Source: Methylophilaceae bacterium LSUCC0717
Lineage (GTDB): Bacteria > Pseudomonadota > Gammaproteobacteria > Burkholderiales > Methylophilaceae
DNA: 64,000 nt
Reading direction: 5' to 3'
Assembly (NCBI GenBank): GCA_024919195.1
Contig: CP103436.1
Span: 248,001 to 312,000, forward strand
Part shown: piece after piece, positions 1 to 64,000 of the stretch
How positions within the stretch are numbered: the stretch's first letter is position 1
Layout: each line of letters opens with the position of its first letter
Program-made: the position numbers and the translations under genes
Notes under the pieces: generated by a model
Seen by the model: only the letters and a program-made list of their open reading frames with translations
What the model was told of the DNA's origin: nothing
Database searches by the model: none

Positions 1-411
1 ATTCATGCATTAATTAGCGATGAGTATTCCGCAGATACTGCAGAGATTTTTAAATTAATTTCCTTGAAGGCGACAGCGGAGATAAATAAGAAACCAACTG
101 CTCAAATTACAATAGACAGAGATGGTGAAGAATTTTCTGAAGCTTCCGAAGGAAGCGGCATGGTTGATGCTACTTTTAAAGCAATTGAAAAAATTGTTAA
201 GTCAGATTCTGAATTATTACTGTACTCTGTTAGTAATATTACAACTGGCACTGATGCTCAAGGTGAGGTTACAGTTAGACTTGCGAAGGGTGGGCGTGTT
301 GTCAATGGTCAAGGATCAGATACTGATATTGTTATCGCGTCAGCTAAAGCCTACATTAATGCAGCGAATAAAATATTATCTAAGCTCGAGAGAGCACATC
401 CTCAGGTTTAA
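1..411 (+). CDS. leuA: 2-isopropylmalate synthase, C-terminal part (5' end outside window)
   Basis: The frame is open from the first base to TAA at 409-411, so the gene starts upstream. LeuA condenses acetyl-CoA with 2-ketoisovalerate, the first committed step of leucine synthesis. Only the C-terminal regulatory domain is visible, which in the family binds leucine and gives feedback inhibition. The recognisable stretches are EGSGMVDATFKAIEKIV and GGRVVNGQGSDTDIVIASAK, both typical of this domain. The catalytic TIM barrel is not in the window. The HAD phosphatase follows two bases later on the same strand, so the two are probably co-transcribed. Confidence 0.93.
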   Translation: MHALISDEYSADTAEIFKLISLKATAEINKKPTAQITIDRDGEEFSEASEGSGMVDATFKAIEKIVKSDSELLLYSVSNITTGTDAQGEVTVRLAKGGRVVNGQGSDTDIVIASAKAYINAANKILSKLERAHPQV

Positions 412-413
412 TT

Positions 414-1079
414 TTGAATTTAGCTTTATTTGATTTAGATAACACCTTGCTCAGAGGTGATTCTGATTATAACTGGTCAAAATTCCTTATCAAAAATGGA
501 CTTTTGGATAGCAAAGAACATGAAAAACAAAATGAAATTTTTTATCAAGATTATAAAGACGGGTGTCTTGATATTTATAAATTTTGCGAATTTCAATTTC
601 GTCCGTTTACTTTGATAAAAAGAGATCAATTGAATCAGCTTCGTGAACAATATGTAGCTGAGGTTATCAAGCCTCTGGTAACTAAAAAGTCTCTGGATTT
701 GGTGAAGTCCCATCAAAAAAATAACGATCTATGTATTATCATTACTGCCACAAATTCATTCATTACAAAACCTATTGCTTCACTTTTTGATGTAGATATC
801 TTGATAGGCACTGATCCAGAAGAGGTTGATGGTAATTTTACGGGTCTTGTTTCCGGCACTCCTTCATTTCAAGAGGGAAAAATTACTAGATTAAAAGCTT
901 GGTTACAAGAGCATCAATATTCGTTTGACAGCTTTAAGCAAACTTATTTTTATTCAGATTCCCAGAATGACCTTCCTTTGTTAAATTCTGTATCAAATCC
1001 GGTATGTGTAAACCCTGACACTATTTTAGAGACAAAAGCCAAGGAAAATAACTGGCCTATAATTTCTTTGGATGATTAA
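414..1079 (+). CDS. HAD superfamily phosphatase, subfamily IB (SerB-like)
   Basis: A 221-residue soluble haloacid-dehalogenase hydrolase. Motif I, LFDLDNTLL, lies at residues 5-13 with the nucleophile and acid aspartates in DxD. Motif II is IIITATNSF and the C-terminal acidic motif is FYSDSQNDLPLL. The helical cap inserted after motif I is the subfamily IB arrangement of phosphoserine-phosphatase-like enzymes, but the substrate cannot be read from sequence. The start is TTG at 414, 3 bp after the leuA stop; no ATG fits before the DxD motif. Its stop codon shares the palindrome TTAA with the stop of the convergent membrane-protein gene. Confidence 0.85.
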   Translation: MNLALFDLDNTLLRGDSDYNWSKFLIKNGLLDSKEHEKQNEIFYQDYKDGCLDIYKFCEFQFRPFTLIKRDQLNQLREQYVAEVIKPLVTKKSLDLVKSHQKNNDLCIIITATNSFITKPIASLFDVDILIGTDPEEVDGNFTGLVSGTPSFQEGKITRLKAWLQEHQYSFDSFKQTYFYSDSQNDLPLLNSVSNPVCVNPDTILETKAKENNWPIISLDD

Positions 1080-1852
1080 CCTATTAGATATTCAAAAACA
1101 AATTTACTGCCGAAGTAGGAAAGCACCAAAAGGATAAAAGCAAACAAAGATAGCTTGACCGCTTTTCTTCCTCTTAAACCATTTATTTGTCTTTGATAAA
1201 TAATATAGCCATAAAAAACCCATGAAAATATTCCGAATAAAGTTTTATGATTAAAAACAAAGGGGCTGTTAAAAATTTCCTGCGAGAAGAAAATTCCTGT
1301 AAAGATTGTAATGGATAAAAGTAAAAAACCTATTACTATGATAGTAAAAAGGAACTGTTCCATACTTAATAAAGAACTGTCAGTTGAAAAAAGTGATGAG
1401 ATCTTTTTTTTATGAAGATTATTTTCTAAAAATAAAATAAAAATTGAAAAAACAGCTGAGTAAGTTAAAAGACCATAAGCAATTATCGCAATTGCAATAT
1501 GAGAAAGATAATAAAGTGAGTCCGTATTTCTTATTGAATAATCATGAGAAAAAAAATAATGAAATACTAAAATAACTAGAGTTGGAATAATCACAATTTT
1601 TTCTAAGCCTTGGTAATTCATTTTTATATTAAATATTAAATAAAATATGACGGTAACAATGCTTACCACCAACAAAGCATTAGAAAAATCAAAGTTAAAC
1701 TCATTAAGAACAACATCGTGGTAGATGAGAAAAAGATGGCTAATTAACGCTACAAATAAAAAAAGATTTTTTATTTGAATATTATTTTTTAAATTTACAA
1801 GGCTAAGTAAATAAAAAATCAATGCAGCAGTTAGGGAGCCAAAATACAACAT
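1076..1852 (-). CDS. CcsA/YpjD-like inner-membrane cytochrome c assembly family protein
   Basis: A 258-residue protein with about eight hydrophobic segments. The C-terminal half carries family signatures: HIAIAIIAYGLLTYSAVF around residue 117, then HKTLFGIFSWVFYGY, a basic loop GLRGRKAVK, and a last segment with LSYFGSKFVFE. The conserved histidines are the residues that contact haem in the CcsA/CcmC family. In proteobacteria this paralogue usually sits beside ffh, as here (divergent, 53 bp away), and its exact role is unsettled. It overlaps the HAD gene tail-to-tail by 4 bp. Confidence 0.8.
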   Translation of the reverse strand: MLYFGSLTAALIFYLLSLVNLKNNIQIKNLFLFVALISHLFLIYHDVVLNEFNFDFSNALLVVSIVTVIFYLIFNIKMNYQGLEKIVIIPTLVILVFHYFFSHDYSIRNTDSLYYLSHIAIAIIAYGLLTYSAVFSIFILFLENNLHKKKISSLFSTDSSLLSMEQFLFTIIVIGFLLLSITIFTGIFFSQEIFNSPFVFNHKTLFGIFSWVFYGYIIYQRQINGLRGRKAVKLSLFAFILLVLSYFGSKFVFEYLIG

Positions 1853-1905
1853 ATGTCTTATTAATGATTTACAATTATTAATTATATTATAGGTTAAAAA
1901 ATATT

Positions 1906-3261
1906 ATGTTAGAAAATTTAACAGATAAGCTGCAATCAGTTGTTAGAAAAATTTCTGGCCAGTCCAGATTTACTGAAGAAAATATTAGCGATGCTATGAG
2001 GGAAGTAAGGATCGCTTTAATTGAAGCTGATGTAGCAATTCCAGTTGTTAAATTTTTTATAGATCAGGTAAAAGAAAAAGCAATCGGCACAGAAGTACTT
2101 AAAACAGTGTCTCCAGGTGATGCTATTGTTAAGATCGTTCAAGATGAATTAACAAACTTAATGGGGCCTGAAAATGTTCCCTTAAATCTAGAAAAAAAAC
2201 CCCCTTCAGTAATCTTGATGGCAGGCTTACAAGGCTCAGGTAAAACAACTACATCAGCAAAATTAGCGAGACTATTAAAAGAACAAAAGAAAAAAGTGAT
2301 GCTTGTCAGCGCAGATGTCTATCGGCCTGCAGCGATTGACCAATTAAAAACATTAGCAGCAAGTATTGACGTTGAGTGTTATGACTCCAATGAAAAAGAA
2401 AAGCCGATCAAAATAGCGGAAAAATCAATTGATTATGCAAAAAAACACTTTTTTGATGTTGTCATCTTTGATACGGCAGGACGTACTGCAATTGATGAAA
2501 AAATGATGAAAGAAATCCAAGCATTGCATAAAGAATTAAAACCAGCCGAAACACTTTTTGTTGTAGATTCTATGCAGGGTCAAGATGCAGTAAATACTGC
2601 AAGTGCATTTAATGATGCCCTTGAGTTAACAGGGATTGTACTTACAAAAATTGACGGAGATTCAAGAGGGGGCGCAGCATTATCAGCTAAGCATATTATT
2701 GGAAAGCCAATTAAATTTGTTGGTGTGAATGAGAAGATTAATGGCATAGAGCCTTTCTACCCTGATCGATTAGCATCAAGAATATTAGGGATGGGTGATA
2801 TTGTTGGCCTAGTCGAGGAAGCTCAAAAAAACGTTGACCAAAAAGAAGCTCAAAAATTAGCTGAAAAAGTTAAATCTGGAAAGAATTTTGATTTAGAGGA
2901 CTTTAAAAATCAAATTGTTCAGATGAAAAAAATGGGTGGTGTTGGCGCCCTAATGGATAAGATGCCTTCGCAGCTCATGGGCCAGGCTCAGCAAAAAATT
3001 AATCCAGAAGATGGAGATAAATCTTTGATGCAAATTGAGGCAATCATTAATTCAATGACCCCGCTTGAGAGAAAAGAGCCTGATTTAATCAAGGCAAAAA
3101 GGAAACAGAGGATTGCTAGCGGATCTGGTACCAGGGTTCAAGACATTAATCGATTGTTAACCCAGTATGAACAAATGCGAAAAATGATGAAAATGTTTTC
3201 TAAAGGCGGCCTTTCAAAGATGATGAGAGGGTTGGCCGGAAAATTCCCTGGAATGAGATAA
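1906..3261 (+). CDS. ffh: Signal recognition particle protein Ffh (SRP54)
   Basis: The 451-residue GTPase of the bacterial signal recognition particle binds signal peptides on translating ribosomes and docks with FtsY to insert inner-membrane proteins. Seen: N domain (residues 1-100), P-loop GLQGSGKT at 107-114, the G3 motif DTAGR near 190, TKIDGDSRGG near 248, and a methionine-rich M domain from about 300 with the RNA-binding SGSGTRVQDIN segment and a KMM-rich C-terminus. Length is normal for the family. It starts with ATG and is divergent from the CcsA-like gene. Confidence 0.97.
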   Translation: MLENLTDKLQSVVRKISGQSRFTEENISDAMREVRIALIEADVAIPVVKFFIDQVKEKAIGTEVLKTVSPGDAIVKIVQDELTNLMGPENVPLNLEKKPPSVILMAGLQGSGKTTTSAKLARLLKEQKKKVMLVSADVYRPAAIDQLKTLAASIDVECYDSNEKEKPIKIAEKSIDYAKKHFFDVVIFDTAGRTAIDEKMMKEIQALHKELKPAETLFVVDSMQGQDAVNTASAFNDALELTGIVLTKIDGDSRGGAALSAKHIIGKPIKFVGVNEKINGIEPFYPDRLASRILGMGDIVGLVEEAQKNVDQKEAQKLAEKVKSGKNFDLEDFKNQIVQMKKMGGVGALMDKMPSQLMGQAQQKINPEDGDKSLMQIEAIINSMTPLERKEPDLIKAKRKQRIASGSGTRVQDINRLLTQYEQMRKMMKMFSKGGLSKMMRGLAGKFPGMR

Positions 3262-3277
3262 AATTCCCTTTTGTTTA

Positions 3278-3306
3278 TTGACCAATTAAACGATCTAGTC
3301 CATAAT
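3278..3306 (+). promoter_or_regulatory. Sigma-70-type promoter for tRNA-Lys
   Basis: TTGACC at 3278-3283 and CATAAT at 3301-3306 are separated by exactly 17 bp. Transcription would begin near 3313, about 10 bases before the mature tRNA. The match to the consensus is 5/6 in each hexamer. Confidence 0.6.
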
Positions 3307-3322
3307 TGCGTGTTTGATTCAT

Positions 3323-3398
3323 GGGGTGTTAGCTCAGTTGGTAGAGCAGCGGACTTTTAATCCGTTGGTCGCGAGTTCGAATCTCGCACACCCTACCA
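3323..3398 (+). tRNA. tRNA-Lys (anticodon UUU)
   Basis: A 76-nt cloverleaf with encoded CCA at 3396-3398. The acceptor GGGGTGT pairs with ACACCCT (first pair G-U). The D stem is GCTC/GAGC, the anticodon loop contains CTTTTAA, and the T stem is GCGAG/CTCGC around TTCGAAT. It reads AAA and AAG codons. It sits between ffh and the convergent modC. Confidence 0.97.
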
Positions 3399-3404
3399 CT
3401 TAAT

Positions 3405-4034
3405 TTACCCAGCAACGACAACCCCTTTTTCTTTTTTGATCTTAATAATTTCTGCTGAATATTTTTTCGCATCTGACAGTTGATGGCTCACTAAGATCGT
3501 AACAATTTGATTTTCAATAATGTGGTTATGGAGTTTTTTAATTAATTGATCACGATATTGTTTGTCAATTGCATGAAAAGACTCATCAATAAGTAAAATT
3601 TTTGGATTTTTTACAAGCGCCCGAGCAATAGATACTTTTTGAGATTCACCACCAGATAAATTTCTTATGTTTTTATGCAGCAATTCATCAATATCCATGA
3701 GATCAATAATCGCATCGTAATTATTATGTTTTAATGCCCCAAAAGTTATATTATCCTTGACGCTCAAATGGGAGAACAATCTAAGATCTTGGAATATGTA
3801 ACCTACATCTCTGAACTGAGGCGCAATATTGATTTTTTTATTACTATCAAACAATCTTCTACCAGCAATATCAATGAAACCATGATTTGGCTCTCTTATC
3901 CCTGCAATGATATTCAGGATCGTAGTTTTGCCAACACCTGAGTGCCCATGCAAACATACAATTTGTGATTTAGTTTTCACTTTAATTTGCATGGACAAGC
4001 TAGGATTTTGATATGTAAAGTCTAAATGTATCAT
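3405..4034 (-). CDS. modC: Molybdate ABC transporter ATP-binding protein ModC (short form)
   Basis: The 209-residue ATPase powers molybdate import through ModB. The Walker A motif GHSGVGKT is at 30-37, the signature LSGGESQKVSIARAL near 127, and the Walker B region is ILLIDESFHAID followed by the switch histidine in SHQ. The protein ends soon after the ABC domain, so the C-terminal molybdate-binding (Mop/TOBE) domain of the longer ModC proteins is absent. Its ATG overlaps the modB stop as ATGA. With modA and modB it forms a complete transporter. Confidence 0.9.
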   Translation of the reverse strand: MIHLDFTYQNPSLSMQIKVKTKSQIVCLHGHSGVGKTTILNIIAGIREPNHGFIDIAGRRLFDSNKKINIAPQFRDVGYIFQDLRLFSHLSVKDNITFGALKHNNYDAIIDLMDIDELLHKNIRNLSGGESQKVSIARALVKNPKILLIDESFHAIDKQYRDQLIKKLHNHIIENQIVTILVSHQLSDAKKYSAEIIKIKKEKGVVVAG

Positions 4035-4699
4035 TTACTAAGTCTATTGCTGATCATTAACGCTGCCAATGAGATAAAAATACTTATCACAACTAATCGT
4101 ATAACTATAAGATTAGAATCTGGATCCTGAAGAGATGAGTAAATAGCCAGTGGGAGTGTTTGTGTTTCGCCAAAAATATTTCCAGCAAAAGTAATCGTAG
4201 CGCCAAATTCTCCAAGGCTTCTACTGAAGCTTAAAATAAAACCAGTAATGATTCCTTTTTTGCTTAGTGGGATAATAATTTTTTTAAAAATTTTTAATTT
4301 ATTTGCACCTAAGGTTTGTGCAGCCTCGATTTGTTTTGGATCTATTTCAGAAATTGATTGACGAATCGATCTCACAAAAAGAGGAAAACCCATGACTGCT
4401 GAGGCAATCACTGCTGCTATCCAAGTAAAAGAAATTCTTATATTGAATGTTGAGAAAAAAATATCACCAACTAATCCATTCTTTCCAAAAATAATTAGTA
4501 GAAAAAAGCCAATGACTACAGGCGGCAAAACTAAGGGGAGATGAATAAGACCGTCAACAAAAGACTTGCCAATAAAATTTTTTCTAGCTAAGAAATAAGC
4601 TATTAATAATGAAGGAAAAAAAGCAATGATTGATGAAATTGATGCTACCTTTAGTGAGAGTAGTAGAACGGTAATTTCATAATCAGATATAGTAATCAT
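4031..4699 (-). CDS. modB: Molybdate ABC transporter permease ModB
   Basis: A membrane permease of about 222 residues with five or six hydrophobic segments. The EAA-type coupling loop EAAQTLGANKLKIFKKIIIP near residue 140 is the site that contacts the ATPase, and SFSRSLGEFGATITFAGN is typical of ModB/CysT permeases. I place the start at ATG 4699, whose A is shared with the modA stop (TGATG). A TTG one codon upstream is the alternative. Middle gene of modA-modB-modC. Confidence 0.92.
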   Translation of the reverse strand: MITISDYEITVLLLSLKVASISSIIAFFPSLLIAYFLARKNFIGKSFVDGLIHLPLVLPPVVIGFFLLIIFGKNGLVGDIFFSTFNIRISFTWIAAVIASAVMGFPLFVRSIRQSISEIDPKQIEAAQTLGANKLKIFKKIIIPLSKKGIITGFILSFSRSLGEFGATITFAGNIFGETQTLPLAIYSSLQDPDSNLIVIRLVVISIFISLAALMISNRLSK

Positions 4700-5448
4700 C
4701 AATCTATTATAAACCCATGATTTTTTAATATTTTTAAAACACTAGGTTGTTGCAAATAATTTACAAAATCTTTAGTGTCTTTATTTGATTTCAGAATACC
4801 AATTTCATATGTAATATCAGAATATAAATTTAATGGAAGACTTTGGACATCAACATTTTTCTCTAAATTCAGGATATTGCTTGAATAGGTAATGGCATAG
4901 TCACACTCATTTATTGATAGGTAATATTGTACCGATGCAGCATCCTTCAAAAAAATAATTTGATTATCAGGAATTTTTAGATTTAGAGTATTAATGGCTT
5001 CAAGACTATAAAGTCCAAGAGGAGCATTCTTTGGATCAGCTAGACAAAAACGTTCATTGGCATTCAACGTTAAATTTTCAATCGATTTCATAGAGCCTAT
5101 TACCGATAGAGAATTAGAGATCCATGGTTGTCTTTCTTTAATTTTCTGATGTTTATCTAAATAATTTATCCATTTTTTATTAGCTGAAATAAAAATATCG
5201 TAGGGAGCATCTCTCATAATTTGTTGAGCAATATTTCCTGAGGCACCCATCCCAAATTTTAATTTTACATCGCTCCGTTTTTCGTAATCGTTGACAATCT
5301 CTTTCATTGCATTGTGAAGGCTTGAGGCATAACCGATGTAGATGTTTTCATTTGCTTTTAATGCTTGTGAAAAAAGAATAAAAAATCCGAAAATTATTGT
5401 TAAATAATTTTTAAAGATAATTGAATTTAATGAATTAAGGATAATCAT
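4699..5448 (-). CDS. modA: Periplasmic molybdate-binding protein ModA
   Basis: A 249-residue solute-binding protein. An N-terminal hydrophobic segment (about residues 15-32, then ANE) looks like a signal peptide. It is followed by the type-2 binding-protein fold with IYIGYASSLHNAMKEIV, FGMGASGNIAQQI and DIFISANKKWI, where the serines and alanines line the oxyanion pocket in ModA. First gene of modABC. Its start is only 6 bp from the divergent protease start, so its promoter must lie in that gene's 5' end. In this setting molybdate probably serves a molybdopterin enzyme such as formate dehydrogenase (inference). Confidence 0.9.
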   Translation of the reverse strand: MIILNSLNSIIFKNYLTIIFGFFILFSQALKANENIYIGYASSLHNAMKEIVNDYEKRSDVKLKFGMGASGNIAQQIMRDAPYDIFISANKKWINYLDKHQKIKERQPWISNSLSVIGSMKSIENLTLNANERFCLADPKNAPLGLYSLEAINTLNLKIPDNQIIFLKDAASVQYYLSINECDYAITYSSNILNLEKNVDVQSLPLNLYSDITYEIGILKSNKDTKDFVNYLQQPSVLKILKNHGFIID

Positions 5449-5454
5449 AAAATT

Positions 5455-6450
5455 ATGAAAAAGATCTTATTCACAATTGTAACTTTATTATTCCCCTTTT
5501 TGGTTTTTGCATACCCAGCTCAACATGAGCTTTTTGAGTTGAATAAGTCCATGATTCAATTATGGGTGAGTTATGAGAAGGGTGTAACTGGAACAGGTTC
5601 TGGTGTAGTGATTAAAAAAAATCACGTGGCAACTGATTGTCATGTTTTTCAGAATGCTACCGGTGTAAACGTAGTCAAATATCACGATACTTATAGTCCC
5701 ATAGGAGTTTATGCGGATTGGGAACATGATATATGCGTACTTAAATTCGATAACCTGCCTCTTGAGCCGGTAGAGGTTAGACAGAGTGAATCTATCCAGT
5801 ATGAGGAAGAGGTGTTTACCTTAACTTTCCCAAACGATAATCCAGTACCTTTACCGTCTTACGGAAAGGTAAAAGCTCTTTATAACTTTGATAAAGGCTC
5901 CATAATCCGCACCTCTGCTACGTTTACAGTTGGTTCTAGTGGAGGAGCTTTGTTTGATAACGATTTTAATTTGATTGGCATTACGACATTTAAGAGTCCT
6001 GGAAAACGATTGGGTTATTTTTATTGCTTACCAACTGAATGGATAGATAAAGTTATGCAAACAAAAATGCTTACCGATATTAGAAGTGAAACTGCACCTT
6101 TCTGGGCCTTGCCTGATGAGCAGAAACCATTTTTTATGCAAGTGGTTTTACCACTTCAAGACTCTAACTGGGCTGAAGTAAAAAGGATTGCTAAGATGTG
6201 GACACAGTCTGAAGATGACAGTACCAATGCATGGTTTTATCTAGGTTTGGCGGAGAAGGAATTTAATCGAGATTTTGCTAAGCTCTTTTTAAATAAATCT
6301 ATTTCTTTAAACCCACGAAACTTAGATGCTCTCGAAGTCTTGTATGAATTATCGTCTGAAGAGGGCGATGATGAATTAGTTCAGAAATATAAATCGATGA
6401 TTGAAACTGTTGATCCAGATTATTTTGTCGATTTTAACAGCCAAGTTTAA
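5455..6450 (+). CDS. Secreted trypsin-like serine protease with TPR-like C-terminus
   Basis: A 331-residue protein with a signal peptide (residues 1-19, ending VFA|YP). The S1 chymotrypsin-like domain has a complete triad: His63 in ATDCHVF, Asp92 in EHDICVLKF and Ser162 in VGSSGGALF, as in DegP-type enzymes. There is no PDZ domain. Instead residues 220-320 contain helical repeats of Sel1/TPR style (DSTNAWFYLGLAEKEF, NPRNLDALEVLYEL) that may bind partners. The protease is probably periplasmic or surface quality control; the substrate is unknown. Divergent from modA by only 6 bp. Confidence 0.75.
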   Translation: MKKILFTIVTLLFPFLVFAYPAQHELFELNKSMIQLWVSYEKGVTGTGSGVVIKKNHVATDCHVFQNATGVNVVKYHDTYSPIGVYADWEHDICVLKFDNLPLEPVEVRQSESIQYEEEVFTLTFPNDNPVPLPSYGKVKALYNFDKGSIIRTSATFTVGSSGGALFDNDFNLIGITTFKSPGKRLGYFYCLPTEWIDKVMQTKMLTDIRSETAPFWALPDEQKPFFMQVVLPLQDSNWAEVKRIAKMWTQSEDDSTNAWFYLGLAEKEFNRDFAKLFLNKSISLNPRNLDALEVLYELSSEEGDDELVQKYKSMIETVDPDYFVDFNSQV

Positions 6451-6453
6451 TAT

Positions 6454-6530
6454 TGGCGCGCCCGAAGAGATTCGAACTCCTGACCACTTGGTTCGAAGCC
6501 AAGTACTCTATCCAGCTGAGCTACGGGCGC
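6454..6530 (-). tRNA. tRNA-Arg (anticodon UCG)
   Basis: A 77-nt tRNA with encoded CCA (TGG at 6454-6456 on the plus strand). The anticodon stem is CTTGG/CCAAG with loop CTTCGAA, so the anticodon is TCG and it reads CGA (and CGG by wobble). It is almost identical to the upstream tRNA-Arg at 6544-6620. The differences I see are the first anticodon base and one base just after the anticodon stem (GTGGTC versus GGGGTC). Probably co-transcribed with that gene; the spacer is 13 bp. Confidence 0.95.
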
Positions 6531-6543
6531 AGATAGATTTAAT

Positions 6544-6620
6544 TGGCGCGCCCGAAGAGATTCGAACTCCTGACCCCTTGGTTCGTAGCCAAGTACTCTA
6601 TCCAGCTGAGCTACGGGCGC
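6544..6620 (-). tRNA. tRNA-Arg (anticodon ACG)
   Basis: A 77-nt tRNA with encoded CCA. The anticodon loop is CTACGAA, giving ACG. In bacteria this A34 is deaminated to inosine by TadA, so the tRNA reads CGU, CGC and CGA. It is the first gene of a tandem pair. The acceptor GCGCCCG pairs with CGGGCGC. Confidence 0.96.
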
Positions 6621-6629
6621 GTCACCGCT

Positions 6630-6657
6630 ATTATATCCCTAATTTAGTTGTTTTAAC
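6630..6657 (-). promoter_or_regulatory. Promoter for the tRNA-Arg pair
   Basis: A perfect -10 box TATAAT lies on the minus strand at 6635-6630, followed by the GC-rich discriminator AGCGGTG. A weak -35 GTTAAA lies at 6657-6652 (16-bp spacing), at the stop of the lipoprotein gene. The predicted start near 6623 is 3 bases from the mature tRNA. Confidence 0.5.
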
Positions 6658-7748
6658 TAGTTGCTTGAGACGGGGAGTGTCAAAATAGGCCCAGCCTTTT
6701 CAATCTGTCCTGATTGGAGGGCTGCAATTTGATTGAGGAGCATAAGGGTATATTTACTTTGCATATCATTGTCTTTGATATAAAACCAATTTCCACGATA
6801 TTCAACAGCGATAGTTGCCTGTTCAGGTGGTTTTTTTGAGGTATGAACAGTAAATAAATTATCCAGAACATCTTGCCAATCAAAATCCTCCCCATTTTCA
6901 TTCTTAGTAACCGTTACTCGACCTTCCTTAATATCATCAGCTGGAATTGAAACTCCGTGCGACAAGAAAAATAAAATACCCGCTAGAGATCTAGACTCAA
7001 TTTGAATGTTGTCATTCGATGAAGCGTCAAAATAATTTGGGGTGATAGGAATGATATTATTTTTTTTATTTATCTTAAGATCAGATAAAAACTTTTCTAC
7101 ATCAGCATCGCTAATGTGATCCTTTTTTATTAACAATGCTAAATCACCAGGATTTCCATCAAGCTGATAACCTAAAGTAACCTTCGATGTTTTTTGCAGT
7201 TCTCTGAAATCTTTAGCAAGTTTGTTAAATGCGACATAGTCAGGAGAATTTGTTGGCGTTGGCCCTGAAGCTTCGGAAGCATTGTCAATGTGATTAATTT
7301 TGTTGACAGTAAGTCGAAGAATTCTTTCCAGGCTCCATCCAGATCGAGCTAGAAGCAGAATGACTTGATGATCGATTGGGGTAAGTACATTTTTTACAAA
7401 GTCTGCGCCAGACAAAGGTGAATAAGAAATGGTTGGTTTTTCAATGTATTCTGTATTGCCACGAATGCCAATATTATTTTTTCCTACCGCATCACTCTCA
7501 AAAATAGAACCATCTAAACCAAAACCTTCTTTCCAATTAAATGAAGTGGATACGCTATTTACTTTTAGAAAAGCTGGATTATCCGCATATCTTAATCGAA
7601 CAAGGTTTAATAAGGTTTCTTCATCATCAGTTTGCGCAAGTACTTTGTTGTAGTCATTTCTTCCTGCTTTCATAAAGTCTGGGCCAAATTGACTGCAGCT
7701 TGACAGAAGAACGCATGAGACAAGAAAGTATATTATTTTTTGAAGCAT
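6657..7748 (-). CDS. Putative lipoprotein of unknown function
   Basis: A 363-residue protein with a type II signal peptide: the hydrophobic stretch FLVSCVLL is followed by the lipobox LSSC with Cys18. The N-terminal region NDYNKVLAQTDDEETLLNLVRLRYADNP resembles a family of uncharacterised proteobacterial lipoproteins, but I know no function for it. The rest is soluble. Its start codon shares one base with the stop of the upstream DUF1993 gene (TAATG), so the two are translationally linked. Outer-membrane or periplasmic location is inferred from the lipobox; Ser at +2 favours the outer membrane. Confidence 0.65.
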   Translation of the reverse strand: MLQKIIYFLVSCVLLSSCSQFGPDFMKAGRNDYNKVLAQTDDEETLLNLVRLRYADNPAFLKVNSVSTSFNWKEGFGLDGSIFESDAVGKNNIGIRGNTEYIEKPTISYSPLSGADFVKNVLTPIDHQVILLLARSGWSLERILRLTVNKINHIDNASEASGPTPTNSPDYVAFNKLAKDFRELQKTSKVTLGYQLDGNPGDLALLIKKDHISDADVEKFLSDLKINKKNNIIPITPNYFDASSNDNIQIESRSLAGILFFLSHGVSIPADDIKEGRVTVTKNENGEDFDWQDVLDNLFTVHTSKKPPEQATIAVEYRGNWFYIKDNDMQSKYTLMLLNQIAALQSGQIEKAGPILTLPVSSN

Positions 7749-8257
7749 TAAAATTTACCTGTAAAGTCCCATTTACCTAAATTGACCCCATTCATTCTGA
7801 GAATATTGTATGTGGTAGTCACATGAAAGAAAAAATGTGGAATAATCCATCTTTTTAAATAATCTTCACCATTTTTGAAAGTAAATTTTTTATCTCGAAT
7901 AAAAAATTCGATGTATTTATTTTCAGACCCTACCATCTGAGCAGGTTTAATTTTTTTTAAAAAGCTAATTGTTTTAGTGATCCGGCTTTGAAGCTGTTTG
8001 ATTGTCTTTTCATTATCTGAATAGCTAGGTGCGTTTTTCCCTGCCAATCTTCCAATACCTTTTCTTACCATATCTGTGCCAATTTGAATTTGTCGAGATA
8101 ATGGATACATGTCAGCAATTAATCGACTGTTAACATATATGGTTGAGTCAATTTTTCTTTTGTCTGCAAATCGTTGGGCTTTATTGAGAATTTTGGATAG
8201 ATTTTCTAGCATACTGATTATCATGGGTACTGATAATTCATACATTGGAACTTGCAT
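7748..8257 (-). CDS. DUF1993 family protein
   Basis: A 169-residue soluble protein. It matches my recollection of the DUF1993 family by its N-terminus (YELSVPMIISMLENLSKIL), the RLIADMYPLSRQIQIGTDMV stretch near residue 45 and the C-terminal HFFFHVTTTYNILRMNGV. The helical fold resembles DinB-like bundles; no activity is established. It overlaps the downstream lipoprotein gene by one base, and the tRNA-Ser gene lies 15 bp upstream. Confidence 0.75.
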   Translation of the reverse strand: MQVPMYELSVPMIISMLENLSKILNKAQRFADKRKIDSTIYVNSRLIADMYPLSRQIQIGTDMVRKGIGRLAGKNAPSYSDNEKTIKQLQSRITKTISFLKKIKPAQMVGSENKYIEFFIRDKKFTFKNGEDYLKRWIIPHFFFHVTTTYNILRMNGVNLGKWDFTGKF

Positions 8258-8272
8258 AACTTTCCCTTAAAA

Positions 8273-8366
8273 TGGCGGAGAGCGAGGGATTCGAACCCTC
8301 GATACAGGCTTAAACCCGTATGCTTCCTTAGCAGGGAAGTGCCTTCGACCACTCGGCCAGCTCTCC
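8273..8366 (-). tRNA. tRNA-Ser (anticodon GCU)
   Basis: A 94-nt class II tRNA with a long variable arm and encoded CCA (TGG at 8273-8275 on the plus strand). The acceptor GGAGAGC pairs with GCTCTCC. The anticodon stem CTTCC/GGAAG encloses CTGCTAA, giving GCT, which reads AGC and AGU. The variable arm ATACGGG...CCTGTAT follows and the T loop is TTCGAAT. It sits downstream of lysC. Confidence 0.96.
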
Positions 8367-8410
8367 TTGTTCTAAAAGGATATTTTAAATGAAAATCTTC
8401 AACTTCCCAA

Positions 8411-9631
8411 TTATTGATCTAAATTAAATGCTTTATGTAGAGATTGAACTGCCATATCTAAGAGATTTTCGTCGATAAGAATAGATATCTTTATTTCGCT
8501 AGTTGAAATAGTGCTGATATTAATTCCCTCTTCAGAAAGCGTTCTAAACATTTTGCTAGCTACTCCAACATGGGATTTCATGCCGACACCAACTAGAGAG
8601 AGTTTTGCAATATTAGGGTCTCCAATAATTTGTTTTGCCTTTAAATGACTTTTCATCCCTTCAAGAATTTCTAAAGTTTTATCTAACTCATTCTTATTAA
8701 CAGTAAATGTAAAATCATTTTCACCATCATGGCCAATATTTTGAATAATCATATCAACATCAATATTTTGCTCAGCAATTGGACCTAGGATTTGATAGGC
8801 TAGCCCCGGGGTATCGGGGATTCCTTGAACGGTAACTTTGGCTTCATCTCGATTGAAGGCAATTCCTGAAATAATTGGATCTTCCATTTTGTGATCTTCC
8901 TCGTAAGTAATAATTGTCCCATCACCATTTTTTTCAAAACTTGATAAAACTCTTAATTTAACTTTGTATTTTCCAGCAAACTCAACAGAACGAATTTGTA
9001 AGACCTTTGAGCCTAAGCTGGCTAACTCTAACATTTCTTCAAAGGTGATAGATTTAAGCTTTCTTGCGGTTGAAACAACCCTAGGATCTGTTGTGTATAT
9101 TCCATTAACATCAGTATATATTTGGCACTCATCCGCCTTGAGAGCAGCAGCAATCGCAACTGCTGTAGTATCTGATCCACCTCTTCCTAATGTGGTGATA
9201 TTTCCATTTTCGTCAGCGCCTTGAAATCCAGCAATGACTAATACATACCCATCTGCTAAATCTTTTTGAATATTTTCGGTTCCAATATTAATGATTCTTG
9301 CTTTGGAATGTGCATTGTCAGTTAGAATTTTCACTTGCGACCCTGTGTAGCTTTTCGCTTTGATTCCTCTTTCCTGAATTGCTAGGGCAGTGAGACCGAT
9401 AGTCACTTGCTCACCTGTTGAGACTATAACGTCAGATTCTCTTGGACTTGGTTTTTTACTAACATCTTTAATTAATTGTAAAAGCTTATTTGTTTCACCT
9501 GACATTGCAGACACGACAACGACTACTTGATGACCGTCATCAACAAATCTTTTAACGCGGTCAGCAACCGCATTTATTCTTTCAGGATTGGCAACTGAAG
9601 TGCCACCATATTTTTGTACAATCAAGCTCAT
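8411..9631 (-). CDS. lysC: Aspartokinase
   Basis: The 406-residue kinase phosphorylates aspartate at the entry to the lysine, methionine, threonine and diaminopimelate pathway. The N-terminal kinase domain begins with the signature VQKYGGTSVANPERI, and GRGGSDTTAVAIAAAL near residue 150 is the nucleotide/aspartate site. Two C-terminal ACT domains follow from about 265 (VTVQGIPDTPGLAYQILGPI and LSLVGVGMKSHVGVAS), the usual site of lysine or threonine feedback. Its ATG overlaps the alaS stop by 4 bp, making it the distal gene of recA-recX-alaS-lysC. Confidence 0.96.
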   Translation of the reverse strand: MSLIVQKYGGTSVANPERINAVADRVKRFVDDGHQVVVVVSAMSGETNKLLQLIKDVSKKPSPRESDVIVSTGEQVTIGLTALAIQERGIKAKSYTGSQVKILTDNAHSKARIINIGTENIQKDLADGYVLVIAGFQGADENGNITTLGRGGSDTTAVAIAAALKADECQIYTDVNGIYTTDPRVVSTARKLKSITFEEMLELASLGSKVLQIRSVEFAGKYKVKLRVLSSFEKNGDGTIITYEEDHKMEDPIISGIAFNRDEAKVTVQGIPDTPGLAYQILGPIAEQNIDVDMIIQNIGHDGENDFTFTVNKNELDKTLEILEGMKSHLKAKQIIGDPNIAKLSLVGVGMKSHVGVASKMFRTLSEEGINISTISTSEIKISILIDENLLDMAVQSLHKAFNLDQ

Positions 9632-12249
9632 GAATTTAATAGTTTTTTAATCTTAATTAAGGCCTCTGGTAGATCATTAATATTTTGACCCCCAGCCATT
9701 GCCATATCTGGCTTCCCACCACCATTTCCACCAACCATGTTTGCAAGTTGGCCGGCTATTTTACCAGCATGGTATTGATTTGTGATATCTTTTGTGACGC
9801 CGACAGCGATATTAATTTTACCTTGATTGATTGTTGCTAAGATGATGATGCCGGATCCAATATTATTTTTTAGATCATCTATCAAACTTCTCAGTTGAGG
9901 TATCTCCATATTATCAATACTTGTTGAAAGAACTTTCGTCCCATCAATCACTTCAATTTGATCTAAAAGATCATTCTTTGAAGCATTGGTAATTTTTTGT
10001 TTTAATTGCGCAATGGTCTTTTCGTGAGTTTTAACTTGATCAATCACCTGCTTTATTTTTTCAGCTACATCATCTTTTGTGGTTTTTAATTCTTTAGCAG
10101 TTGCATTCAACAGCTGGTTTTGTTTATCAATAATTTGAATTAAACTTATTCCAGTCGTTGCCTCAATTCTCCTGACACCTGATGATATTCCGCTTTCATT
10201 CAAAATCTTAAAGAGTCCAATATCTCCAGTTGCATTAACGTGAGTGCCACCACAGAGTTCTTTACTATTCCCAATTGTTAAGACACGCACCTCATCATCA
10301 TACTTTTCTCCAAAAAGCATCATAGCTCCACTTTTTTTTGCTTTATCTAAAGCCATTACTTCTGCAGAGGTCGGGTTATTTTGAAGAATTTCGTTGTTTA
10401 CAATTTGTTCAACTTGTTGAATTTCTGTTTCGCTGAGAGCGCTAGAATGTGAAAAATCAAAACGTGTTCTCAACTCATTTACAAGAGAACCTTTTTGTTC
10501 AACATGATCGCCCAATACAGTTTTTAATGCCTTGTGAAGCAAATGAGTGGCTGAGTGATTTCTTTTGATTGAATCTCTTCTAACATGATCTACCTGGCAT
10601 AAAACAGGATCTTTTATCTTTAATTGTCCACGAATCAATTCACCGATATGAAGAATTACACCATTGGGTAGTTTCTGGGTGTCATGAACAATAAACTCAG
10701 CTTGATCATTGAAAATCTTTCCAGTATCGCCTACTTGACCACCAGATTCAGCATAAAATGGAGATTCTTTCACGACTAAATTACATGCGTTATTTGCCGA
10801 TACTTCAACCGCAGGTTCATTGTTGAGAATAATTGATTCAATTGTAGAGAATTCCTCATTGTGCGTGTACGCCAAAAACTTTGTTGGATCGATATCAATG
10901 ACGATCGAGTCTTTTGCTTTAAATTGGGAGGCATTTTTGGCTTTATTTTTTTGTTCGGCCATATCTTGATCAAAACCTGCCTGATCAATAGTAATGTCAT
11001 GTTCTCGACAAATATCAGCTGTTAAGTCTATTGGAAATCCAAATGTGTCATGGAGTTTAAAAGCTACTGAGCCATTTAACATAGTCGATTTATTTTTTTT
11101 GGTAAGGTTAATTTCTTGCTCGAGGATACTCATACCATTAGCAATGGTTTCAAAAAACTTGTCCTCTTCTTGAAGAGTCGTTTTTTCAATTTTCTTTATA
11201 TTGGTTAAGAGCTCGGGATAGGCTTCTTGCATATTATTAGCAAGACTATTCAGTATGGGCATTAAAAAAGATTCTGTTGCACCCAGTTTATAACCATGAC
11301 GAATTGCGCGTCTTAATATTCTTCTTAAGACATAACCCCTTCCATCATTGGAAGGTTGAACGCCATCATTGATAAGAAAGGCAATGGACCTGATATGATC
11401 TGCAATCACTTTTAAAGATGAATGAGATAAATCCTTACATTTTAGAGCTTGGGCGGTGTCATGAATTAAATTTTGAAACAAATCAATTTCATAATTCGAA
11501 TGAACGGACTGCAAAACAGCTGATATTCTTTCAAGTCCCATTCCAGTGTCGACGGAAGGTTTTGGTAATGCTTCCATTTCTCCATTTTCATTCCTATTGA
11601 ATTGCATGAACACTAGGTTCCAAATTTCAATAAAACGATCACCATCTTCATCTTTACTTCCAGGAGGCCCTCCTGGAATATCTGCACCATGATCATAAAA
11701 AATTTCACTGCATGGACCACATGGTCCAGTATCACCCATCATCCAGAAATTATCAGAGATATACTTTTCAGATTTATCTGCAATTTTAATAATTTTTTCA
11801 GCTGGAAGCTTTATAACGTTTTTCCATATATCGTATGCCTCTGCATCTTCATGGTAAACGGTCACTAATAGTTTTTCCGCTGGTATTTGGAATCTTTCAG
11901 TTAACAATTCCCATGCGTATTGAATCGCTTCTAATTTAAAGTAATCTCCAAAGCTAAAGTTACCAAGCATTTCGAAAAACGTGTGATGTCTTGCTGTATA
12001 GCCGACATTTTCTAAATCATTATGCTTTCCACCTGCTCGGACACATTTTTGACTGGTTGTTGCAGTTGTGTATTTTGGTTTTTTATATCCAAGGAAAAAA
12101 TCTTTAAATTGGTTCATGCCAGCATTGGCAAATAATAAAGTTGGGTCATCGCTTGGAACTAAGCTACTCGAAGAAACAACTGTGTGTCCTTTTTCCTTAA
12201 AAAAATTAAGGAATATTTCTCGTATTTGGTTACTGGTTAATGATTTCAT
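9628..12249 (-). CDS. alaS: Alanyl-tRNA synthetase
   Basis: The 873-residue cytoplasmic enzyme charges tRNA-Ala. The class II catalytic core opens with LTSNQIREIFLNFFKEKGH and contains FANAGMNQFKDFFLG and the GxGxER-type motif DTGMGLERI. The editing domain has its zinc-binding HSATHLLHKAL (about residue 565) and CGGTHV (about 668). A coiled-coil linker and the C-Ala domain, ending with GGNGGGKPDMAMAGG, complete the protein. Full length for the family. It overlaps the recX stop by 4 bp and the lysC start by 4 bp. Confidence 0.97.
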   Translation of the reverse strand: MKSLTSNQIREIFLNFFKEKGHTVVSSSSLVPSDDPTLLFANAGMNQFKDFFLGYKKPKYTTATTSQKCVRAGGKHNDLENVGYTARHHTFFEMLGNFSFGDYFKLEAIQYAWELLTERFQIPAEKLLVTVYHEDAEAYDIWKNVIKLPAEKIIKIADKSEKYISDNFWMMGDTGPCGPCSEIFYDHGADIPGGPPGSKDEDGDRFIEIWNLVFMQFNRNENGEMEALPKPSVDTGMGLERISAVLQSVHSNYEIDLFQNLIHDTAQALKCKDLSHSSLKVIADHIRSIAFLINDGVQPSNDGRGYVLRRILRRAIRHGYKLGATESFLMPILNSLANNMQEAYPELLTNIKKIEKTTLQEEDKFFETIANGMSILEQEINLTKKNKSTMLNGSVAFKLHDTFGFPIDLTADICREHDITIDQAGFDQDMAEQKNKAKNASQFKAKDSIVIDIDPTKFLAYTHNEEFSTIESIILNNEPAVEVSANNACNLVVKESPFYAESGGQVGDTGKIFNDQAEFIVHDTQKLPNGVILHIGELIRGQLKIKDPVLCQVDHVRRDSIKRNHSATHLLHKALKTVLGDHVEQKGSLVNELRTRFDFSHSSALSETEIQQVEQIVNNEILQNNPTSAEVMALDKAKKSGAMMLFGEKYDDEVRVLTIGNSKELCGGTHVNATGDIGLFKILNESGISSGVRRIEATTGISLIQIIDKQNQLLNATAKELKTTKDDVAEKIKQVIDQVKTHEKTIAQLKQKITNASKNDLLDQIEVIDGTKVLSTSIDNMEIPQLRSLIDDLKNNIGSGIIILATINQGKINIAVGVTKDITNQYHAGKIAGQLANMVGGNGGGKPDMAMAGGQNINDLPEALIKIKKLLNS

Positions 12250-12707
12250 TTAATAATTTTTTTTATAGTATCGAAACTAAAACCTCTATTTTGCATAAAC
12301 TTTATTTGTTTGTTTTTTTCATTTAAATCTGATGGTAGAGATGAATATTTCTTCTCCCAAACCATTTTTGCAGACTCGTATTCTTCGTCTCTTAACACCT
12401 CAATAAATTCTTCAATCAAAAAATCATCGATTTCTTTTTGTTTCAACTCATAACGAATTTTTTGAAGACCGAACTTTCTTTTTTTCGAGTTAACGTATGA
12501 TTCACAAAATCGATAATCTGATTGCAGGCCTTTTTGTTTAAGTTCTTCGACTATTTGATAACAAATATCTAAATTCAAATCTAATTCATCAGTAGCGAAT
12601 GGTTTAATTTTATTTACCAATTCAACAAAGCCATATTCTCTTTTAGCGAGATAGTAAAGAGCTCTATTTTTTAATCTTTTGAGAGGATCATCAGCTTGCA
12701 TCTTCAT
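12246..12707 (-). CDS. recX: RecX, RecA regulatory protein
   Basis: Small regulator that binds RecA filaments and modulates recombinase activity. The helical repeat pattern typical of RecX is visible: [21 protein letters not shown], then [38 protein letters not shown] and [21 protein letters not shown]. The start is uncertain. In-frame ATGs at 12722, 12716, 12707 and 12701, and a TTG at 12740, all lie inside the 3' end of recA. I chose 12707, which gives 153 residues and a 17-bp overlap. The crowded ATGs come from a repeated GATGAAGATGCA encoding the acidic RecA tail. Confidence 0.85.
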
Positions 12708-13743
12708 CAACTGCATCTTCATCAGTTTGATTCTCGACAATCATTTTTGAGTTAGCAAGATTTGCGTTCGCTCTGATTTGGTCTTCAAGATCCTTAGAGA
12801 TATCAGGATTTTGTTTTAAATACTCTCGAACATTATCTTTACCTTGGCCAATTTTTTCACCATTATAGCTATACCAAGCTCCTGCTTTTTCGATCAATTT
12901 TAATTGAACACCTTGTTCAATAATTTCCCCTTCTAAAGAAATTCCTTCGCCGTACATCACATCGAATTCTGCTTGTCTGAAAGGAGGGGCGACTTTATTT
13001 TTAACCACTTTTACTCGTGTTTCAGCGCCAACGACTTCATCACCTTTTTTAATTGCACCAATCCTGCGAATATCTAGCCTTACAGATGAATAAAATTTTA
13101 GTGCATTACCACCTGTAGTCGTTTCAGGATTTCCAAACATAACGCCGATCTTCATTCGAATTTGGTTAATAAAAATTACAAGGGTATTGGTTTTCTTGAT
13201 GTTGCCAGTAAGCTTTCTTAAGGCTTGAGACATCAGTCTAGCTTGTAAGCCCATATGAGAATCACCCATATCGCCTTCAATTTCAGCGCGTGGGGTCAAT
13301 GCTGCAACCGAATCCACCACGACCACATCAACCGATCCACTTCTGACAAGCATGTCTGTAATTTCTAGGGCTTGCTCACCAGTGTCAGGCTGGGAAATAA
13401 GAAGATCCGTCAAATTAACACCTAATTTGGCAGCATACTGTGTATCAAGTGCGTGTTCTGCATCAATGAAGGCTGCAGTCCCACCTGCTTTTTGAGCAGC
13501 AGCAATTACAGACAGGGTTAGAGATGTCTTTCCCGATGATTCAGGGCCATAAATTTCAACAACCCTCCCTTTTGGAAGACCACCAATGCCTAGGGCTATA
13601 TCCAAACCTAAAGAGCCTGTAGAAATTGCCTCAATGGACTCATCTATTTCTGTACCATCCATTTTCATTACAGAGCCTTTGCCAAATTGTTTTTCAATTT
13701 GGGCCATCGCGGCTTCAAGCGCTTTTTGTTTATTTTCATCCAT
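12691..13743 (-). CDS. recA: Recombinase RecA
   Basis: The 350-residue ATPase drives homologous strand exchange and, where LexA exists, co-protease activity. Walker [11 protein letters not shown] begins near residue 65. The Walker B aspartate lies in [21 protein letters not shown], and loop 2 carries the [19 protein letters not shown] region. The acidic C-terminus ends [10 protein letters not shown], encoded by a short direct repeat. The start is ATG. The 44-bp upstream gap has a TATAAA box but no CTG-N10-CAG LexA box that I can see. The gene belongs to the pncC-recA-recX-alaS run. Confidence 0.98.
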
Positions 13744-13787
13744 TATTTTTATACCCTAAGATTTAATTTAATTGACTTGTAATTATT

Positions 13788-14276
13788 TCATATTTGGTCA
13801 TTAAAAGTAAGTTTATCAAGCTCTTCAATAATAAAACTTACCGTCTGTTCTCTGATCGAAGATCTTTCCCCAGAGAGCTGTAATTTATAGTCTTTCAATA
13901 CACTTCCCTTGAAAGCAAAACATACGTGAACAGTGCCAACCGGCTTTTCTGGTGACCCTCCATTAGGTCCAGCAATGCCCGTTATTGAGATAGAAAAAAT
14001 GGCTCTAGAGTTTTTTTGTACACCAATAGCCATTTCTTGAGCTATTTCTAGACTGACAGCGCCAAATTTTTCTATTGCTTCTTTATTTACTCCCAGCATT
14101 CTTATCTTAGATTCATTGCTGTATGTTATGAATCCACAATCAAACCATGCAGAACTCCCTGATTCATCCGTAATTTTCTTTGCTAATAAACCACCAGTAC
14201 ATGATTCAGCCACACTGAGAAGAAAATTTTGATCGATAAACTTTTTAGCAATATTTTGAAGTTTATTAGATGACAT
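13788..14276 (-). CDS. pncC: Nicotinamide-nucleotide amidase (PncC / CinA C-terminal domain)
   Basis: A 162-residue stand-alone CinA C-terminal domain. It deamidates NMN to nicotinate mononucleotide in the pyridine nucleotide salvage cycle. Signatures are SVAESCTGGLLAKKITDESG (residues 20-39), FDCGFITYSNESKIRMLGV and SITGIAGPNGGSPEKPVGTV. The N-terminal CinA domain is absent, as in E. coli YgaD/PncC. It sits immediately before recA, a conserved proteobacterial arrangement, and overlaps pgpA by 11 bp. Confidence 0.93.
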   Translation of the reverse strand: MSSNKLQNIAKKFIDQNFLLSVAESCTGGLLAKKITDESGSSAWFDCGFITYSNESKIRMLGVNKEAIEKFGAVSLEIAQEMAIGVQKNSRAIFSISITGIAGPNGGSPEKPVGTVHVCFAFKGSVLKDYKLQLSGERSSIREQTVSFIIEELDKLTFNDQI

Positions 14277-14736
14277 AAGAAGAGACCATTTGTGTCATTA
14301 TTAGGGCAAAAAGCGCTGCGCCAAAGTCATCTGCAATCACCCCGGCTGCCCCTGGTAATTCTTCTAGTTTGCTTATTGGCCATGGTTTTAAAATATCAAA
14401 AAAACGAAAAAGAATGAAACTGATTAGATAAAGCAAATAATTATTTGGGAGAAGAATAAGCACAATTAAATAGGCAATAATTTCGTCGATTACTACACAT
14501 GAGGGATCTTTGATTTTTAAAGACTGAAGCGTTTTCTTTACACTCACATAGCTAATCAGAAGTAGTATCAAGAATATTAATAACTGGTATTGCAAATTGA
14601 GTTTATAGAGAAATAAAAAGTAAATGAAAGTGACTAAGGTCCCAAAGGTTCCTGTTCCTTTTTTTATCAAACCGGCACCAAATCCTAGTGCAATAAAATG
14701 CCAAATATTGCTAAATAAAAATTTTAAGTTAACCAA
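14266..14736 (-). CDS. pgpA: Phosphatidylglycerophosphatase A
   Basis: A 156-residue inner-membrane enzyme that dephosphorylates phosphatidylglycerophosphate to phosphatidylglycerol. Characteristic motifs: GAGLIKKGTGTFGTLVT near residue 20, the acidic pair in VVIDEIIAYLIVL, and a C-terminal IADDFGAALFAL. Four hydrophobic segments are visible. The start is TTG at 14736, overlapping the thiL stop by 8 bases (TTGGTTAA), a junction type seen repeatedly in this window. thiL-pgpA-pncC is a common gene order. Confidence 0.93.
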   Translation of the reverse strand: MVNLKFLFSNIWHFIALGFGAGLIKKGTGTFGTLVTFIYFLFLYKLNLQYQLLIFLILLLISYVSVKKTLQSLKIKDPSCVVIDEIIAYLIVLILLPNNYLLYLISFILFRFFDILKPWPISKLEELPGAAGVIADDFGAALFALIMTQMVSSYVI

Positions 14737-15679
14737 AGTGAGTAAATCCTTCCTTACTTAATTTTATTTTTTTACCATGAAGTGAATATTCAATTTTTTT
14801 ATCCTTAGTTATCTTTCCAATCATGGCACCCTTAAGGGAGTGTTTCTTTAGTAAATTTTGAATTTTGTTATGATGTTTATGTGGGACAGTCATTAAAATT
14901 TGGTAATCCTCACCACCGCACATTGCTAGTTCATATTGATTATTTTCCTTAAACCATTTATGCATAGGAATATCGTTAATTTCTATTTTGGCACCAACGG
15001 AACTACTGTTTAATATATGTTTAAGATCTCCAACCAAACCATCAGATAAATCAATAGCTGAATTAATCATTGATTTCGTTTCTTGAATGAATTCTAAAGG
15101 GGGTTGCGGTTTAAGAAATTCTTCTTGAGATCTTTTTTTTAAGCAGTTTGAAATAGATTTTTTGTGCTTAGGTAACAGGGAATGTTGATTGAAATGTAAT
15201 GCAGCATAACCAACCTCATTAGTCACCCAAATTTCATCCTCTGGAATTGCCCCACTTCTTTTTAAAACATTCTTGGAGGATACATTTCCCATAATAGCAA
15301 TTGAAATTGATGTGGATCCTTTATTCGTATCACCACCAATGATTTCAATATTATATTTTTTAGCACAAGCCTTAATCCCTTTGGTGAATTTTCCAATCCA
15401 ATTTACATCAAGATTTTTTAGGGAAATTGAAAGGAGGGCGTAGCGAGGTTGACCACCCATTGAAACTATGTCTGAAACATTCACAGCAAGTGACTTCCAC
15501 CCCAAATAATATGGATCAGAATCTTCAGTAAAATGATGACCAATATTTAAAGTATCCATAGATATGGCCATTAACTCATTTTTATTCAATGGGATGAGGG
15601 CGGCATCGTCACCAATGCCTAATACTGCATGTTTGCTAGTGAAATTAAAATATTTTTTTATTAAATCAAATTCATTCAT
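14729..15679 (-). CDS. thiL: Thiamine-monophosphate kinase
   Basis: The 316-residue kinase converts thiamine monophosphate to the active cofactor thiamine diphosphate. It belongs to the PurM-like fold. FDLIKKYFNF and LGIGDDAALIPL sit at the N-terminus (the GDDAA aspartates bind Mg-ATP), followed by SMDTLNIGHHF, AVNVSDIVSMGGQPRYALLS and GGDTNKGSTSISIAIMG. C-terminal AIDLSDGLVGDL and CGGEDYQILMTV complete the signature. The ATG overlaps the mog stop by 4 bp. Confidence 0.95.
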   Translation of the reverse strand: MNEFDLIKKYFNFTSKHAVLGIGDDAALIPLNKNELMAISMDTLNIGHHFTEDSDPYYLGWKSLAVNVSDIVSMGGQPRYALLSISLKNLDVNWIGKFTKGIKACAKKYNIEIIGGDTNKGSTSISIAIMGNVSSKNVLKRSGAIPEDEIWVTNEVGYAALHFNQHSLLPKHKKSISNCLKKRSQEEFLKPQPPLEFIQETKSMINSAIDLSDGLVGDLKHILNSSSVGAKIEINDIPMHKWFKENNQYELAMCGGEDYQILMTVPHKHHNKIQNLLKKHSLKGAMIGKITKDKKIEYSLHGKKIKLSKEGFTHFG

Positions 15680-16248
15680 TTTTTTGGCCTAAAAGCCTTA
15701 ACGATATCGTCATTCGTTTTAATGACTGGGCCTCCAATGAGCTCTATACAGTATGGTACAGCAGCAAATATTCCTGAAACAGTTGTTTCATTATTTTTAT
15801 TTTTTAAACCTTCAAGAGTCTCTTTGATTGCTTTTGGTTGTCCAGGGAGATTGATAATAAGAGCCTTATTTCTTATCACAGCAATTTGCCTGGACAGAAT
15901 AGCGGTTGGCACAAAATTAAGACTAATTTGTCTCATTTGCTCACCAAACCCTGGCATAATCTTATCTGCAACAGCCTCGGTGGCATCTGGTGTCACGTCT
16001 CTTTGACTAGGACCAGTTCCTCCAGTGGTGAGGATTAAATGACATTGGTCAATGTCTGCTAAATCAATTAATGTTGACTTAATAAGCTCAAATTCATCCG
16101 GGATTAGTTTTTCTACAAAAATAATTTCATCAGTAATCGCCTGTTGGCACCAGTCTTTGAGGTGGGGCAGACCCAGGTCTTCATACACGCCTTTTGTTGC
16201 GCGATCACTAATTGAAACTAAACCAATCTTAATGAATTTTTTTCCCAT
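15676..16248 (-). CDS. mog: Molybdopterin adenylyltransferase
   Basis: The 190-residue enzyme adenylylates molybdopterin so that molybdate can be inserted, the penultimate step of molybdenum-cofactor synthesis. Motifs: KIGLVSISDRATKGVYEDLG at residues 6-25, LTTGGTGPSQRDVTPDAT near 88 and ALIINLPGQPKAIKETLEGL near 148. It leads the mog-thiL-pgpA-pncC-recA run and complements the modABC transporter at 3.4-5.4 kb. Confidence 0.94.
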   Translation of the reverse strand: MGKKFIKIGLVSISDRATKGVYEDLGLPHLKDWCQQAITDEIIFVEKLIPDEFELIKSTLIDLADIDQCHLILTTGGTGPSQRDVTPDATEAVADKIMPGFGEQMRQISLNFVPTAILSRQIAVIRNKALIINLPGQPKAIKETLEGLKNKNNETTVSGIFAAVPYCIELIGGPVIKTNDDIVKAFRPKK

Positions 16249-16290
16249 ATATAAGTCATACTTCTTGTCATTAATATCAAAGAAGACACC

Positions 16291-17025
16291 ATGAAAAAAT
16301 ACATAGTTGCGCTCCTCACATTCTTTATTTTACCAAATCTATATGCCGAGAATGTGTTTGAAAAAAATTTTCAACAACAAGGCGACAAGAATCTTAAATC
16401 ACTTAATCCAGATCCTCAAACTGAAATTTACAGAGGTTGGGATAAAGACAAAGACAATATAATGATGTTAGAAGAAGGGTATGACCTGATTGGCTTTTCA
16501 TCTTTTGCTGGAACATATGTGCCCCCTGCAGAAGCGTTAGATTTTGGTAAGCAAATCAAAGCGGACACTTTGCTTGTTTATGATCGTCAAATCAATGAGG
16601 CAACTCGAGCCACAGCAATAAAGAGGGCAAGAGAAAATATTAAAAAGAAAAAATTAGATGATGAAGGAAAAATTGAAGAAATCATCATCGATCCGAATGA
16701 TCTTGCTGATTCAGATGCAATGTTTGATTTTTACGTATCCTACTGGGCAAAATTACCAAAACCCCTTTTTGGAACCCACCTAATAAGTTTTAAGGAAGAT
16801 GATGAAAGATATGAAGACGGTGGCTTGTTTGTTGTGGCTGTTATAAAGGATTCTGCTGCAGCGAATTCAGGAATCGAAAGAAAAGATCGAATCATGACTA
16901 TCAATGGAATCAGCTTAAAAGAGCCTAATGAGTTTATCAAGGAATTGATAAAGAATAAGGGAAATGTTGTTGAAATTGCATACATGCGAGATGGCAACTT
17001 AAATAATATTAAGGTGCAGATCTAA
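16291..17025 (+). CDS. Secreted PDZ-domain protein of unknown function
   Basis: A 244-residue protein with a signal peptide (residues 1-19, NLYA|EN). The middle region (40-150) is rich in charged residues and lacks a known domain. The C-terminal 80 residues form a PDZ domain: GGLFVVAVIKDSAAANSGI, the binding-groove segment and DRIMTINGISLKEPNEFIKEL. No protease domain is present, so it is a PDZ-only adaptor or binding protein in the periplasm (inference). It is divergent from mog (42 bp) and overlaps darP tail-to-tail by 17 bp. Confidence 0.65.
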   Translation: MKKYIVALLTFFILPNLYAENVFEKNFQQQGDKNLKSLNPDPQTEIYRGWDKDKDNIMMLEEGYDLIGFSSFAGTYVPPAEALDFGKQIKADTLLVYDRQINEATRATAIKRARENIKKKKLDDEGKIEEIIIDPNDLADSDAMFDFYVSYWAKLPKPLFGTHLISFKEDDERYEDGGLFVVAVIKDSAAANSGIERKDRIMTINGISLKEPNEFIKELIKNKGNVVEIAYMRDGNLNNIKVQI

Positions 17026-17503
17026 TTTTTTTTATATCAGCAAGAATGATTCGATATAAATTTCTGTAATTTTTACTTTTCTTGTCAGATTGAAATTCTT
17101 TACGAGCGGCATTTATTGTTTGGTTTAAATTGGTCAAGTCTGGTTGGAATTCATTGATGAATTCATTCAGTGCTGATTGATCATTAATGAGTTTGTCTCT
17201 CCATAACTCTGCCTCATGTTCGAATTTGACTTGAAGCCTTGAGAACGCTTTTAAAGTGTCCATTTCTTGAGTGACATTTGATAGATCGAAGTCTCGCAAT
17301 AGTTTTCCTAAAAACTGTGCTTGCCTTCGCTTAGCACTATTTTTTTTTATCTCTTTATAAAAAATAATAGCTTCAATTATTTCGTCACTTAAGGATAGCT
17401 CTTTTATTTTATGATTTGGAAGATTAGATATTTCAATACCAAATTGTTGTATATCATCAGCTTCTTTTTTTAATTGAGTTTTACTTTTTATTGAATCTTC
17501 CAT
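17009..17503 (-). CDS. darP: Ribosome-associated protein DarP (YjgA, DUF615)
   Basis: A 164-residue basic, helical protein of the DUF615/YjgA family, which associates with 50S subunits during late assembly. Family signatures: SKTQLKKEADDIQQFGIEIS at the N-terminus, LPNHKIKELSLSDEIIEAI, and RRQAQFLGKLLRDFD near residue 62. It is adjacent to and divergent from pmbA, the usual yjgA-pmbA neighbourhood in proteobacteria. Confidence 0.9.
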   Translation of the reverse strand: MEDSIKSKTQLKKEADDIQQFGIEISNLPNHKIKELSLSDEIIEAIIFYKEIKKNSAKRRQAQFLGKLLRDFDLSNVTQEMDTLKAFSRLQVKFEHEAELWRDKLINDQSALNEFINEFQPDLTNLNQTINAARKEFQSDKKSKNYRNLYRIILADIKKIRSAP

Positions 17504-17543
17504 ATGATAACGAGCAATATTATTAGTTAGTTTTAGGATTTTT

Positions 17544-18884
17544 ATGCAAAATGAAATTCTTGGTTACACCGAAGAAAAACTAAAAAATCTCTGTGAAGAT
17601 ATTATAACGCAGTCCAAGAAACTAGGCGCTGAATCTGCTGAGGTCGATGTAAGCATCGCATCAGGTAAAAATTTAACTGTGCGCAATGAAGATGTTGAAA
17701 CGTTTGAAATCAATAATGATAAAAATGTAACGTTAACCTTGTATCAAAATGGAAGAAAAAGTGTTGTCTCTTCTTCTGATTTTTCAAAAAAAACCATACA
17801 ACATTTAATTGATAATTCGCTTAATATGCTTAAGGTGACTGAGCAAGACCCTTATTTTGGTATTGTTGAACAAGATTTACATCCCAAAAAAACAAGACCA
17901 GTGGATATTTTTTATCCACAAGAATTAAGTTTTGATGACATGCTAGAAATTGCCAAAAAAACGGAGTCATCCGCTAAATCATATGATGAGCGAATTACTA
18001 ATTCAGAAGGTGCCACCATTAACTATAGCTCCTCCATATTCATGTATGCCAATTCTAATCAATTCTTTGGTGGTTTTCCCGGTTCAAGATACTCGCTTTA
18101 TTGTTCAGTCATAGGTTCAAAAGACCAAACAATGCAAAGAAGCTATGATTATTCCAATGTCAGAGATTTTCATGACTTAAAAAATCCAACCCAACTCGGC
18201 GAAGAGGCGGCAAAAAATACGATTGATCGACTAAACGTTAAAAAAATTAAGACGGGAAACTATCCCATTATTTTTCATAACACCATTTCTGATGCGATTA
18301 TAAATCCCATCTTGTCAGCAATATCAGGAAGAAATTTATACCGACAAAATTCTTTTTTACTGGACACTATTGGAACAAAAATAGCATCTGATCGATTAAC
18401 AATTTCAGAAAGACCGCTATTAATAAAAGGCCATGCATCAACTTATTTTGATGATGAAGGGGTAGAGGTTTTTGATAACACCTTGGTTGACAAGGGTGTA
18501 TTAAATCGTTATTTGTTATCAAATTATTCTGCAAAAAAATTAAATCTTTCAACTACAGGAAACGCCGGGGGAACACACAACTTAATATTTGAGCATCACA
18601 ATATTTCTCTCGCTCAAATGATTAAAGACATAAACAAAGGGTTTCTTATCACTGAATTGCTTGGACATGGGGTAAACATGGTGAACGGTGATTTTTCCAG
18701 AGGAGCGGCTGGGCTTTATATCGAAAATGGTGAGATTCAGCACGCTGTTGAAGAAATTACCATTGCAGGAAATTTAAAGGATATGGCGATGGATATTGTC
18801 AGTATCGCAGATGACGCAAATTCTAACAGCTCAAAATATATTGGCTCGGTATTAGTTGAGAAAATGGCTGTAGGAGCCAGTTAG
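17544..18884 (+). CDS. pmbA: Metallopeptidase-family protein PmbA (TldE)
   Basis: A 446-residue partner subunit of the TldD/TldE heterodimer, a protease that matures or degrades small peptides such as microcins and antitoxins. In the family TldD carries the metal site and PmbA/TldE is the non-metal subunit. Seen: AESAEVDVSIASGKNLTVRN at the N-terminus, FDDEGVE near residue 300, TGNAGGTHNL and a C-terminal GADDANSNSS-like stretch (SIADDANSNSS). A clear Shine-Dalgarno AGGA precedes the ATG. tldD is not in this window. Confidence 0.93.
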   Translation: MQNEILGYTEEKLKNLCEDIITQSKKLGAESAEVDVSIASGKNLTVRNEDVETFEINNDKNVTLTLYQNGRKSVVSSSDFSKKTIQHLIDNSLNMLKVTEQDPYFGIVEQDLHPKKTRPVDIFYPQELSFDDMLEIAKKTESSAKSYDERITNSEGATINYSSSIFMYANSNQFFGGFPGSRYSLYCSVIGSKDQTMQRSYDYSNVRDFHDLKNPTQLGEEAAKNTIDRLNVKKIKTGNYPIIFHNTISDAIINPILSAISGRNLYRQNSFLLDTIGTKIASDRLTISERPLLIKGHASTYFDDEGVEVFDNTLVDKGVLNRYLLSNYSAKKLNLSTTGNAGGTHNLIFEHHNISLAQMIKDINKGFLITELLGHGVNMVNGDFSRGAAGLYIENGEIQHAVEEITIAGNLKDMAMDIVSIADDANSNSSKYIGSVLVEKMAVGAS

Positions 18885-18899
18885 AATGTTGTTGATTAG

Positions 18900-19670
18900 T
18901 TATTTAGCAGCAGACGAAACTAATTCTTCTTCAGTAAATGGCTCATACCCGTCTGATAATAAATTTTCATCATCGTAATCGACAGATCCATCAGAATCAT
19001 TTACGAGACTGTCACGATATTGCAGATAAGCATCACGTTGGAATGCATAGGGATCAATTGAGGCTTCTTCAAGGATATCAGAGGCATTGAGTAATTCCGT
19101 TCTGGCGTCAATAAATTGACCAAGTCTTACTTGGTTTCTAGTCCTGACATCACTGATGTAACTGATCGGATCAAAATACAAGGTATCTGCAACTAATCCA
19201 AAACCATCTCTAACGGTAGACGGCCCAAAAAATGGAATAACAATATAAGCACCTGAACCAACACCCCAATGTCCTAATGTTTGACCAAAATCCTCTTTAC
19301 GTCGTTCTCCACCAGTCATTGTATGTACATCAACGAAGCCTAAAATACCAATGGTGGAGTTAATGGCGACCCTGCTAGCATCATTCAGAGCGTGTTTGAC
19401 TTTGAATTGGAGAAGGTCATTAATAACCGTAATAATATCTCTAATATTGTTAAAGAAATTATTAATTCCTTTGACAACAAAAGATGGGGCTACTGCTTTG
19501 TACCCTTTGGCTACTGGTTTAGCAACACTGTCATCAAAAGCGGTGTTGAATTTATATATTCCACGATTCATGCTTTCCAATGGGTCTGGATTGTTGGTTG
19601 TAGCGCAACCACCTAAAAGAAGGATTAATACCAACAGGGTGAAATGTTTAAAGATGTTCTTAATGTTCAT
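18900..19670 (-). CDS. mlaA: Outer-membrane lipoprotein MlaA (VacJ)
   Basis: A 256-residue lipoprotein with lipobox LLGGC (Cys22). MlaA removes mislocalised phospholipids from the outer leaflet of the outer membrane and passes them to MlaC. Family signatures: DPLESMNRGIYKFNTAFDDS, KPVAKGYKAVAPSFVVKGINN region, and FGQTLGHWGVGSGAYIVIPF. The acidic tail (NDSDGSVDYDDENL) is longer than the core domain. No other mla genes lie nearby. Its stop is 15 bp from the convergent pmbA stop. Confidence 0.93.
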   Translation of the reverse strand: MNIKNIFKHFTLLVLILLLGGCATTNNPDPLESMNRGIYKFNTAFDDSVAKPVAKGYKAVAPSFVVKGINNFFNNIRDIITVINDLLQFKVKHALNDASRVAINSTIGILGFVDVHTMTGGERRKEDFGQTLGHWGVGSGAYIVIPFFGPSTVRDGFGLVADTLYFDPISYISDVRTRNQVRLGQFIDARTELLNASDILEEASIDPYAFQRDAYLQYRDSLVNDSDGSVDYDDENLLSDGYEPFTEEELVSSAAK

Positions 19671-19748
19671 TAGGCATATTATCTAATAATTTATCCGTTA
19701 AGTCTTAGAAGTTTTCATAAATAATACAAACCGGTAAATATATTTTAA

Positions 19749-21170
19749 TTAATGTTGTTTTTTTGCAACATCATTAATATTTTCAAACATTTTTAATGCT
19801 TTTTGTCTTTGGATCGCATGATCAATAATAGGCTTTGGGTAATCCTTTGGTGAAAATTTCGTATGAGGCTCGTGAATATTTTTTTTATCAAATTCACTTA
19901 ATTCTGGCACGTATTTCTTTATAAACTTACCATCGCTATCAAATTTTTGTGACTGGAGCAGTGGATTGAAAATTCTAAACCATGGCTGAGCATCGCAGCC
20001 AACTGAAGCTGCCCATTGCCAACCACCATTGTTTGCAGAAAAATCGTAGTCAATTAATTTTTCTTTAAAATATTCCTCACCCCATCTCCAATCAATCAAA
20101 AGATCCTTGGTTAAAAAAGAAGCAACAATCATTCTTAATCGATTATGCATATAGCCTGTTGTATTTAATTGTCTCATGGCTGCATCCACTATCGGAAACC
20201 CTGTCGTACCTTGTTTCCACGATTCAAAAAAGGACTCATTATTTTCATATTGCAAATTATCGTATTGTTGTTTGAAGGAGTGACCATCTTGTACGTGTGA
20301 AAAGTTAACAATGACCTGGAAATAAAAATCACGCCAAATCAGTTCGTTTAACCATGACTTTGATCCAGACGTTGAATAATTTTGTAAACAAATATTTGCT
20401 ATTTCTCTAATGGAAATAGTTCCAAATCTGTTATGAACAGAGAGGTATGAAACACCTTTGATTGCAGGAAAATTTCTTGTTTGATCATAATGCTCAAGCC
20501 TATCTTTAAATTCATTAATTTGCTTCTGAATGTCCTGATAAGTGGTAGCGATTTGAAAAGATGAGATATTTGAACTGTCAAAACCAATCTCATCAAGTGT
20601 CAACGTATTATCAATGTGAAATTTTTCAAAAGTGATGTCATCCAGCTTGTATGAGTTTGTTCCTGAGCCACTCATAAGTAATTTTTCAAGATGATTATTT
20701 CTATAAGGAGAAAATACAGAATAATGTGTGTTGTTTTTTGTCACAATCTCATCCGCCTCAAAGAGGACTTGATCTTTGAATGATTGAAATTTTTTATTTA
20801 GTCCTGACAATTTTTTTTGTACATCGTTATCACGATTTACCCCATATTTCTCATAATCTCTATTTACAAAAACAGCATCAGCATTTATGGACTCCGCTAG
20901 TTTAGGTATTTCATGGACAGGATCGCCAAATAGTATCCAGATGTCAGAACCATACTTTTTAAGAGTTTGCTTGATGTCTTGTAATACTTGATAAATAAAA
21001 TCGACTCTCTGGTCATTTTTATTTTTAAGTTTACCCAAAATATTTGTATCGAAAACAAAGCAAATGCTGACCGAGTTCGATTGAGAAGCAGCCTCATGTA
21101 AAGCAGTATTGTCATGCAGGCGGAGGTCTCTTCGAAGCCACACTAATGATTTTGAAAAGGGCTTATTCAC
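19749..21170 (-). CDS. phrB: Deoxyribodipyrimidine photolyase (class I)
   Basis: A 473-residue light-driven flavoprotein that repairs cyclobutane pyrimidine dimers. The N-terminal antenna domain starts KSLVWLRRDLRLHDNTAL. The FAD-binding domain contains ELIWRDFYFQ, TGFPIVDAAMRQL, GYMHNRLRMIVASFL and the conserved DYDFSANNGGWQWAAS. I place the start at GTG 21170, which overlaps the rlmH stop by 8 bases (GTGAATAA). An ATG 17 codons upstream (21221) would add residues unlike the family. It is the last gene of the panD-rsfS-rlmH-phrB run and fits a sunlit habitat. Confidence 0.93.
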   Translation of the reverse strand: MNKPFSKSLVWLRRDLRLHDNTALHEAASQSNSVSICFVFDTNILGKLKNKNDQRVDFIYQVLQDIKQTLKKYGSDIWILFGDPVHEIPKLAESINADAVFVNRDYEKYGVNRDNDVQKKLSGLNKKFQSFKDQVLFEADEIVTKNNTHYSVFSPYRNNHLEKLLMSGSGTNSYKLDDITFEKFHIDNTLTLDEIGFDSSNISSFQIATTYQDIQKQINEFKDRLEHYDQTRNFPAIKGVSYLSVHNRFGTISIREIANICLQNYSTSGSKSWLNELIWRDFYFQVIVNFSHVQDGHSFKQQYDNLQYENNESFFESWKQGTTGFPIVDAAMRQLNTTGYMHNRLRMIVASFLTKDLLIDWRWGEEYFKEKLIDYDFSANNGGWQWAASVGCDAQPWFRIFNPLLQSQKFDSDGKFIKKYVPELSEFDKKNIHEPHTKFSPKDYPKPIIDHAIQRQKALKMFENINDVAKKQH

Positions 21171-21627
21171 GATGGTATGGGAGATTATTGATAATAGAAT
21201 ACGATCTATATATTTGTTCAATCAAAAAGACTTTAACCAACTGATGTGGCAAAGTTAAATTCGATAGACTCATCACCAGGTTGCTTTTATCAAGAACAGC
21301 CTGGTCCAGCCCATCAGCTCCACCAATAATAAAATTTATATTTGAATGATTTAACATGATTTTTTCCAGCTGTTGAGACATTTCAACAGATGAAAAAGTT
21401 TGTCCTTTTTCATCCAAACTAATAACAAAAGCATTGCTATCAATTTTTGATAGAATGTTTTGTGACTCAAGCTCTTTCTTGATTTTAATATTCTTATCTT
21501 TTGATTTTAACTGAAGGTTGATCCACTCAATCTTTGAATATGCAGAGACCTTGTGCGAGTAGGAGTTAATTAAATGATTTATTTCTTTACTAGGTTGTGA
21601 GCCAATGCTGATTATTTTGATAATCAA
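21163..21627 (-). CDS. rlmH: 23S rRNA pseudouridine-1915 N3-methyltransferase RlmH
   Basis: A 154-residue SPOUT methyltransferase that acts on assembled 70S ribosomes. The knot region that binds S-adenosylmethionine is FIIGGADGLDQAVLDKSN, followed by LSLPHQLVKVFLIEQIYRS-like sequence (SNLTLPHQLVKVFLIEQIY), and the conserved terminus YHRE. The length is standard. rsfS-rlmH is a conserved ribosome-related pair; the rsfS stop is immediately upstream with no spacer. Confidence 0.95.
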   Translation of the reverse strand: MIIKIISIGSQPSKEINHLINSYSHKVSAYSKIEWINLQLKSKDKNIKIKKELESQNILSKIDSNAFVISLDEKGQTFSSVEMSQQLEKIMLNHSNINFIIGGADGLDQAVLDKSNLVMSLSNLTLPHQLVKVFLIEQIYRSYSIINNLPYHRE

Positions 21628-21951
21628 TTATGATTGCCAAAGCTCTTCAAGATTAAAGTAGGCTCTCGTGGTTGGCAGCATAATATGAACAAGAACTTCG
21701 TTGAGGTCAACTAAAACCCATTCTCCGTCTCCTTCACCTTCGATATTTGCCACATTTTTACCAATATCTTTAAGAGTGTCTTTTAAATGCCTGGCTAGTG
21801 CTTTGGTTTGTCTGTTTGAATTGGCTGATGCAATGATCATGTAATCAGCAATGGAGGTTTTTTTTCGTACATCAATCACAGTAATATCAAAAGCTTTAAT
21901 GTCTTCTAGAGAGTTGACTATGATTTGATTTAATTTTGTTCCTGAAGTCAA
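21628..21951 (-). CDS. rsfS: Ribosomal silencing factor RsfS
   Basis: A 107-residue protein that binds uL14 on the 50S subunit and blocks subunit joining in starvation. Signatures: FDITVIDVRKKTSIADYMII, SANSNRQTKALARHLKD, and GEGDGEWVLVDLNEVLVHIM. It lies 3 bp after panD and abuts rlmH. Confidence 0.95.
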   Translation of the reverse strand: MTSGTKLNQIIVNSLEDIKAFDITVIDVRKKTSIADYMIIASANSNRQTKALARHLKDTLKDIGKNVANIEGEGDGEWVLVDLNEVLVHIMLPTTRAYFNLEELWQS

Positions 21952-21954
21952 ATT

Positions 21955-22335
21955 TTAGGCAGCTTGAATGTCGATGGAGTTTTTTGTAATGGTGATGTTA
22001 TTCTCACTATCAACATAAACCAATGAAGGCGAATATTTTTCTAATTCAATTTCATTATAATCTGCATAGGTTGCGATAATAAGCATATCACCAGGATTGG
22101 CTTTATGAGCGGCAGCTCCGTTTATTGAAATAATGCCCGAACCCTGTTCAGCCGAGATGGCATAAGTGGTAAATCTTTCGCCATTGGTAATGTTATAAAT
22201 AGCAATTTGTTCATACTCATTGATATTTGCTTCTTTGAGTAGATTAATATCTATGGCACATGAACCCTCATATTCCAATTCAGAGTGAGTAACCGTTACT
22301 CGATGTAACTTTGATTTCAACATTCTTCTTAACAT
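21955..22335 (-). CDS. panD: Aspartate 1-decarboxylase (proenzyme)
   Basis: The 126-residue pyruvoyl enzyme makes beta-alanine for pantothenate. The self-cleavage site is Gly24-Ser25 in YEGSCAID; Ser25 becomes the pyruvoyl group. [14 protein letters not shown] precedes it, and [24 protein letters not shown]-like sequence follows. The N-terminus [13 protein letters not shown] matches the family's usual start, supporting the first ATG. Downstream of panC after a 52-bp gap containing a promoter candidate. Confidence 0.96.
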
Positions 22336-22368
22336 AAAGTTAAAACACCAAATAAATTGTAAGACGCT

Positions 22369-22397
22369 ATTATAAACTCAGATATATTTAGATGCAA
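22369..22397 (-). promoter_or_regulatory. Candidate promoter for panD-rsfS-rlmH-phrB
   Basis: A perfect TATAAT lies at 22374-22369 on the minus strand and a weak -35 (TTGCAT) at 22397-22392, 17 bp apart. The predicted start near 22362 gives a leader of about 27 nt. The discriminator TATAATAGCG is the same as at the tRNA-Arg promoter. The -35 overlaps the 3' end of panC. Confidence 0.4.
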
Positions 22398-23215
22398 AAT
22401 TCAATATTATCAATTAAGCGAACCTTCCCTAAATATGCAGCAACGAGTGCAACTAGTTTTCTTTCGCTATGATGGGGTGCTAATAAAGTTTTTTGTGATC
22501 GTATCGACACATAATCTACTTTCCAGCCATTATCCTGTAATTCTCTAGCAACTTTTTTTTCCATTGAACGCAGATCAGAAATTGTTTTCAAATTTGCTTT
22601 GACATAAGTCAGTTGTTGGTAAAGCATTGAAGCAACATGCAGATTTTTTTTTGCAATTAATGAGTTTCTCGAGCTCATAGCAAGCCCCGATTGTTCTCGT
22701 TCAGTATTTACTGCTAATACTTTAATAGGGTAACAAAAATCATTTAAAAATTTTTTTAAAATAAATAATTGTTGATAATCTTTTTTGCCTAGTAGTAAAT
22801 AACTCGGTCGAATTATATTGCAAAAACGAGCTACGATACTTATGACTCCTTCAAAATGACCCGGTCTATTTTTGTCACATAAATCATGCTTTATTTTTTT
22901 TAAATCAAACGTAAAGGGATTGTTGATTGTATTCATTTGTTCTTTATTGGGAACAAAAACAATGTCAACATTTTCTTTTTGTAACTTAATAAGATCTTCT
23001 TTAAGGGTTCTCGGATAGGATTTAAAGTCTGCTGAACTATTAAATTGGATTTCATTAACAAAAATTGAGACTACTACTAATTTATTTAGACTGCGTGCTT
23101 TACGAACTAAAGCTAAGTGCCCATCATGTAAGTTACCCATTGTAGGCACAAAAGCAATTTCTTTATTCTGTGAAACATACTTGTTCAGCCCCTGAATACT
23201 TTTAATAGTGTTCAT
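22388..23215 (-). CDS. panC: Pantothenate synthetase
   Basis: The 275-residue enzyme ligates pantoate and beta-alanine using ATP. The HxGH nucleotide motif is in PTMGNLHDGHLALVRKA. SIFVNEIQFNSSADFKSYPRT, GHFEGVISIVARFCNIIRP, GKKDYQQL and the catalytic GLAMSSRN all match the family. Its ATG overlaps the panB stop by 4 bp. Unlike its PanB neighbour, its active-site motifs are all conserved. Confidence 0.96.
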   Translation of the reverse strand: MNTIKSIQGLNKYVSQNKEIAFVPTMGNLHDGHLALVRKARSLNKLVVVSIFVNEIQFNSSADFKSYPRTLKEDLIKLQKENVDIVFVPNKEQMNTINNPFTFDLKKIKHDLCDKNRPGHFEGVISIVARFCNIIRPSYLLLGKKDYQQLFILKKFLNDFCYPIKVLAVNTEREQSGLAMSSRNSLIAKKNLHVASMLYQQLTYVKANLKTISDLRSMEKKVARELQDNGWKVDYVSIRSQKTLLAPHHSERKLVALVAAYLGKVRLIDNIEFCI

Positions 23216-23910
23216 GAAGTTTTTTTAAAAAAATTAGCTAGGTGTTTGAAAGCAGCACTTTGTTGATTAATATTGATTTTTATTTCTTCACCCTTTAGTA
23301 AACCAAGCGCTGCATACATTACGTCAACTTTTCCATTACAGAAATTTGTATTTTTATAACCAACTAATGGTATTGAGACACTCTCTGATACTTTTTTATT
23401 TGCTGCTGTCGACATCTTTGACAATACAATCAGTTTTGCTCCAGAGTCTTCATGTTCTTTTGCTATTCGTGCATATTCACTTGGTGTATTTTTTGGCGAG
23501 TGCTTTTGAGGTGTGATACCGATATGAGTACAAATAGATATATTTTTTTTTGTTAATGTGGCGACTAGATGATTAATCTCTCCATGACCCTCTATTTTTA
23601 TTATATCTGCACCAAACTTAGTTAGCTTTTTCGCATGGGAAATGGCTAGCTGATTATTTATTAATGAGTGTGATGGGAGGTCAGCGATGATAGGTAAAGA
23701 CGTTACTTTTTTAATTATTTTTAGAATCTCTATTAAATCTTTTAGATTTACATCAGTGGTATTTTTATAACCTAGATTGAGAATTCCTGTTGAATCTCCA
23801 ACTAAAATGGCATCACAACCAAGAAGGTTTGCAATATTGGCAGATGTTGCATCATAACAACTCATGATTTTTAAAAAATTATTTTTTTTAACTTTTAATT
23901 TTTTACTCAT
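23212..23910 (-). CDS. panB: 3-methyl-2-oxobutanoate hydroxymethyltransferase, divergent
   Basis: A 232-residue PanB homologue, about 30 residues shorter than the usual enzyme, which transfers a hydroxymethyl group to 2-ketoisovalerate. SCYDATSANIANLLGCDAIL, VGDST (Asp39), ADLPS (Asp77), KIEG (Lys105, Glu107) and CTHIGITPQ are recognisable, so the metal ligands are kept. The catalytic glutamate of the usual LECVP motif is replaced: the aligned segment here is VLSKMS, with Ser164. The GIGAG-type substrate loop reads GYKNT. The operon context panB-panC-panD supports the role, but activity is uncertain. First gene of the trio by direction of transcription. Confidence 0.82.
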   Translation of the reverse strand: MSKKLKVKKNNFLKIMSCYDATSANIANLLGCDAILVGDSTGILNLGYKNTTDVNLKDLIEILKIIKKVTSLPIIADLPSHSLINNQLAISHAKKLTKFGADIIKIEGHGEINHLVATLTKKNISICTHIGITPQKHSPKNTPSEYARIAKEHEDSGAKLIVLSKMSTAANKKVSESVSIPLVGYKNTNFCNGKVDVMYAALGLLKGEEIKININQQSAAFKHLANFFKKTS

Positions 23911-23914
23911 GTTA

Positions 23915-24565
23915 TTAGATTACCCTAGGATTAAAAAACTCTCTTGTGGATGATAATTGCTCAATTTTTTCAACTAACATTGAAATAGCTCCAGGATCAT
24001 CAATAATATCTAGGTTTTCGTTATTCACAATTAAAAGTTTTTGATTATATTTAAAATGAAAGAAGTTGCTGTAAGCTTCAGCAATTTTCTCCAGGTACTC
24101 TGTAGAAATCGTTTTTTCATAGTTAATGCTTCGTCTCTCCACCCTTTTTTTTAATAACTCGACAGGCGTTTGAAGATAAATGACCAGATCTGGTTTAGGA
24201 ACTTTAAGCTCGAGAAACTGATAAATTTGTTTGTAAAGTTTTAGTTCTTCCTCATCTAGGTTGAGTTGGGCAAAAATTGGATCTTTATAAATAAAAAAGT
24301 CTGCTACCGTGCCCTTATGAAAGAAATCATTTTGTTTTATGTCATTTATTTGCTCAGCTCTTTGAAAAAGAAAAAATAATTGAGTTGGAAGGGCATACTG
24401 GGACATGTTTTTGTAAAACTTAGGAAGAAAAGGATTCTGGTCAGCTTTTTCTTTTACGAAATTAGAGCCAAAGTTTTCACTTAGCATTCTTGATAAAGTC
24501 GATTTGCCTGAGCCAATTGGGCCTTCAACAACAATATAAGGATATTTCTTAAAGGGATTAATCAT
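23915..24565 (-). CDS. Deoxynucleoside kinase family protein
   Basis: A 216-residue kinase of the dCK/dGK family. The P-loop is in YIVVEGPIGSGKSTLSRML (residues 9-27). The DRS-like region and the arginine-rich lid KKRVERRSINYEKTI near 135 are present, and PDLVIYLQTPVELL is the typical core strand. It phosphorylates deoxynucleosides for salvage; substrate choice cannot be read. Overlaps folK by 8 bases (ATGATTAA). The folK-dNK-panB-panC order is common in Betaproteobacteria as I recall it. Confidence 0.88.
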   Translation of the reverse strand: MINPFKKYPYIVVEGPIGSGKSTLSRMLSENFGSNFVKEKADQNPFLPKFYKNMSQYALPTQLFFLFQRAEQINDIKQNDFFHKGTVADFFIYKDPIFAQLNLDEEELKLYKQIYQFLELKVPKPDLVIYLQTPVELLKKRVERRSINYEKTISTEYLEKIAEAYSNFFHFKYNQKLLIVNNENLDIIDDPGAISMLVEKIEQLSSTREFFNPRVI

Positions 24566-25040
24566 TAATTATGTTTATAGTTTTTATGTCAAGTTTACCT
24601 AAAAATTCTTTGAGGTTGTTTATTTTGGGTATTTTTATTGATGGCTCAATTTCAAGTAATGGAATCATTACAAATGCCCTTTCTAGCATTCTAGGGTGAG
24701 GGATAACTAACTCTTTTTCATTAATACATAAATCATCAAATAAAAGAATATCGATATCAATGGTGCGAGGCCCATTGAATATTTTTTTTATTCTTTTTTG
24801 TTTTTTTTCAATTTCCTGGAAGTGTTGCAGTAATTCATTTGGTAATAAATCGGTTTCAATTGATATAACTTGGTTAAAAAAATTTGGTTGATTTAAATAA
24901 CCAACAGGAAGTGATTCGTATACATTTGATTTTTTTTGAACAGAGGTTTTTTCTATATTGTTGATTGAAAAAATAGCATCCTTTAATTGTTTAAGAGGAT
25001 TTGACATGTTACTTCCTAAACCTAAATATACCTTATGCAT
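24558..25040 (-). CDS. folK: HPPK, 2-amino-4-hydroxy-6-hydroxymethyldihydropteridine pyrophosphokinase
   Basis: The 160-residue enzyme of folate synthesis transfers pyrophosphate from ATP to hydroxymethyl-dihydropterin. Signatures: VYLGLGSNMSNPLKQLKDAI, YESLPVGYLNQPNFFNQVI, and the PPPK motif GPRTIDIDILLFDDL with IPHPRMLERAFVMIPL. Length is standard. It starts one base after the pcnB stop. Confidence 0.96.
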   Translation of the reverse strand: MHKVYLGLGSNMSNPLKQLKDAIFSINNIEKTSVQKKSNVYESLPVGYLNQPNFFNQVISIETDLLPNELLQHFQEIEKKQKRIKKIFNGPRTIDIDILLFDDLCINEKELVIPHPRMLERAFVMIPLLEIEPSIKIPKINNLKEFLGKLDIKTINIIND

Positions 25041-25041
25041 A

Positions 25042-26247
25042 TTAGTCTTTAGTTATTAGTAATTTTTTTCTTGATGCTTCACTAGCCTCTTGCCATTTTG
25101 TCCACCATTCACCATATCTTTTTTCTTCTTGATCAGAACTGCATCTCAGAAGAAGAAAATCATAGGCAGCTCTAAATCTTGGATGATTGGAAAGTCTGTA
25201 AACAGACCTTGTTTTAAGTTTTGTAAATCTGGGTTGCAGTCTCCAAATTTCTGAGATGTATTTAATAAAACGATTATGGATAAAAATATTTGGATCTGTT
25301 TTATTAAAGAAATGTTTAATTTGGGTATCTAATGTTAGTTTGGAATCATTATTCTTTAGTGAATGATTAAAGGCATCCCATAAAATCACAGCCATTAGAA
25401 AGCCTGGGTTGACGGTCTTATCTGCCTTGACCCTTGAGTCTGTATTATTCATCCCATGAATAAGAAGACTATTTTTATCTAAGGAATGATCTGATAAAAA
25501 AGGAAAAAATAAGTCAAGCAATTGGTATTCTTTTAACACAAAGATACTTTTCTTTGCATGGCCTGTTAAAAAGAATTTCATCATTTCATCAAAAATTCTT
25601 GAGTAAGGGATGTTGTCTAATAGTGGGATGAACTTCTTTATTTTGCCTAATGTTATTCCCAGATTAAACTCAAGTTTTGCATGAAAACGAATTGCTCTTA
25701 AAAGTCTCACGGGGTCTTCATTGATTCTTTGTTCAGGATTTCCAATAAAATTAATATCCCTATTTTCAATATCTTTTTTACCGTTAAATGGATCAAATAG
25801 ATGGTTATTTATTGGGTCATAAAAAATAGCATTCATTGTAAAGTCTCGCCTTTGAGCATCTTCTTCAATTGTTCCGAAAGCATTATCCTGAACTACTCCA
25901 TTTCTAAGCTTATTTACCTCAGAAGGTTTTTTTCTAAAAGTGGAAACTTCTATAATTTGTCTATCAATCCTGACATGAACAATCTTGAAGCGTCTCCCAA
26001 TAATTCTGGAATTTTTAAAAATGGCAGTGACTTGATCTGGATGTGCATTGGTAGCGATATCAAAGTCTTTTGGTTGAATGTTAAGAAGTAAATCTCTTAT
26101 ACATCCTCCAACCATATAAGCTTGAAAGTTATATTGTTGTAATTTTCTAATTACTTCTAATACGTAGCTTGGTATCGATTTATTAATTAAAGAATACTGA
26201 TTAGAAATTTTTTTATTAGCAGGGCTTGATGTCAACTTCGCTTCCAA
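25042..26247 (-). CDS. pcnB: Poly(A) polymerase I
   Basis: A 401-residue nucleotidyltransferase that adds 3' poly(A) tails to RNA and so promotes decay. The N-terminal palm has YMVGGCIRDLLL and the catalytic DFDIAT, then RRDFTMNAIFYDP and the RNA-binding region EDPVRLLRAIRFHAKL. The C-terminal ending has WWTKWQEA. Poly(A) polymerase rather than CCA-enzyme is favoured because of its PcnB-type C-terminus and folK neighbourhood, and because all tRNAs here encode CCA. The start is TTG at 26247, overlapping the ATR stop by 16 bp; a second TTG at 26235 is possible. Confidence 0.9.
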   Translation of the reverse strand: MEAKLTSSPANKKISNQYSLINKSIPSYVLEVIRKLQQYNFQAYMVGGCIRDLLLNIQPKDFDIATNAHPDQVTAIFKNSRIIGRRFKIVHVRIDRQIIEVSTFRKKPSEVNKLRNGVVQDNAFGTIEEDAQRRDFTMNAIFYDPINNHLFDPFNGKKDIENRDINFIGNPEQRINEDPVRLLRAIRFHAKLEFNLGITLGKIKKFIPLLDNIPYSRIFDEMMKFFLTGHAKKSIFVLKEYQLLDLFFPFLSDHSLDKNSLLIHGMNNTDSRVKADKTVNPGFLMAVILWDAFNHSLKNNDSKLTLDTQIKHFFNKTDPNIFIHNRFIKYISEIWRLQPRFTKLKTRSVYRLSNHPRFRAAYDFLLLRCSSDQEEKRYGEWWTKWQEASEASRKKLLITKD

Positions 26248-26774
26248 AGGGTATCTGGAACATTATTTTCTTGATTCAGTGTCCTGGCTAGAACAAAAAG
26301 GAAGTCTGATAGGCGGTTGAGATAATACAGTGAGGAACTGTTAATCTCTTCAATTTCCTTCAAATTAATACAGTTTCTTTCAGCTCGGCGACATACTGTT
26401 CTTGCGACATGGGCAAGAGCGGCTGGTTTTGAACCACCAGGCAAAATAAATTCTTTTAATGGTGGAAGTTTTTGATTCATTGCATCTAGCTCAATTTCTA
26501 AAAAATCAACTCTTTGTGAATCTAACAGTTTATGACTTGGAATAGATAGCTCTCCACCAATGTTAAACAAGTCATGTTGTATTTCCGTGAGAGCAGTTTT
26601 GATTTTTTCAGGAACAGCTTCTGTCAGAATTAAACCAATGATGGAATTTAATTCATCAATTGATCCAAGGCACTCTACCCGGACTGAATTTTTTTTAACG
26701 CGTTGACCGTTACCAAGGGATGTCTCTCCATTGTCTCCAGTTTTTGTATAAATATGTGTTAATCTATCAGCCAT
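26232..26774 (-). CDS. Cob(I)alamin adenosyltransferase, PduO type
   Basis: A 180-residue enzyme that converts cob(I)alamin to adenosylcobalamin. Signatures: IYTKTGDNGETSLGNGQRVKK-type N-terminus (ATP-binding), SIDELNSIIGL, HVARTVCRRAERN and YLNRLSDFLFVLARTLN. No cobalamin-dependent enzyme or riboswitch lies nearby, so the cofactor's user is elsewhere in the genome. It is divergent from murI. Confidence 0.93.
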   Translation of the reverse strand: MADRLTHIYTKTGDNGETSLGNGQRVKKNSVRVECLGSIDELNSIIGLILTEAVPEKIKTALTEIQHDLFNIGGELSIPSHKLLDSQRVDFLEIELDAMNQKLPPLKEFILPGGSKPAALAHVARTVCRRAERNCINLKEIEEINSSSLYYLNRLSDFLFVLARTLNQENNVPDTLWKRS

Positions 26775-26805
26775 AATTTTTAATCGTCTTTTGAATAAAC
26801 ATTAT

Positions 26806-27606
26806 ATGAAATTTATGGCCCAAGATACACCAGTAATTATAATTTTTGATTCAGGCTTGGGCGGCACAACTATTCTAAAAGAAATAATTTCTTTGAATTT
26901 AAGTCAGCAATTAATCTATGTAGCTGATAATCAGTATCTACCCTACGGTCTTCAAACCAAAGATTTTATTGAAAAGAGAGTGTGTGAAATATTTTCTAGT
27001 TTAAATCAACAATATCGTATTGAAGCGGCAGTCATTGCATGTAATACCGCCACTGCTTATGCGGCAAATTCTTTAAGAAGTAAGTTTAAATTTCCAATAA
27101 TAGCAATGGAGCCTGGGATAAAACCCGCAATCAATTTAACTAAAAATAATAACATTGGTATATTGGCGACTGAGGGAACAATTAAAAGCTCAAGATTTAT
27201 CTCTCTTGTTGATCGATTTACATCAGATCAACATAAAATTTGCATCATACCGGGTGTGGGCTTAGTCGAAGAAATAGAGAGTCAGTCGACATCCGATAAA
27301 AAGTTAGACGCCATTCTATTACCTATAATTAATCAATTGCTTCAAGATAAGGTGGATACATTAGTTTTGGGATGCACTCACTACCCACTCATAAAAAATA
27401 AATTGACAAAGTTACTCCCAGAAATACAGATTGTAGATACGACAAAAGCTGTATTGAAGGTGTTAACTGGATATATTGATCAGATTCACTCTTCAGAGCA
27501 GAAAACTATTTTATTTATGACGAGTAAAGATGAAGGGTCTTATTTATCTAAAATCAAGAAGCTGACAGATTTCTCAAAAATTGAGCAAATAGAATTTGTT
27601 AAATAA
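26806..27606 (+). CDS. murI: Glutamate racemase
   Basis: The enzyme makes D-glutamate for peptidoglycan. Motifs: IIFDSGLGGTTILKEI with the first acidic catalytic residue, YVADNQYLPYG, the first catalytic Cys in VIACNTATAYA, and the second Cys in LVLGCTHYPLI. I start it at ATG 26806, giving 266 residues. The longer form begins at TTG 26791 and another ATG lies at 26815. It overlaps the zinc-finger mini-gene tail-to-tail by 8 bp. Confidence 0.94.
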   Translation: MKFMAQDTPVIIIFDSGLGGTTILKEIISLNLSQQLIYVADNQYLPYGLQTKDFIEKRVCEIFSSLNQQYRIEAAVIACNTATAYAANSLRSKFKFPIIAMEPGIKPAINLTKNNNIGILATEGTIKSSRFISLVDRFTSDQHKICIIPGVGLVEEIESQSTSDKKLDAILLPIINQLLQDKVDTLVLGCTHYPLIKNKLTKLLPEIQIVDTTKAVLKVLTGYIDQIHSSEQKTILFMTSKDEGSYLSKIKKLTDFSKIEQIEFVK

Positions 27607-27769
27607 TCTTATACATCGTCCCGCAATAGGGACAGTTTACAACATCTTTGCCATGGTGATCTAAATAAACCCTTGGATGAAGAGCCCAAAAATTAGGATT
27701 TTTTGGTGGGCAAAAGACAGGTAAATCTTTTTTATCAACTTCGAATACCTTTTGTTGATTCTTAGACAT
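27599..27769 (-). CDS. Small zinc-finger (CHCC) protein
   Basis: A 56-residue protein beginning MSKNQQKVF. It contains the C-H-C-C zinc site of the zf-CHCC family: FCPP at Cys25, HPRVYLDHH, and VNCPYCG near the end. Related small proteins and the NDUFS6 tail of complex I use this fold; its job in bacteria is not established. The ATG at 27769 overlaps the ilvE stop by 8 bases (ATGTCTAA) and its end overlaps murI by 8, so it is squeezed between two genes. Confidence 0.8.
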   Translation of the reverse strand: MSKNQQKVFEVDKKDLPVFCPPKNPNFWALHPRVYLDHHGKDVVNCPYCGTMYKII

Positions 27770-28694
27770 AGGTGAGCCAGTCACCATATTTCGTACTTTT
27801 TCCAGACACGACATCGAAATAAGTTTTTTGAAGAAATTCAGTAATCTCTCCACGTGCACCTTTGCCAATATTGCGTCGATCCAGTGCTCTAATTGGAGTA
27901 ACTTCAGCAGCTGTCCCAGTAAAAAATGCTTCATCTGCAGTATATACTTCATCTCGAGTAATATTTTTTTCTATCACTTGTATGTCGTGAGCTTTGGCTA
28001 TTTCAATGATTGTATCTCGAGTAATTCCTTCTAAAGCAGAGGATAGGCTCGGCGTGATTAGGTGTCCATTTTTAACTAAGAATATATTTTCACCAGAGCC
28101 CTCAGACACAAAACCTTGAGTATCTAAAAGAAGTGCCTCATTGTATCCGTCATTAATTGCTTCTTGATGGGCAAGAATCGAATTCATGTAATTCCCATTG
28201 GCTTTTGCTTTGCACATAGTGACATTCACATGATGGCGCGAGAAAGAAGATGTTTTTACAGCAATTCCCTTTTCTAGTGCTTCCTGACCCATGTAGGCAC
28301 CCCAGCTCCATGCAGCAACAATTACATGGGTAGATAGTGTTTTTGCTGATATTCCCATGCCCTCAGATCCATAAAATGCCATGGGACGAATGTATGCAGA
28401 TTTCAGTTTATTTTCTTTTACACTGTCAATTTGAGCTTGATTGATTTCATCTTTAGAGAAGGGCATGGCCATACTTACAATATGAGCAGAATTAAATAGA
28501 CGATTGGTGTGTTCTTTTAATCTAAAGATAGCTGTTCCTTTTTCTGCCTCATATGCTCGAACACCCTCAAAAACACCCAAACCGTAATGTAGAGTGTGTG
28601 TAAGAACATGAGTCTGAGCTTCACGCCAAGGTGTCATTTTCTTATCGAACCAGATTAACCCATCACGATCAGACATTGATTGAATTACTGCCAT
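27762..28694 (-). CDS. ilvE: Branched-chain amino acid aminotransferase
   Basis: A 310-residue fold-type IV PLP enzyme for the last step of Val, Ile and Leu synthesis. Signatures: LIWFDKKMTPWREAQTHVLTH, HYGLGVFEGVRAYE, and the PLP lysine region CKAKANGNYMNSILA (Lys near residue 163). GYNEALLLDTQGFVSEGSGEN and DEVYTADEAFFTGTAAEVTPI complete it. Either the first ATG or the one six codons later (MSDRDG) could be the start. It complements leuA at the left end of the window. Confidence 0.96.
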   Translation of the reverse strand: MAVIQSMSDRDGLIWFDKKMTPWREAQTHVLTHTLHYGLGVFEGVRAYEAEKGTAIFRLKEHTNRLFNSAHIVSMAMPFSKDEINQAQIDSVKENKLKSAYIRPMAFYGSEGMGISAKTLSTHVIVAAWSWGAYMGQEALEKGIAVKTSSFSRHHVNVTMCKAKANGNYMNSILAHQEAINDGYNEALLLDTQGFVSEGSGENIFLVKNGHLITPSLSSALEGITRDTIIEIAKAHDIQVIEKNITRDEVYTADEAFFTGTAAEVTPIRALDRRNIGKGARGEITEFLQKTYFDVVSGKSTKYGDWLTYV

Positions 28695-28754
28695 CTTATT
28701 TCCTATTATTTGTTAGAATGTGATTTTTTAAATTAATGAACTACATCAACATAA

Positions 28755-29318
28755 ATGTTTAAAAAGCTAATTTGCATATTATTCCTTATTTTAAGTGCAT
28801 GTGGAAGTGATACTTCAAATTTTCATGGCTCCGACATTACTGAGGCTCAATTAAATGGAAGAATAGAGTTAACGTCTCATGATAATGAAGCGTTTGACTC
28901 AAATAATTTATTGGGCAATGTGGTTGCAGTATTTTTTGGTTTTACCCATTGCCCAGATATCTGTCCGACATCCTTAACTGAGTTAAAAATGATCACTGAG
29001 CAATTAGATCAACCAGAAAAATTTAAAGTGCTATTTGTCAGTGTTGACCCAGGTCGAGATACCGTTGATGAATTGAAAAACTACATCCCACGTTTTGGTG
29101 ACAATATGACTGGATTGACTGGCTCAAAAGATCAAATAAAAAAAGTCGCAGATCAATTCAAAGTATTTTATCAAGCGGTACCGCAGGGGAATGATTACAC
29201 CATCGATCATTCTGCAGGGATTTACATCATTGACAAGAGTGGCCAAGTAAGGATTAGGTTTCCATATGGCACAGATACAGCATTAATGGTCGAGGATATC
29301 AATAAATTATTAATCTAG
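28755..29318 (+). CDS. SCO1/SenC family copper chaperone lipoprotein
   Basis: A 187-residue protein with a lipobox LSAC (Cys16) and a thioredoxin-like domain. The copper-binding CxxxC is Cys66-Cys70 in FTHCPDICPTSLTE and the third ligand is His152 in TIDHSAGIYI. SCO proteins deliver copper to the CuA site of cytochrome c oxidase, so the organism probably has an aa3-type oxidase. It is divergent from ilvE (60 bp) and overlaps the convergent metallopeptidase gene by 9 bp. Confidence 0.93.
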   Translation: MFKKLICILFLILSACGSDTSNFHGSDITEAQLNGRIELTSHDNEAFDSNNLLGNVVAVFFGFTHCPDICPTSLTELKMITEQLDQPEKFKVLFVSVDPGRDTVDELKNYIPRFGDNMTGLTGSKDQIKKVADQFKVFYQAVPQGNDYTIDHSAGIYIIDKSGQVRIRFPYGTDTALMVEDINKLLI

Positions 29319-30026
29319 CGTGAACAGGGAGAGTGCTTTATCCTTGAGTTGTTTTTTATAAATTTTGTACTCAGGTAAAATTCTTTCAACTTCATGCCAA
29401 AATAATTTTGAATGGTTCATATGTTTTAAGTGAGCTAACTCATGACAAATCACGTAGTCAATAATTCCAGAGGATGTTTGTATTAATCTCCAACTTAACC
29501 TTATGTTTTTATTATTGGAGCAAGAGCCCCATTTTGTTTTTGCATTGGTTAGTTGAATACTCGATGGTTTTATTTCTAAAATATGATCATAGGAGTCAAT
29601 ACGTTTTTCAAAATATTCAAGAGCAAATTCTTTGAGAATTTTTTTCACATCACTGACCCCATTAGTTTTGCAGAAAATGATTTTATCCTCATGATCAATC
29701 TGAGTTGATCGATGTTCTGGAATAACTTTATATTCTTCACCTAGGAGTAAAATTGTCTCAATTTGATTTGTTCTAGAAATAGTTTGGGATGAAATGTATT
29801 TTAAGTGTTTACTAATCCAGTCAAATTTTTTTTCAATAATACTATTGATATAAATATCATCAGTGTGAAAGGGAGTTGAAATTATTAAACCATCCTGGTC
29901 AATTTTTAAACTAATATTTTTTTTAGATTTTTTTATATGGGTAAATTCCACCAACTCACCCTTGATATAAGCCGTTTTTTTTTCTTTTGATGATGGTTTT
30001 GGGCTAGTGAATAATTTTTTCCACAT
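29310..30026 (-). CDS. YgjP-like zinc metallopeptidase (M48/DUF45)
   Basis: A soluble protein of about 238 residues. The zinc motif HELAHLKHMNHSKLFW (HExxH plus a downstream His) is followed by the usual short C-terminus, and the upstream TKWGSCSNNKNIRLSWRLI is the family's diagnostic sequence. Its peptidase activity is not well characterised. I use ATG 30026. A longer start at 30056 exists but would overlap plsC by 53 bp instead of 23. Confidence 0.85.
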   Translation of the reverse strand: MWKKLFTSPKPSSKEKKTAYIKGELVEFTHIKKSKKNISLKIDQDGLIISTPFHTDDIYINSIIEKKFDWISKHLKYISSQTISRTNQIETILLLGEEYKVIPEHRSTQIDHEDKIIFCKTNGVSDVKKILKEFALEYFEKRIDSYDHILEIKPSSIQLTNAKTKWGSCSNNKNIRLSWRLIQTSSGIIDYVICHELAHLKHMNHSKLFWHEVERILPEYKIYKKQLKDKALSLFTLD

Positions 30027-30711
30027 TGCTATTGATCCATTTTTTTGCTGACTCATTTATTTGATCAGTTGAAAGCTCATGTGTCTGAATTAAAGGGCCT
30101 ATCTTTAAAGTAATTTTCCCTGGGCGTTTAAGGAAACTATTCTTTGGCCAAAAATAGCCTGCATTATGGGCAATTGGCAAAACAGGACAATCAATTTTTT
30201 TTGCTAACCAGCTTCCCCCGATATGATATTTTTTGTCTTCGTTTAAATTAGCCCTCGTCCCTTCAGGAAAAACAATGATGAAAAAACCTTTTTGTATTTT
30301 AGTTAAACCTTGATTAAACATCTGTAGCAATGCTTTCTTTCCTGAGGAGCGATCAATTGCGATAGGAGAGGTAAGCCACAAACCCCAACCAAAAAAAGGA
30401 ATCATTAACAGCTCACGCTTTAAGACCCAGACTTGTTGCGGTAGGGCAATTTGAAGGGCAAGCGTTTCCCAGGCAGACTGATGATTGCAGAATACAATAC
30501 AAGGTTTATTTGGAATATTTTCAGACCCATGTATTTCAAAAGATAAGTTACATGTAAATTTTAGCCAAGGGATCATTGTTTTTGCCCATAAAGAAATAAA
30601 TCTGTATCGATGTTTCTGAGCAAGTGGAAATGTAAATAATGATATAAGAGTAAATGGTATAGTAAAGAGGAACATTCCCAAATAAAAAATAAATGACCTT
30701 ACTTTTATCAT
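30004..30711 (-). CDS. plsC: 1-acyl-sn-glycerol-3-phosphate acyltransferase
   Basis: A 235-residue membrane-associated acyltransferase that makes phosphatidic acid. Motif I NHQSAWE (the NHx4D-type HxxxxE/D catalytic motif here NHQSAWETLAL), motif III FPEGTRAN and IAIDRSSGKKA are present, with a hydrophobic N-terminus. It overlaps gmhB by ATGA. It has the same role as E. coli PlsC but is the shorter AGPAT form typical of the gmhB-plsC pair in Betaproteobacteria. Confidence 0.92.
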   Translation of the reverse strand: MIKVRSFIFYLGMFLFTIPFTLISLFTFPLAQKHRYRFISLWAKTMIPWLKFTCNLSFEIHGSENIPNKPCIVFCNHQSAWETLALQIALPQQVWVLKRELLMIPFFGWGLWLTSPIAIDRSSGKKALLQMFNQGLTKIQKGFFIIVFPEGTRANLNEDKKYHIGGSWLAKKIDCPVLPIAHNAGYFWPKNSFLKRPGKITLKIGPLIQTHELSTDQINESAKKWINSNVEKIIH

Positions 30712-31247
30712 GATGACTTTATGATGTGCTGTGTAGCATCTTTAAGGTTTTTAAAGACTTTTGTTTTTTTTGGATATTTTTTTTGTTTAAGGACTTGTTG
30801 TCCATTTCCAGTTTTAACCAAGATCGGTTGCATCTTAATTGCATCAAAGGCCTGGAGATCTCTGAGAGAATCGCCTACACCATATACTTTTTGCAAGCTG
30901 GTACCATAAACTTTTTCTATTTCTAGCAACATTCCAGGTTTTGGTTTTCTGCACTCACATTCATCTTCGTCGGTATGTGGACAGATAAATATGGAATCAA
31001 TCCTCCCTCCCATATCTGCGAGCAAACGATGCATTTTATGATGGATTTGATTCAGATTTTCCATGGAGTATAGCCCCCTGCCAATGCCTGATTGGTTGGT
31101 CACTATGATTACTTTGAAATTATTTTGAGTTAATTGTGCAATGGACTCAAGACTTCCAGGAATTGGGATCCATTCGTTTTCATTTTTAATATAGTTAGCT
31201 GAGTCCTGATTTATAACACCATCTCGATCAAGAATAACTAATTTCAT
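30708..31247 (-). CDS. gmhB: D-glycero-beta-D-manno-heptose-1,7-bisphosphate 7-phosphatase
   Basis: A 179-residue HAD phosphatase of the ADP-heptose pathway for LPS inner core. Motif I is VILDRDGVIN, then the characteristic YIKNENEWIPIPGS, motif II VTNQSGIGRGLY and the zinc-binding cysteine cluster CPHTDEDECECRKPKPGML. The GDSLRDL motif IV follows. It sits between glyS and plsC, a conserved arrangement. Confidence 0.95.
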   Translation of the reverse strand: MKLVILDRDGVINQDSANYIKNENEWIPIPGSLESIAQLTQNNFKVIIVTNQSGIGRGLYSMENLNQIHHKMHRLLADMGGRIDSIFICPHTDEDECECRKPKPGMLLEIEKVYGTSLQKVYGVGDSLRDLQAFDAIKMQPILVKTGNGQQVLKQKKYPKKTKVFKNLKDATQHIIKSS

Positions 31248-31248
31248 T

Positions 31249-33330
31249 TTAGGTTCCTAGCACCGACAAATTAGCAATGATGTTCATCGCTTTATTCAAC
31301 TCAGAAAGTAGAAGGTGTCGATTGTGCTTTATATCTTTATCATCTGCATTAACCATAGTATCTTCAAAAAAATTATCTATTGGTTCAGATAATTGAATCA
31401 AATTATTTAGAAGGATGTTATATTTTTTAGCTTCCAAATAACCTTTATTGTTTTCATTTACTTTAACGATCGACTGATAAAGTAATTTTTCAGAATCAGA
31501 CTCCAATAAGTCTTGATTAACTTTGTCAGTTAATGAATTATCATATTTTTTTAGGATATTTAGAACTCTTTTGTTGGATTGAGCAAGATTCTCGCTGATA
31601 TCAATTTTTTTAAATTCGTTTACTGCTTCAACTTTTAAGATAATGTCGTTAATAAAATTTGGTTGGCTATCACAAACCGACTGGACTACCAGCGTTTCAT
31701 AACCTCGATCTTTAATAAAATTTTCTACACGATCATAAATAAAATCGATTAGGTGAGCTTTGTCTTGTTCATGATCACCCGGAAAGGTTTTATTTATTAA
31801 TTCAATTAAATCAAGATTGATATCGCATTCAATTAAAATTCTAATGATCGAGATAGCAGCACGTCTTAATGCGAAAGGATCTTTTACCCCTGAAGGTTTT
31901 TCCCCGATTGAAAATAAATCAATTAGGGTGGTAAATTTATCTGCGAGGGATAGTATCAGGGAGGTGTCGTTCTGGGGTAGCTCATCACCAGAAAATTTTG
32001 GTTTGTAATGGTCTTCAATGGCTTGTGCAAAATCCTCATCCATGTCCGAAGCTAGGGCGTAATACTTACCCATAATTCCTTGTAATTCAGGGAATTCGCC
32101 AACCATCAAAGAACTGAGGTCTGCTTTTGCGAGTTTAGCTAACAGATCACTGTCATGGTTTGAGTTTAGTGTCGTATTTTCTCTAATATGGTTGAAAATT
32201 TTGCTCACACGCAAGCAACGCTCATTCAAGGACCCCAACTTCTGATGATAAACAATATTATCTAAGTCACTGACCATGGCGGTAAGTGATCTTTTTTTGT
32301 CTTGAGAAAAGAAAAATTCAGCATCAGCTAATCTTGGATAAATTACCTTCTCATTCCCTTTGACTACCATGGATGGATCTTTGGGGTGGATATTAGAGAT
32401 CAAAATGAATTTATTTGTTAGTTGATTATCCTTGAGTACGGGGAAATATTTTTGATTACTTTTCATTGATAGAATCAAACATTCAGATGGGATATCCAAG
32501 AATTGGCTGTCAAAAGATCCCATCATTGCATTAGGCTTTTCAACTAATGTTGTCACTTCTTCCAATAATTCATTGTCCAAAGGGCAAGAGTAATTATTTC
32601 CTAAATTTTTTATCAAGTGAGAAATTTGATTTTGAATTTCATCATAACGCTTATCAAACTCAGGAATGACGTTACCTTTCTTCTCAAGTAACTCTTCATA
32701 TTGATCAGCATTCTTTAGGCTTAATGCCTCTGTGCTCTCAAATCGGTGCCCATGGATAATATTATTTGCTTTAAGCCCTAGTATCTCGATCTCTAAAATT
32801 TCACTTCCATGCATACAGATTAAATTAATTGCTGGCCTTGCAAAATTCACGGATGTCCAACCGTCGGCTAATTGATATGACATAACCTTTTCAATTGGTA
32901 ATTTTTTTAACACTTGATTTAATTCTTTTTGAATAAACTCAACAAGACTAGTCCCTTCAATATTTTTTTTTGCATATAACACTTCATCTTGAATTATGAA
33001 GTTTTCCAAGGAATCTTTAAGGTCAATTAAATTTAAACTCTCTAATTTTTTTATCAGTGGCGCTGCAGCTTGATCATCAACCCAACCAATTTTTTTTGGC
33101 ATTAGTTTAATTTCAGTTAACTCATCAGGACTTTTGGTCGCCGTGTGACTAATTTTAAATCCAATACGACGTGGAGTTGAGTAAATATTTAATTTTGAAT
33201 TCGATGTTGTAAATTTATTTTGGTTAAGCTGATTAAAAATCTCTGTAGCTAAAAAATCAGACATCTGCTTTTGTGAAGAGGGAGGAAGCTCTTCACATAA
33301 CAATTCAAACAGTAATGTATTTTCACTCAT
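31249..33330 (-). CDS. glyS: Glycyl-tRNA synthetase beta subunit
   Basis: A 693-residue beta chain of the alpha2-beta2 bacterial GlyRS. It recognises and holds tRNA-Gly. Signatures: LLFELLCEELPPSSQKQMS at the N-terminus, TPRRIGFKI, NQKYFPVL, and ADLSSLMVGEFPELQGIMG with the HD-like region and an anticodon-binding C-terminal domain (DPFALRRAAISIIRIL). It follows glyQ with a two-base gap. Confidence 0.96.
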   Translation of the reverse strand: MSENTLLFELLCEELPPSSQKQMSDFLATEIFNQLNQNKFTTSNSKLNIYSTPRRIGFKISHTATKSPDELTEIKLMPKKIGWVDDQAAAPLIKKLESLNLIDLKDSLENFIIQDEVLYAKKNIEGTSLVEFIQKELNQVLKKLPIEKVMSYQLADGWTSVNFARPAINLICMHGSEILEIEILGLKANNIIHGHRFESTEALSLKNADQYEELLEKKGNVIPEFDKRYDEIQNQISHLIKNLGNNYSCPLDNELLEEVTTLVEKPNAMMGSFDSQFLDIPSECLILSMKSNQKYFPVLKDNQLTNKFILISNIHPKDPSMVVKGNEKVIYPRLADAEFFFSQDKKRSLTAMVSDLDNIVYHQKLGSLNERCLRVSKIFNHIRENTTLNSNHDSDLLAKLAKADLSSLMVGEFPELQGIMGKYYALASDMDEDFAQAIEDHYKPKFSGDELPQNDTSLILSLADKFTTLIDLFSIGEKPSGVKDPFALRRAAISIIRILIECDINLDLIELINKTFPGDHEQDKAHLIDFIYDRVENFIKDRGYETLVVQSVCDSQPNFINDIILKVEAVNEFKKIDISENLAQSNKRVLNILKKYDNSLTDKVNQDLLESDSEKLLYQSIVKVNENNKGYLEAKKYNILLNNLIQLSEPIDNFFEDTMVNADDKDIKHNRHLLLSELNKAMNIIANLSVLGT

Positions 33331-33332
33331 GC

Positions 33333-34241
33333 TTACTTATCCTCTAAATTTTTAAGAACTTCAGATGCATGCTCTTTGTTAGCTAAAGGAAATTTTAATG
33401 CTGCTCGACTGTTGAGGTAACTCTCAGCAACTAATCGTGATATGTTTCTAATTTTTCCTATATAACTTGCTCTTTGTGTAACACTAATTACTCCTCTAGC
33501 GTCCAATAAATTGAAGGTATGGGCTGCTTTTAGAACTTGCTCATACGCCGGGAGTGCTAACTTTTGTTCAACCAGGTACTTAGCCTGTTCTTCATGACTT
33601 GAAAAAGCTGTTTGTAAAAATTCAACATTACTATGTTCAAAGTTATAAGCACTTTGCTCCTTTTCATTTTGAAGAAAGACATCACGGTATGTTGTCGTCT
33701 CATTCCATTGAAGGTCAAAGACATTATCAACTCCTTGAATATACATCGCCAACCTTTCAAGGCCGTATGTGATTTCTCCTGTGATAGGTTTGCAAGAAAT
33801 TCCTCCCACTTGCTGAAAATAAGTAAATTGAGTTATTTCCATTCCATTTAACCAAACTTCCCAGCCCAAACCCCAGGCACCTAAGGTGGGATTTTCCCAG
33901 TTATCTTCAACAAGTCTTAAATCATTTTTATTGAGGTCAAAACCTAGTGATCTAATTGATTCAATGTATAAATCAACGATATTTTCTGGAGATGGTTTTA
34001 AAACAACCTGAAATTGATAATAATGCTGCAGGCGATTAGGATTTTCACCATACCTTCCATCTTTTGGCCGTCGGCTTGGTTGCACATAGGCTGCTTTCCA
34101 TGGTTCAGGCCCAATGGCTCTAAGGAAAGTTGCCGTATGGGATGTGCCTGCTCCTACTTCTTGATCATAGGGTTGGATAATTACACAGCCTTGGCTTGCC
34201 CAGTATTGTTGCAGTTTAAAAATTAATTCTTGAAAGGTCAT
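33333..34241 (-). CDS. glyQ: Glycyl-tRNA synthetase alpha subunit
   Basis: The 302-residue catalytic alpha chain of GlyRS. Class II core signatures: [38 protein letters not shown] (20 residues, ATP site), [19 protein letters not shown] and [14 protein letters not shown]. It pairs with glyS downstream. Confidence 0.97.
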
Positions 34242-34252
34242 TATTTGTATAT

Positions 34253-35734
34253 TTAAAAATTAGATTGTGATTTTACTTTCTTTTTAACCTTCAATAAAGC
34301 CGATGAGGTTACTTTGTTAGCGAAAAACATAAAAAACAATATGATGTAAAGCGGAATATATCCATATTTTGCAAAAATAGTTTTAGATGCATTGGTTTGA
34401 GCGCTCAATTCAAGAACACCTGTGGTGAATATGGGTAACTGATTTTGTATCGTCCCTTTTGCATCAATATAGGCGGTCACTCCGGTATTTGTAGCGCGGA
34501 CAATTGGCTTTTGATATTCCATGGCCCTTGCTTGAGCAATTTGTAAATGTTGATGAGCTGCTGGTGATCTGTCGTACCAGGCATCATTGGTAAGATTAAT
34601 AAACAAATCCGCTTCATTAAATTTATCGTAAGATGTTTTAAAAATATCCTCGTAACAGATATTTAACCCCATATTGACATCATTGACGTTGATGACATTA
34701 TTTTTTATTTCTGGAGGCGTTAAATTTGAAAAAGGAATATCTAAAATTTTTTCGTAAAAGAAACCAAAGTACTCAGTGAGAGGAAAATACTCACCAAAAG
34801 GGACCAAGTGTTCTTTAAAGTAGTATTGATCGAAATTTTTTTCTTTGATTATAGCTCCGTTTAGATAATGTCCATTATTTTCAAAGATCGAACCAATGAT
34901 GACTGTTTTATCATTGTTAATTTTATTTTCAACTGCTTCATTAAAATTTTTAGGGTAATTTTTATACAGTAAAGGAATAGCCGTTTCAGGGAAGATTATG
35001 ATTTCACCTTGTGCTTGGTTCAAAAGGTCAACATAAACGTTTATTTGTTCATCAATTCTATTTGAATCCCACTTTATTGCTTGGCTTATATTTCCCTGGA
35101 GAAGAGAAATATTTAAATTATTATCTTCAATTATAGGTTCGGGTTTAAATAAATGTATTAAGAAGTTTGTTGAAATAATAAATGTGATAAGAAATAACGA
35201 TAATTTTCTTTTACTTTTATTAAGAAAAGAAATATACAAAAGGGCGCTTATTACTAAAACTACCAAGGACACTCCGTGGCTTCCAATGACTTCATAATAA
35301 TTATTTACTAAGGGGTTATTGGTTTGGGAAAATCCAATTGAAAGCCAGGGAAAACCTGTAAAAAGATATTCTCTGATTATTTCCATGATTACGAAAAAAG
35401 CTATGGCTGATAGAAGACTTAGTTTTTTAAAAAAAGCAAAAGGCAGGAAAAAAAGACTTAAAAAAATATAAAAAATGGAACAAATGATCACTGCATTCGT
35501 GAGACTCGCACCTCCATAATTATTAATACATAGAATTAACCAATAAAGCCCAGTGGAAAAAAAGAAAAATCCAAAAAGAAGTGTTGCAGCTAATTTTTTG
35601 CCACTATGATCTAATAAGAAAAAAAATGCTGGAAAAATAAGATAAGGAAGAAAAAAAAGATCAAAGGGCAGGAATGAGAGAACAAAGATTGAGCCAAGTA
35701 AACAGGCAAATATTAAATGCAAGCTAGAAGTCAT
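34253..35734 (-). CDS. lnt: Apolipoprotein N-acyltransferase
   Basis: A 493-residue inner-membrane enzyme that adds the third acyl chain to lipoproteins. About seven N-terminal hydrophobic segments precede a nitrilase-like domain. Its triad is visible as Glu in [12 protein letters not shown], Lys in [14 protein letters not shown] and Cys in [11 protein letters not shown]. The conserved NLTNDAWY and [12 protein letters not shown] segments are present. A final transmembrane segment ends the protein. It precedes glyQ by 11 bp. Confidence 0.96.
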
Positions 35735-35762
35735 CTAGCTATTCTACAATTGTGGATAATTT

Positions 35763-36164
35763 TTAGAAAACTTTTTCTGGTCTCTTAATATCGTATTTTT
35801 GACCTTCAACGCGATCAATTTCATCCATATCTGAGTTTAAAAACACTACAGACTCAATATACCCGTCAACGATATCAATCTCCGTGATTGGATAATAGTT
35901 TCCACTATGATCAGTATTAATATTTTCATAATACCAAGATGATGCAATAACCTCTTTGGATGATTCTAAAGTAATATTGACAATCTTTTTTGGTTCACCC
36001 AGTATTTTTTCAACTTCAGCCGGGGTTAGGAGTCCGATGGTATCAACAAATTCCAATTCATTCACTGGCAGCTCATCCACAAGGGGAGCTTCAGAAATCG
36101 AAATGTCCTCATCAGCAAAAGATGAGAGGGAGAAAAAAAGGATCAAAAATAATATTTTTTTCAT
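35763..36164 (-). CDS. Small secreted protein of unknown function
   Basis: A 133-residue protein with a signal peptide (MKKILFLILFFSLSSFA|DE). The mature part contains GLLTPAEVEKILGEPKKIV and ITEIDIVDGYIESVVFLNS, which resembles the small SmpA/BamE-like fold in outline only. There is no lipobox. It lies between corC and lnt, a position where I do not recall a conserved gene, so it could be an insertion specific to this lineage. Periplasmic location is inferred. Confidence 0.6.
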   Translation of the reverse strand: MKKILFLILFFSLSSFADEDISISEAPLVDELPVNELEFVDTIGLLTPAEVEKILGEPKKIVNITLESSKEVIASSWYYENINTDHSGNYYPITEIDIVDGYIESVVFLNSDMDEIDRVEGQKYDIKRPEKVF

Positions 36165-36214
36165 TATCTAAAGGATATTTATTAACTAAAGATATCTGGC
36201 AAATAGGCCCACTA

Positions 36215-37057
36215 TTAGTTCAAAATATCTTGATCTACCTGATCTAGATTGACTGAAAATCTTAAAAGATACAAGCGCCTACTATCTCTTCGAAGAACTT
36301 CAATGTCAAATCCATCAAAATGGATGGGCTCATTTTTTTTTGGCAAGTGGCCCAGTTTTGATATAACTAAACCACCAACGGTTTGATATTCGTTAATAGG
36401 ATAATTCGTTTTAAAAAATTCGTTAAATTCTTCAAGCTCGGTTGAGGCTTTAATTCGAAAGGTAGTAGTCTCTTCTTGAATGATATTGTCCTCATTCTCA
36501 TCGTAGTCAAATTCATCTTCAATCTCGCCAACAATTTGCTCAAGTACATCCTCGATGGTTAAGATTCCTGCAATGCCAGCATATTCATCCACCACAATCG
36601 CAATATGATTGCGATTACTTCTAAACTCTTTGAGTAGAACATTAAGTTTTTTAGATTCTGGAATATATACTGGAGGTCTGAGAATGTCGCGTAAATCAAG
36701 ATCTTTTTCTTTATTTAATCTCACTAAATCTTTAGCTAAAAGAATACCAATGACGTTATTATTGTCTTCATCAATAACAGGAAATCTGGAATGAGCTGTA
36801 TGAAGAGCAGTATCAATAATTACATCGATACTGTCATTTATATTAATAAATGACACTTGTGAGCGTGGGATCATTACATCTCTTGCCTGCATATCAGATA
36901 TTCCTAGAACACCTTCCAGCATCATGAGTGAATCTGAATCTATTAGATTAGCCTGGTATGACTTTTGCAGCACAATTAATAGCTCTTCTTTAGTTTTTGG
37001 CTGAATAATTCTTTTTAATAATTTTGGAATAATTTTGAGCTTATCTTTTTTAATCAT
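36215..37057 (-). CDS. corC: CorC-like CBS-domain protein (HlyC/CorC family)
   Basis: A 280-residue cytosolic protein with paired CBS domains (residues about 60-190: MLEGVLGISDMQARDVMIPRS, ARFPVIDEDNNNVIGIL region, then HIAIVVDEYAGIAGILTIED). The C-terminal CorC/transporter-associated domain has PINEYQTVGGLVISKLG. The family is linked to magnesium or cobalt efflux. It lacks the N-terminal membrane domain of the longer relatives. It overlaps ybeY by 8 bases (ATGATTAA). Confidence 0.92.
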   Translation of the reverse strand: MIKKDKLKIIPKLLKRIIQPKTKEELLIVLQKSYQANLIDSDSLMMLEGVLGISDMQARDVMIPRSQVSFININDSIDVIIDTALHTAHSRFPVIDEDNNNVIGILLAKDLVRLNKEKDLDLRDILRPPVYIPESKKLNVLLKEFRSNRNHIAIVVDEYAGIAGILTIEDVLEQIVGEIEDEFDYDENEDNIIQEETTTFRIKASTELEEFNEFFKTNYPINEYQTVGGLVISKLGHLPKKNEPIHFDGFDIEVLRRDSRRLYLLRFSVNLDQVDQDILN

Positions 37058-37484
37058 GGGATATGTAAGGGTTTTGAATATTAAATATTTTCAAAGTCTT
37101 AATTTCAATTTTTTCCATTTTGAGTTGATCTTTTTCATTGATGTGATCATGTCCCATCAAATGTAAAAAACCATGTAATACAAGGTGAATATAATGATCC
37201 TTTATTTTTTTATTTTGTTCTTTTGCTTCTTTTTTTACAATATCGTGACAAAGAACAAGGTCGCCGATCAATGATCTATTTGATTCTATATTAAATGACA
37301 GTATATTGGTTGGCTTGTTTTGATTTCGATAATGATGATTTAATTCTTGAGATTCTGAAGCGGTGGTGATTCTCACTGTGATTTCAGCCTCTTTTTTCCA
37401 AACAGATGAAAAAATTTTTTTACATATAGGACCTGTTAGAGCATTTTTCTTGTTAATGACGTCTTGAATATGGACTCTAATCAT
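37050..37484 (-). CDS. ybeY: Endoribonuclease YbeY
   Basis: A 144-residue metal-dependent endoribonuclease for 16S rRNA maturation and ribosome quality control. The diagnostic zinc motif HGFLHLMGHDH (Hx3Hx5H) is near residue 120, preceded by ILSFNIESNRSLIGDLVLC. It starts ATGATTAG, overlapping the ybeZ stop by 8 bases. ybeZ-ybeY-corC-lnt is a conserved proteobacterial cluster. Confidence 0.95.
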   Translation of the reverse strand: MIRVHIQDVINKKNALTGPICKKIFSSVWKKEAEITVRITTASESQELNHHYRNQNKPTNILSFNIESNRSLIGDLVLCHDIVKKEAKEQNKKIKDHYIHLVLHGFLHLMGHDHINEKDQLKMEKIEIKTLKIFNIQNPYISHD

Positions 37485-38415
37485 TTTCTATTTTGTCGTA
37501 GGCATCGATGATTTTCTGCACAATAGGGTGCCTCACTACATCTTTGGATTGAAACTTGGTAAAGGAAATACCTTTAATATCTTTGAGAACTTTTTCAATT
37601 TCCAACAGCCCACTCTTTTGTCCTTTAGTCAGATCAATTTGAGTAATATCTCCAGTAATTACCGCTTTAGTACCAAAGCCGATTCTAGTCAGAAACATTT
37701 TCATTTGCTCAGGTGTAGTATTTTGAGCTTCATCAAGAATAATAAAGCTTTGATTTAGTGTTCGTCCTCGCATATAGGCCAAAGGAGCAATTTCAACAAT
37801 TTGTTTCTCAAACCACCTGTTCACTGTTTCATAACCACCTAAATCGTATAATGCATCGTATAAAGGTCTTAGGTAAGGATCAACTTTTTGCGCAAGGTCG
37901 CCTGGAAGAAATCCCAATTTTTCTCCTGCCTCGACTGCTGGTCGAACTAAGATAATTCTTTTTATTTTTTCACGATTTAAGGCATCAATCGCAGAAGCGA
38001 CTGCAAGGTATGTTTTTCCAGTGCCAGCTGGACCAATACCAAAGTTAATGTCATTTTCTTGAATAAGCTTAAGGTAACTTTGCTGGCGCGGCGTTCTTCC
38101 TTGCAAATCATTTTTCTTTGTTTTTAGCTCAATTAATTCAATGTTGTCTGCATGCTTATCTTCATTAATGCTTACCAAGCTGAGCTGAATATCTTCTAAG
38201 GTAATTGGTGTTTTTGCTTTTAAATAAAAATGCTGAAGCATATCAGATGCTATTTTTATTTTTTGATCAGCCCCAGTTAAAGAGAATTGAAAACCCTTTC
38301 TTGATATTTTTATATTAAGATTCTTTGCAATTTGTTGGATGTTCTCATCCAGCGGACCGCAGGTATTGATAAGTTGTTTGTTATTCTCAGGCTCAAGTAT
38401 GAAAGTAGTTGTCAA
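37477..38415 (-). CDS. ybeZ: PhoH-like ATPase YbeZ
   Basis: A 312-residue P-loop ATPase related to PhoH, which works with YbeY in rRNA processing. GIGPAGTGKTYLAVASAIDA is the Walker A region (near residue 128), followed by RPAVEAGEKLGFLPGDLAQK and the Walker B segment SFIILDEAQNTTPEQMKMFL. GDITQIDLTKGQKSGL completes the signature. The start is TTG at 38415, directly after the miaB stop (TAATTG). Confidence 0.95.
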   Translation of the reverse strand: MTTTFILEPENNKQLINTCGPLDENIQQIAKNLNIKISRKGFQFSLTGADQKIKIASDMLQHFYLKAKTPITLEDIQLSLVSINEDKHADNIELIELKTKKNDLQGRTPRQQSYLKLIQENDINFGIGPAGTGKTYLAVASAIDALNREKIKRIILVRPAVEAGEKLGFLPGDLAQKVDPYLRPLYDALYDLGGYETVNRWFEKQIVEIAPLAYMRGRTLNQSFIILDEAQNTTPEQMKMFLTRIGFGTKAVITGDITQIDLTKGQKSGLLEIEKVLKDIKGISFTKFQSKDVVRHPIVQKIIDAYDKIEND

Positions 38416-39732
38416 TTAAATTAGTTCTCCAGTAATTCTTCTATCAGTTGTTTTAATGACTTTAACCTTCACCATTTGATTCAAAATATCTTGTTTAGTC
38501 TTAATTTCAACAATGCGATTATTATCTGTCTTACCTTTAAAAGTGATGTCATCAACTTTTTCATCGATGAGTACTCTTTGTTCACTATTCATTAGGGCAT
38601 GGGTATGATTTTTACCTTGCTCATTTACTAAGTTTTGAATCTCTTGCAACCTATCTTTTTTAATTTCTTCATTTGTAGAATCTTTTAGATAAGAGGCAGG
38701 CGTGCCGGGTCTAGCGCTATATAAAAAACTGTAGCTATAGTCAAAATCTATTTCTTTAATTGCCTTAATTGTTTGCTGATGGTCTTGATTTGTTTCCCCT
38801 GGAAAGCCGACTATGAAATCGGAAGATATTAAGATATTGGGAGACGCAGCTTTCAATTTTTTTATAATTTGCTTATATTCAAGATACAAATAGTTTCTTT
38901 TCATCGCAGACAATATTCGATCTGAACCAGACTGGATAGGCAGGTGAATAAAATTTGCTAATTTATGATTATTTTGAAAACACTCGATTAATGTTTCATT
39001 CATTTCATTTGGATGCGAAGTGGTGAAGCGTATTCGCTTAATTTCATCAATTTCTGATATGAAGTGTATTAGTTCCGCGAAATCATATTCAAAGCCTTTT
39101 TTGTCTTTATACCGATAGGCATTCACATTCTGACCTAAAAGATTTAATTCAATCACTCCCTGTTGAGTGAGTCGCAGGACCTCCTCAATAATGTCTTCAG
39201 CAGGCCTAGAGACTTCCTCACCTCGAGTGTAAGGAACAACACAAAATGAACAATATTTGCTACAGCCTTCCATGATAGATACGTAAGCAGAGGGTCCGTT
39301 AGATTTAATCTGTGGTAGCTGATCAAATTTCTCTATCGCAGGAAAACTTATATCTATCTGAGCTAAGCCAGCTCTTTCATTCTCTTTTAATAGTGATGGA
39401 ATTTTATGAAGGGTTTGAGGACCAAAAACTAAATCGACATATGGAGCTCTTTTGATTATATTTTCCCCTTCTTGTGAGGCAACACAGCCACCTACTGCAA
39501 TTTTCATTGATGGTTTTTTATTTTTTAATTTTCTTAATCGTCCTAGTTGCCCATAGACTTTATCTTCAGCTTTTTCACGGATTGAGCATGTATTCAAAAC
39601 AACGAGATCTGCATCTTCTACCTGGTCAGTAGGTTGATAATTATCCATCTTGCCCATCAAGTTAGATATTTGATCAGAATCATACTCATTCATCTGACAT
39701 CCGAATGTTTTAATAAATATTTTTTTTGTCAT
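38416..39732 (-). CDS. miaB: tRNA-2-methylthio-N6-isopentenyladenosine synthase
   Basis: The 438-residue radical-SAM enzyme adds the methylthio group at A37 of tRNAs. The N-terminal cluster uses the three Cys in KTFGCQMNEYDS, VLNTCSIREKAEDK and GGCVASQEG. The radical-SAM Cys motif is SKYCSFCVVPYTRGEEVSRP. The C-terminal TRAM domain ends the protein. First gene of the long minus-strand cluster down to 29.3 kb, divergent from cysG. Confidence 0.97.
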   Translation of the reverse strand: MTKKIFIKTFGCQMNEYDSDQISNLMGKMDNYQPTDQVEDADLVVLNTCSIREKAEDKVYGQLGRLRKLKNKKPSMKIAVGGCVASQEGENIIKRAPYVDLVFGPQTLHKIPSLLKENERAGLAQIDISFPAIEKFDQLPQIKSNGPSAYVSIMEGCSKYCSFCVVPYTRGEEVSRPAEDIIEEVLRLTQQGVIELNLLGQNVNAYRYKDKKGFEYDFAELIHFISEIDEIKRIRFTTSHPNEMNETLIECFQNNHKLANFIHLPIQSGSDRILSAMKRNYLYLEYKQIIKKLKAASPNILISSDFIVGFPGETNQDHQQTIKAIKEIDFDYSYSFLYSARPGTPASYLKDSTNEEIKKDRLQEIQNLVNEQGKNHTHALMNSEQRVLIDEKVDDITFKGKTDNNRIVEIKTKQDILNQMVKVKVIKTTDRRITGELI

Positions 39733-39796
39733 TTTTAATTATCTATTTTTATAGATTATCATTATAGATTAATACACCTTAAAGTTAACATTGGTT

Positions 39797-41170
39797 ATGA
39801 AACGTTTTCCACTCTTTGTAAATCTTGATAAATTACCTGTACTGGTTGTAGGTGGGGGAGAAATTGCTGAGAGAAAAATTAATTTAATCATTAAAGCCAA
39901 TGCTAATGTGGAAGTTTTAGCTAGAAAATTTACTCCCAATGTTGAACAAATAATTAGTAAAAAAAAATTAAAAAAGATAAAAAAGAGTCTTGATATAAGT
40001 ACTCTAAGTAGCAACTACTCATTAATTATAGCTGCTACTGACAACAAGCAAGTTAATAAAAAATTATTTAATTTTGCAAAGAAAAATAACATACTAATTA
40101 ATGTGGTTGACCAGCCAGAGCTATGCACATGCACTTTTGGCTCTATTGTGGAAAGGGGAGATCTAGTTGTTGCAATATCAACTGGTGGGAGCGCCCCAGT
40201 TTTTGCTAGAAACTTAAGAGAAAAATTGGAAACACTTCTTCCCCAATCGACAAAGCAACTAATTGATTTTTCTTCGACCATCAGGGAAAAGGTCATACGT
40301 TCATTTTCACAATTTAATAAAAGAAGAATTTTCTGGGAATTGTTTTTTGATGCTTTTGCAACCAAGAAAAATATAACTAAATCAAATCTAACAAAGTTAT
40401 CCAATCAGCTAATCAAGTCTCTTAGAAATAAGAATAGCGGTGAAGTATTTCTTGTTGGTGCTGGCCCTGGCGATCCTGAGCTATTGACATTAAGGTCACT
40501 TCATCTGATCCAAAAAGCTGATGTATGTATTTATGATAATTTAGTTTCAAAGGATATTCTTGAGCTTGTGAGGCGTGATGCGCAAATGATTTATGCTGGT
40601 AAGTTAAGAAATAACCATACCATTGAGCAAAAAGAGATAAATAAACTATTAGTCAATTATGCAAAAAAAGGGCTGAGAGTTTTAAGATTAAAAGGTGGCG
40701 ATCCTTTTATGTTCGGAAGGGGAGGAGAAGAAATATCTGAACTGATGGCTAAAAAAATAAAATTCCAGGTAGTTCCTGGAATTACAGCAGCTACTGGAGT
40801 TGCAGCGTATGCAGGAATCCCTTTAACCCATCGAGATTATTCACAATCCTGTATTTTTATTACCGGGCATGAGAAAAACGGTGAACTTAATATCAATTGG
40901 AATAATTTGATCAACGAAAATCAAACTATCGTAATTTACATGGGTTTAAATTCATTGCCATCCATAGTGCAGAATTTGATAGATTATGGAATGAGAAAAA
41001 ATATGCCAATTGCAGTTGTTCAAGAAGGAACCACAGAAAATCAAAAAGTGGTCGTCAGTACAATTTCTAGAGTTAATGCAAAAATTCTTAAAACTGATAT
41101 TCAATCACCAGTAATCATCATCATTGGTGAGGTGGTCAAATTAAGAAAAACAATTAAGTGGTTTAATTAG
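39797..41170 (+). CDS. cysG: Siroheme synthase (trifunctional CysG)
   Basis: At ATG 39797 the protein has 457 residues, the same as I recall for E. coli CysG; the extension to TTG 39791 adds two residues. The N-terminal precorrin-2 dehydrogenase/ferrochelatase half has LPVLVVGGGEIAERKINLII. The C-terminal SAM uroporphyrinogen methyltransferase half has EVFLVGAGPGDPELLTL and GGDPFMFGRGGEE. It makes siroheme for sulfite or nitrite reductase, most likely assimilatory sulfite reductase here (inference). Overlaps the histidine kinase gene by 8 bp. Confidence 0.96.
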   Translation: MKRFPLFVNLDKLPVLVVGGGEIAERKINLIIKANANVEVLARKFTPNVEQIISKKKLKKIKKSLDISTLSSNYSLIIAATDNKQVNKKLFNFAKKNNILINVVDQPELCTCTFGSIVERGDLVVAISTGGSAPVFARNLREKLETLLPQSTKQLIDFSSTIREKVIRSFSQFNKRRIFWELFFDAFATKKNITKSNLTKLSNQLIKSLRNKNSGEVFLVGAGPGDPELLTLRSLHLIQKADVCIYDNLVSKDILELVRRDAQMIYAGKLRNNHTIEQKEINKLLVNYAKKGLRVLRLKGGDPFMFGRGGEEISELMAKKIKFQVVPGITAATGVAAYAGIPLTHRDYSQSCIFITGHEKNGELNINWNNLINENQTIVIYMGLNSLPSIVQNLIDYGMRKNMPIAVVQEGTTENQKVVVSTISRVNAKILKTDIQSPVIIIIGEVVKLRKTIKWFN

Positions 41171-42497
41171 CTTTTATCAGAGGAAAAGTAAGCTTAACGT
41201 TTAAACCACCTGTTCTTCTGTTAATTAATTCCATTTTGCCGTTATGAACCATAACAATCCTATTTGCAATTGCCAAACCTAAGCCGGATCCACCAATCGA
41301 GCCTCTTGCTTGATCCAGCCTTTCAAATGGCTCTAAAAGTTTCTCTCTTTGAGCCTTGGGAATTCCAGGGCCGTTATCAAGAACATTTATCACTATTTTT
41401 TCATTATATAGTTTGGCCACTAATTCAATTTTGTTGGATTTAGAAAATTTAACGCCATTGTTTATCAGATTATCAAACAATCTTTTAAATGCTAAGGGCC
41501 TGACATCAATGAATAGATTTTTTGGTATATCTTTTGATCGAGTAATTTTTGAAATTTTTAAATCGTGACCTAAGATAGCATGCTGTTTTTTTAATTCTGT
41601 TAAGAAATTACCAAAATTTAAGGAGCTTATTGGCTCATCATCAAAACCACGGACGAAGTCTAGGAATTGATTGATAATCTGATTGATTTCATCAATATCC
41701 TGATCCATGCTCTCTTTTAAAAGCGCTGATTTTTTTGGCAACATTTCTAGGCTTAGTTTCATTCTTGTAAGTGGGGTCCTGATGTCATGAGAAACACTGC
41801 CCATGATGAACCTTCTTTCGTTTTCACTTTTCGCTAAATTAGAAGCCATTTCATTAAATGCTTTTGTCACTTCTTTAAATTCGGTTGCAGTATCTTCCGG
41901 AATTTTTTTAAAGGGCAACCCTTTTTTTAATTTACTGGTTGCATTAATAAGTAAATTTAACGGCTTGTTAATCCGTGTGGTTAAAAAATAAGCCCCAGAG
42001 ATTGAAACGAGAAATACTACAATGCCCCAACCAATCCAGTGCCAGGGAAAGGGCCTGTCAAAAACGTTACGAGGTATAACAGCCCAGAATAACCCATCAC
42101 CAATTTCAAATGAAACCCATATTCCTGGGATGTCATAATGATTTAAAGTCACAATAGTATCCTCACCCAAGTCCTGCTTGATTTTTTTAACTACCATCTT
42201 TAAAAATATTTCATCTGGAAGTGGTTTAATGTTTTCAAAATAGTATGCTGGAACGATTTTCACATCGCTCATTTTCGATAATGATTGCAAAAGATCGAGC
42301 CGGGTAGATGGATAGGCACTTTGAATTGCTGCCTTGGTATACTTTACGATAGTGCTTATTTCTTGAGCCATGGACTCAGCTCTTGGCTCCATCTCAAAAT
42401 AATCAAAAACTTTGATTGTGATTAATTGAGAAACAATAATTAATGAAGCAATAATTAAAATTAATCTATTGAGAAGATTTTTGGGGAACAGGGTCAT
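41163..42497 (-). CDS. EnvZ-like sensor histidine kinase
   Basis: A 444-residue membrane kinase. TM segments are at about 9-30 and 153-173, enclosing a periplasmic sensor of about 120 residues. A HAMP domain follows (around NKPLNLLINATSKLKKG). The H-box is GSVSHDIRTPLTRMKL with His237, and the ATP-binding part has NLINNGVKF, LDNGPGIP and GSGLGLAIA. It resembles EnvZ, as does its order after the OmpR-like regulator. The kinase start overlaps the regulator's stop by 4 bp. The signal is unknown. Confidence 0.9.
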   Translation of the reverse strand: MTLFPKNLLNRLILIIASLIIVSQLITIKVFDYFEMEPRAESMAQEISTIVKYTKAAIQSAYPSTRLDLLQSLSKMSDVKIVPAYYFENIKPLPDEIFLKMVVKKIKQDLGEDTIVTLNHYDIPGIWVSFEIGDGLFWAVIPRNVFDRPFPWHWIGWGIVVFLVSISGAYFLTTRINKPLNLLINATSKLKKGLPFKKIPEDTATEFKEVTKAFNEMASNLAKSENERRFIMGSVSHDIRTPLTRMKLSLEMLPKKSALLKESMDQDIDEINQIINQFLDFVRGFDDEPISSLNFGNFLTELKKQHAILGHDLKISKITRSKDIPKNLFIDVRPLAFKRLFDNLINNGVKFSKSNKIELVAKLYNEKIVINVLDNGPGIPKAQREKLLEPFERLDQARGSIGGSGLGLAIANRIVMVHNGKMELINRRTGGLNVKLTFPLIKAN

Positions 42498-43207
42498 TTA
42501 ACGTTAGTTAATTCGAATACGTAACCAAAACCCCATTTAGTTTTTAAGTATTTCGGTTTATTGGGGTCCTCTTCGATTAGTTTTCTAATTCTGGATATTT
42601 GTACATCAATACTGCGATCAAATACATCCAGCTCTTTACCTTTGGCTAGTTGCATAATTTGATCACGACTCAATGGTTGATTAGCATTTTCGATAAAAAC
42701 TTTCAGTAAGCTAAATTCACCACTTGTAAGATCAATTTCTTTTTTATCTTTTTTCAATGTTCTTTCTTGGGGATTAAATTCAAAGTCATCAAATTGAATA
42801 GTTTTACCTGACACCTCATTAACTTTTTCAGAGAGCTCCATTTCATGTCTTCTGAAAATAGAATTAATTCTTGCCAACAACTCCCTTGGGTTGAAAGGTT
42901 TCGGTAAATAATCATCCGCCCCCATCTCAAGTCCGATAATACGATCCACTTCATCACCTTTGGCTGTTAACATAATAATTGGAGTTTTGATTTTATTTAC
43001 CCTGAGCCGTTTACATATATCTAAGCCATTTTCATCAGGAAGCATTAAATCTAAGATAATTAGATCCGGAGTTATTTTTTGAAGTATTTTATCCAAATCT
43101 TGTCCATGCTCACCACCAGAGCAATCGAATCCTTGGTCTTGTAAATAATGTTTAATGAGGTCCCGAATTTTGCGATCATCATCAATAATGATAATTTTCT
43201 TTTTCAT
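42494..43207 (-). CDS. ompR: OmpR-like response regulator
   Basis: A 237-residue transcription factor. The receiver domain has the acidic pocket Asp9-Asp10-Asp11, the phosphorylation site Asp53 (LIILDLMLPDENG), the MLTAKGDEVDRI segment and the conserved Lys in DYLPKPFNPREL. The C-terminal winged helix has DVFDRSIDVQISRIRKLIEE and GFGYVF. Overlaps the kinase start by 4 bp. The phased repeats 37-83 bp upstream of its start codon (43244-43290) could be its own binding sites. Confidence 0.92.
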   Translation of the reverse strand: MKKKIIIIDDDRKIRDLIKHYLQDQGFDCSGGEHGQDLDKILQKITPDLIILDLMLPDENGLDICKRLRVNKIKTPIIMLTAKGDEVDRIIGLEMGADDYLPKPFNPRELLARINSIFRRHEMELSEKVNEVSGKTIQFDDFEFNPQERTLKKDKKEIDLTSGEFSLLKVFIENANQPLSRDQIMQLAKGKELDVFDRSIDVQISRIRKLIEEDPNKPKYLKTKWGFGYVFELTNVK

Positions 43208-43243
43208 TTTTACTGAATTAAACCCTTTAATTAGAAATTTAAA

Positions 43244-43290
43244 TTTACAAATTATTTACAAATGCAGTTAATTATGTAATAAATATGTAA
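43244..43290. promoter_or_regulatory. Candidate OmpR-type operator: two tandem repeat pairs with 11-bp spacing
   Basis: TTTACA occurs at 43244-43249 and 43255-43260, 11 bp apart. ATGTAA occurs at 43274-43279 and 43285-43290, again 11 bp apart, in the opposite sense (TGTAA is the complement of TTACA). OmpR-family regulators bind tandem half-sites spaced about one helical turn. A possible plus-strand -10 box TATAGT lies at 43305-43310, with the second pair covering the -35 position. It sits between the regulator gene and the EF-hand gene. Confidence 0.45.
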
Positions 43291-43336
43291 CATTTTAATT
43301 AGATTATAGTCATTCGTTTAAAAATTTGTAATAAGT

Positions 43337-43765
43337 ATGACAGTTAAATACATATTCCCCATACTGATGATGTTTCCAGTTCATCAAACTTTAGCAGATC
43401 AGTCAGATTTAAGTAATGCAAATGTTAAGGATAAAAGTTTAAAAGTGCTCATTAACGAATTTACTAATACTAGTAACGAAGAATTTAATGCATTCCTACA
43501 AGAAAAAAGAAACGAGATGTTATCTAGTGTTGAACAGCGGTTTTTAAACTGTGATAAAGATAATGATGATACCTTGGATGTTTTTGAGACAACCATGTGT
43601 CTTCCACAGGTAGCTCGACAGTTTAGAAAAGTTGACTCAAATAAGGATAATTTGATTTCACTGGATGAATTATCAATTTTGGCTAAAGAATATTACTCAG
43701 ATACAAAGCAAGAGGCTTCAAAAAAAGAAAATTCTAATTCCGAAAAATTTGCAAAAGAACAATAA
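43337..43765 (+). CDS. Secreted EF-hand calcium-binding protein
   Basis: A 142-residue protein with a signal peptide (about residues 1-20, LADQ). Two EF-hand loops are seen. DKDNDDTLDVFE (73-84) has ligands at positions 1, 3, 5, 9 and 12. DSNKDNLISLDE (100-111) is a second, slightly weaker loop. Cys72 and Cys88 flank the first loop and could form a disulfide. There is no proline at the second loop position, unlike lanmodulin. It lies next to the regulator operator and is probably under its control. Role unknown; the tail is charged. Confidence 0.72.
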   Translation: MTVKYIFPILMMFPVHQTLADQSDLSNANVKDKSLKVLINEFTNTSNEEFNAFLQEKRNEMLSSVEQRFLNCDKDNDDTLDVFETTMCLPQVARQFRKVDSNKDNLISLDELSILAKEYYSDTKQEASKKENSNSEKFAKEQ

Positions 43766-43809
43766 CTACTAGCAGTCTCTGATCTCTCAAAATATGTTTA
43801 AATGACCTT

Positions 43810-44931
43810 ATGGTTTCATTTAAAGAATACAAATCTTTCTTAAATCTTCCAAACTCTGTTGACCAATTAATTGGTGATAACTATTTTTGGAATTTAAATC
43901 TTCTAATGGATTTAGAAACCTCAAAATCTATTGGTGCTGATACAGGCTGGGAAATCAAATCCATTTGTATGTTTGATCATGAGGAATTGGTAGGTTTTAT
44001 TCCTATGTTTATTAAGCACCACTCCTATGGAGAGTATGTGTTTGATTGGTCATGGGCTGAAGCACACCAACGATTGGGTTTATCATACTTCCCAAAGCTT
44101 TTTATTGGCATTCCATTTTCTCCGGTTAATGCAAATAAATTAATTGTCAAAAATATGGAGTATAAAGATTTCGCGATTGAGCATATTGAAAAACTCATGG
44201 TTAATGAAAATTTATCATCAATCCATTACGTTTTCTCTAGTCATGATGATGAAATAAACCATCTTTTTAAAAACCGCGGCTGGGCAAACAGAAAAACCAT
44301 TCAGTATGTATGGGATAACGAGAGTTATGCAAATTTTGATGATTTTTTGAAGATTTTAAGATCGGAAAAAAGAAAAAAAATAAAACAAGATAGAAAGAAA
44401 GTCGTATTAGAACAAATTTCATTTAAAACTTTTACTGGTAATGATATCAATGAGGATTTAATCTCTTTTTTTTATAAGTGCTATTCTATGACTTATTATC
44501 AACATGGATCTCCGCCATATATCAATAAATCTTTCTTTGAATCCTTTTTTATCAACAACCCTGAGAGGGTAGTTATCTTTGTAGCCTACAAAGATCACCT
44601 GCCAGTAGCCTGCTCTTTTTCATTACAAGCCAATAATATTCTCTATGGACGATATTGGGGAGCTGTCCAATTTATCCCATCTTTACATTTTGAGTTAAGC
44701 TATTACCAAGGAATTCAATATTGTATTGATAATAAATTGGATAGATTTTATGCTGGAATACAGGGGGAGCATAAGTTATCTCGAGGCTTTAATCCTGAGT
44801 TTTCCGATTCATTTCACTTTGTAAAGCACCCTCAATTTAAAGAGGCAATTCATGATTTTGTCGAAAGAGAAGCAGATCTTAATGAATTGTATAAAAAAGA
44901 GCTTGAACAAAGATCATCGATTAAATATTAG
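43810..44931 (+). CDS. Acyltransferase-like protein (COG3146/DUF482, GNAT fold)
   Basis: A 373-residue soluble protein. Family features: an aromatic N-terminal half (EYVFDWSWAEAHQRLGLSYF), the FSPVNANK segment, SEKRKKIKQDRKK near residue 185, the GRYWGAVQFIPSLHFELSYY segment and GIQGEHKLSRGF near the C-terminus. The family is annotated as peptidoglycan-biosynthesis or N-acyltransferase-related; I know of no proven reaction. It is 44 bp downstream of the EF-hand gene and overlaps the glycosyltransferase gene tail-to-tail by 11 bp. Confidence 0.75.
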   Translation: MVSFKEYKSFLNLPNSVDQLIGDNYFWNLNLLMDLETSKSIGADTGWEIKSICMFDHEELVGFIPMFIKHHSYGEYVFDWSWAEAHQRLGLSYFPKLFIGIPFSPVNANKLIVKNMEYKDFAIEHIEKLMVNENLSSIHYVFSSHDDEINHLFKNRGWANRKTIQYVWDNESYANFDDFLKILRSEKRKKIKQDRKKVVLEQISFKTFTGNDINEDLISFFYKCYSMTYYQHGSPPYINKSFFESFFINNPERVVIFVAYKDHLPVACSFSLQANNILYGRYWGAVQFIPSLHFELSYYQGIQYCIDNKLDRFYAGIQGEHKLSRGFNPEFSDSFHFVKHPQFKEAIHDFVEREADLNELYKKELEQRSSIKY

Positions 44932-46012
44932 CCAATATTTTTTCATCAAGTTGATAACTTGTATATTGTTTGTAATCAGTATTAATTTTATTTGAATGGT
45001 TATTTTTACTTAAAATTTTCTCTAAAGACAAATTTAACTCCTCTTGAGAGAATGGTGAATGAAGGACTATTGATTTTTTATCATCCTGGACGTAAGAGCT
45101 GTAACCACAATTATCTGTAGTTATAATTGGTAAGTTTTGAGACAGTGCTTCAATAAGTATCAACCCTGTATTTTCATATCTTGCTGGATGTATAAGCGCG
45201 CTTGCCTCTCTCATGAGGTGAGGAACATTGTCATGTCCATGAAAGATTTTAATAGAATTCTCAAGATCATAGCGAGCAATCAGTTTTCGATATGATTTTT
45301 CTTTATCTTTACCAAAAATGGCAAAGTTATAATTATTTCTAATTTTCTCTGGCAGGCTCGAGAAAGCAATAATTGCACGATCCAAACCTTTGGTCTTAAA
45401 TCCAGAACCAATAAAGATAAGTAATTTGTTATTTTTTTTGAAATATCTATTTATTGACGATATAGATTTACTTGAATCAATGAAAAAATTTTTATCAATA
45501 TAAGGTGGGATGAATATAAATTTACTATGAGGGGTTTTATAAATTGATTTATAAATTTCGTTTTCTTTTTTTGATATAGATAGTATCTTTGTTTTCGATT
45601 TTGGATTAAAAATTTGAAATTCTTCTTCATGAAAAAATTGGTATCTTGGCGATAGGTTTTTTAGAAAGTTTTTATTTTTACTAGCAAAACAGGAGTCAGC
45701 AGCATAATAAAAATCAAACCCAGAAATTTTACTAAAACTAATTGATATAACATTAGTTTTGTTTTCAATATATTGTGAAACCTTATGTTTAAATTCTAAG
45801 TATCGACGGTAATTAAAAAAACAGTTTGATTGAATAATTTTTAAAGAAATATTTTTTTCTTTTGGGTAGTTTCCATCCCAATCCATACAAACTATTTCAA
45901 CCAAATTTTTTTTACATAATGTTTTAGCTAATTGTAATAAATCTCTTTGAGCTCCACCGTATGGAAAATACTTAAAGATGATTAAAACAAATTTTTTGGA
46001 TTCTTTAATCAA
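44921..46012 (-). CDS. WaaG-like LPS core glycosyltransferase (GT4)
   Basis: A 363-residue GT-B enzyme. The N-terminus FKYFPYGGAQRDLLQLAKTL closely resembles WaaG, which adds the first glucose to heptose of the LPS outer core. The middle has YYAADSCFASK and the C-terminal donor site has FIGSGFKTKGLDRAI, HPARYENTGLILIEAL and TDNCGYSSYV. gmhB elsewhere in the window supports a heptose-containing core. The start is TTG at 46012, overlapping the DUF2970 stop by 8 bases (TTGATTAA). Confidence 0.85.
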   Translation of the reverse strand: MIKESKKFVLIIFKYFPYGGAQRDLLQLAKTLCKKNLVEIVCMDWDGNYPKEKNISLKIIQSNCFFNYRRYLEFKHKVSQYIENKTNVISISFSKISGFDFYYAADSCFASKNKNFLKNLSPRYQFFHEEEFQIFNPKSKTKILSISKKENEIYKSIYKTPHSKFIFIPPYIDKNFFIDSSKSISSINRYFKKNNKLLIFIGSGFKTKGLDRAIIAFSSLPEKIRNNYNFAIFGKDKEKSYRKLIARYDLENSIKIFHGHDNVPHLMREASALIHPARYENTGLILIEALSQNLPIITTDNCGYSSYVQDDKKSIVLHSPFSQEELNLSLEKILSKNNHSNKINTDYKQYTSYQLDEKILANI

Positions 46013-46196
46013 GAATGATTGATACCACAGTTACAATTGAGATTATAAAAATAAGAGCTAACACTAGACCAACGAGCATATAAGGCATAAATCCATTTTT
46101 TTCAATAAATTTATCATCATCATTAAATTTACTATTTTTTTGAATTCCAATAAATGCTGCAAGAACACTTTGGATTATATTAAGCAATGTTTTCAT
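46005..46196 (-). CDS. DUF2970 small membrane protein
   Basis: A 63-residue protein with one C-terminal hydrophobic segment (about 40-62, VGLVLALIFIISIVTVV). The N-terminus LLNIIQSVLAAFIGIQKNSK is the family signature. No function is known. It is translationally coupled to the WaaG-like gene. Before the islet insertion it was the gene immediately downstream of tRNA-Met. Confidence 0.8.
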   Translation of the reverse strand: MKTLLNIIQSVLAAFIGIQKNSKFNDDDKFIEKNGFMPYMLVGLVLALIFIISIVTVVSIILD

Positions 46197-46284
46197 TTAA
46201 GTACTAGCATAAGAAGTTAACTATTTAATATACGTAATTATATTATTTTTTCAATAAATATCTGTTAAATTTTAATATTAAGTA

Positions 46285-46355
46285 ATTGATTTTAAATGAA
46301 TTAGTGGTGGTGATGGAGAGACTTGAACTCTCGACCTCAGGATTATGAATCCTGC
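46285..46355. repeat. 71-bp direct repeat, distal copy (att-like)
   Basis: Identical over 71 bp to 46978-47048. It contains the 3' 51 nt of tRNA-Met (46305-46355) and 20 bp beyond the CCA end. Beyond 46355 the match to the intact tRNA falls to weak similarity. Placed at the end of the islet away from the functional tRNA, as the displaced host fragment would be after tRNA-targeted integration. Confidence 0.9.
46305..46355 (-). pseudogene. Truncated tRNA-Met 3' fragment
   Basis: 51 nt identical to the 3' portion of tRNA-Met at 46998-47074: the anticodon arm from its first stem bases, the variable region, T arm, acceptor 3' strand and CCA. The D arm and 5' acceptor are missing. The next bases (46357-46370) keep only about 12 of 16 aligned matches to the D arm. 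Not a functional tRNA. Confidence 0.88.
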
Positions 46356-46362
46356 AGCATAA

Positions 46363-46902
46363 TCAGTTAGTATTTTTCTTAGGTTTTACAACTAACCAAA
46401 AACCATTACCCATCATTTGATGTTCTATTAGGCGAATAATATCAAAATATTTTATAAGTTTTTCTAACCACCATGATGATGGTTCCTGAATGAGGTGTGC
46501 ATTTCGCCCATCTGAAAGAACTTTTCCGGCTGGACCCATGTGAACGGTATAAAAACCAATATTTTTTGTTATTAAGGATAACTCCTTAATAACATTATCA
46601 ACAAGATTTGGTTCAATATGTTCTAAGACATCAATACAACATACAAGATCTGCTTCTTTTGGTTCGCCGTATTCTGGAAATGCTGGGTCATATGGAAAAT
46701 ATTCTTTTGGAGTATTGTTTAATTTTTCAAGAGATTCAAATAACCTTTTTTTACCTGCACCGTAGTCTGTAAGACTATTAATTTTAAAAACCTTAATTAT
46801 CTCAGAGACTATTGGGGCAAAATGAGTAGAGGCAATTCCATAATTGGGATTTTCATGTAACTCTTGTTGTAATTTTCTATATTCTTCTGAAATAGTTTTC
46901 AT
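46363..46902 (-). CDS. Class I SAM methyltransferase-like protein, phage-type cargo
   Basis: A 179-residue protein. SLTDYGAGKKRLFE (43-56) is the SAM-binding motif I. YDPAFPEYGEP (71-81) supplies an acidic residue, and ADLVCCIDVLEHIEP (84-98) is motif IV typical of Rossmann methyltransferases. FYTVHMGPAGKVLSDGRNAH (118-137) and LIQEPSSWW complete a pattern I associate with proteins of marine phages such as cyanophages; that recollection is unverified. Substrate unknown. The gene lies inside the tRNA-Met islet and its TGA stop abuts the truncated tRNA copy. It is preceded by three TATAAT boxes. Confidence 0.75.
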   Translation of the reverse strand: MKTISEEYRKLQQELHENPNYGIASTHFAPIVSEIIKVFKINSLTDYGAGKKRLFESLEKLNNTPKEYFPYDPAFPEYGEPKEADLVCCIDVLEHIEPNLVDNVIKELSLITKNIGFYTVHMGPAGKVLSDGRNAHLIQEPSSWWLEKLIKYFDIIRLIEHQMMGNGFWLVVKPKKNTN

Positions 46903-46908
46903 AAAATT

Positions 46909-46934
46909 ATTATACTTTATTATACTTTATTATA
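46909..46934 (-). promoter_or_regulatory. Three tandem TATAAT boxes, 10-bp period
   Basis: On the minus strand TATAAT occurs at 46934-46929, 46924-46919 and 46914-46909, each unit being AAAGTATAAT. From the last box the expected start site, seven bases downstream, is the A of the methyltransferase ATG at 46902, so the transcript could be leaderless. No good -35 is visible. Tandem 10-bp units can expand or contract by slippage. Confidence 0.55.
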
Positions 46935-46977
46935 CTTTTTAAAATCTATTAACTAAGATTAATTTTATTTACAAGTG

Positions 46978-47048
46978 ATTGATTTTAAATGAATTAGTGG
47001 TGGTGATGGAGAGACTTGAACTCTCGACCTCAGGATTATGAATCCTGC
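46978..47048. repeat. 71-bp direct repeat, proximal copy (within tRNA-Met)
   Basis: Identical over 71 bp to 46285-46355. It covers the 3' 51 nt of the functional tRNA-Met and 20 bp downstream of its CCA. Confidence 0.9.
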
Positions 47049-47074
47049 GCTCTAACCAGCTGAGCTACATCACC
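46998..47074 (-). tRNA. tRNA-Met (anticodon CAU), intact
   Basis: A 77-nt tRNA with encoded CCA. The acceptor GGTGATG pairs with CATCACC, the D stem is GCTC/GAGC, the anticodon stem CAGGA/TCCTG encloses TTCATAA, and the T loop is TTCAAGT. Elongator Met is my call. A lysidine-modified tRNA-Ile2 also has CAU, and sequence alone does not exclude it; the first acceptor pair G-C is against initiator tRNA. Its 3' end is the integration site of the islet. Confidence 0.9.
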
Positions 47075-47086
47075 AAAGAACTGAGC

Positions 47087-47115
47087 ATTATATTTTTTTC
47101 ATGAATTAATGTAAA
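47087..47115 (-). promoter_or_regulatory. Strong promoter for tRNA-Met
   Basis: On the minus strand -35 TTTACA (47115-47110) and -10 TATAAT (47092-47087) are separated by exactly 17 bp, followed by the discriminator GCTCA. The predicted start near 47080 is 6 bases from the mature tRNA. It lies downstream of the ychF stop at 47117, so the tRNA does not depend on read-through from ychF. Confidence 0.7.
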
Positions 47116-47116
47116 G

Positions 47117-48202
47117 CTAAACATTAAATTTGAAGTGAATAACATCCCCATCTTTAACTATGTAATCTTTTCCTTCTAACCTTTGCTTTCCTGCTTCCTT
47201 CGATTTTTGCTCTCCTCCAAAATTTATGTAGTCTTCAAAGGAAATTACTTCTGCTTTAATGAAACCTCGTTGGAAGTCAGTGTGGATAACACCAGCAGAC
47301 TCTGGTGCTGTGTAACCATTTTTAATGGTCCATGCTCTTACTTCTTTTACTCCGGCTGTAAAGTAAGTTTGTAAGTTTAAAAGGGCATAGGTTTCTCTAA
47401 TGATAAGATTTAAACCAGGCTCCTCAACATTTAATTCTGATAAAAATAATTCTTTTTCTTCATCAGTTAAATCTGCAATCTCTGATTCAATTTTTGCGCA
47501 TATGGGAATGCATTTTGATTCATGTGTTGCGGCAAAATCTATTACTTTTTGTAAATACTCATTATTTTTAAATCCACTCTCATCAACATTCGCAACATAC
47601 ATGACGGGCTTTAATGTTATTAAGAATAATGGCTGAAGAAGTTTTAAATCATCCTTTTCAAGGCCCATATCTTTTAATAATGTACCTTGATTAAGTTTTT
47701 CTAAAACCAATTCATATAGATTAAGTTTTTTTAAAGCCTCTTTATCACCTGATTTTGATTTCTTTTTTTCTTTTTCAATGGCTTTTGATACTGACTCCAT
47801 GTCTGCTAAGATCAATTCAGTATTGATGGTCTCTATATCTCCAAGTGGATCAATTTTTCCATCTACATGCACGATGTTTTCATCATCAAAGCATCTGACG
47901 ACATGCAGGATAGCGTTCGTTTCCCTAATATTAGCGAGAAACTTATTTCCTAAGCCTTCTCCTTTTGAAGCCCCAGCCACTAGCCCAGCAATATCAACAA
48001 ACTCAACAATTGCTGGCATAATTTTTTCAGGATTCACAATGGCTGCTAATTTGTTGAGTCTTAAATCTGGTACTTCAACAATGCCTGAGTTTGGCTCAAT
48101 TGTGCAAAAGGGATAATTTGCAGCCTCTATTCCTGACTTTGTAATTGCGTTAAATAAGGTTGATTTGCCAACATTAGGTAATCCAACTATGCCACATTTC
48201 AT
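47117..48202 (-). CDS. ychF: Ribosome-binding ATPase YchF
   Basis: A 361-residue Obg-family P-loop protein with ATPase rather than GTPase preference. The G1 motif is [14 protein letters not shown] (residues 6-19), G3 is [18 protein letters not shown], and the ATP-specifying NxxE-type motif is [12 protein letters not shown]. The C-terminal TGS-like domain has [15 protein letters not shown] and [19 protein letters not shown]. It is 4 bp after pth, the usual neighbour. Confidence 0.96.
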
Positions 48203-48206
48203 TTCA

Positions 48207-48782
48207 TTAATCCTTTGTGTGTAAATTCAACATTGCTTTTTCAAACTCGCCATGAATCATATAGGATAAATTCTGGTAGCCTTTGAGAATGGCATCATTA
48301 ATTTGATCCTCTTCGTTTTTTTGAGGGCGGTTTAAAACATAACTTTTAACTTTATTTTTATCACCAGGGTGACCGATACCGATTCTTAGACGCCAAAAGG
48401 CATTTGTTCCAACATTGGCAATAATGCTTTTGAGACCATTATGACCACCATGACCACCCCCATTCTTGAGGCGAATATCTCCGGGCATGAGGTCTAATTC
48501 ATCATGAATGATAAGAATTTCATGAGGTTTAAATTTATAAAAATTTACGATTTTTGCGACAGATAGACCAGATTCATTCATAAATGTGGAAGGATTAAGA
48601 AGATGTATATTTTCTAGGTCAGCAATTTTTTTATAGAAACCTAAAAATTTAGAGTTTTCATCAAGCGTTTGTTTTATGTTGTTAGCGATAAGATTATTAA
48701 ACCAGAACCCAACATTATGTCTTGTTGCCCAATATTCAGAACCAGGATTGCCAAGACCGATAAATAATTTTATTCCACTCAT
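48207..48782 (-). CDS. pth: Peptidyl-tRNA hydrolase
   Basis: The 191-residue enzyme releases tRNA from prematurely ended peptidyl-tRNA. Signatures: [21 protein letters not shown] with catalytic His in [17 protein letters not shown] and [32 protein letters not shown] (Asp and the glycine-rich loop). The length is normal. Its ATG lies only 9 bases after the T-rich tail of the hairpin between rplY and pth. Confidence 0.96.
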
Positions 48783-48784
48783 AT

Positions 48785-48815
48785 AAACAAAAACACCCTT
48801 TTAACAAAGGGTGTT
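48785..48815 (-). terminator. Rho-independent terminator between rplY and pth
   Basis: On the minus strand the arms AACACCCTTT (48815-48806) and AAAGGGTGTT (48801-48792) form a perfect 10-bp stem with a 4-nt loop, followed by TTTGTTT. It is the clearest intrinsic terminator in the window. The T-tract ends two bases before the pth start codon. Confidence 0.8.
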
Positions 48816-48839
48816 AAGTTTGTTGCAAAAAATTTAATT

Positions 48840-49529
48840 TTACTCTTCTTTTGGCTCTTCATTAGAACCCTCATCAGAAGCTTCTGTTGATGAATCACCA
48901 TCAGATGCATCATCTTCTCCTGCCTCCTCAGATGCTGCTACTGGTTCATCAGCTTTCTGAACTTTAGGTTTAACAATTGAAGTGATTGCAGGATCATTTT
49001 CTTCAGTTAATGCCGTTAATTCAACACCTTCAGGTAACTTTAATTCAGATAAGTGTACAGACTCACCTAGACCAAGGTCTTCCAAGTTGACTTCAATAAA
49101 TTGAGGTAGATCTTTAGGTAAACATGCAATATCAACTTCTGTCATGATATGAGAGATTACGCCGCCTTCAAGTTTAACGCCTTTTGCGATATCTTCATTA
49201 ATAAAATGAAAAGGAACGTTAACGTGAATTTTCTCATTTTGATTAACTCTTTGGAAATCAACATGAAGGATTGTGCCTTTGACAGGCTCAAGTTGATAAT
49301 CTCTTAAGAGTACAGATTCCTTTGTACCATCAGTAGATAATTCCAAAATGGAGGCATGGAAAGCCTCTTTATGAAATTGTTGATGAAGCGTTTTGCTGTC
49401 TAAGACAATTGAAACCGCATCCTTATGGTTTCCATAAAGAATGCCTGGCACTTTGCCATTTCTGCGAAGACGGCGGCTCGCACCCGTACCTTTCACATCT
49501 CTTTTTTCTGCTGTAACAGTAATTTTCAT
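48840..49529 (-). CDS. rplY: 50S ribosomal protein L25, CTC form
   Basis: A 229-residue bL25 with a C-terminal extension (general stress protein CTC form). The N-terminal 5S-rRNA-binding domain has GTGASRRLRRNGKVPGILYG, and the middle LRDYQLEPVKGTILHVDFQR. The CTC domain has VPFHFINEDIAKGVKLEGG. The final 40 residues are acidic and low-complexity (DEPVAASEEAGEDDASD). It lies between prs and pth, the standard order. Confidence 0.95.
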   Translation of the reverse strand: MKITVTAEKRDVKGTGASRRLRRNGKVPGILYGNHKDAVSIVLDSKTLHQQFHKEAFHASILELSTDGTKESVLLRDYQLEPVKGTILHVDFQRVNQNEKIHVNVPFHFINEDIAKGVKLEGGVISHIMTEVDIACLPKDLPQFIEVNLEDLGLGESVHLSELKLPEGVELTALTEENDPAITSIVKPKVQKADEPVAASEEAGEDDASDGDSSTEASDEGSNEEPKEE

Positions 49530-49582
49530 AATATAACTCCGTTAGTTAGAAGATTTCGCGACCAAATTCTTCTAAATTTAAA

Positions 49583-50533
49583 TTAATCAATAAACAATGA
49601 GCTTACTGAGTCCTCGTGGCTAATTCTTTTAATTGTTTCTGCTAATAAACTTGCCACAGATATTTGTCTGATTTTTTTACATTGCTGTGAAATTTCAGAG
49701 AGCGTAATTGTATCAGTTACTACAATTTCATCAAGCTCTGATCCATTAATATTTTCAATAGCATTTCCAGATAAGATGGGGTGAGTGATGAATGCTTTGA
49801 CTTCAGTAGCACCCTTATTTTTTAATGCTAAAGCGGCTTTTGTTAATGTATCAGCTGTATCGACAATATCATCCACAATCACACATGAGCGACCTTCAAC
49901 ATCTCCAATAATATTCATAACTTCAGAAACATTTGGTTTTGGACGTCTTTTATCAATAATAGCAAGATCTGAGCCTAGAATTTTTGACCAAGCTCTTGCT
50001 CGCACCACCCCACCAACATCAGGAGAAACAATAACTAAGTTTTCAGGTTTTTTAGTAGTTAAATCTTCAAGTAATACAGGTGTGGCATAAATGTTATCCA
50101 CGGGAATATCAAAAAAACCTTGGATTTGGTCTGAATGTAAATCCATGGTGAGTAACCGATCGACTCCAGCACTTGATAACATATTTGCAACCACTTTTGC
50201 TGTGATAGCAACTCGAGCAGATCTTGGTCTTCTGTCTTGTCTAGAGTATCCAAGATAAGGAATCGCAGCGGTAATTCGGGCAGCAGAAGATCTTTTTAAT
50301 GCATCAACCATGACCATTATTTCCATCAAGTGATCATTCGTAGGCATGCTGGTTGATTGAAGGATAAAAACGTCTTTACCTCTCACGTTTTCTAATAATT
50401 CAACCATTGTTTCACCATCACTAAATGTGCCAACATTAGCTTTTCCAAGCTTAATATTAAGATGATCGGTCACTTTTTTGGCGAGATTAGGGTTAGCATT
50501 TCCAGTAAAAACCATCAAACTATGGTTATCCAT
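49583..50533 (-). CDS. prs: Ribose-phosphate pyrophosphokinase
   Basis: A 316-residue enzyme producing PRPP for nucleotides, histidine and tryptophan. The N-terminal domain has [18 protein letters not shown] and [20 protein letters not shown]. The Mg-binding loop is [16 protein letters not shown], and the PRPP loop is [13 protein letters not shown]. Full length for the family. tRNA-Gln is 16 bp upstream. Confidence 0.97.
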
Positions 50534-50549
50534 AAACCCTCCTTAAAAA

Positions 50550-50626
50550 TGGCAGGGGAGGAAGGATTCGAACCTTCGCATGCAGGGATCAAAACCCTGT
50601 GCCTTAACCAGCTTGGCGACTCCCCT
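50550..50626 (-). tRNA. tRNA-Gln (anticodon UUG)
   Basis: A 77-nt tRNA with encoded CCA. The acceptor AGGGGAG pairs with CTCCCCT (unusual A1-U72 rather than U1-A72), discriminator G. The anticodon stem CAGGG/CCCTG encloses TTTTGAT, giving TTG for CAA and CAG. Its first two bases overlap the ispE stop codon. ispE-tRNA-Gln-prs is a conserved order. Confidence 0.95.
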
Positions 50627-51473
50627 AATGTTGAGCATTATAAGCAATATTATAATTGACACTTGAAACTTCATAAAATCTGACATTTTTTGGTAATTTT
50701 TGTTTCACCTCATCCAAATTTATTGTTTCATTTAGAATTAAAAAACAACCCGATCCAGTACCAGTTAATTTAGCCACGCCAAACTTTTTAAGGTAGCTTA
50801 GCAGATCGTCTATCGTTGAGTTTTTTTGTCTCACAAAAGCTTCTAAATCATTTCCAAGCTCATCAATTAGATCTTCATAATTGCTGAGAGCCGTAATTTT
50901 CAACTCTTTTGATTTATTTGTCAATTTATAACTGGTAAAAATATCTTTTGTTGAGATTTTCAAGTCTGGACAGCACAACAGCAATTTTAAAGGGGCTAAA
51001 TCTATTGGTGTGATTTTATCTCCGACACCTTCTACAATGGCCGAGTTGTTATGAATAAAAAAGGGCACATCAGCACCTAAATGAGCGCCAATATTTGCTA
51101 ATTCTTTTTTTGAGAGATTCAAGTTGCATAAATCATTGATTGCGATCAGTATTGTGGCAGCATTCGAGCTTCCTCCCCCAAGACCAGCTCCATCAGGGAT
51201 ATTTTTTTTAACATCAATTTCAATAGAAAAGTTCTTAGGCAGGATTTTTTTACACGCCATGAAAATTAAGTCTTCATCTGCGGGACAGTCTATAGATGGA
51301 TTGTTAACTATAATTTGGTTTTTACTATTTTTTTGTAATGTCACTTTTATTTCGTCATAAAGATCAATGTAGGTAAATAAGCTTTGTAAATTATGATAGC
51401 CATCTTCTCTTTGGTTAATTACTTTTAAAAAGAGATTTATTTTTGCAGGCGAGTATAAAATTTTTGAAGTCAT
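50625..51473 (-). CDS. ispE: 4-diphosphocytidyl-2-C-methyl-D-erythritol kinase
   Basis: The 282-residue GHMP kinase of the methylerythritol phosphate pathway to isoprenoids. LYSPAKINLFLKVINQREDG is at the N-terminus and the ATP motif is GAGLGGGSSNAATILIAIND. LGADVPFFI and LTGTGSGCFLIL complete the family pattern. The TAG stop overlaps the first two bases of tRNA-Gln, so the tRNA's -10 box lies within the ispE 3' end. Confidence 0.95.
   Translation of the reverse strand: MTSKILYSPAKINLFLKVINQREDGYHNLQSLFTYIDLYDEIKVTLQKNSKNQIIVNNPSIDCPADEDLIFMACKKILPKNFSIEIDVKKNIPDGAGLGGGSSNAATILIAINDLCNLNLSKKELANIGAHLGADVPFFIHNNSAIVEGVGDKITPIDLAPLKLLLCCPDLKISTKDIFTSYKLTNKSKELKITALSNYEDLIDELGNDLEAFVRQKNSTIDDLLSYLKKFGVAKLTGTGSGCFLILNETINLDEVKQKLPKNVRFYEVSSVNYNIAYNAQH
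50637..50642 (-). promoter_or_regulatory. -10 box for tRNA-Gln inside ispE
   Basis: TATAAT on the minus strand with discriminator GCTCAA. The same TATAATGCTCA appears before tRNA-Met. The expected start near 50630 is 4 bases from the mature tRNA. The -35 (CAAGTG at the 17-bp position) is weak, so transcription from this site alone is uncertain. Confidence 0.45.
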
Positions 51474-51482
51474 ACTTATGTA

Positions 51483-52031
51483 TCAATGAAGAAATATTGT
51501 TAATTCTATATCTTTATTTTTAACCTTTATAGTTTTTGGTTCGAAGCTCGATGATGCTTCTATCTCTGACAATTCTTCAATGGCTATTTCAAAATAACTT
51601 GTGGCAATCTTAACTGGCTTCTCATTGTATTGAGTGTATAAAATTCTTTTAAATTCTTTAATAGGTAAATCTTTAATAAAATTTTTAAGGTTTTGATCAT
51701 CTTTATTCTGATATTCAAATAAAATTTTTTCACCCAAAGAGATTTTGCTTATGATTTGATTGAGAGGAGATAACAGAATCATTTCATGACCTTCATCACT
51801 TGGATAAAATTTAAAAGATCCTGTGTAACCTTTGTCTTTTAAAAAGAGTTTAAATTTCCCATTAAATTTTTTTTCTTCAGAGGTTGGATTATATATATTT
51901 ATGAATTCATCGTAAGCAAATGTCTCTTGATTGGATTTTATATTAAGAGTTTGGCATCCTGAAAGAAGGGCAAAGCTAATTAATAGCAAATAACAAAAGA
52001 AATTATTGAAATAATCTATTTTTTGTTTCAA
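51483..52031 (-). CDS. lolB: Outer-membrane lipoprotein insertion factor LolB
   Basis: Places lipoproteins in the inner leaflet of the outer membrane. I start it at TTG 52031, giving 182 residues: MKQKIDYFNNFF, a hydrophobic core and lipobox LLSGC. The longer upstream ATG at 52121 would put 30 extra residues, overlapping the TPR gene by 119 bp, before a clean signal peptide. The mature part has FNGKFKLFLKDKGYTGSFKF, typical of LolB's barrel. Located between the TPR gene and ispE, the usual place. Confidence 0.82.
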   Translation of the reverse strand: MKQKIDYFNNFFCYLLLISFALLSGCQTLNIKSNQETFAYDEFINIYNPTSEEKKFNGKFKLFLKDKGYTGSFKFYPSDEGHEMILLSPLNQIISKISLGEKILFEYQNKDDQNLKNFIKDLPIKEFKRILYTQYNEKPVKIATSYFEIAIEELSEIEASSSFEPKTIKVKNKDIELTIFLH

Positions 52032-53697
52032 TGAGAACGGAGTTTTCTGGGAACTTCTCAAGAGAACCTTGCCATACTGACATTGCTTCATTTTCTTTAC
52101 CTTGCTTCCATAAAACTTCACCTAAATGCGCAGCAATTTCAGGATCTTCCTGAATAGCATATGCTTTCGTAATAAATTCATAAGCGATATCGTAGTTTCC
52201 AAGTCTGAAATGAACCCACCCCATGCTATCAAGGATATAGTGATTTTGTGGTTCAATAGATAAAGCTATTTCGATATATTTTTTAGCATCATCAAGTTTA
52301 ACATTCCTATCAGCATATGAATAACCCAGAGCATTATAAGCAATTGCATAGTCAGGTTTCAGAGAAATTGCTTTTTTTAAATTGGCTTCCATTGAATCAA
52401 AGTCTTTATTTTTTTCATAAAGTAAGCCGAAGTCAAAATAGAACTCTGCAGAATCTGCATACTTTTCTTCTTCACTAAGCATTAAGTTGATAGCTTTTTG
52501 GTACTGGTTGTCGTTATACCAAAAAGATGTTTTTAGCTGTAAAAATTTCAATTTTTCTTGTCTGTCGAGTGATTTATACTGATCGAGATACTCAACAGCT
52601 TGGTCGATACCTTTTTCAACCCTTATAGCTTGTGCGGCAAAAATTCTTGAGTCAACAAATAAAGGCCCGGTACTGATCTTCTCAACAAGGTTGATGACTT
52701 TATCAATATTCTGTCTTTGCGCATAAATTCTGGCTAGATACATATTGACTTGATCTGGATTGTAATATTTTCTTTCTAAACTTTGGTTAAGGAACTGTTC
52801 AGCCATGATGTCATCCCCTGTTTCAAGAGCTAAAAGCGCAACAGTAAAACTGAGCTCAGCTGATGCTAGAGGACTATTCACCAACTTTTCAAAATGTTTT
52901 TTTGCGGCTGGGTACTGTTCTGTTTGAACAAGCGCTTTTGCAAGCTCAAGCCTCACTGTATTAGATTTCGGATTATTTTTTACAAATTTTTGGTATGTTT
53001 CAATCGCCTTCATTGGGTCTTCATCAAACTGAATTGATCCAATAAACAAAGTGCTGGTTTCCCAGTTTGGGTTGAGTTTATTAATCGTTGCTAATTCTTT
53101 ATCACGAATGGTGATGTTTCCTGCCATGTGAGCTGTGTGAGCGACTGCAAAATGCGCTTCTACCATTTTGGCATAAGGCTTAGCAATATCAATAATGAAT
53201 CTTAGAGCATTGCTTTTATTTTCGACTCTCGTAAGGATGTTATTTAGATATAAAAAGCCATCACCCTTAGAATCTTCACTTTCAAGTATTTCTTTAACAA
53301 GCGGCTTGGCTTTGGATAAGTTGCCACTGGCTATGTACATTTCTGCTAACACTTTTTTTGCATCTCTTGATTTAGGATCAAGCTTACTCCATATGTCTGC
53401 GGCATCTAGGGCTAATCTTCCATTTCGAACCATGCCACCCAATTGCGCAGCGTTTTGGGCAAAGCCAGTATTTTTTGTTAACTTAGCTAAATCGAGATAA
53501 AGATGACCTGCCGAATTTATGTCATTTCGCTGGATCGCAAGTTCAGCGAGCAAAAATTTGTAGACAAATTCAGCATTTGCTTCAGTAATTTGTGCTGGAA
53601 GATCTGGATTGAATTCTTCAGGATGTTCTTCAGTTATCCCTTTTGCAGGAACAATTAAGATTAAAAAAGTAATTAATAAATTGTTTAAGTATTTCAT
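52003..53697 (-). CDS. TPR-repeat protein with signal peptide
   Basis: A 564-residue protein beginning with a signal peptide (MKYLNNLLITFLILIVPAKG). It then carries many tetratricopeptide-type repeats; clear ones near the end are AIAYNALGYSYADRNVKLDD, YILDSMGWVHFRLGNYDIAY and AAHLGEVLWKQGKENEAMSV. Such a protein precedes lolB-ispE in many Betaproteobacteria and gammaproteobacteria. It is probably a periplasmic scaffold; its partner is unknown. Overlaps the LolB start by 29 bp. Confidence 0.85.
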   Translation of the reverse strand: MKYLNNLLITFLILIVPAKGITEEHPEEFNPDLPAQITEANAEFVYKFLLAELAIQRNDINSAGHLYLDLAKLTKNTGFAQNAAQLGGMVRNGRLALDAADIWSKLDPKSRDAKKVLAEMYIASGNLSKAKPLVKEILESEDSKGDGFLYLNNILTRVENKSNALRFIIDIAKPYAKMVEAHFAVAHTAHMAGNITIRDKELATINKLNPNWETSTLFIGSIQFDEDPMKAIETYQKFVKNNPKSNTVRLELAKALVQTEQYPAAKKHFEKLVNSPLASAELSFTVALLALETGDDIMAEQFLNQSLERKYYNPDQVNMYLARIYAQRQNIDKVINLVEKISTGPLFVDSRIFAAQAIRVEKGIDQAVEYLDQYKSLDRQEKLKFLQLKTSFWYNDNQYQKAINLMLSEEEKYADSAEFYFDFGLLYEKNKDFDSMEANLKKAISLKPDYAIAYNALGYSYADRNVKLDDAKKYIEIALSIEPQNHYILDSMGWVHFRLGNYDIAYEFITKAYAIQEDPEIAAHLGEVLWKQGKENEAMSVWQGSLEKFPENSVLIETKNRLFQ

Positions 53698-53760
53698 GTA
53701 AATCCAAGTTTATTTCATTGAAAGATTACTATCAATAGAAATGACTATCGAATTAGAATA

Positions 53761-53829
53761 TAATTCAGCATATTTTTAAAAAAATAGATAAACTTTTTTG
53801 ACAATTACCTTGTCATTTAAGCTGAATTA
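53761..53829. promoter_or_regulatory. Nested inverted repeats in the TPR/ABC divergent intergenic region
   Basis: Outer arms TAATTCAGC (53761-53769) and GCTGAATTA (53821-53829) are exact inverted repeats. Between them TGACAA (53799-53804) and TTGTCA (53810-53815) form a second inverted pair with a 5-bp spacer; TTGACA at 53798 could be a -35. GAATTAGAAT also occurs twice (53750 and 53824). A TATAAT lies at 53759-53764. Regulator binding or a hairpin is possible; not assigned. Confidence 0.3.
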
Positions 53830-53844
53830 GAATTAACACAAATT

Positions 53845-54762
53845 ATGACAACTACATTAAAAGCATTAGGATTAACGAGATTATTTGGCCCAAATAAAGC
53901 GGTCAATAATGTTTCATTTGAATTATCAAAAGGTGAGGTGTTGGGCTTCTTGGGTCCAAATGGCGCTGGTAAATCCACTACCATGCGGATGCTCACCGGT
54001 AACTTAGCTCCAACAGATGGCCAGGTTGAAATTTGTGGCATCAATATTATTGAAGAACCAAAACTAGCCAAAGCAAATATTGGCTACCTTCCAGAGATGA
54101 GACCACTTTATAAAGAATTTAGAGTAAACGAATTTTTGAGAATAGCTGCAAAGTTGCACAACATTCCAGCTAAAAAAATTAATTCATCTATCGACATTGC
54201 CATGGAAAAATGTGGTCTAACTCACATGAGTAATCGTTTGATTGAAAATTTATCAAATGGATATCAACAGCGAGTAGGTATTGCTCAAGCTATTATTCAC
54301 AATCCAGAAATTGTGATTCTGGATGAACCAACCGTTGGATTGGATCCAATCCAGATTAGAGAAATTAGAAAACTAATCAAAGAAATTGGCAAGGAACACA
54401 GCGTTATTTTATCTACACATATTCTTCCTGAAGTTGAGATTGTGTGTGATCGAGTTCAAATTATTGATAAAGGAAATTTGGTATTTCATGGATCAATAGA
54501 TGATTTGAAACAGCAAAGAAGAGGAAATAAATTATTAGTTGGTTTTAAAAAGACGCCAACGTTAAAAAAATTACAATCTTTGTTCGACATTGTAAAAATA
54601 GAAAAACAGGAAGACTTACTTCATGTTATTCAATTTAAAAATCTAGATTTTGATATGGAAAAGTTTATTCAGGTGTGTGTTAAAGAAAAGCTAGGTTTGT
54701 TTCAAGTTTCTCCTCATATTACAAGTCTTGAGGACACCTTTGTACAATTAACTAATAAGTAA
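53845..54762 (+). CDS. ABC transporter ATP-binding protein (GldA-like)
   Basis: A 305-residue ATPase. Walker A GPNGAGKSTTMRMLTG begins near residue 40, the signature is LSNGYQQRVGIAQAI, the Walker B is IVILDEPTVGLDP, and the switch His is in LSTHILPE. Its relatives are the multidrug/gliding-type exporters, with a C-terminal extension after the ABC core. With the next three genes it forms a Gld-like export unit. Spacing to the permease gene is 4 bp. Confidence 0.88.
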   Translation: MTTTLKALGLTRLFGPNKAVNNVSFELSKGEVLGFLGPNGAGKSTTMRMLTGNLAPTDGQVEICGINIIEEPKLAKANIGYLPEMRPLYKEFRVNEFLRIAAKLHNIPAKKINSSIDIAMEKCGLTHMSNRLIENLSNGYQQRVGIAQAIIHNPEIVILDEPTVGLDPIQIREIRKLIKEIGKEHSVILSTHILPEVEIVCDRVQIIDKGNLVFHGSIDDLKQQRRGNKLLVGFKKTPTLKKLQSLFDIVKIEKQEDLLHVIQFKNLDFDMEKFIQVCVKEKLGLFQVSPHITSLEDTFVQLTNK

Positions 54763-54766
54763 AAAT

Positions 54767-55519
54767 ATGAAGATGATTATAAATATTGCCTCTAAGGAGA
54801 TTAAAAGTTTTTTCGTGACCCCAATGGGTTGGATAATATTGGCTTTAATAACTGCAGCTTTTGGCACCTACTACCTTGAAGGAGTTAATAGTTATTTTGA
54901 AGTTATGTCTGGAGCAATTCGACCTGCGGAAAGAGTTGGAGTGACTATTTATGTCGGTCAAACAGTTTATGGCGCAGCTTTTTTTCTTATGTTATTTGCC
55001 GTTCCACTGATGTCAATGAGACTAATTAGTGAAGAAAGACGGCAGCAAACTCTACCATTTTTATTTTCCGCACCAGTTTCTATAGTTGAGATTGTCTTAG
55101 GAAAATTTTTTGGACTGTTTGCTTTTTTAGCTCTCATGGTTGTCTACATATTTTTAATGCTTTCTACCTTAAATATTTGGGCAGACATTGATTTTGGTTA
55201 TCTCTTCTCTAATACATTTGGGTTATTACTTCTTGTTGGAAGTTTTGCAGCCATTGGTATATATTTTTCAAGTCTGACCAGTCAACCAATTATCGCTGCA
55301 ATTTTAAGTTTTATTTTTGCATTTTTACTTTTAGGTTTGGAAAGCTACTTCGCTAGTCAGCCTAATCATTGGTTTCATCATGTTTCATTGTTAAAACATT
55401 TCCAGACTTTTTCCAGAGGGGTGATCAGTTCAAAGGATATTATTTATTTCTTACTCTTTATCTCAACTTTCATAGTTTTAACAATTCGCCGTTTAGATGC
55501 AGATAGGTTGAGAGGTTAA
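54767..55519 (+). CDS. ABC transporter permease (GldF/ABC-2 type)
   Basis: A 250-residue membrane protein with six hydrophobic segments. The N-terminus has ASKEIKSFFVTPMGWIILALI, and SFLMLFAVPLMSMRLISEERR-like sequence (MLFAVPLMSMRLISEERRQ) is the ABC-2 coupling region followed by TLPFLFSAPVSIVEIVLGKF. Overlaps the next gene by one base (TAATG). Forms the export channel with the preceding ATPase. Confidence 0.88.
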   Translation: MKMIINIASKEIKSFFVTPMGWIILALITAAFGTYYLEGVNSYFEVMSGAIRPAERVGVTIYVGQTVYGAAFFLMLFAVPLMSMRLISEERRQQTLPFLFSAPVSIVEIVLGKFFGLFAFLALMVVYIFLMLSTLNIWADIDFGYLFSNTFGLLLLVGSFAAIGIYFSSLTSQPIIAAILSFIFAFLLLGLESYFASQPNHWFHHVSLLKHFQTFSRGVISSKDIIYFLLFISTFIVLTIRRLDADRLRG

Positions 55520-56901
55520 TGAAAAATACAAAAAATATTAAACAAAGGTTACAACTTCTACTTCAGAATTGGGTATTTGTTGTTCTATTCATCATTCTTG
55601 TTTTGCTGCTTGGTTTTATTTCTAATCAGTATGAATTTTCAAAAGACATTACTCAAGCTAATAGAAATACTTTGACTGAGGGAAGTATTGGCGTTCTAAA
55701 AGAAATGGATGGCCCAATTAATCTTACAGTTTTTGCGACCAAAGATGATGTCAATAAAGGTGATAAATTCAGACAAGGAATTATTAATTTTATTGCTCGC
55801 TATCAGCGCTCAAAACCTGACATCAATATAAAGTTTATTAGCCCAGTTGAAGAGCCAAAATTGGCTCAGGATATGGGTATCCGTGTTGATGGTGAGGTCG
55901 TTGTTGAATATAACAAAAGAACAGAACACATTACCCCACCTTTTGCCGAACAAGAGCTAACGAACTTGTTAGTTAGACTAACAAGAACCAATGAAAAGCC
56001 AATTATGTATTTGGATGGCCATGGAGAAAAAAATCTTCTGGGTTTAAAAAATTCAGATTTAGGTGAGTTTGGTAAACAATTAGAAAATAAAGGATTTAAA
56101 TTTTCTAACCCTGATTTAACTGTATTACCATCGGTGCCTGAAGAAGGCTCAATGCTAGTGATTGCCAGCCCGAAAAAAGATGTTTCTGATCTTGAGGCCA
56201 AAAAAATTGTGAAATTTCTTGAGTCAGGTGGTAATCTTTTGTGGCTTTTAGATGACAGTAACTTTAAAGGTCTTGACGAGGTTGCACAATATATTGGCCT
56301 GACAGTATTAGATGGGAAGATTTACGATCCAAGTTCTGAGCAGTACGGTTCAACTCCAGGTTTGACTTTCGCTCTTCGTTACGGTGACCATCCGATAACA
56401 AGAAATTTTATGTTAAGAACATTGTTTTCGAACCCGAAGGCCTTAAACGCTAAGGGTACTTACGAAAACGGATGGGAAGTGACTGAATTAGTTGACGTTG
56501 CAGCGGGGGGATGGCTTGAACGTGGCAATGAAACTAACCCTACCTTTGAAGAAGATCAGGATCAGTCTGGACCTATTAATATAGCGGTAGCATTAAAGCG
56601 TGAATATGGCGAAGTCGGTCAGCGAGTTGTTGTTGTAGGTAATTCTGAGTTTTTATCTAATGCTTTTATTACGTCGGGTGGTAACTTAGACCTAGGTGTC
56701 AACTTGGTGAACTGGCTCAGCGGCGATGATAAGCTAATCAACATTCAACCCATGCCGCTCAAAGATGTAAATGTTACAATTCCAGAAACACGAACATCAT
56801 TTGTCATAGCTTGGACTATTTTCCATAGCTTTCAATATTTTATTCCTGTTGGATTATTTATTGGAGGCATTTGGTTGTGGCTCAGAAGAAGAAAGAGATA
56901 A
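55519..56901 (+). CDS. GldG-like ABC-2 accessory protein
   Basis: A 460-residue protein with an N-terminal membrane anchor (VFVVLFIILVLLLGFISNQYE), a long periplasmic domain and a C-terminal membrane segment with an RRRKR tail. The GldG family features are NRNTLTEGSIGVLKEMDGPI and the later VVVGNSEFLSNAF, where the middle contains a glutamine-amidotransferase-like fold. Such proteins partner with GldF/GldA permeases. The transported substrate is unknown. Confidence 0.85.
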   Translation: MKNTKNIKQRLQLLLQNWVFVVLFIILVLLLGFISNQYEFSKDITQANRNTLTEGSIGVLKEMDGPINLTVFATKDDVNKGDKFRQGIINFIARYQRSKPDINIKFISPVEEPKLAQDMGIRVDGEVVVEYNKRTEHITPPFAEQELTNLLVRLTRTNEKPIMYLDGHGEKNLLGLKNSDLGEFGKQLENKGFKFSNPDLTVLPSVPEEGSMLVIASPKKDVSDLEAKKIVKFLESGGNLLWLLDDSNFKGLDEVAQYIGLTVLDGKIYDPSSEQYGSTPGLTFALRYGDHPITRNFMLRTLFSNPKALNAKGTYENGWEVTELVDVAAGGWLERGNETNPTFEEDQDQSGPINIAVALKREYGEVGQRVVVVGNSEFLSNAFITSGGNLDLGVNLVNWLSGDDKLINIQPMPLKDVNVTIPETRTSFVIAWTIFHSFQYFIPVGLFIGGIWLWLRRRKR

Positions 56902-56912
56902 ACTAATTTCAT

Positions 56913-57803
56913 ATGAATAAAAGATGGTTACCAATCATAATCCTCATTTTAGTCATTGCACCTTTGGCGTGGTTTTCTTTAAGTTTTAAAAATCAAGAGA
57001 TAACAGATAGCAGTTATGAAGTATCTAATTTAAAGTTATCTGAATTTGATGAAATTTTTATCGACTTTCCGTCTAAGGCTGCCACGTCTTTTAAAAAAAT
57101 TAATGGCTATTGGTATCAAACCAAACCTTATCAAACCAGAGCAGATCAAAATATTGTGTATCGATTGTTATCTATTTTGGCTGCGAAATCAAAAGAAAAA
57201 CTTGAATCATTACAAATTGAAAAATATGGTTTAGATAAACCTAAACTTAAAATGACATTCAGTAATGAAAATCAAAAAGAAGTCTTTTCATTTGGAACTT
57301 ATAACCCAGTGACAGAGCAACAGTATGTGCTGTATGACAATAGTGTTTATATCTTGGATGGTATTTTCTCAGAAATGGCCAGCTATCTGCCAGTTGAATT
57401 AATTGATAAAAAACCATTAGCACCCTTTGAAAAAGTTATGAAATTTGACTTCTCTAGGCTTGAACAGTGGCAAGAAAATTATTTGCGCGTTGAGATAGAT
57501 GATATGGGAAAAATTAAGGCTGATGGTAAAAAAATAGAATTTGATGAGATGCAGCTTGCGGAATGGTTTACTGAAAATTGGTTAAAAGCGGTATCAACCT
57601 CGGTTGAGCCTTATAAATTTGATGCAAGAATTGGATATAAGAGTTTTGATGTCTATTTAGATGACAAGGCAAAGATAACTTTTTATCGTATTCAAGAGTC
57701 ACCAGAGCTATTATTATTTAGAAAAGATGAAGGACTGCTGTATCACTTTCCACAGGATGTTGGATTTACGATGCTCAATCCGAATGTTTCCCGTCAAGAT
57801 TAA
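56913..57803 (+). CDS. DUF4340 family protein
   Basis: A 296-residue protein with an N-terminal membrane anchor (residues 5-25) and a soluble extracytoplasmic part. The KINGYWYQTKPYQTRADQNI and LQIEKYGLDKPKLKMTFSNE stretches match DUF4340, a family regularly found next to GldG-type ABC genes. Function unknown; most likely an accessory of the exporter. It lies 11 bp after the GldG-like gene. Confidence 0.8.
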   Translation: MNKRWLPIIILILVIAPLAWFSLSFKNQEITDSSYEVSNLKLSEFDEIFIDFPSKAATSFKKINGYWYQTKPYQTRADQNIVYRLLSILAAKSKEKLESLQIEKYGLDKPKLKMTFSNENQKEVFSFGTYNPVTEQQYVLYDNSVYILDGIFSEMASYLPVELIDKKPLAPFEKVMKFDFSRLEQWQENYLRVEIDDMGKIKADGKKIEFDEMQLAEWFTENWLKAVSTSVEPYKFDARIGYKSFDVYLDDKAKITFYRIQESPELLLFRKDEGLLYHFPQDVGFTMLNPNVSRQD

Positions 57804-57805
57804 TT

Positions 57806-58621
57806 GTGCCAGAACTTCCCGAAGTTGAAACCACGGTCCGTGGAATAAAATCAATAGAGTCATCTGTCATTGAAAAGGTTGACATATTTAATCCAAATTT
57901 AAGATGGCCTGTACCGAACGATTTACCAAACTTTTTAAGTGGTAAAAAAATATTAAGCGTCTATCGTCGAGCAAAGTACATTATTATCCAGTGCTCAAAT
58001 GCATACCTCATAATACATTTGGGCATGACTGGTAAATTAGTGTTTGCAAAACCCAGTGACACCTTAAAGAAGCATGATCATATTCAAATAACATTTACCA
58101 ATAATGACCAAGTTATTCGATATAACGACCCGAGGAGATTTGGATCAGCACATTTAGTGAAAGATAAGCTGGATGATTTTAAACTACTGGCTAATCTAGG
58201 CTTAGAGCCGTTGGCAGCTGAATTTGATGGAAATTATCTTTTTATCAAAGCTCGAAAGAGAAATGTACCCATAAAAACCTTTATCATGAATCATCATATA
58301 GTTGTCGGTGTTGGAAATATCTATGCCAGCGAGGCATTATTCTTATCAGAAATCAGACCATCGGTTCCAGCGTGTAAGGTTACAAGGAAAAAAATGGAAA
58401 TATTAGTAAAAAATATTAAACATGTTTTATTAATAGCCATTGAAAAAGGTGGATCAACCATCAGTGATTTTATGAACACAAAAGGGGAGCAGGGTTACTT
58501 TCAAATTGACCATCAAGTTTACAATCGCGAGGGCCAGCCGTGTAATAAATGTGGCTCTGAGATAAAAAAAATTATTATCGGCCAGAGATCAAGTTTTTTT
58601 TGCAGCGCCTGTCAACGTTGA
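57806..58621 (+). CDS. mutM: Formamidopyrimidine-DNA glycosylase
   Basis: A 271-residue repair enzyme that removes 8-oxoguanine and formamidopyrimidines. After the GTG start the catalytic Pro2-Glu3 lies in PELPEVETTVRGI. The central helix-two-turn-helix has GVGNIYASEALF, and the zinc finger is CNKCGSEIKK...CSACQ. Length is standard. It starts 2 bp after the DUF4340 stop and overlaps the symporter gene tail-to-tail by 33 bp. Confidence 0.97.
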   Translation: MPELPEVETTVRGIKSIESSVIEKVDIFNPNLRWPVPNDLPNFLSGKKILSVYRRAKYIIIQCSNAYLIIHLGMTGKLVFAKPSDTLKKHDHIQITFTNNDQVIRYNDPRRFGSAHLVKDKLDDFKLLANLGLEPLAAEFDGNYLFIKARKRNVPIKTFIMNHHIVVGVGNIYASEALFLSEIRPSVPACKVTRKKMEILVKNIKHVLLIAIEKGGSTISDFMNTKGEQGYFQIDHQVYNREGQPCNKCGSEIKKIIIGQRSSFFCSACQR

Positions 58622-60019
58622 TTTTTGAGTCATTAAAGAAACCAAAACCATTGATAACATGCTCACAAATAATCCAATTAACTGAGCCGGTATCAACGCA
58701 TCTTCACCATATATAATTTCAAAGAAGACCCATGTTGCAATCCCAAAGCAAATAGATGCCAATGCGCCATGATGATTGGCTTTTTTCCAAAAAATGCCAA
58801 AGATGAGAGGGGTGAATGCTCCTGCCAGGGTAACTTTATAAGCAGACTCTACCATTTGAAAAATAGATAAATTTGAAGCTAGAGCATAATTTAGTACTAC
58901 GAAAGAGAATGCGACCAAACATATTCTCATCATTTTAAGAAATTCTTTATCTGTCATTCCAGGTCTTAGGGGCTTGATGACATTTTCGGCAAAAGTAACA
59001 GACGGTGCTAAGAGTGTCGCAGATGAGCAACTCATAATGGCCGATATCACTGCTCCAAAAAATATTATTTGTGCGATTGGTGGAGTGTACTTAATAATGA
59101 ATTCAGGAAGTACGTATTGAGAATCAAATTCAATAATTGACTGAAAATATACTGGATCGATTATTGTTGCTGAGTAAGCAATAAACATGGGAACAAAAGT
59201 AAAAGCAAAATAAATTGATGCGCCAAAAATGGAACCCCAGAATGCAATCTTAGCTGTTTTGGCAGAAGTTATTCTTTGAAAGACATCTTGTTGGGGGATG
59301 GAGCCAAGCATTAATGTGACCCACACACCAAAAAAGGAAATCCATGTAAAAATATCGCCCTTAGGCCAAAAATCGAATTTGTTATTTTCTCTCGCATGAT
59401 CAAGTACATTCATCACTCCACCCGACATGTCAGATACAATAAAGCTTATAAAGAGAAGCCCAGAAATAATGACCAACATTTGAATAAAATCGAGAATAGC
59501 AACTGATAGCATGCCACCAAGGGTGGTGTATGAAACGACGATTAAAGTCCCAATAATTATACCTACTTCTTCAGAGACTTGATGTTCAGTTAAGACATTA
59601 ATTATCAAGCCTAATGCCTTAATTTGAGCAGCCACCCAACCAAGATATGAAATCAAAATAGCAATGGAGGTAATGACTTCAATTTTACGATCATATCTTT
59701 TGCGATAAAAATCACCAAGGGTTATAAAATTGAGATGGTATAAATATTTTGAGAATAGAAAACCTGCAATAATTAGACACATGCTAGCCCCAAATGGGTC
59801 AGCAACTAATCCATGCAGCCCCTCATTTACAAATGTAGATGAAACACCAAAGATGGCTTCAGCACCAAACCATGTGGCAAACACGGTTGCAATCACAACA
59901 GGTAAGGGTAAGTGCCTTCCTGCGATGGCAAAATCTCTCGTATTTTTAACTTTCGTTGATACGTAGAATCCGATACCTACAGATATCATTATATAAATAC
60001 AGACAAAAGTGAGAAGCAT
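58589..60019 (-). CDS. Sodium/solute symporter (SSF family)
   Basis: A 476-residue membrane protein with about 13 hydrophobic segments. The family fold shows in GRHLPLPVVIATVFATWFGA and the unwound helix region TLGDFYRKRYDRK; SYTTLGGMLSVAILDFIQML and SAIMSCSSATLLAPSVTFAEN complete it. The substrate cannot be read; candidates are amino acids, sugars, vitamins or acetate. It is the last gene of the rpoH-ubi run, 18 bp after ubiB. Confidence 0.88.
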   Translation of the reverse strand: MLLTFVCIYIMISVGIGFYVSTKVKNTRDFAIAGRHLPLPVVIATVFATWFGAEAIFGVSSTFVNEGLHGLVADPFGASMCLIIAGFLFSKYLYHLNFITLGDFYRKRYDRKIEVITSIAILISYLGWVAAQIKALGLIINVLTEHQVSEEVGIIIGTLIVVSYTTLGGMLSVAILDFIQMLVIISGLLFISFIVSDMSGGVMNVLDHARENNKFDFWPKGDIFTWISFFGVWVTLMLGSIPQQDVFQRITSAKTAKIAFWGSIFGASIYFAFTFVPMFIAYSATIIDPVYFQSIIEFDSQYVLPEFIIKYTPPIAQIIFFGAVISAIMSCSSATLLAPSVTFAENVIKPLRPGMTDKEFLKMMRICLVAFSFVVLNYALASNLSIFQMVESAYKVTLAGAFTPLIFGIFWKKANHHGALASICFGIATWVFFEIIYGEDALIPAQLIGLFVSMLSMVLVSLMTQKSTLTGAAKKT

Positions 60020-60037
60020 GTTTTCGTGGTTTATTTA

Positions 60038-61561
60038 TTAAAAAAGAAAAATAATAATAAATAATTGAATGCACATCAATATAAAAAAAACAGCAATGAT
60101 CCATTTCAAATAATTATTATTTTTTTTATGACGCGCATTTGAGAGCTCTTGTTTTGCTAATTGATTAGATAAATCAACTTGTTGATTTTTAAGCTCCTCG
60201 TAGTGTGGTAGATTTTTAATAATATTGAGCCATTTTGGAAAATCTTTCTTTAACGATTTAACAAAGTGTTTAATACCCAGCTGCTCTTTAAGCCACTTTT
60301 CTAAAAATGGTCTAGCTGTTTTCCATAGGTCTAAATCTGGATTCAGCTCTCGGCCAAGACCTTCAACATTTAACAAGGTTTTTTGTAACATTGTGAGCTG
60401 AGGTTGTATTTCCATATTAAATTGTCTTGAAGTTTGAAAAAGACGAATCAGTAATTTACCGAAAGAGATTTCTTTAAGAGGTTTATTAAATATAGGTTCA
60501 CAAACAGCTCTTATAGCATTCTCAAATTCATCTACTGAAGTGTCTGATGGTACCCAATTGGAATCTAAATGAGCTTGAGCTACTCCTCGGTAATCGCGAT
60601 TAAAGAAACAAACAAAGTTTTTAGCTAAATAATATTTATCTTCCTCGTTAAGGGTTCCCATAATTCCAAAATCCATTGCCACATATCGCCCATCTTTGGC
60701 AACTTGAATATTTCCTGGATGCATGTCGGCATGAAAAAATCCATCTCTAAAGACTTGTGTAAAGAAAATGGTGACCCCATTTTCTGAGAGTTTGATGAGA
60801 TCTATTTTATTATTTTTCAATACTTCGATTTGTGAGATCGGAATACCATCCATCGCTTCCATTACCATCACTTTTTCGTGACAGAAATCCCAATACACTT
60901 TGGGCACAATTAATAATTTTTTATCTTTAAAGTTTTCTCCCAAGTGTTCACAATGTCCAGCCTCCAGAAGGAGATTTAATTCAGATTTAGTGTGTTTCTC
61001 AAACTCATTTACCACCTCAACGGGCTTTAAACGTTTTCCTTCAGACCATAGAATTTTTAACAATCCAGCAATCCATTTAAGGAGTTTGATGTTATTTTTA
61101 ACTTGCTCTTCTATATTAGGTCTTAAGATTTTAATGGCCACTTTCGAACCATCCATTAATTCACCAAGATATACTTGAGCAACAGAGGCGCTGGCAATAG
61201 GCTGATCTGAAATATGTCTAAATATTTTTTCATAACCATCCGGATAGGCCTCATTAAGAATTATTTTTGTTTCTTTAAAAGTAAAAGGCGGGACTTTGTC
61301 CTGAAGTTTTGCTAGTTCATTGGCAATATCAGTAGGTAACAAATCTCTTCTTGTAGATAACATTTGTCCAAATTTTACAAATATTGGTCCTGCTACCTCA
61401 AGAGCTCTTCTTAAGTTTTCAGATTTAGTCCCACTTTTAAAAATTCGCAATGGGAAAAGTAAATAGGAAAGAAATCTTACGTAAATATTAGAATTAAAAA
61501 ATAAATCTAATTTATAGAATAGGGCGATGCCTATAAATCTTAAAAATTTAAAGACGGTCAT
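60038..61561 (-). CDS. ubiB: Ubiquinone biosynthesis protein UbiB
   Basis: A 507-residue ABC1/ADCK-type atypical kinase required for ubiquinone synthesis. Family signatures: AGPIFVKFGQMLSTRRDLLP (KxGQ motif), PIASASVAQVYLGELMDGSK (A-rich loop), FHADMHPGNIQVAKDG and the DFG-like AMDFGIMG. Two hydrophobic C-terminal segments anchor it in the inner membrane. Overlaps ubiJ by 4 bp. Confidence 0.95.
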   Translation of the reverse strand: MTVFKFLRFIGIALFYKLDLFFNSNIYVRFLSYLLFPLRIFKSGTKSENLRRALEVAGPIFVKFGQMLSTRRDLLPTDIANELAKLQDKVPPFTFKETKIILNEAYPDGYEKIFRHISDQPIASASVAQVYLGELMDGSKVAIKILRPNIEEQVKNNIKLLKWIAGLLKILWSEGKRLKPVEVVNEFEKHTKSELNLLLEAGHCEHLGENFKDKKLLIVPKVYWDFCHEKVMVMEAMDGIPISQIEVLKNNKIDLIKLSENGVTIFFTQVFRDGFFHADMHPGNIQVAKDGRYVAMDFGIMGTLNEEDKYYLAKNFVCFFNRDYRGVAQAHLDSNWVPSDTSVDEFENAIRAVCEPIFNKPLKEISFGKLLIRLFQTSRQFNMEIQPQLTMLQKTLLNVEGLGRELNPDLDLWKTARPFLEKWLKEQLGIKHFVKSLKKDFPKWLNIIKNLPHYEELKNQQVDLSNQLAKQELSNARHKKNNNYLKWIIAVFFILMCIQLFIIIFLF

Positions 61562-62133
61562 TTAAAAATCTCATTATATTTACGTTTTAAATTTTCAAAT
61601 CTTATTAAAAGCTCATCAACATCGTCATTAAATTCTTTTACTTGATAGGGCTTAGCGAAAATTTTATTTTCTTCTTGGTAATATTCCACAGTTGTTTCCA
61701 TTATATTTTTTGTAATATCACGGATTCGAGTGATGATTTTGTTCGATAATCTTTGATAAAGTCCTGCAGCTTGTGGGCCTAGGTATCTATCTATCTCTAA
61801 ACTTAGATCCCACTCTAAGCTTTTTAAAACTTCGCTTAATTTTTTTGCTAATTTCATGTCACCTTGGATTTCGATATCATCAAGGTCTTGCTTTGTTATC
61901 ATTTGAAAGACGGTTCTATTAGAAACTTTGATAGTTAAGCTTGGTTGTGACTCAGCATTTTTAACTAATGAGAGTGATCCGTCATTATTGATTTGCATTA
62001 ACTGGATGAAAAGATCATTGCCGTAATTCAATTCAATTACTTTTCCTGCAAAATTTACTAAATGGGGTTTTGTCCAGTCGTTTTGATGAAGAATATGATT
62101 TACTCCATCGATTATTTTAGTTTTTACCATCAT
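61558..62133 (-). CDS. ubiJ: Ubiquinone accessory factor UbiJ (SCP2 domain)
   Basis: A 191-residue protein with an N-terminal SCP2 lipid-binding domain: VNFAGKVIELNYGNDLF, SLTIKVSNRTVFQMITKQDL and IEIQGDMKLAKKLSEVL. UbiJ holds ubiquinone intermediates in the soluble Ubi complex. The C-terminal half is a coiled coil. The ubiE-ubiJ-ubiB order is diagnostic. Overlaps both neighbours by 4 bp. Confidence 0.92.
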   Translation of the reverse strand: MMVKTKIIDGVNHILHQNDWTKPHLVNFAGKVIELNYGNDLFIQLMQINNDGSLSLVKNAESQPSLTIKVSNRTVFQMITKQDLDDIEIQGDMKLAKKLSEVLKSLEWDLSLEIDRYLGPQAAGLYQRLSNKIITRIRDITKNIMETTVEYYQEENKIFAKPYQVKEFNDDVDELLIRFENLKRKYNEIFK

Positions 62134-62864
62134 GATTTATATCCAGAGTGAACGGCGACTACTCCTGCAGATAAATTGGTGTACGAAGTTTTACAAAACC
62201 CAGCTTCATTAAGCATGCGTAACAATGTTTCTTGGTCCGGGTGCATACGAATTGATTCTGCTAAATATTGATAACTTTTTTCATCATTTGCAATTTGCTT
62301 ACCAATTTTAGGAATGATCTTAAATGAAAAGAGGTCATAAATTTTTTCAAGTGAGGAGTGAATTTTAGAAAATTCAAGAATCACAATCTGACCTCCTGGC
62401 TTGAGACATCTAAGAACTTCGTTTAACACAGACTGTTTATTGGTCATATTTCTTAATCCAAAACCAATACTGACCACATTAAATGAATTGTCAGGGAATG
62501 GAATTTGTTCTGCGTTAATGAGCATGGAGGGAATTATTAAGCCATGATCAATAATTTTTTTTTGACCCTCTTCGAGCATGCTTTGATTTATGTCGCTGTG
62601 AATGATAGATGCTTTTGGATTCTTTTTTTTGAATAAAATTGATAGATCTCCAGATCCTGCCGCAAGATCTAAAATATGATCATTATCTTTAATAGTGATA
62701 TTTGTCGCAACATAGCGCTTCCATAATCGATGAAGCCCAAAAGACATGAGGTCATTCATTAAGTCATATTTGGAAGCAACCGACGAAAAGACTTCTTTGA
62801 CTAATGGTTCTTTTTCTTCAATGTCGATTTCACTAAATCCAAAATGCGTTTTATTTTTTTTCAA
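62130..62864 (-). CDS. ubiE: Ubiquinone/menaquinone biosynthesis methyltransferase UbiE
   Basis: A 244-residue SAM C-methyltransferase. Signatures: VFSSVASKYDLMNDLMSFGL, motif I ILDLAAGSGDLS and VSIGFGLRNMTNKQSVLNEV with RCLKPGGQIVILEFSKI. The C-terminus YTNLSAGVVAVHSGYK is typical. It overlaps the DUF971 gene by 14 bp. Confidence 0.97.
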   Translation of the reverse strand: MKKNKTHFGFSEIDIEEKEPLVKEVFSSVASKYDLMNDLMSFGLHRLWKRYVATNITIKDNDHILDLAAGSGDLSILFKKKNPKASIIHSDINQSMLEEGQKKIIDHGLIIPSMLINAEQIPFPDNSFNVVSIGFGLRNMTNKQSVLNEVLRCLKPGGQIVILEFSKIHSSLEKIYDLFSFKIIPKIGKQIANDEKSYQYLAESIRMHPDQETLLRMLNEAGFCKTSYTNLSAGVVAVHSGYKS

Positions 62865-63204
62865 AATGTTGTTTTAGTTTTATTTGATAGTCTTGCCATA
62901 AAATATCATAATTTGATGCCAATTCATAAAGATAATCCCATGTATACAAGCCCGTGTCATGCCCATCACTGAAAATCAGTTTGACAGCATAATTCCCAAC
63001 AGGCTCAATAGCTTGAATTTCAACATTTTCTTTACCTGTCTGCAATACAGCCTCAGATGGGTGATGCCCTTGAACTTCTGCAGAAGGAGAATAAACTCTC
63101 AAAAACTCAGCTGAGAGCATGCATTCAGTGTTGTTGTTGAAGTTGATTTTTAGAAGCTTTTGATCTTGATGATAATTAATTTCAACAGGGACGGGGGCAG
63201 ACAC
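62851..63204 (-). CDS. DUF971 family protein
   Basis: A 117-residue protein whose fold matches the N-terminal domain of gamma-butyrobetaine hydroxylase: ECMLSAEFLRVYSPSAEVQG and YAVKLIFSDGHDTGLYTWDYLYEL. It starts with GTG at 63204. No catalytic domain follows. This family commonly precedes ubiE in Betaproteobacteria; its function is unproven (iron-sulfur carrier roles have been discussed). Confidence 0.9.
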   Translation of the reverse strand: MSAPVPVEINYHQDQKLLKINFNNNTECMLSAEFLRVYSPSAEVQGHHPSEAVLQTGKENVEIQAIEPVGNYAVKLIFSDGHDTGLYTWDYLYELASNYDILWQDYQIKLKQHFEKK

Positions 63205-63211
63205 AATAAAA

Positions 63212-64000
63212 CTACATTAAACTTTTTAATTTTTTTAAAGCGTTTTGCTCTATTTGTCTAATTCTTTCTGCAGACACACCTAGCTCATCAGCTAATTCAT
63301 GGAGTGTTTTAGATTTTTCTTCATTTAACCATCTAGATTCTAGAACGTAACGACTTCGCTCATCAATCGATTTAATCGCATTAGATAATGCTGAAAGATT
63401 ATTAGATTCAGACTCTTTAGAAATTAACTGTTTGACTGGGTCTGCGTTTTCATCTTGCAAATAAGATATGGGGCGAAATACTTCATCTTCATTATCTTCA
63501 TCTTGGTAGTCAAGAGCGATTTCATTACCGTTAAAACGATATTCCATTTCTTTGACATCGGATTCTTTTACATTTAACTCTTTTGCTATTTCTTTGATTT
63601 CCTCTTGCTTGAGGGGTTGTAATGTTTTTTTCATGCTGCGGAGATTAAAGAATAATTTTCTTTGAGCCTTGGTAGTGGCTGTTTTAACCAAACGCCAATT
63701 ACGGACGACAAACTCCTGAATTTCTGCCTTGATCCAGTACATCGCAAATGAGACCAGCCTGACCCCTCGAGATGGATCAAATCTTTTCACAGCCTTCATT
63801 AAACCAATATTTCCTTCTTGGACAAGGTCTGCCTGATTTAAACCATAACCTGAATAGGAGCGAGCAATTTTTATTACCAGCCTTAAATGAGACATAATTA
63901 ATTGTCGAGCCGCATTAAGATCATTTTCTTCATGTAGTTTTTTTGCTAAATTCATCTCTTCTTGTTCGGTAAGCAAAGGAATCGCCTGTACCTGCTGTTG
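63212..64000 (-). CDS. rpoH: RNA polymerase sigma factor RpoH (sigma-32), N-terminus outside window
   Basis: At least 262 residues are visible to the window end. The frame continues past the TTG at 63976 (QQQVQAIPLLTEQEE), so the true start is to the right of 64000. Heat-shock sigma: region 2 has LIMSHLRLVIKIARSYSGYG and QADLVQEGNIGLMKAVKRFD, and RLVSFAMYWIKAEIQEFV, RNWRLVKTATTKAQRKLFF is the RpoH-specific stretch. Region 4 has the HTH ELADELGVSAERIRQIEQNA. It directs heat-shock gene transcription. Confidence 0.95.
   Translation of the reverse strand, partial: QQQVQAIPLLTEQEEMNLAKKLHEENDLNAARQLIMSHLRLVIKIARSYSGYGLNQADLVQEGNIGLMKAVKRFDPSRGVRLVSFAMYWIKAEIQEFVVRNWRLVKTATTKAQRKLFFNLRSMKKTLQPLKQEEIKEIAKELNVKESDVKEMEYRFNGNEIALDYQDEDNEDEVFRPISYLQDENADPVKQLISKESESNNLSALSNAIKSIDERSRYVLESRWLNEEKSKTLHELADELGVSAERIRQIEQNALKKLKSLM

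Follow-up and report, generated by a model that had tools for sequence, protein, structure and literature searches.

A tRNA-Met-bounded methyltransferase islet in an OM43-clade Methylophilaceae genome: a probable member of a family of integrase-less cassettes

Results

LSUCC0717 is an OM43-clade member of the Methylophilaceae and a relative of KB13, with which its ychF gene shares 97.6 % nucleotide identity. Its genome is a single contig of 1.27 Mb, and the 64 kb stretch at positions 248001–312000 is referred to here as the window; coordinates are positions in the window unless stated otherwise. Read along the minus strand, on which all of the features lie, the locus comprises the conserved ychF gene (47117–48202, an ORF call that adjoins the tRNA in the comparison of sites given below), a complete tRNA-Met gene with a CAT anticodon (47074–46998, the sole tRNA-Met call made by ARAGORN), a leader, an ORF of 179 aa (46363–46902), a 51 nt 3′ fragment of tRNA-Met (46305–46355), a shared 20 bp sequence (46285–46304) and a DUF2970 gene (46005–46196; Pfam PF11174).

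The first-pass annotation had described a perfect direct repeat of 71 bp, composed of the final 51 nt of tRNA-Met and 20 bp past its CCA, with a complete tRNA on one side and a 3′ fragment on the other. Sequence comparison and ARAGORN confirmed both points. The proximal copy (46978–47048, tRNA nt 27–77 plus 20 bp, attL-like) and the distal copy (46285–46355, with its attR-like tRNA fragment) are identical without a mismatch, and the intact tRNA and the displaced fragment bound the insert in the same orientation, as in a tRNA-targeted island. Elsewhere in the window, exact direct repeats of 25 bp or more were limited to two 34 bp stretches shared by neighbouring tRNA-Arg genes. The description of the insert as carrying one methyltransferase-like gene was also accurate, as the 179 aa ORF is its sole evident gene and a 54 aa ORF on the opposite strand merely overlaps it. 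Similarity between the two flanks extends past the 71 bp, since the DNA beyond the distal fragment (46224–46304) aligns with the proximal leader across 82 nt at 75 % identity (E value 2.1e–7); the distal flank therefore looks like a relic leader from an older cassette.

The interval between ychF and DUF2970 was compared in 31 genomes of the genus, LSUCC0717 included. The codes needed here are G015 (KB13), G007 (LSUCC0401), G005 (LSUCC0665) and the metagenome-assembled genomes (MAGs) G010, G011, G026 and G030. It is apparent that occupancy of the site varies among relatives. A cassette leader with phased repeats was found in eight of the 31 genomes, with visible cargo in seven of these and two visible copies of the repeat in six. 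The leader is followed by the methyltransferase gene in G000, G015 and G001, by a glycosyltransferase-like gene in G005, by an FkbM and a glycosyltransferase-like gene in G007 and G010 (divided over two contigs in the latter) and by a different FkbM gene, inside which the contig stops, in G026; in G030 the leader stands alone before the contig end. In G011, a close relative, one repeat is present and cargo is absent. Three genomes (G018, G025 and G027) have genes in the gap and lack the tRNA repeats, and 12 have a gap of 15–74 bp and no cassette (the tRNA end being estimated in G014). In G029 a FemAB gene follows after a 300 bp gap and no DUF2970 match was found. Contigs end at or in the tRNA in G006, G008 and G020, and the site was not located in G002, G021 and G028. 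The first-pass annotation had proposed that such a comparison would support a mobile cassette if other cargo, or a site lacking cargo, were encountered; both were seen, as the repeats enclose alternative cargo in G005, G007 and G010, and G011 is a cargo-less, single-repeat relative. The ychF–tRNA-Met–DUF2970 interval is an insertion hotspot.

In a one-gene tree of ychF (27 genomes), G011 clusters with G000, G001 and G015 (93/96, the inner order being open), and G005, with its other cargo, falls just outside that group. G026 is sister to the cassette-less G019 (100/98). The flank remaining in G011 is leader-like (71 %, E value 8.4e–6), so its site may have lost a cassette instead of being pristine.

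A contig of genome G061, which lies outside the 31, provides a more elaborate arrangement. This contig (JAQBUY010000138.1, 3012 bp, hereafter L149) begins inside tRNA-Met, at nt 11, and continues with a leader, a 229 aa methyltransferase-like gene, an FkbM gene, a glycosyltransferase-like gene and a right end; a tRNA 3′ half, a second leader and the start of a second FkbM gene follow. This order indicates two cassettes in tandem with a tRNA half between them, that is, serial insertion at one tRNA with intervening repeats, the second cassette being cut by the contig end. The three-gene order of the first cassette is the same as that in G018, the cargo of which lacks tRNA repeats.

The cargo genes were examined by profile searches. 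The FkbM proteins match TIGR01444/PF05050, and the 229 aa protein of L149 matches PF04989 (rhamnosyl O-methyltransferase) just below the cut-off. The match of the glycosyltransferase-like protein to PglH is weak, far below the cut-off, so that its name is tentative. The 179 aa protein of the window matches phrog_24759 (methyltransferase), with sub-threshold matches to Pfam methyltransferase models; it also matches 22 phage records, and has relatives in 231 viral-contig stretches (57–63 % identity among 80 of the 231). In seven viral loci inspected by eye, this gene mostly lies on the strand opposite to its neighbours, and by our own reading a terminase-like ORF is present in at least two of the seven. 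A scan of viral contigs with the glycosyltransferase-like protein gave no confirmed relative, and no match to the cargo proteins searched was found in the PDB. A single weak PADLOC match (glycosyltransferase-like protein, E value 0.0016) was left out of the argument. Considered as a group, the cargo genes suggest a role in the sugar coat or cell surface.

The leaders share motifs that were spotted after looking at the data and were not predicted beforehand. The sequence WATCAANNNNTTR, which we take to be the consensus for integration host factor (IHF), was scored in 17 copies of the DNA that follows the tRNA or a tRNA half (11 proximal, six distal). It was matched in 15 (10 of 11 proximal and five of six distal), compared with none of 16 sites without the block. 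Nine of the ten leaders have an exact match, G011 supplying the other proximal one, and the deviants are the G026 site and the distal copy in G010. In the window, AATCAATCACTTG (46972–46984) is the proximal and AATCAATTACTTA (46279–46291) the distal site. The match occupies positions 14–26 in 14 of the 15 copies and lies 7 nt further in the first leader of L149. Single matches carry little weight, as the window holds 20 against a shuffle mean of 12.5. The case comes instead from the columns of 16 aligned copies, which read AATCAA (one change), four variable positions, TT (one change) and a purine; fixed and variable columns track the consensus, a pattern noticed after the fact. Three PF00216 (HU/IHF-type) genes are present in the LSUCC0717 genome.

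Downstream of the IHF-type site, the leader of the window contains three direct repeats of GTATAAT, phased at 10 bp and resembling arm-type sites (46908–46937), an exact pattern confined to this site among the 31 genomes. The general pattern, AAGTRTAWTAAAGTRTAWTR, occurs at nine places in eight of the 31 genomes, every one at the tRNA-Met site; a reversed-pattern control gave one match and shuffles of the window a mean of 0. Because these leaders served to define the pattern, its absence elsewhere is the informative part. The first leader of L149 has the variant word ATGTAAT. Measured from the anticodon, the IHF-type site lies at +56 and the phased words at +103/104 in the eight G-genome leaders and the second leader of L149 (the +56 count takes the G026 site with one change allowed); in the first leader of L149 both distances are shifted by 6. 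The spacer between IHF-type site and words measures 34–35 bp in all ten leaders. In comparisons of five representatives, seven of ten spacer pairs showed no resemblance beyond that of shuffles (5 % level). The remaining three were more alike than most shuffles (G005 with the first leader of L149, 38 of 2000 shuffles as alike; G007 with G026, 10; G007 with the first leader of L149, none), so the equal spacing is partly a matter of common descent. Directionality-factor sites are described as direct repeats one helical turn apart (PMC7498355, in part), and the phased words may just as well be sites of that kind.

Right ends are 76–87 % identical among G005, G007, G010 and L149. An inverted pair, GTRTAWTATAWTAYAC, stands at –61/–62 from the anticodon of the fragment in all four complete right ends; as a palindrome it is found in four of the 31 genomes, three times at these right ends and once elsewhere (G012). 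In G007, G010 and G005 the inverted pair repeats the 7 nt word of the cassette’s own leader, an event seen in none of 5000 shuffles for each, with the word alone occurring in 0, 4 and 21, respectively. In L149 cassette A the right-end word differs from the leader word. The tRNA halves start at tRNA nt 26–33 and show two mismatches in 7 × 45 nt. In a search of 120 genomes of the family, right-end DNA was found in G005, G007 and G010, together with a weak 34 nt match at a different place in G018. No match to the IHF consensus was found in the right ends. The possibility that the right end is an RNA family was rejected: at three loci, just the tRNA reached the gathering score (L049, L050), and the two tmRNA matches obtained were sub-threshold and overlap the tRNA half. 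L149 and G005 share an identical 34 aa ORF in the right end (L149:2566–2670). The ORF is altered in G010 and disrupted in G007; as it also has no Pfam or PHROG match, it was taken as non-coding, and the region is perhaps under non-coding constraint. Judged from sequence alone, att-like ends are retained without an integrase, as in a non-autonomous element. For the right end this holds in G005, G007, G010 and L149; the copy in the window has the left arm and lacks the conserved right end.

Both inheritance and exchange have left traces. Among G000, G015 and G001 the methyltransferase genes are 99.1, 95.4 and 96.3 % identical, compared with 97.6, 93.7 and 94.4 % for ychF; divergence is alike, so the cassette was probably inherited there. 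The copy in the window is probably trapped or fixed. Between G030 and G001, ychF is 71 % identical, compared with 94 % for the leader (86 nt) and complete identity for the 34 nt spacer, the G030 copy lying at a MAG contig end where chimerism is possible. The FkbM genes of G007 and G010 are 97.6 % identical, which exceeds expectation from the ychF branches (approximately 0.1 changes per site). Between G005 and G007 the right ends agree at 85 % and the preceding genes at 57 % of nucleotides, showing that cargo has been swapped between ends that stay constant.

No integrase gene was found inside the cassettes read (the site comparison and L149), whereas one is expected in a tRNA-targeted integrative island. 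It was of interest to look for a helper elsewhere. The LSUCC0717 genome has two PF00589 genes, both Xer-sized, at 0.136 and 1.182 Mb. Around the extra PF00589 genes of relatives, the 71 bp query gave no match beyond 13–14 bp in 15 stretches; three further PF00589 matches, in G006:C7, G020:C18 and G029:C1 near 474 kb, lie outside these 15. Scans of viral contigs for an attP-like sequence with five patterns (tRNA half, block, shorter tRNA half, right-end core, and IHF site plus phased repeats) gave 0 matches. A blastn search of phage records with the tRNA plus leader gave only partial matches, in 274 records, none with at least 80 % query coverage at one place; among 20 of these matches, the four that were annotated are tRNA genes. 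For the OM43 phage Melnitz, the sections of PMC9004378 considered here report that a search for an integrase gave none.

The extra integrase of G005, beside another tRNA-Met, was considered and rejected: a 17 kb stretch contains neither a second copy of the last 18 nt of that tRNA-Met nor phased words of this family. The integrase-like ORF near it encodes 381 aa (L123:7733–8878).

A comparator was found in G001, where an element of 3.8 kb occupies tRNA-Phe (L118:5665–9442) with an integrase-like ORF beside the tRNA; two more long ORFs are present. TGTCCTT, an arm-like word chosen by eye, is present five times in a 17 kb stretch of G001. Four of these copies belong to the element, two of them direct and spaced 11 bp apart within the leader and the other two forming an inverted pair at its opposite end. 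No IHF match was found in the stretches of the element tested. By this word layout, the cassettes share their general plan with an integrase-bearing island found within their own genus.

Discussion

The cassettes can be compared with several described systems. Islander makes an integrase gene a requirement; the same source acknowledges that some islands encode none, and it places anticodon-centred sites in class ‘A’ (PMC4383910, in part). Islands of that kind share with the cassettes the complete tRNA and 3′ tDNA fragment in the same orientation, ending near the anticodon loop; Islander resolves tandems only where each member has an integrase and a fragment, whereas the cassettes have no integrase and measure about 0.7–2.7 kb. 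Three large islands and small insertions have been reported in the Methylophilaceae, and in the sister genus small additive islands (330 bp and up, 1–63 genes) follow tRNA-derived repeats (PMC10872708, in part). One of these, fGI-2 at tRNA-Lys of ‘Ca. Methylopumilus’, is like the cassettes in having recurring tRNA-derived direct repeats and starting from 330 bp and one gene in a sister lineage; it differs in its tRNA, its cargo and its 20 bp repeats, and no IHF-type or arm geometry is described for it in the parts of that report considered here. No copy of the 20-mer was found in ten 20 kb stretches (200 kb) of G068, a genome of another genus presumed to be Methylopumilus. The 20-mer was published as the last 20 nt of tRNA-Lys (PMC10872708); by our own reading its reverse complement resembles a tRNA 5′ end.

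The ‘tycheposon’ fGI-3 of the same report borders tRNA-Met, spans 4–200 kbp and is described there as containing xerD and ending at glmS. In LSUCC0717 glmS lies at 1.253 Mb and the cassette site at 0.295 Mb, and G005 has another tRNA-Met at roughly 0.145 Mb, close to a PF00589 gene; the site is unlikely by position to be fGI-3, which most likely borders a different tRNA-Met. No recombinase was seen in the cassettes, and their 0.7–2.7 kb contrasts with 4–200 kbp. The term ‘ychF’ does not occur in the main text of PMC10872708, and no other paper on this tRNA-Met locus was among the literature matches listed, coverage being partial. The first-pass suggestion that such elements are undescribed thus needs qualification: small additive islands have been published for the sister genus, and this locus is unmentioned in the parts of that account considered here. 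Relative to tRNA-targeted and additive islands, the cassettes are a new variant.

The lambda att site is built from core, arm and IHF sites (PMC4880445, in part). As there, the cassettes have an IHF-type site between the core and arm words on one side, with further arm words on the other; unlike lambda, they have no integrase, and their right ends have no IHF match. Core-to-arm distances differ from those that we take to be lambda’s. The layout of leader and right end resembles a lambda-type att site whose crossover would fall in the anticodon loop. Integron arrays amass cassettes of one to three genes at one platform, the recombinase lying outside the cassette. The present cassettes likewise have one to three genes, one platform and a putative recombinase outside, and unlike those of integrons each brings its own leader and tRNA half.

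We favour, with moderate confidence, the interpretation that the islet is one of a family of minimal integrative cassettes that are non-autonomous and depend on a lambda-type integrase in trans. The proposed unit would consist of the tRNA-Met 3′ half, the IHF-type site, the spacer, the 10 bp-phased direct repeats and one to three genes of glycan-modification type; a complete unit would add the conserved right end with its inverted pair of a similar word. The arm words would be bound by a putative lambda-type tyrosine integrase provided in trans, with the DNA bent by IHF at its predicted site, and strand exchange would take place in the anticodon loop, the putative crossover region (anticodon at 47038–47040) to which the starts of the fragments in seven copies point. 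Exchange there would mean that the tRNA is made whole again at each insertion while a 3′ half comes to lie beyond the insert, and the 3′ part of the present target tRNA-Met would then derive from the cassette. Repeated insertion could build arrays, and recombination between halves could delete cassettes.

An unlikely account, a replacement-island model, is that no dedicated recombinase operates now. Once DNA has been taken up, RecA-dependent exchange would replace or remove glycan genes, with the tRNA halves, leaders and conserved flanks as mere homology handles. The 71 bp repeats and the extended leader homology are enough for loop-out, cargo occurs without repeats in G018, G025 and G027, no integrase was seen at the site, and glycan-gene replacement islands have been published for the Methylophilaceae (PMC10872708, in part). 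Such exchange does not, however, predict that fragments end at tRNA nt 26–33, that spacing is near-constant across partly unrelated spacers or that the inverted pair stands at a fixed distance. The cassettes might also descend from ordinary integrase-bearing islands that lost the integrase long ago and are decaying vertically, as the parallel divergence of the methyltransferase and ychF genes in G000, G015 and G001, the missing right arm of the window’s copy and the relic leaders downstream would suggest; a single old relic is nevertheless hard to reconcile with several cargos between the same ends, with the tandem arrangement and with tRNA halves nearly free of mutations, and this history is considered improbable. 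Least credible, and very improbable in our judgement, is the view that the leader is no more than a common promoter/operator region, duplicated along with the end of the tRNA, in which the phased TATAAT-like words are promoters and there is no mobility. The words in G000, G015 and G001 do read TATAAT and stop a few bases before the start codon, but the variants GTGTAAT and GTATATT would presumably be poor –10 boxes, the words return as a far-end inverted pair in three copies, and their spacing is fixed to the anticodon.

The first-pass proposal of a mobile cassette served by an integrase in trans is thus supported in part, for the family, by alternative cargo, the cargo-less G011, the tandem in L149 and the att-like geometry. 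It does not extend as readily to the copy in the window, which is without the conserved right end and, in three species representatives, has the look of vertical inheritance.

As Islander demands an integrase gene (PMC4383910, in part), integrase-less elements this small would be missed by it, and such elements could be common in streamlined genomes. The small, readable att-like geometry, the natural swaps of cargo and the cargo-less relative make integration in trans directly testable. More speculatively, and with no great probability, OM43 bacteria may have an integron-like platform without an integron, in which the tRNA-Met site stacks surface-glycan cassettes with lambda-style ends and the integrase is not kept by the host and is supplied, for example, by phage. 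If so, the enzyme through which the cell surface changes could come from phage pressure itself. The locus suggests a route by which abundant marine bacteria under phage pressure may come to an altered surface chemistry.
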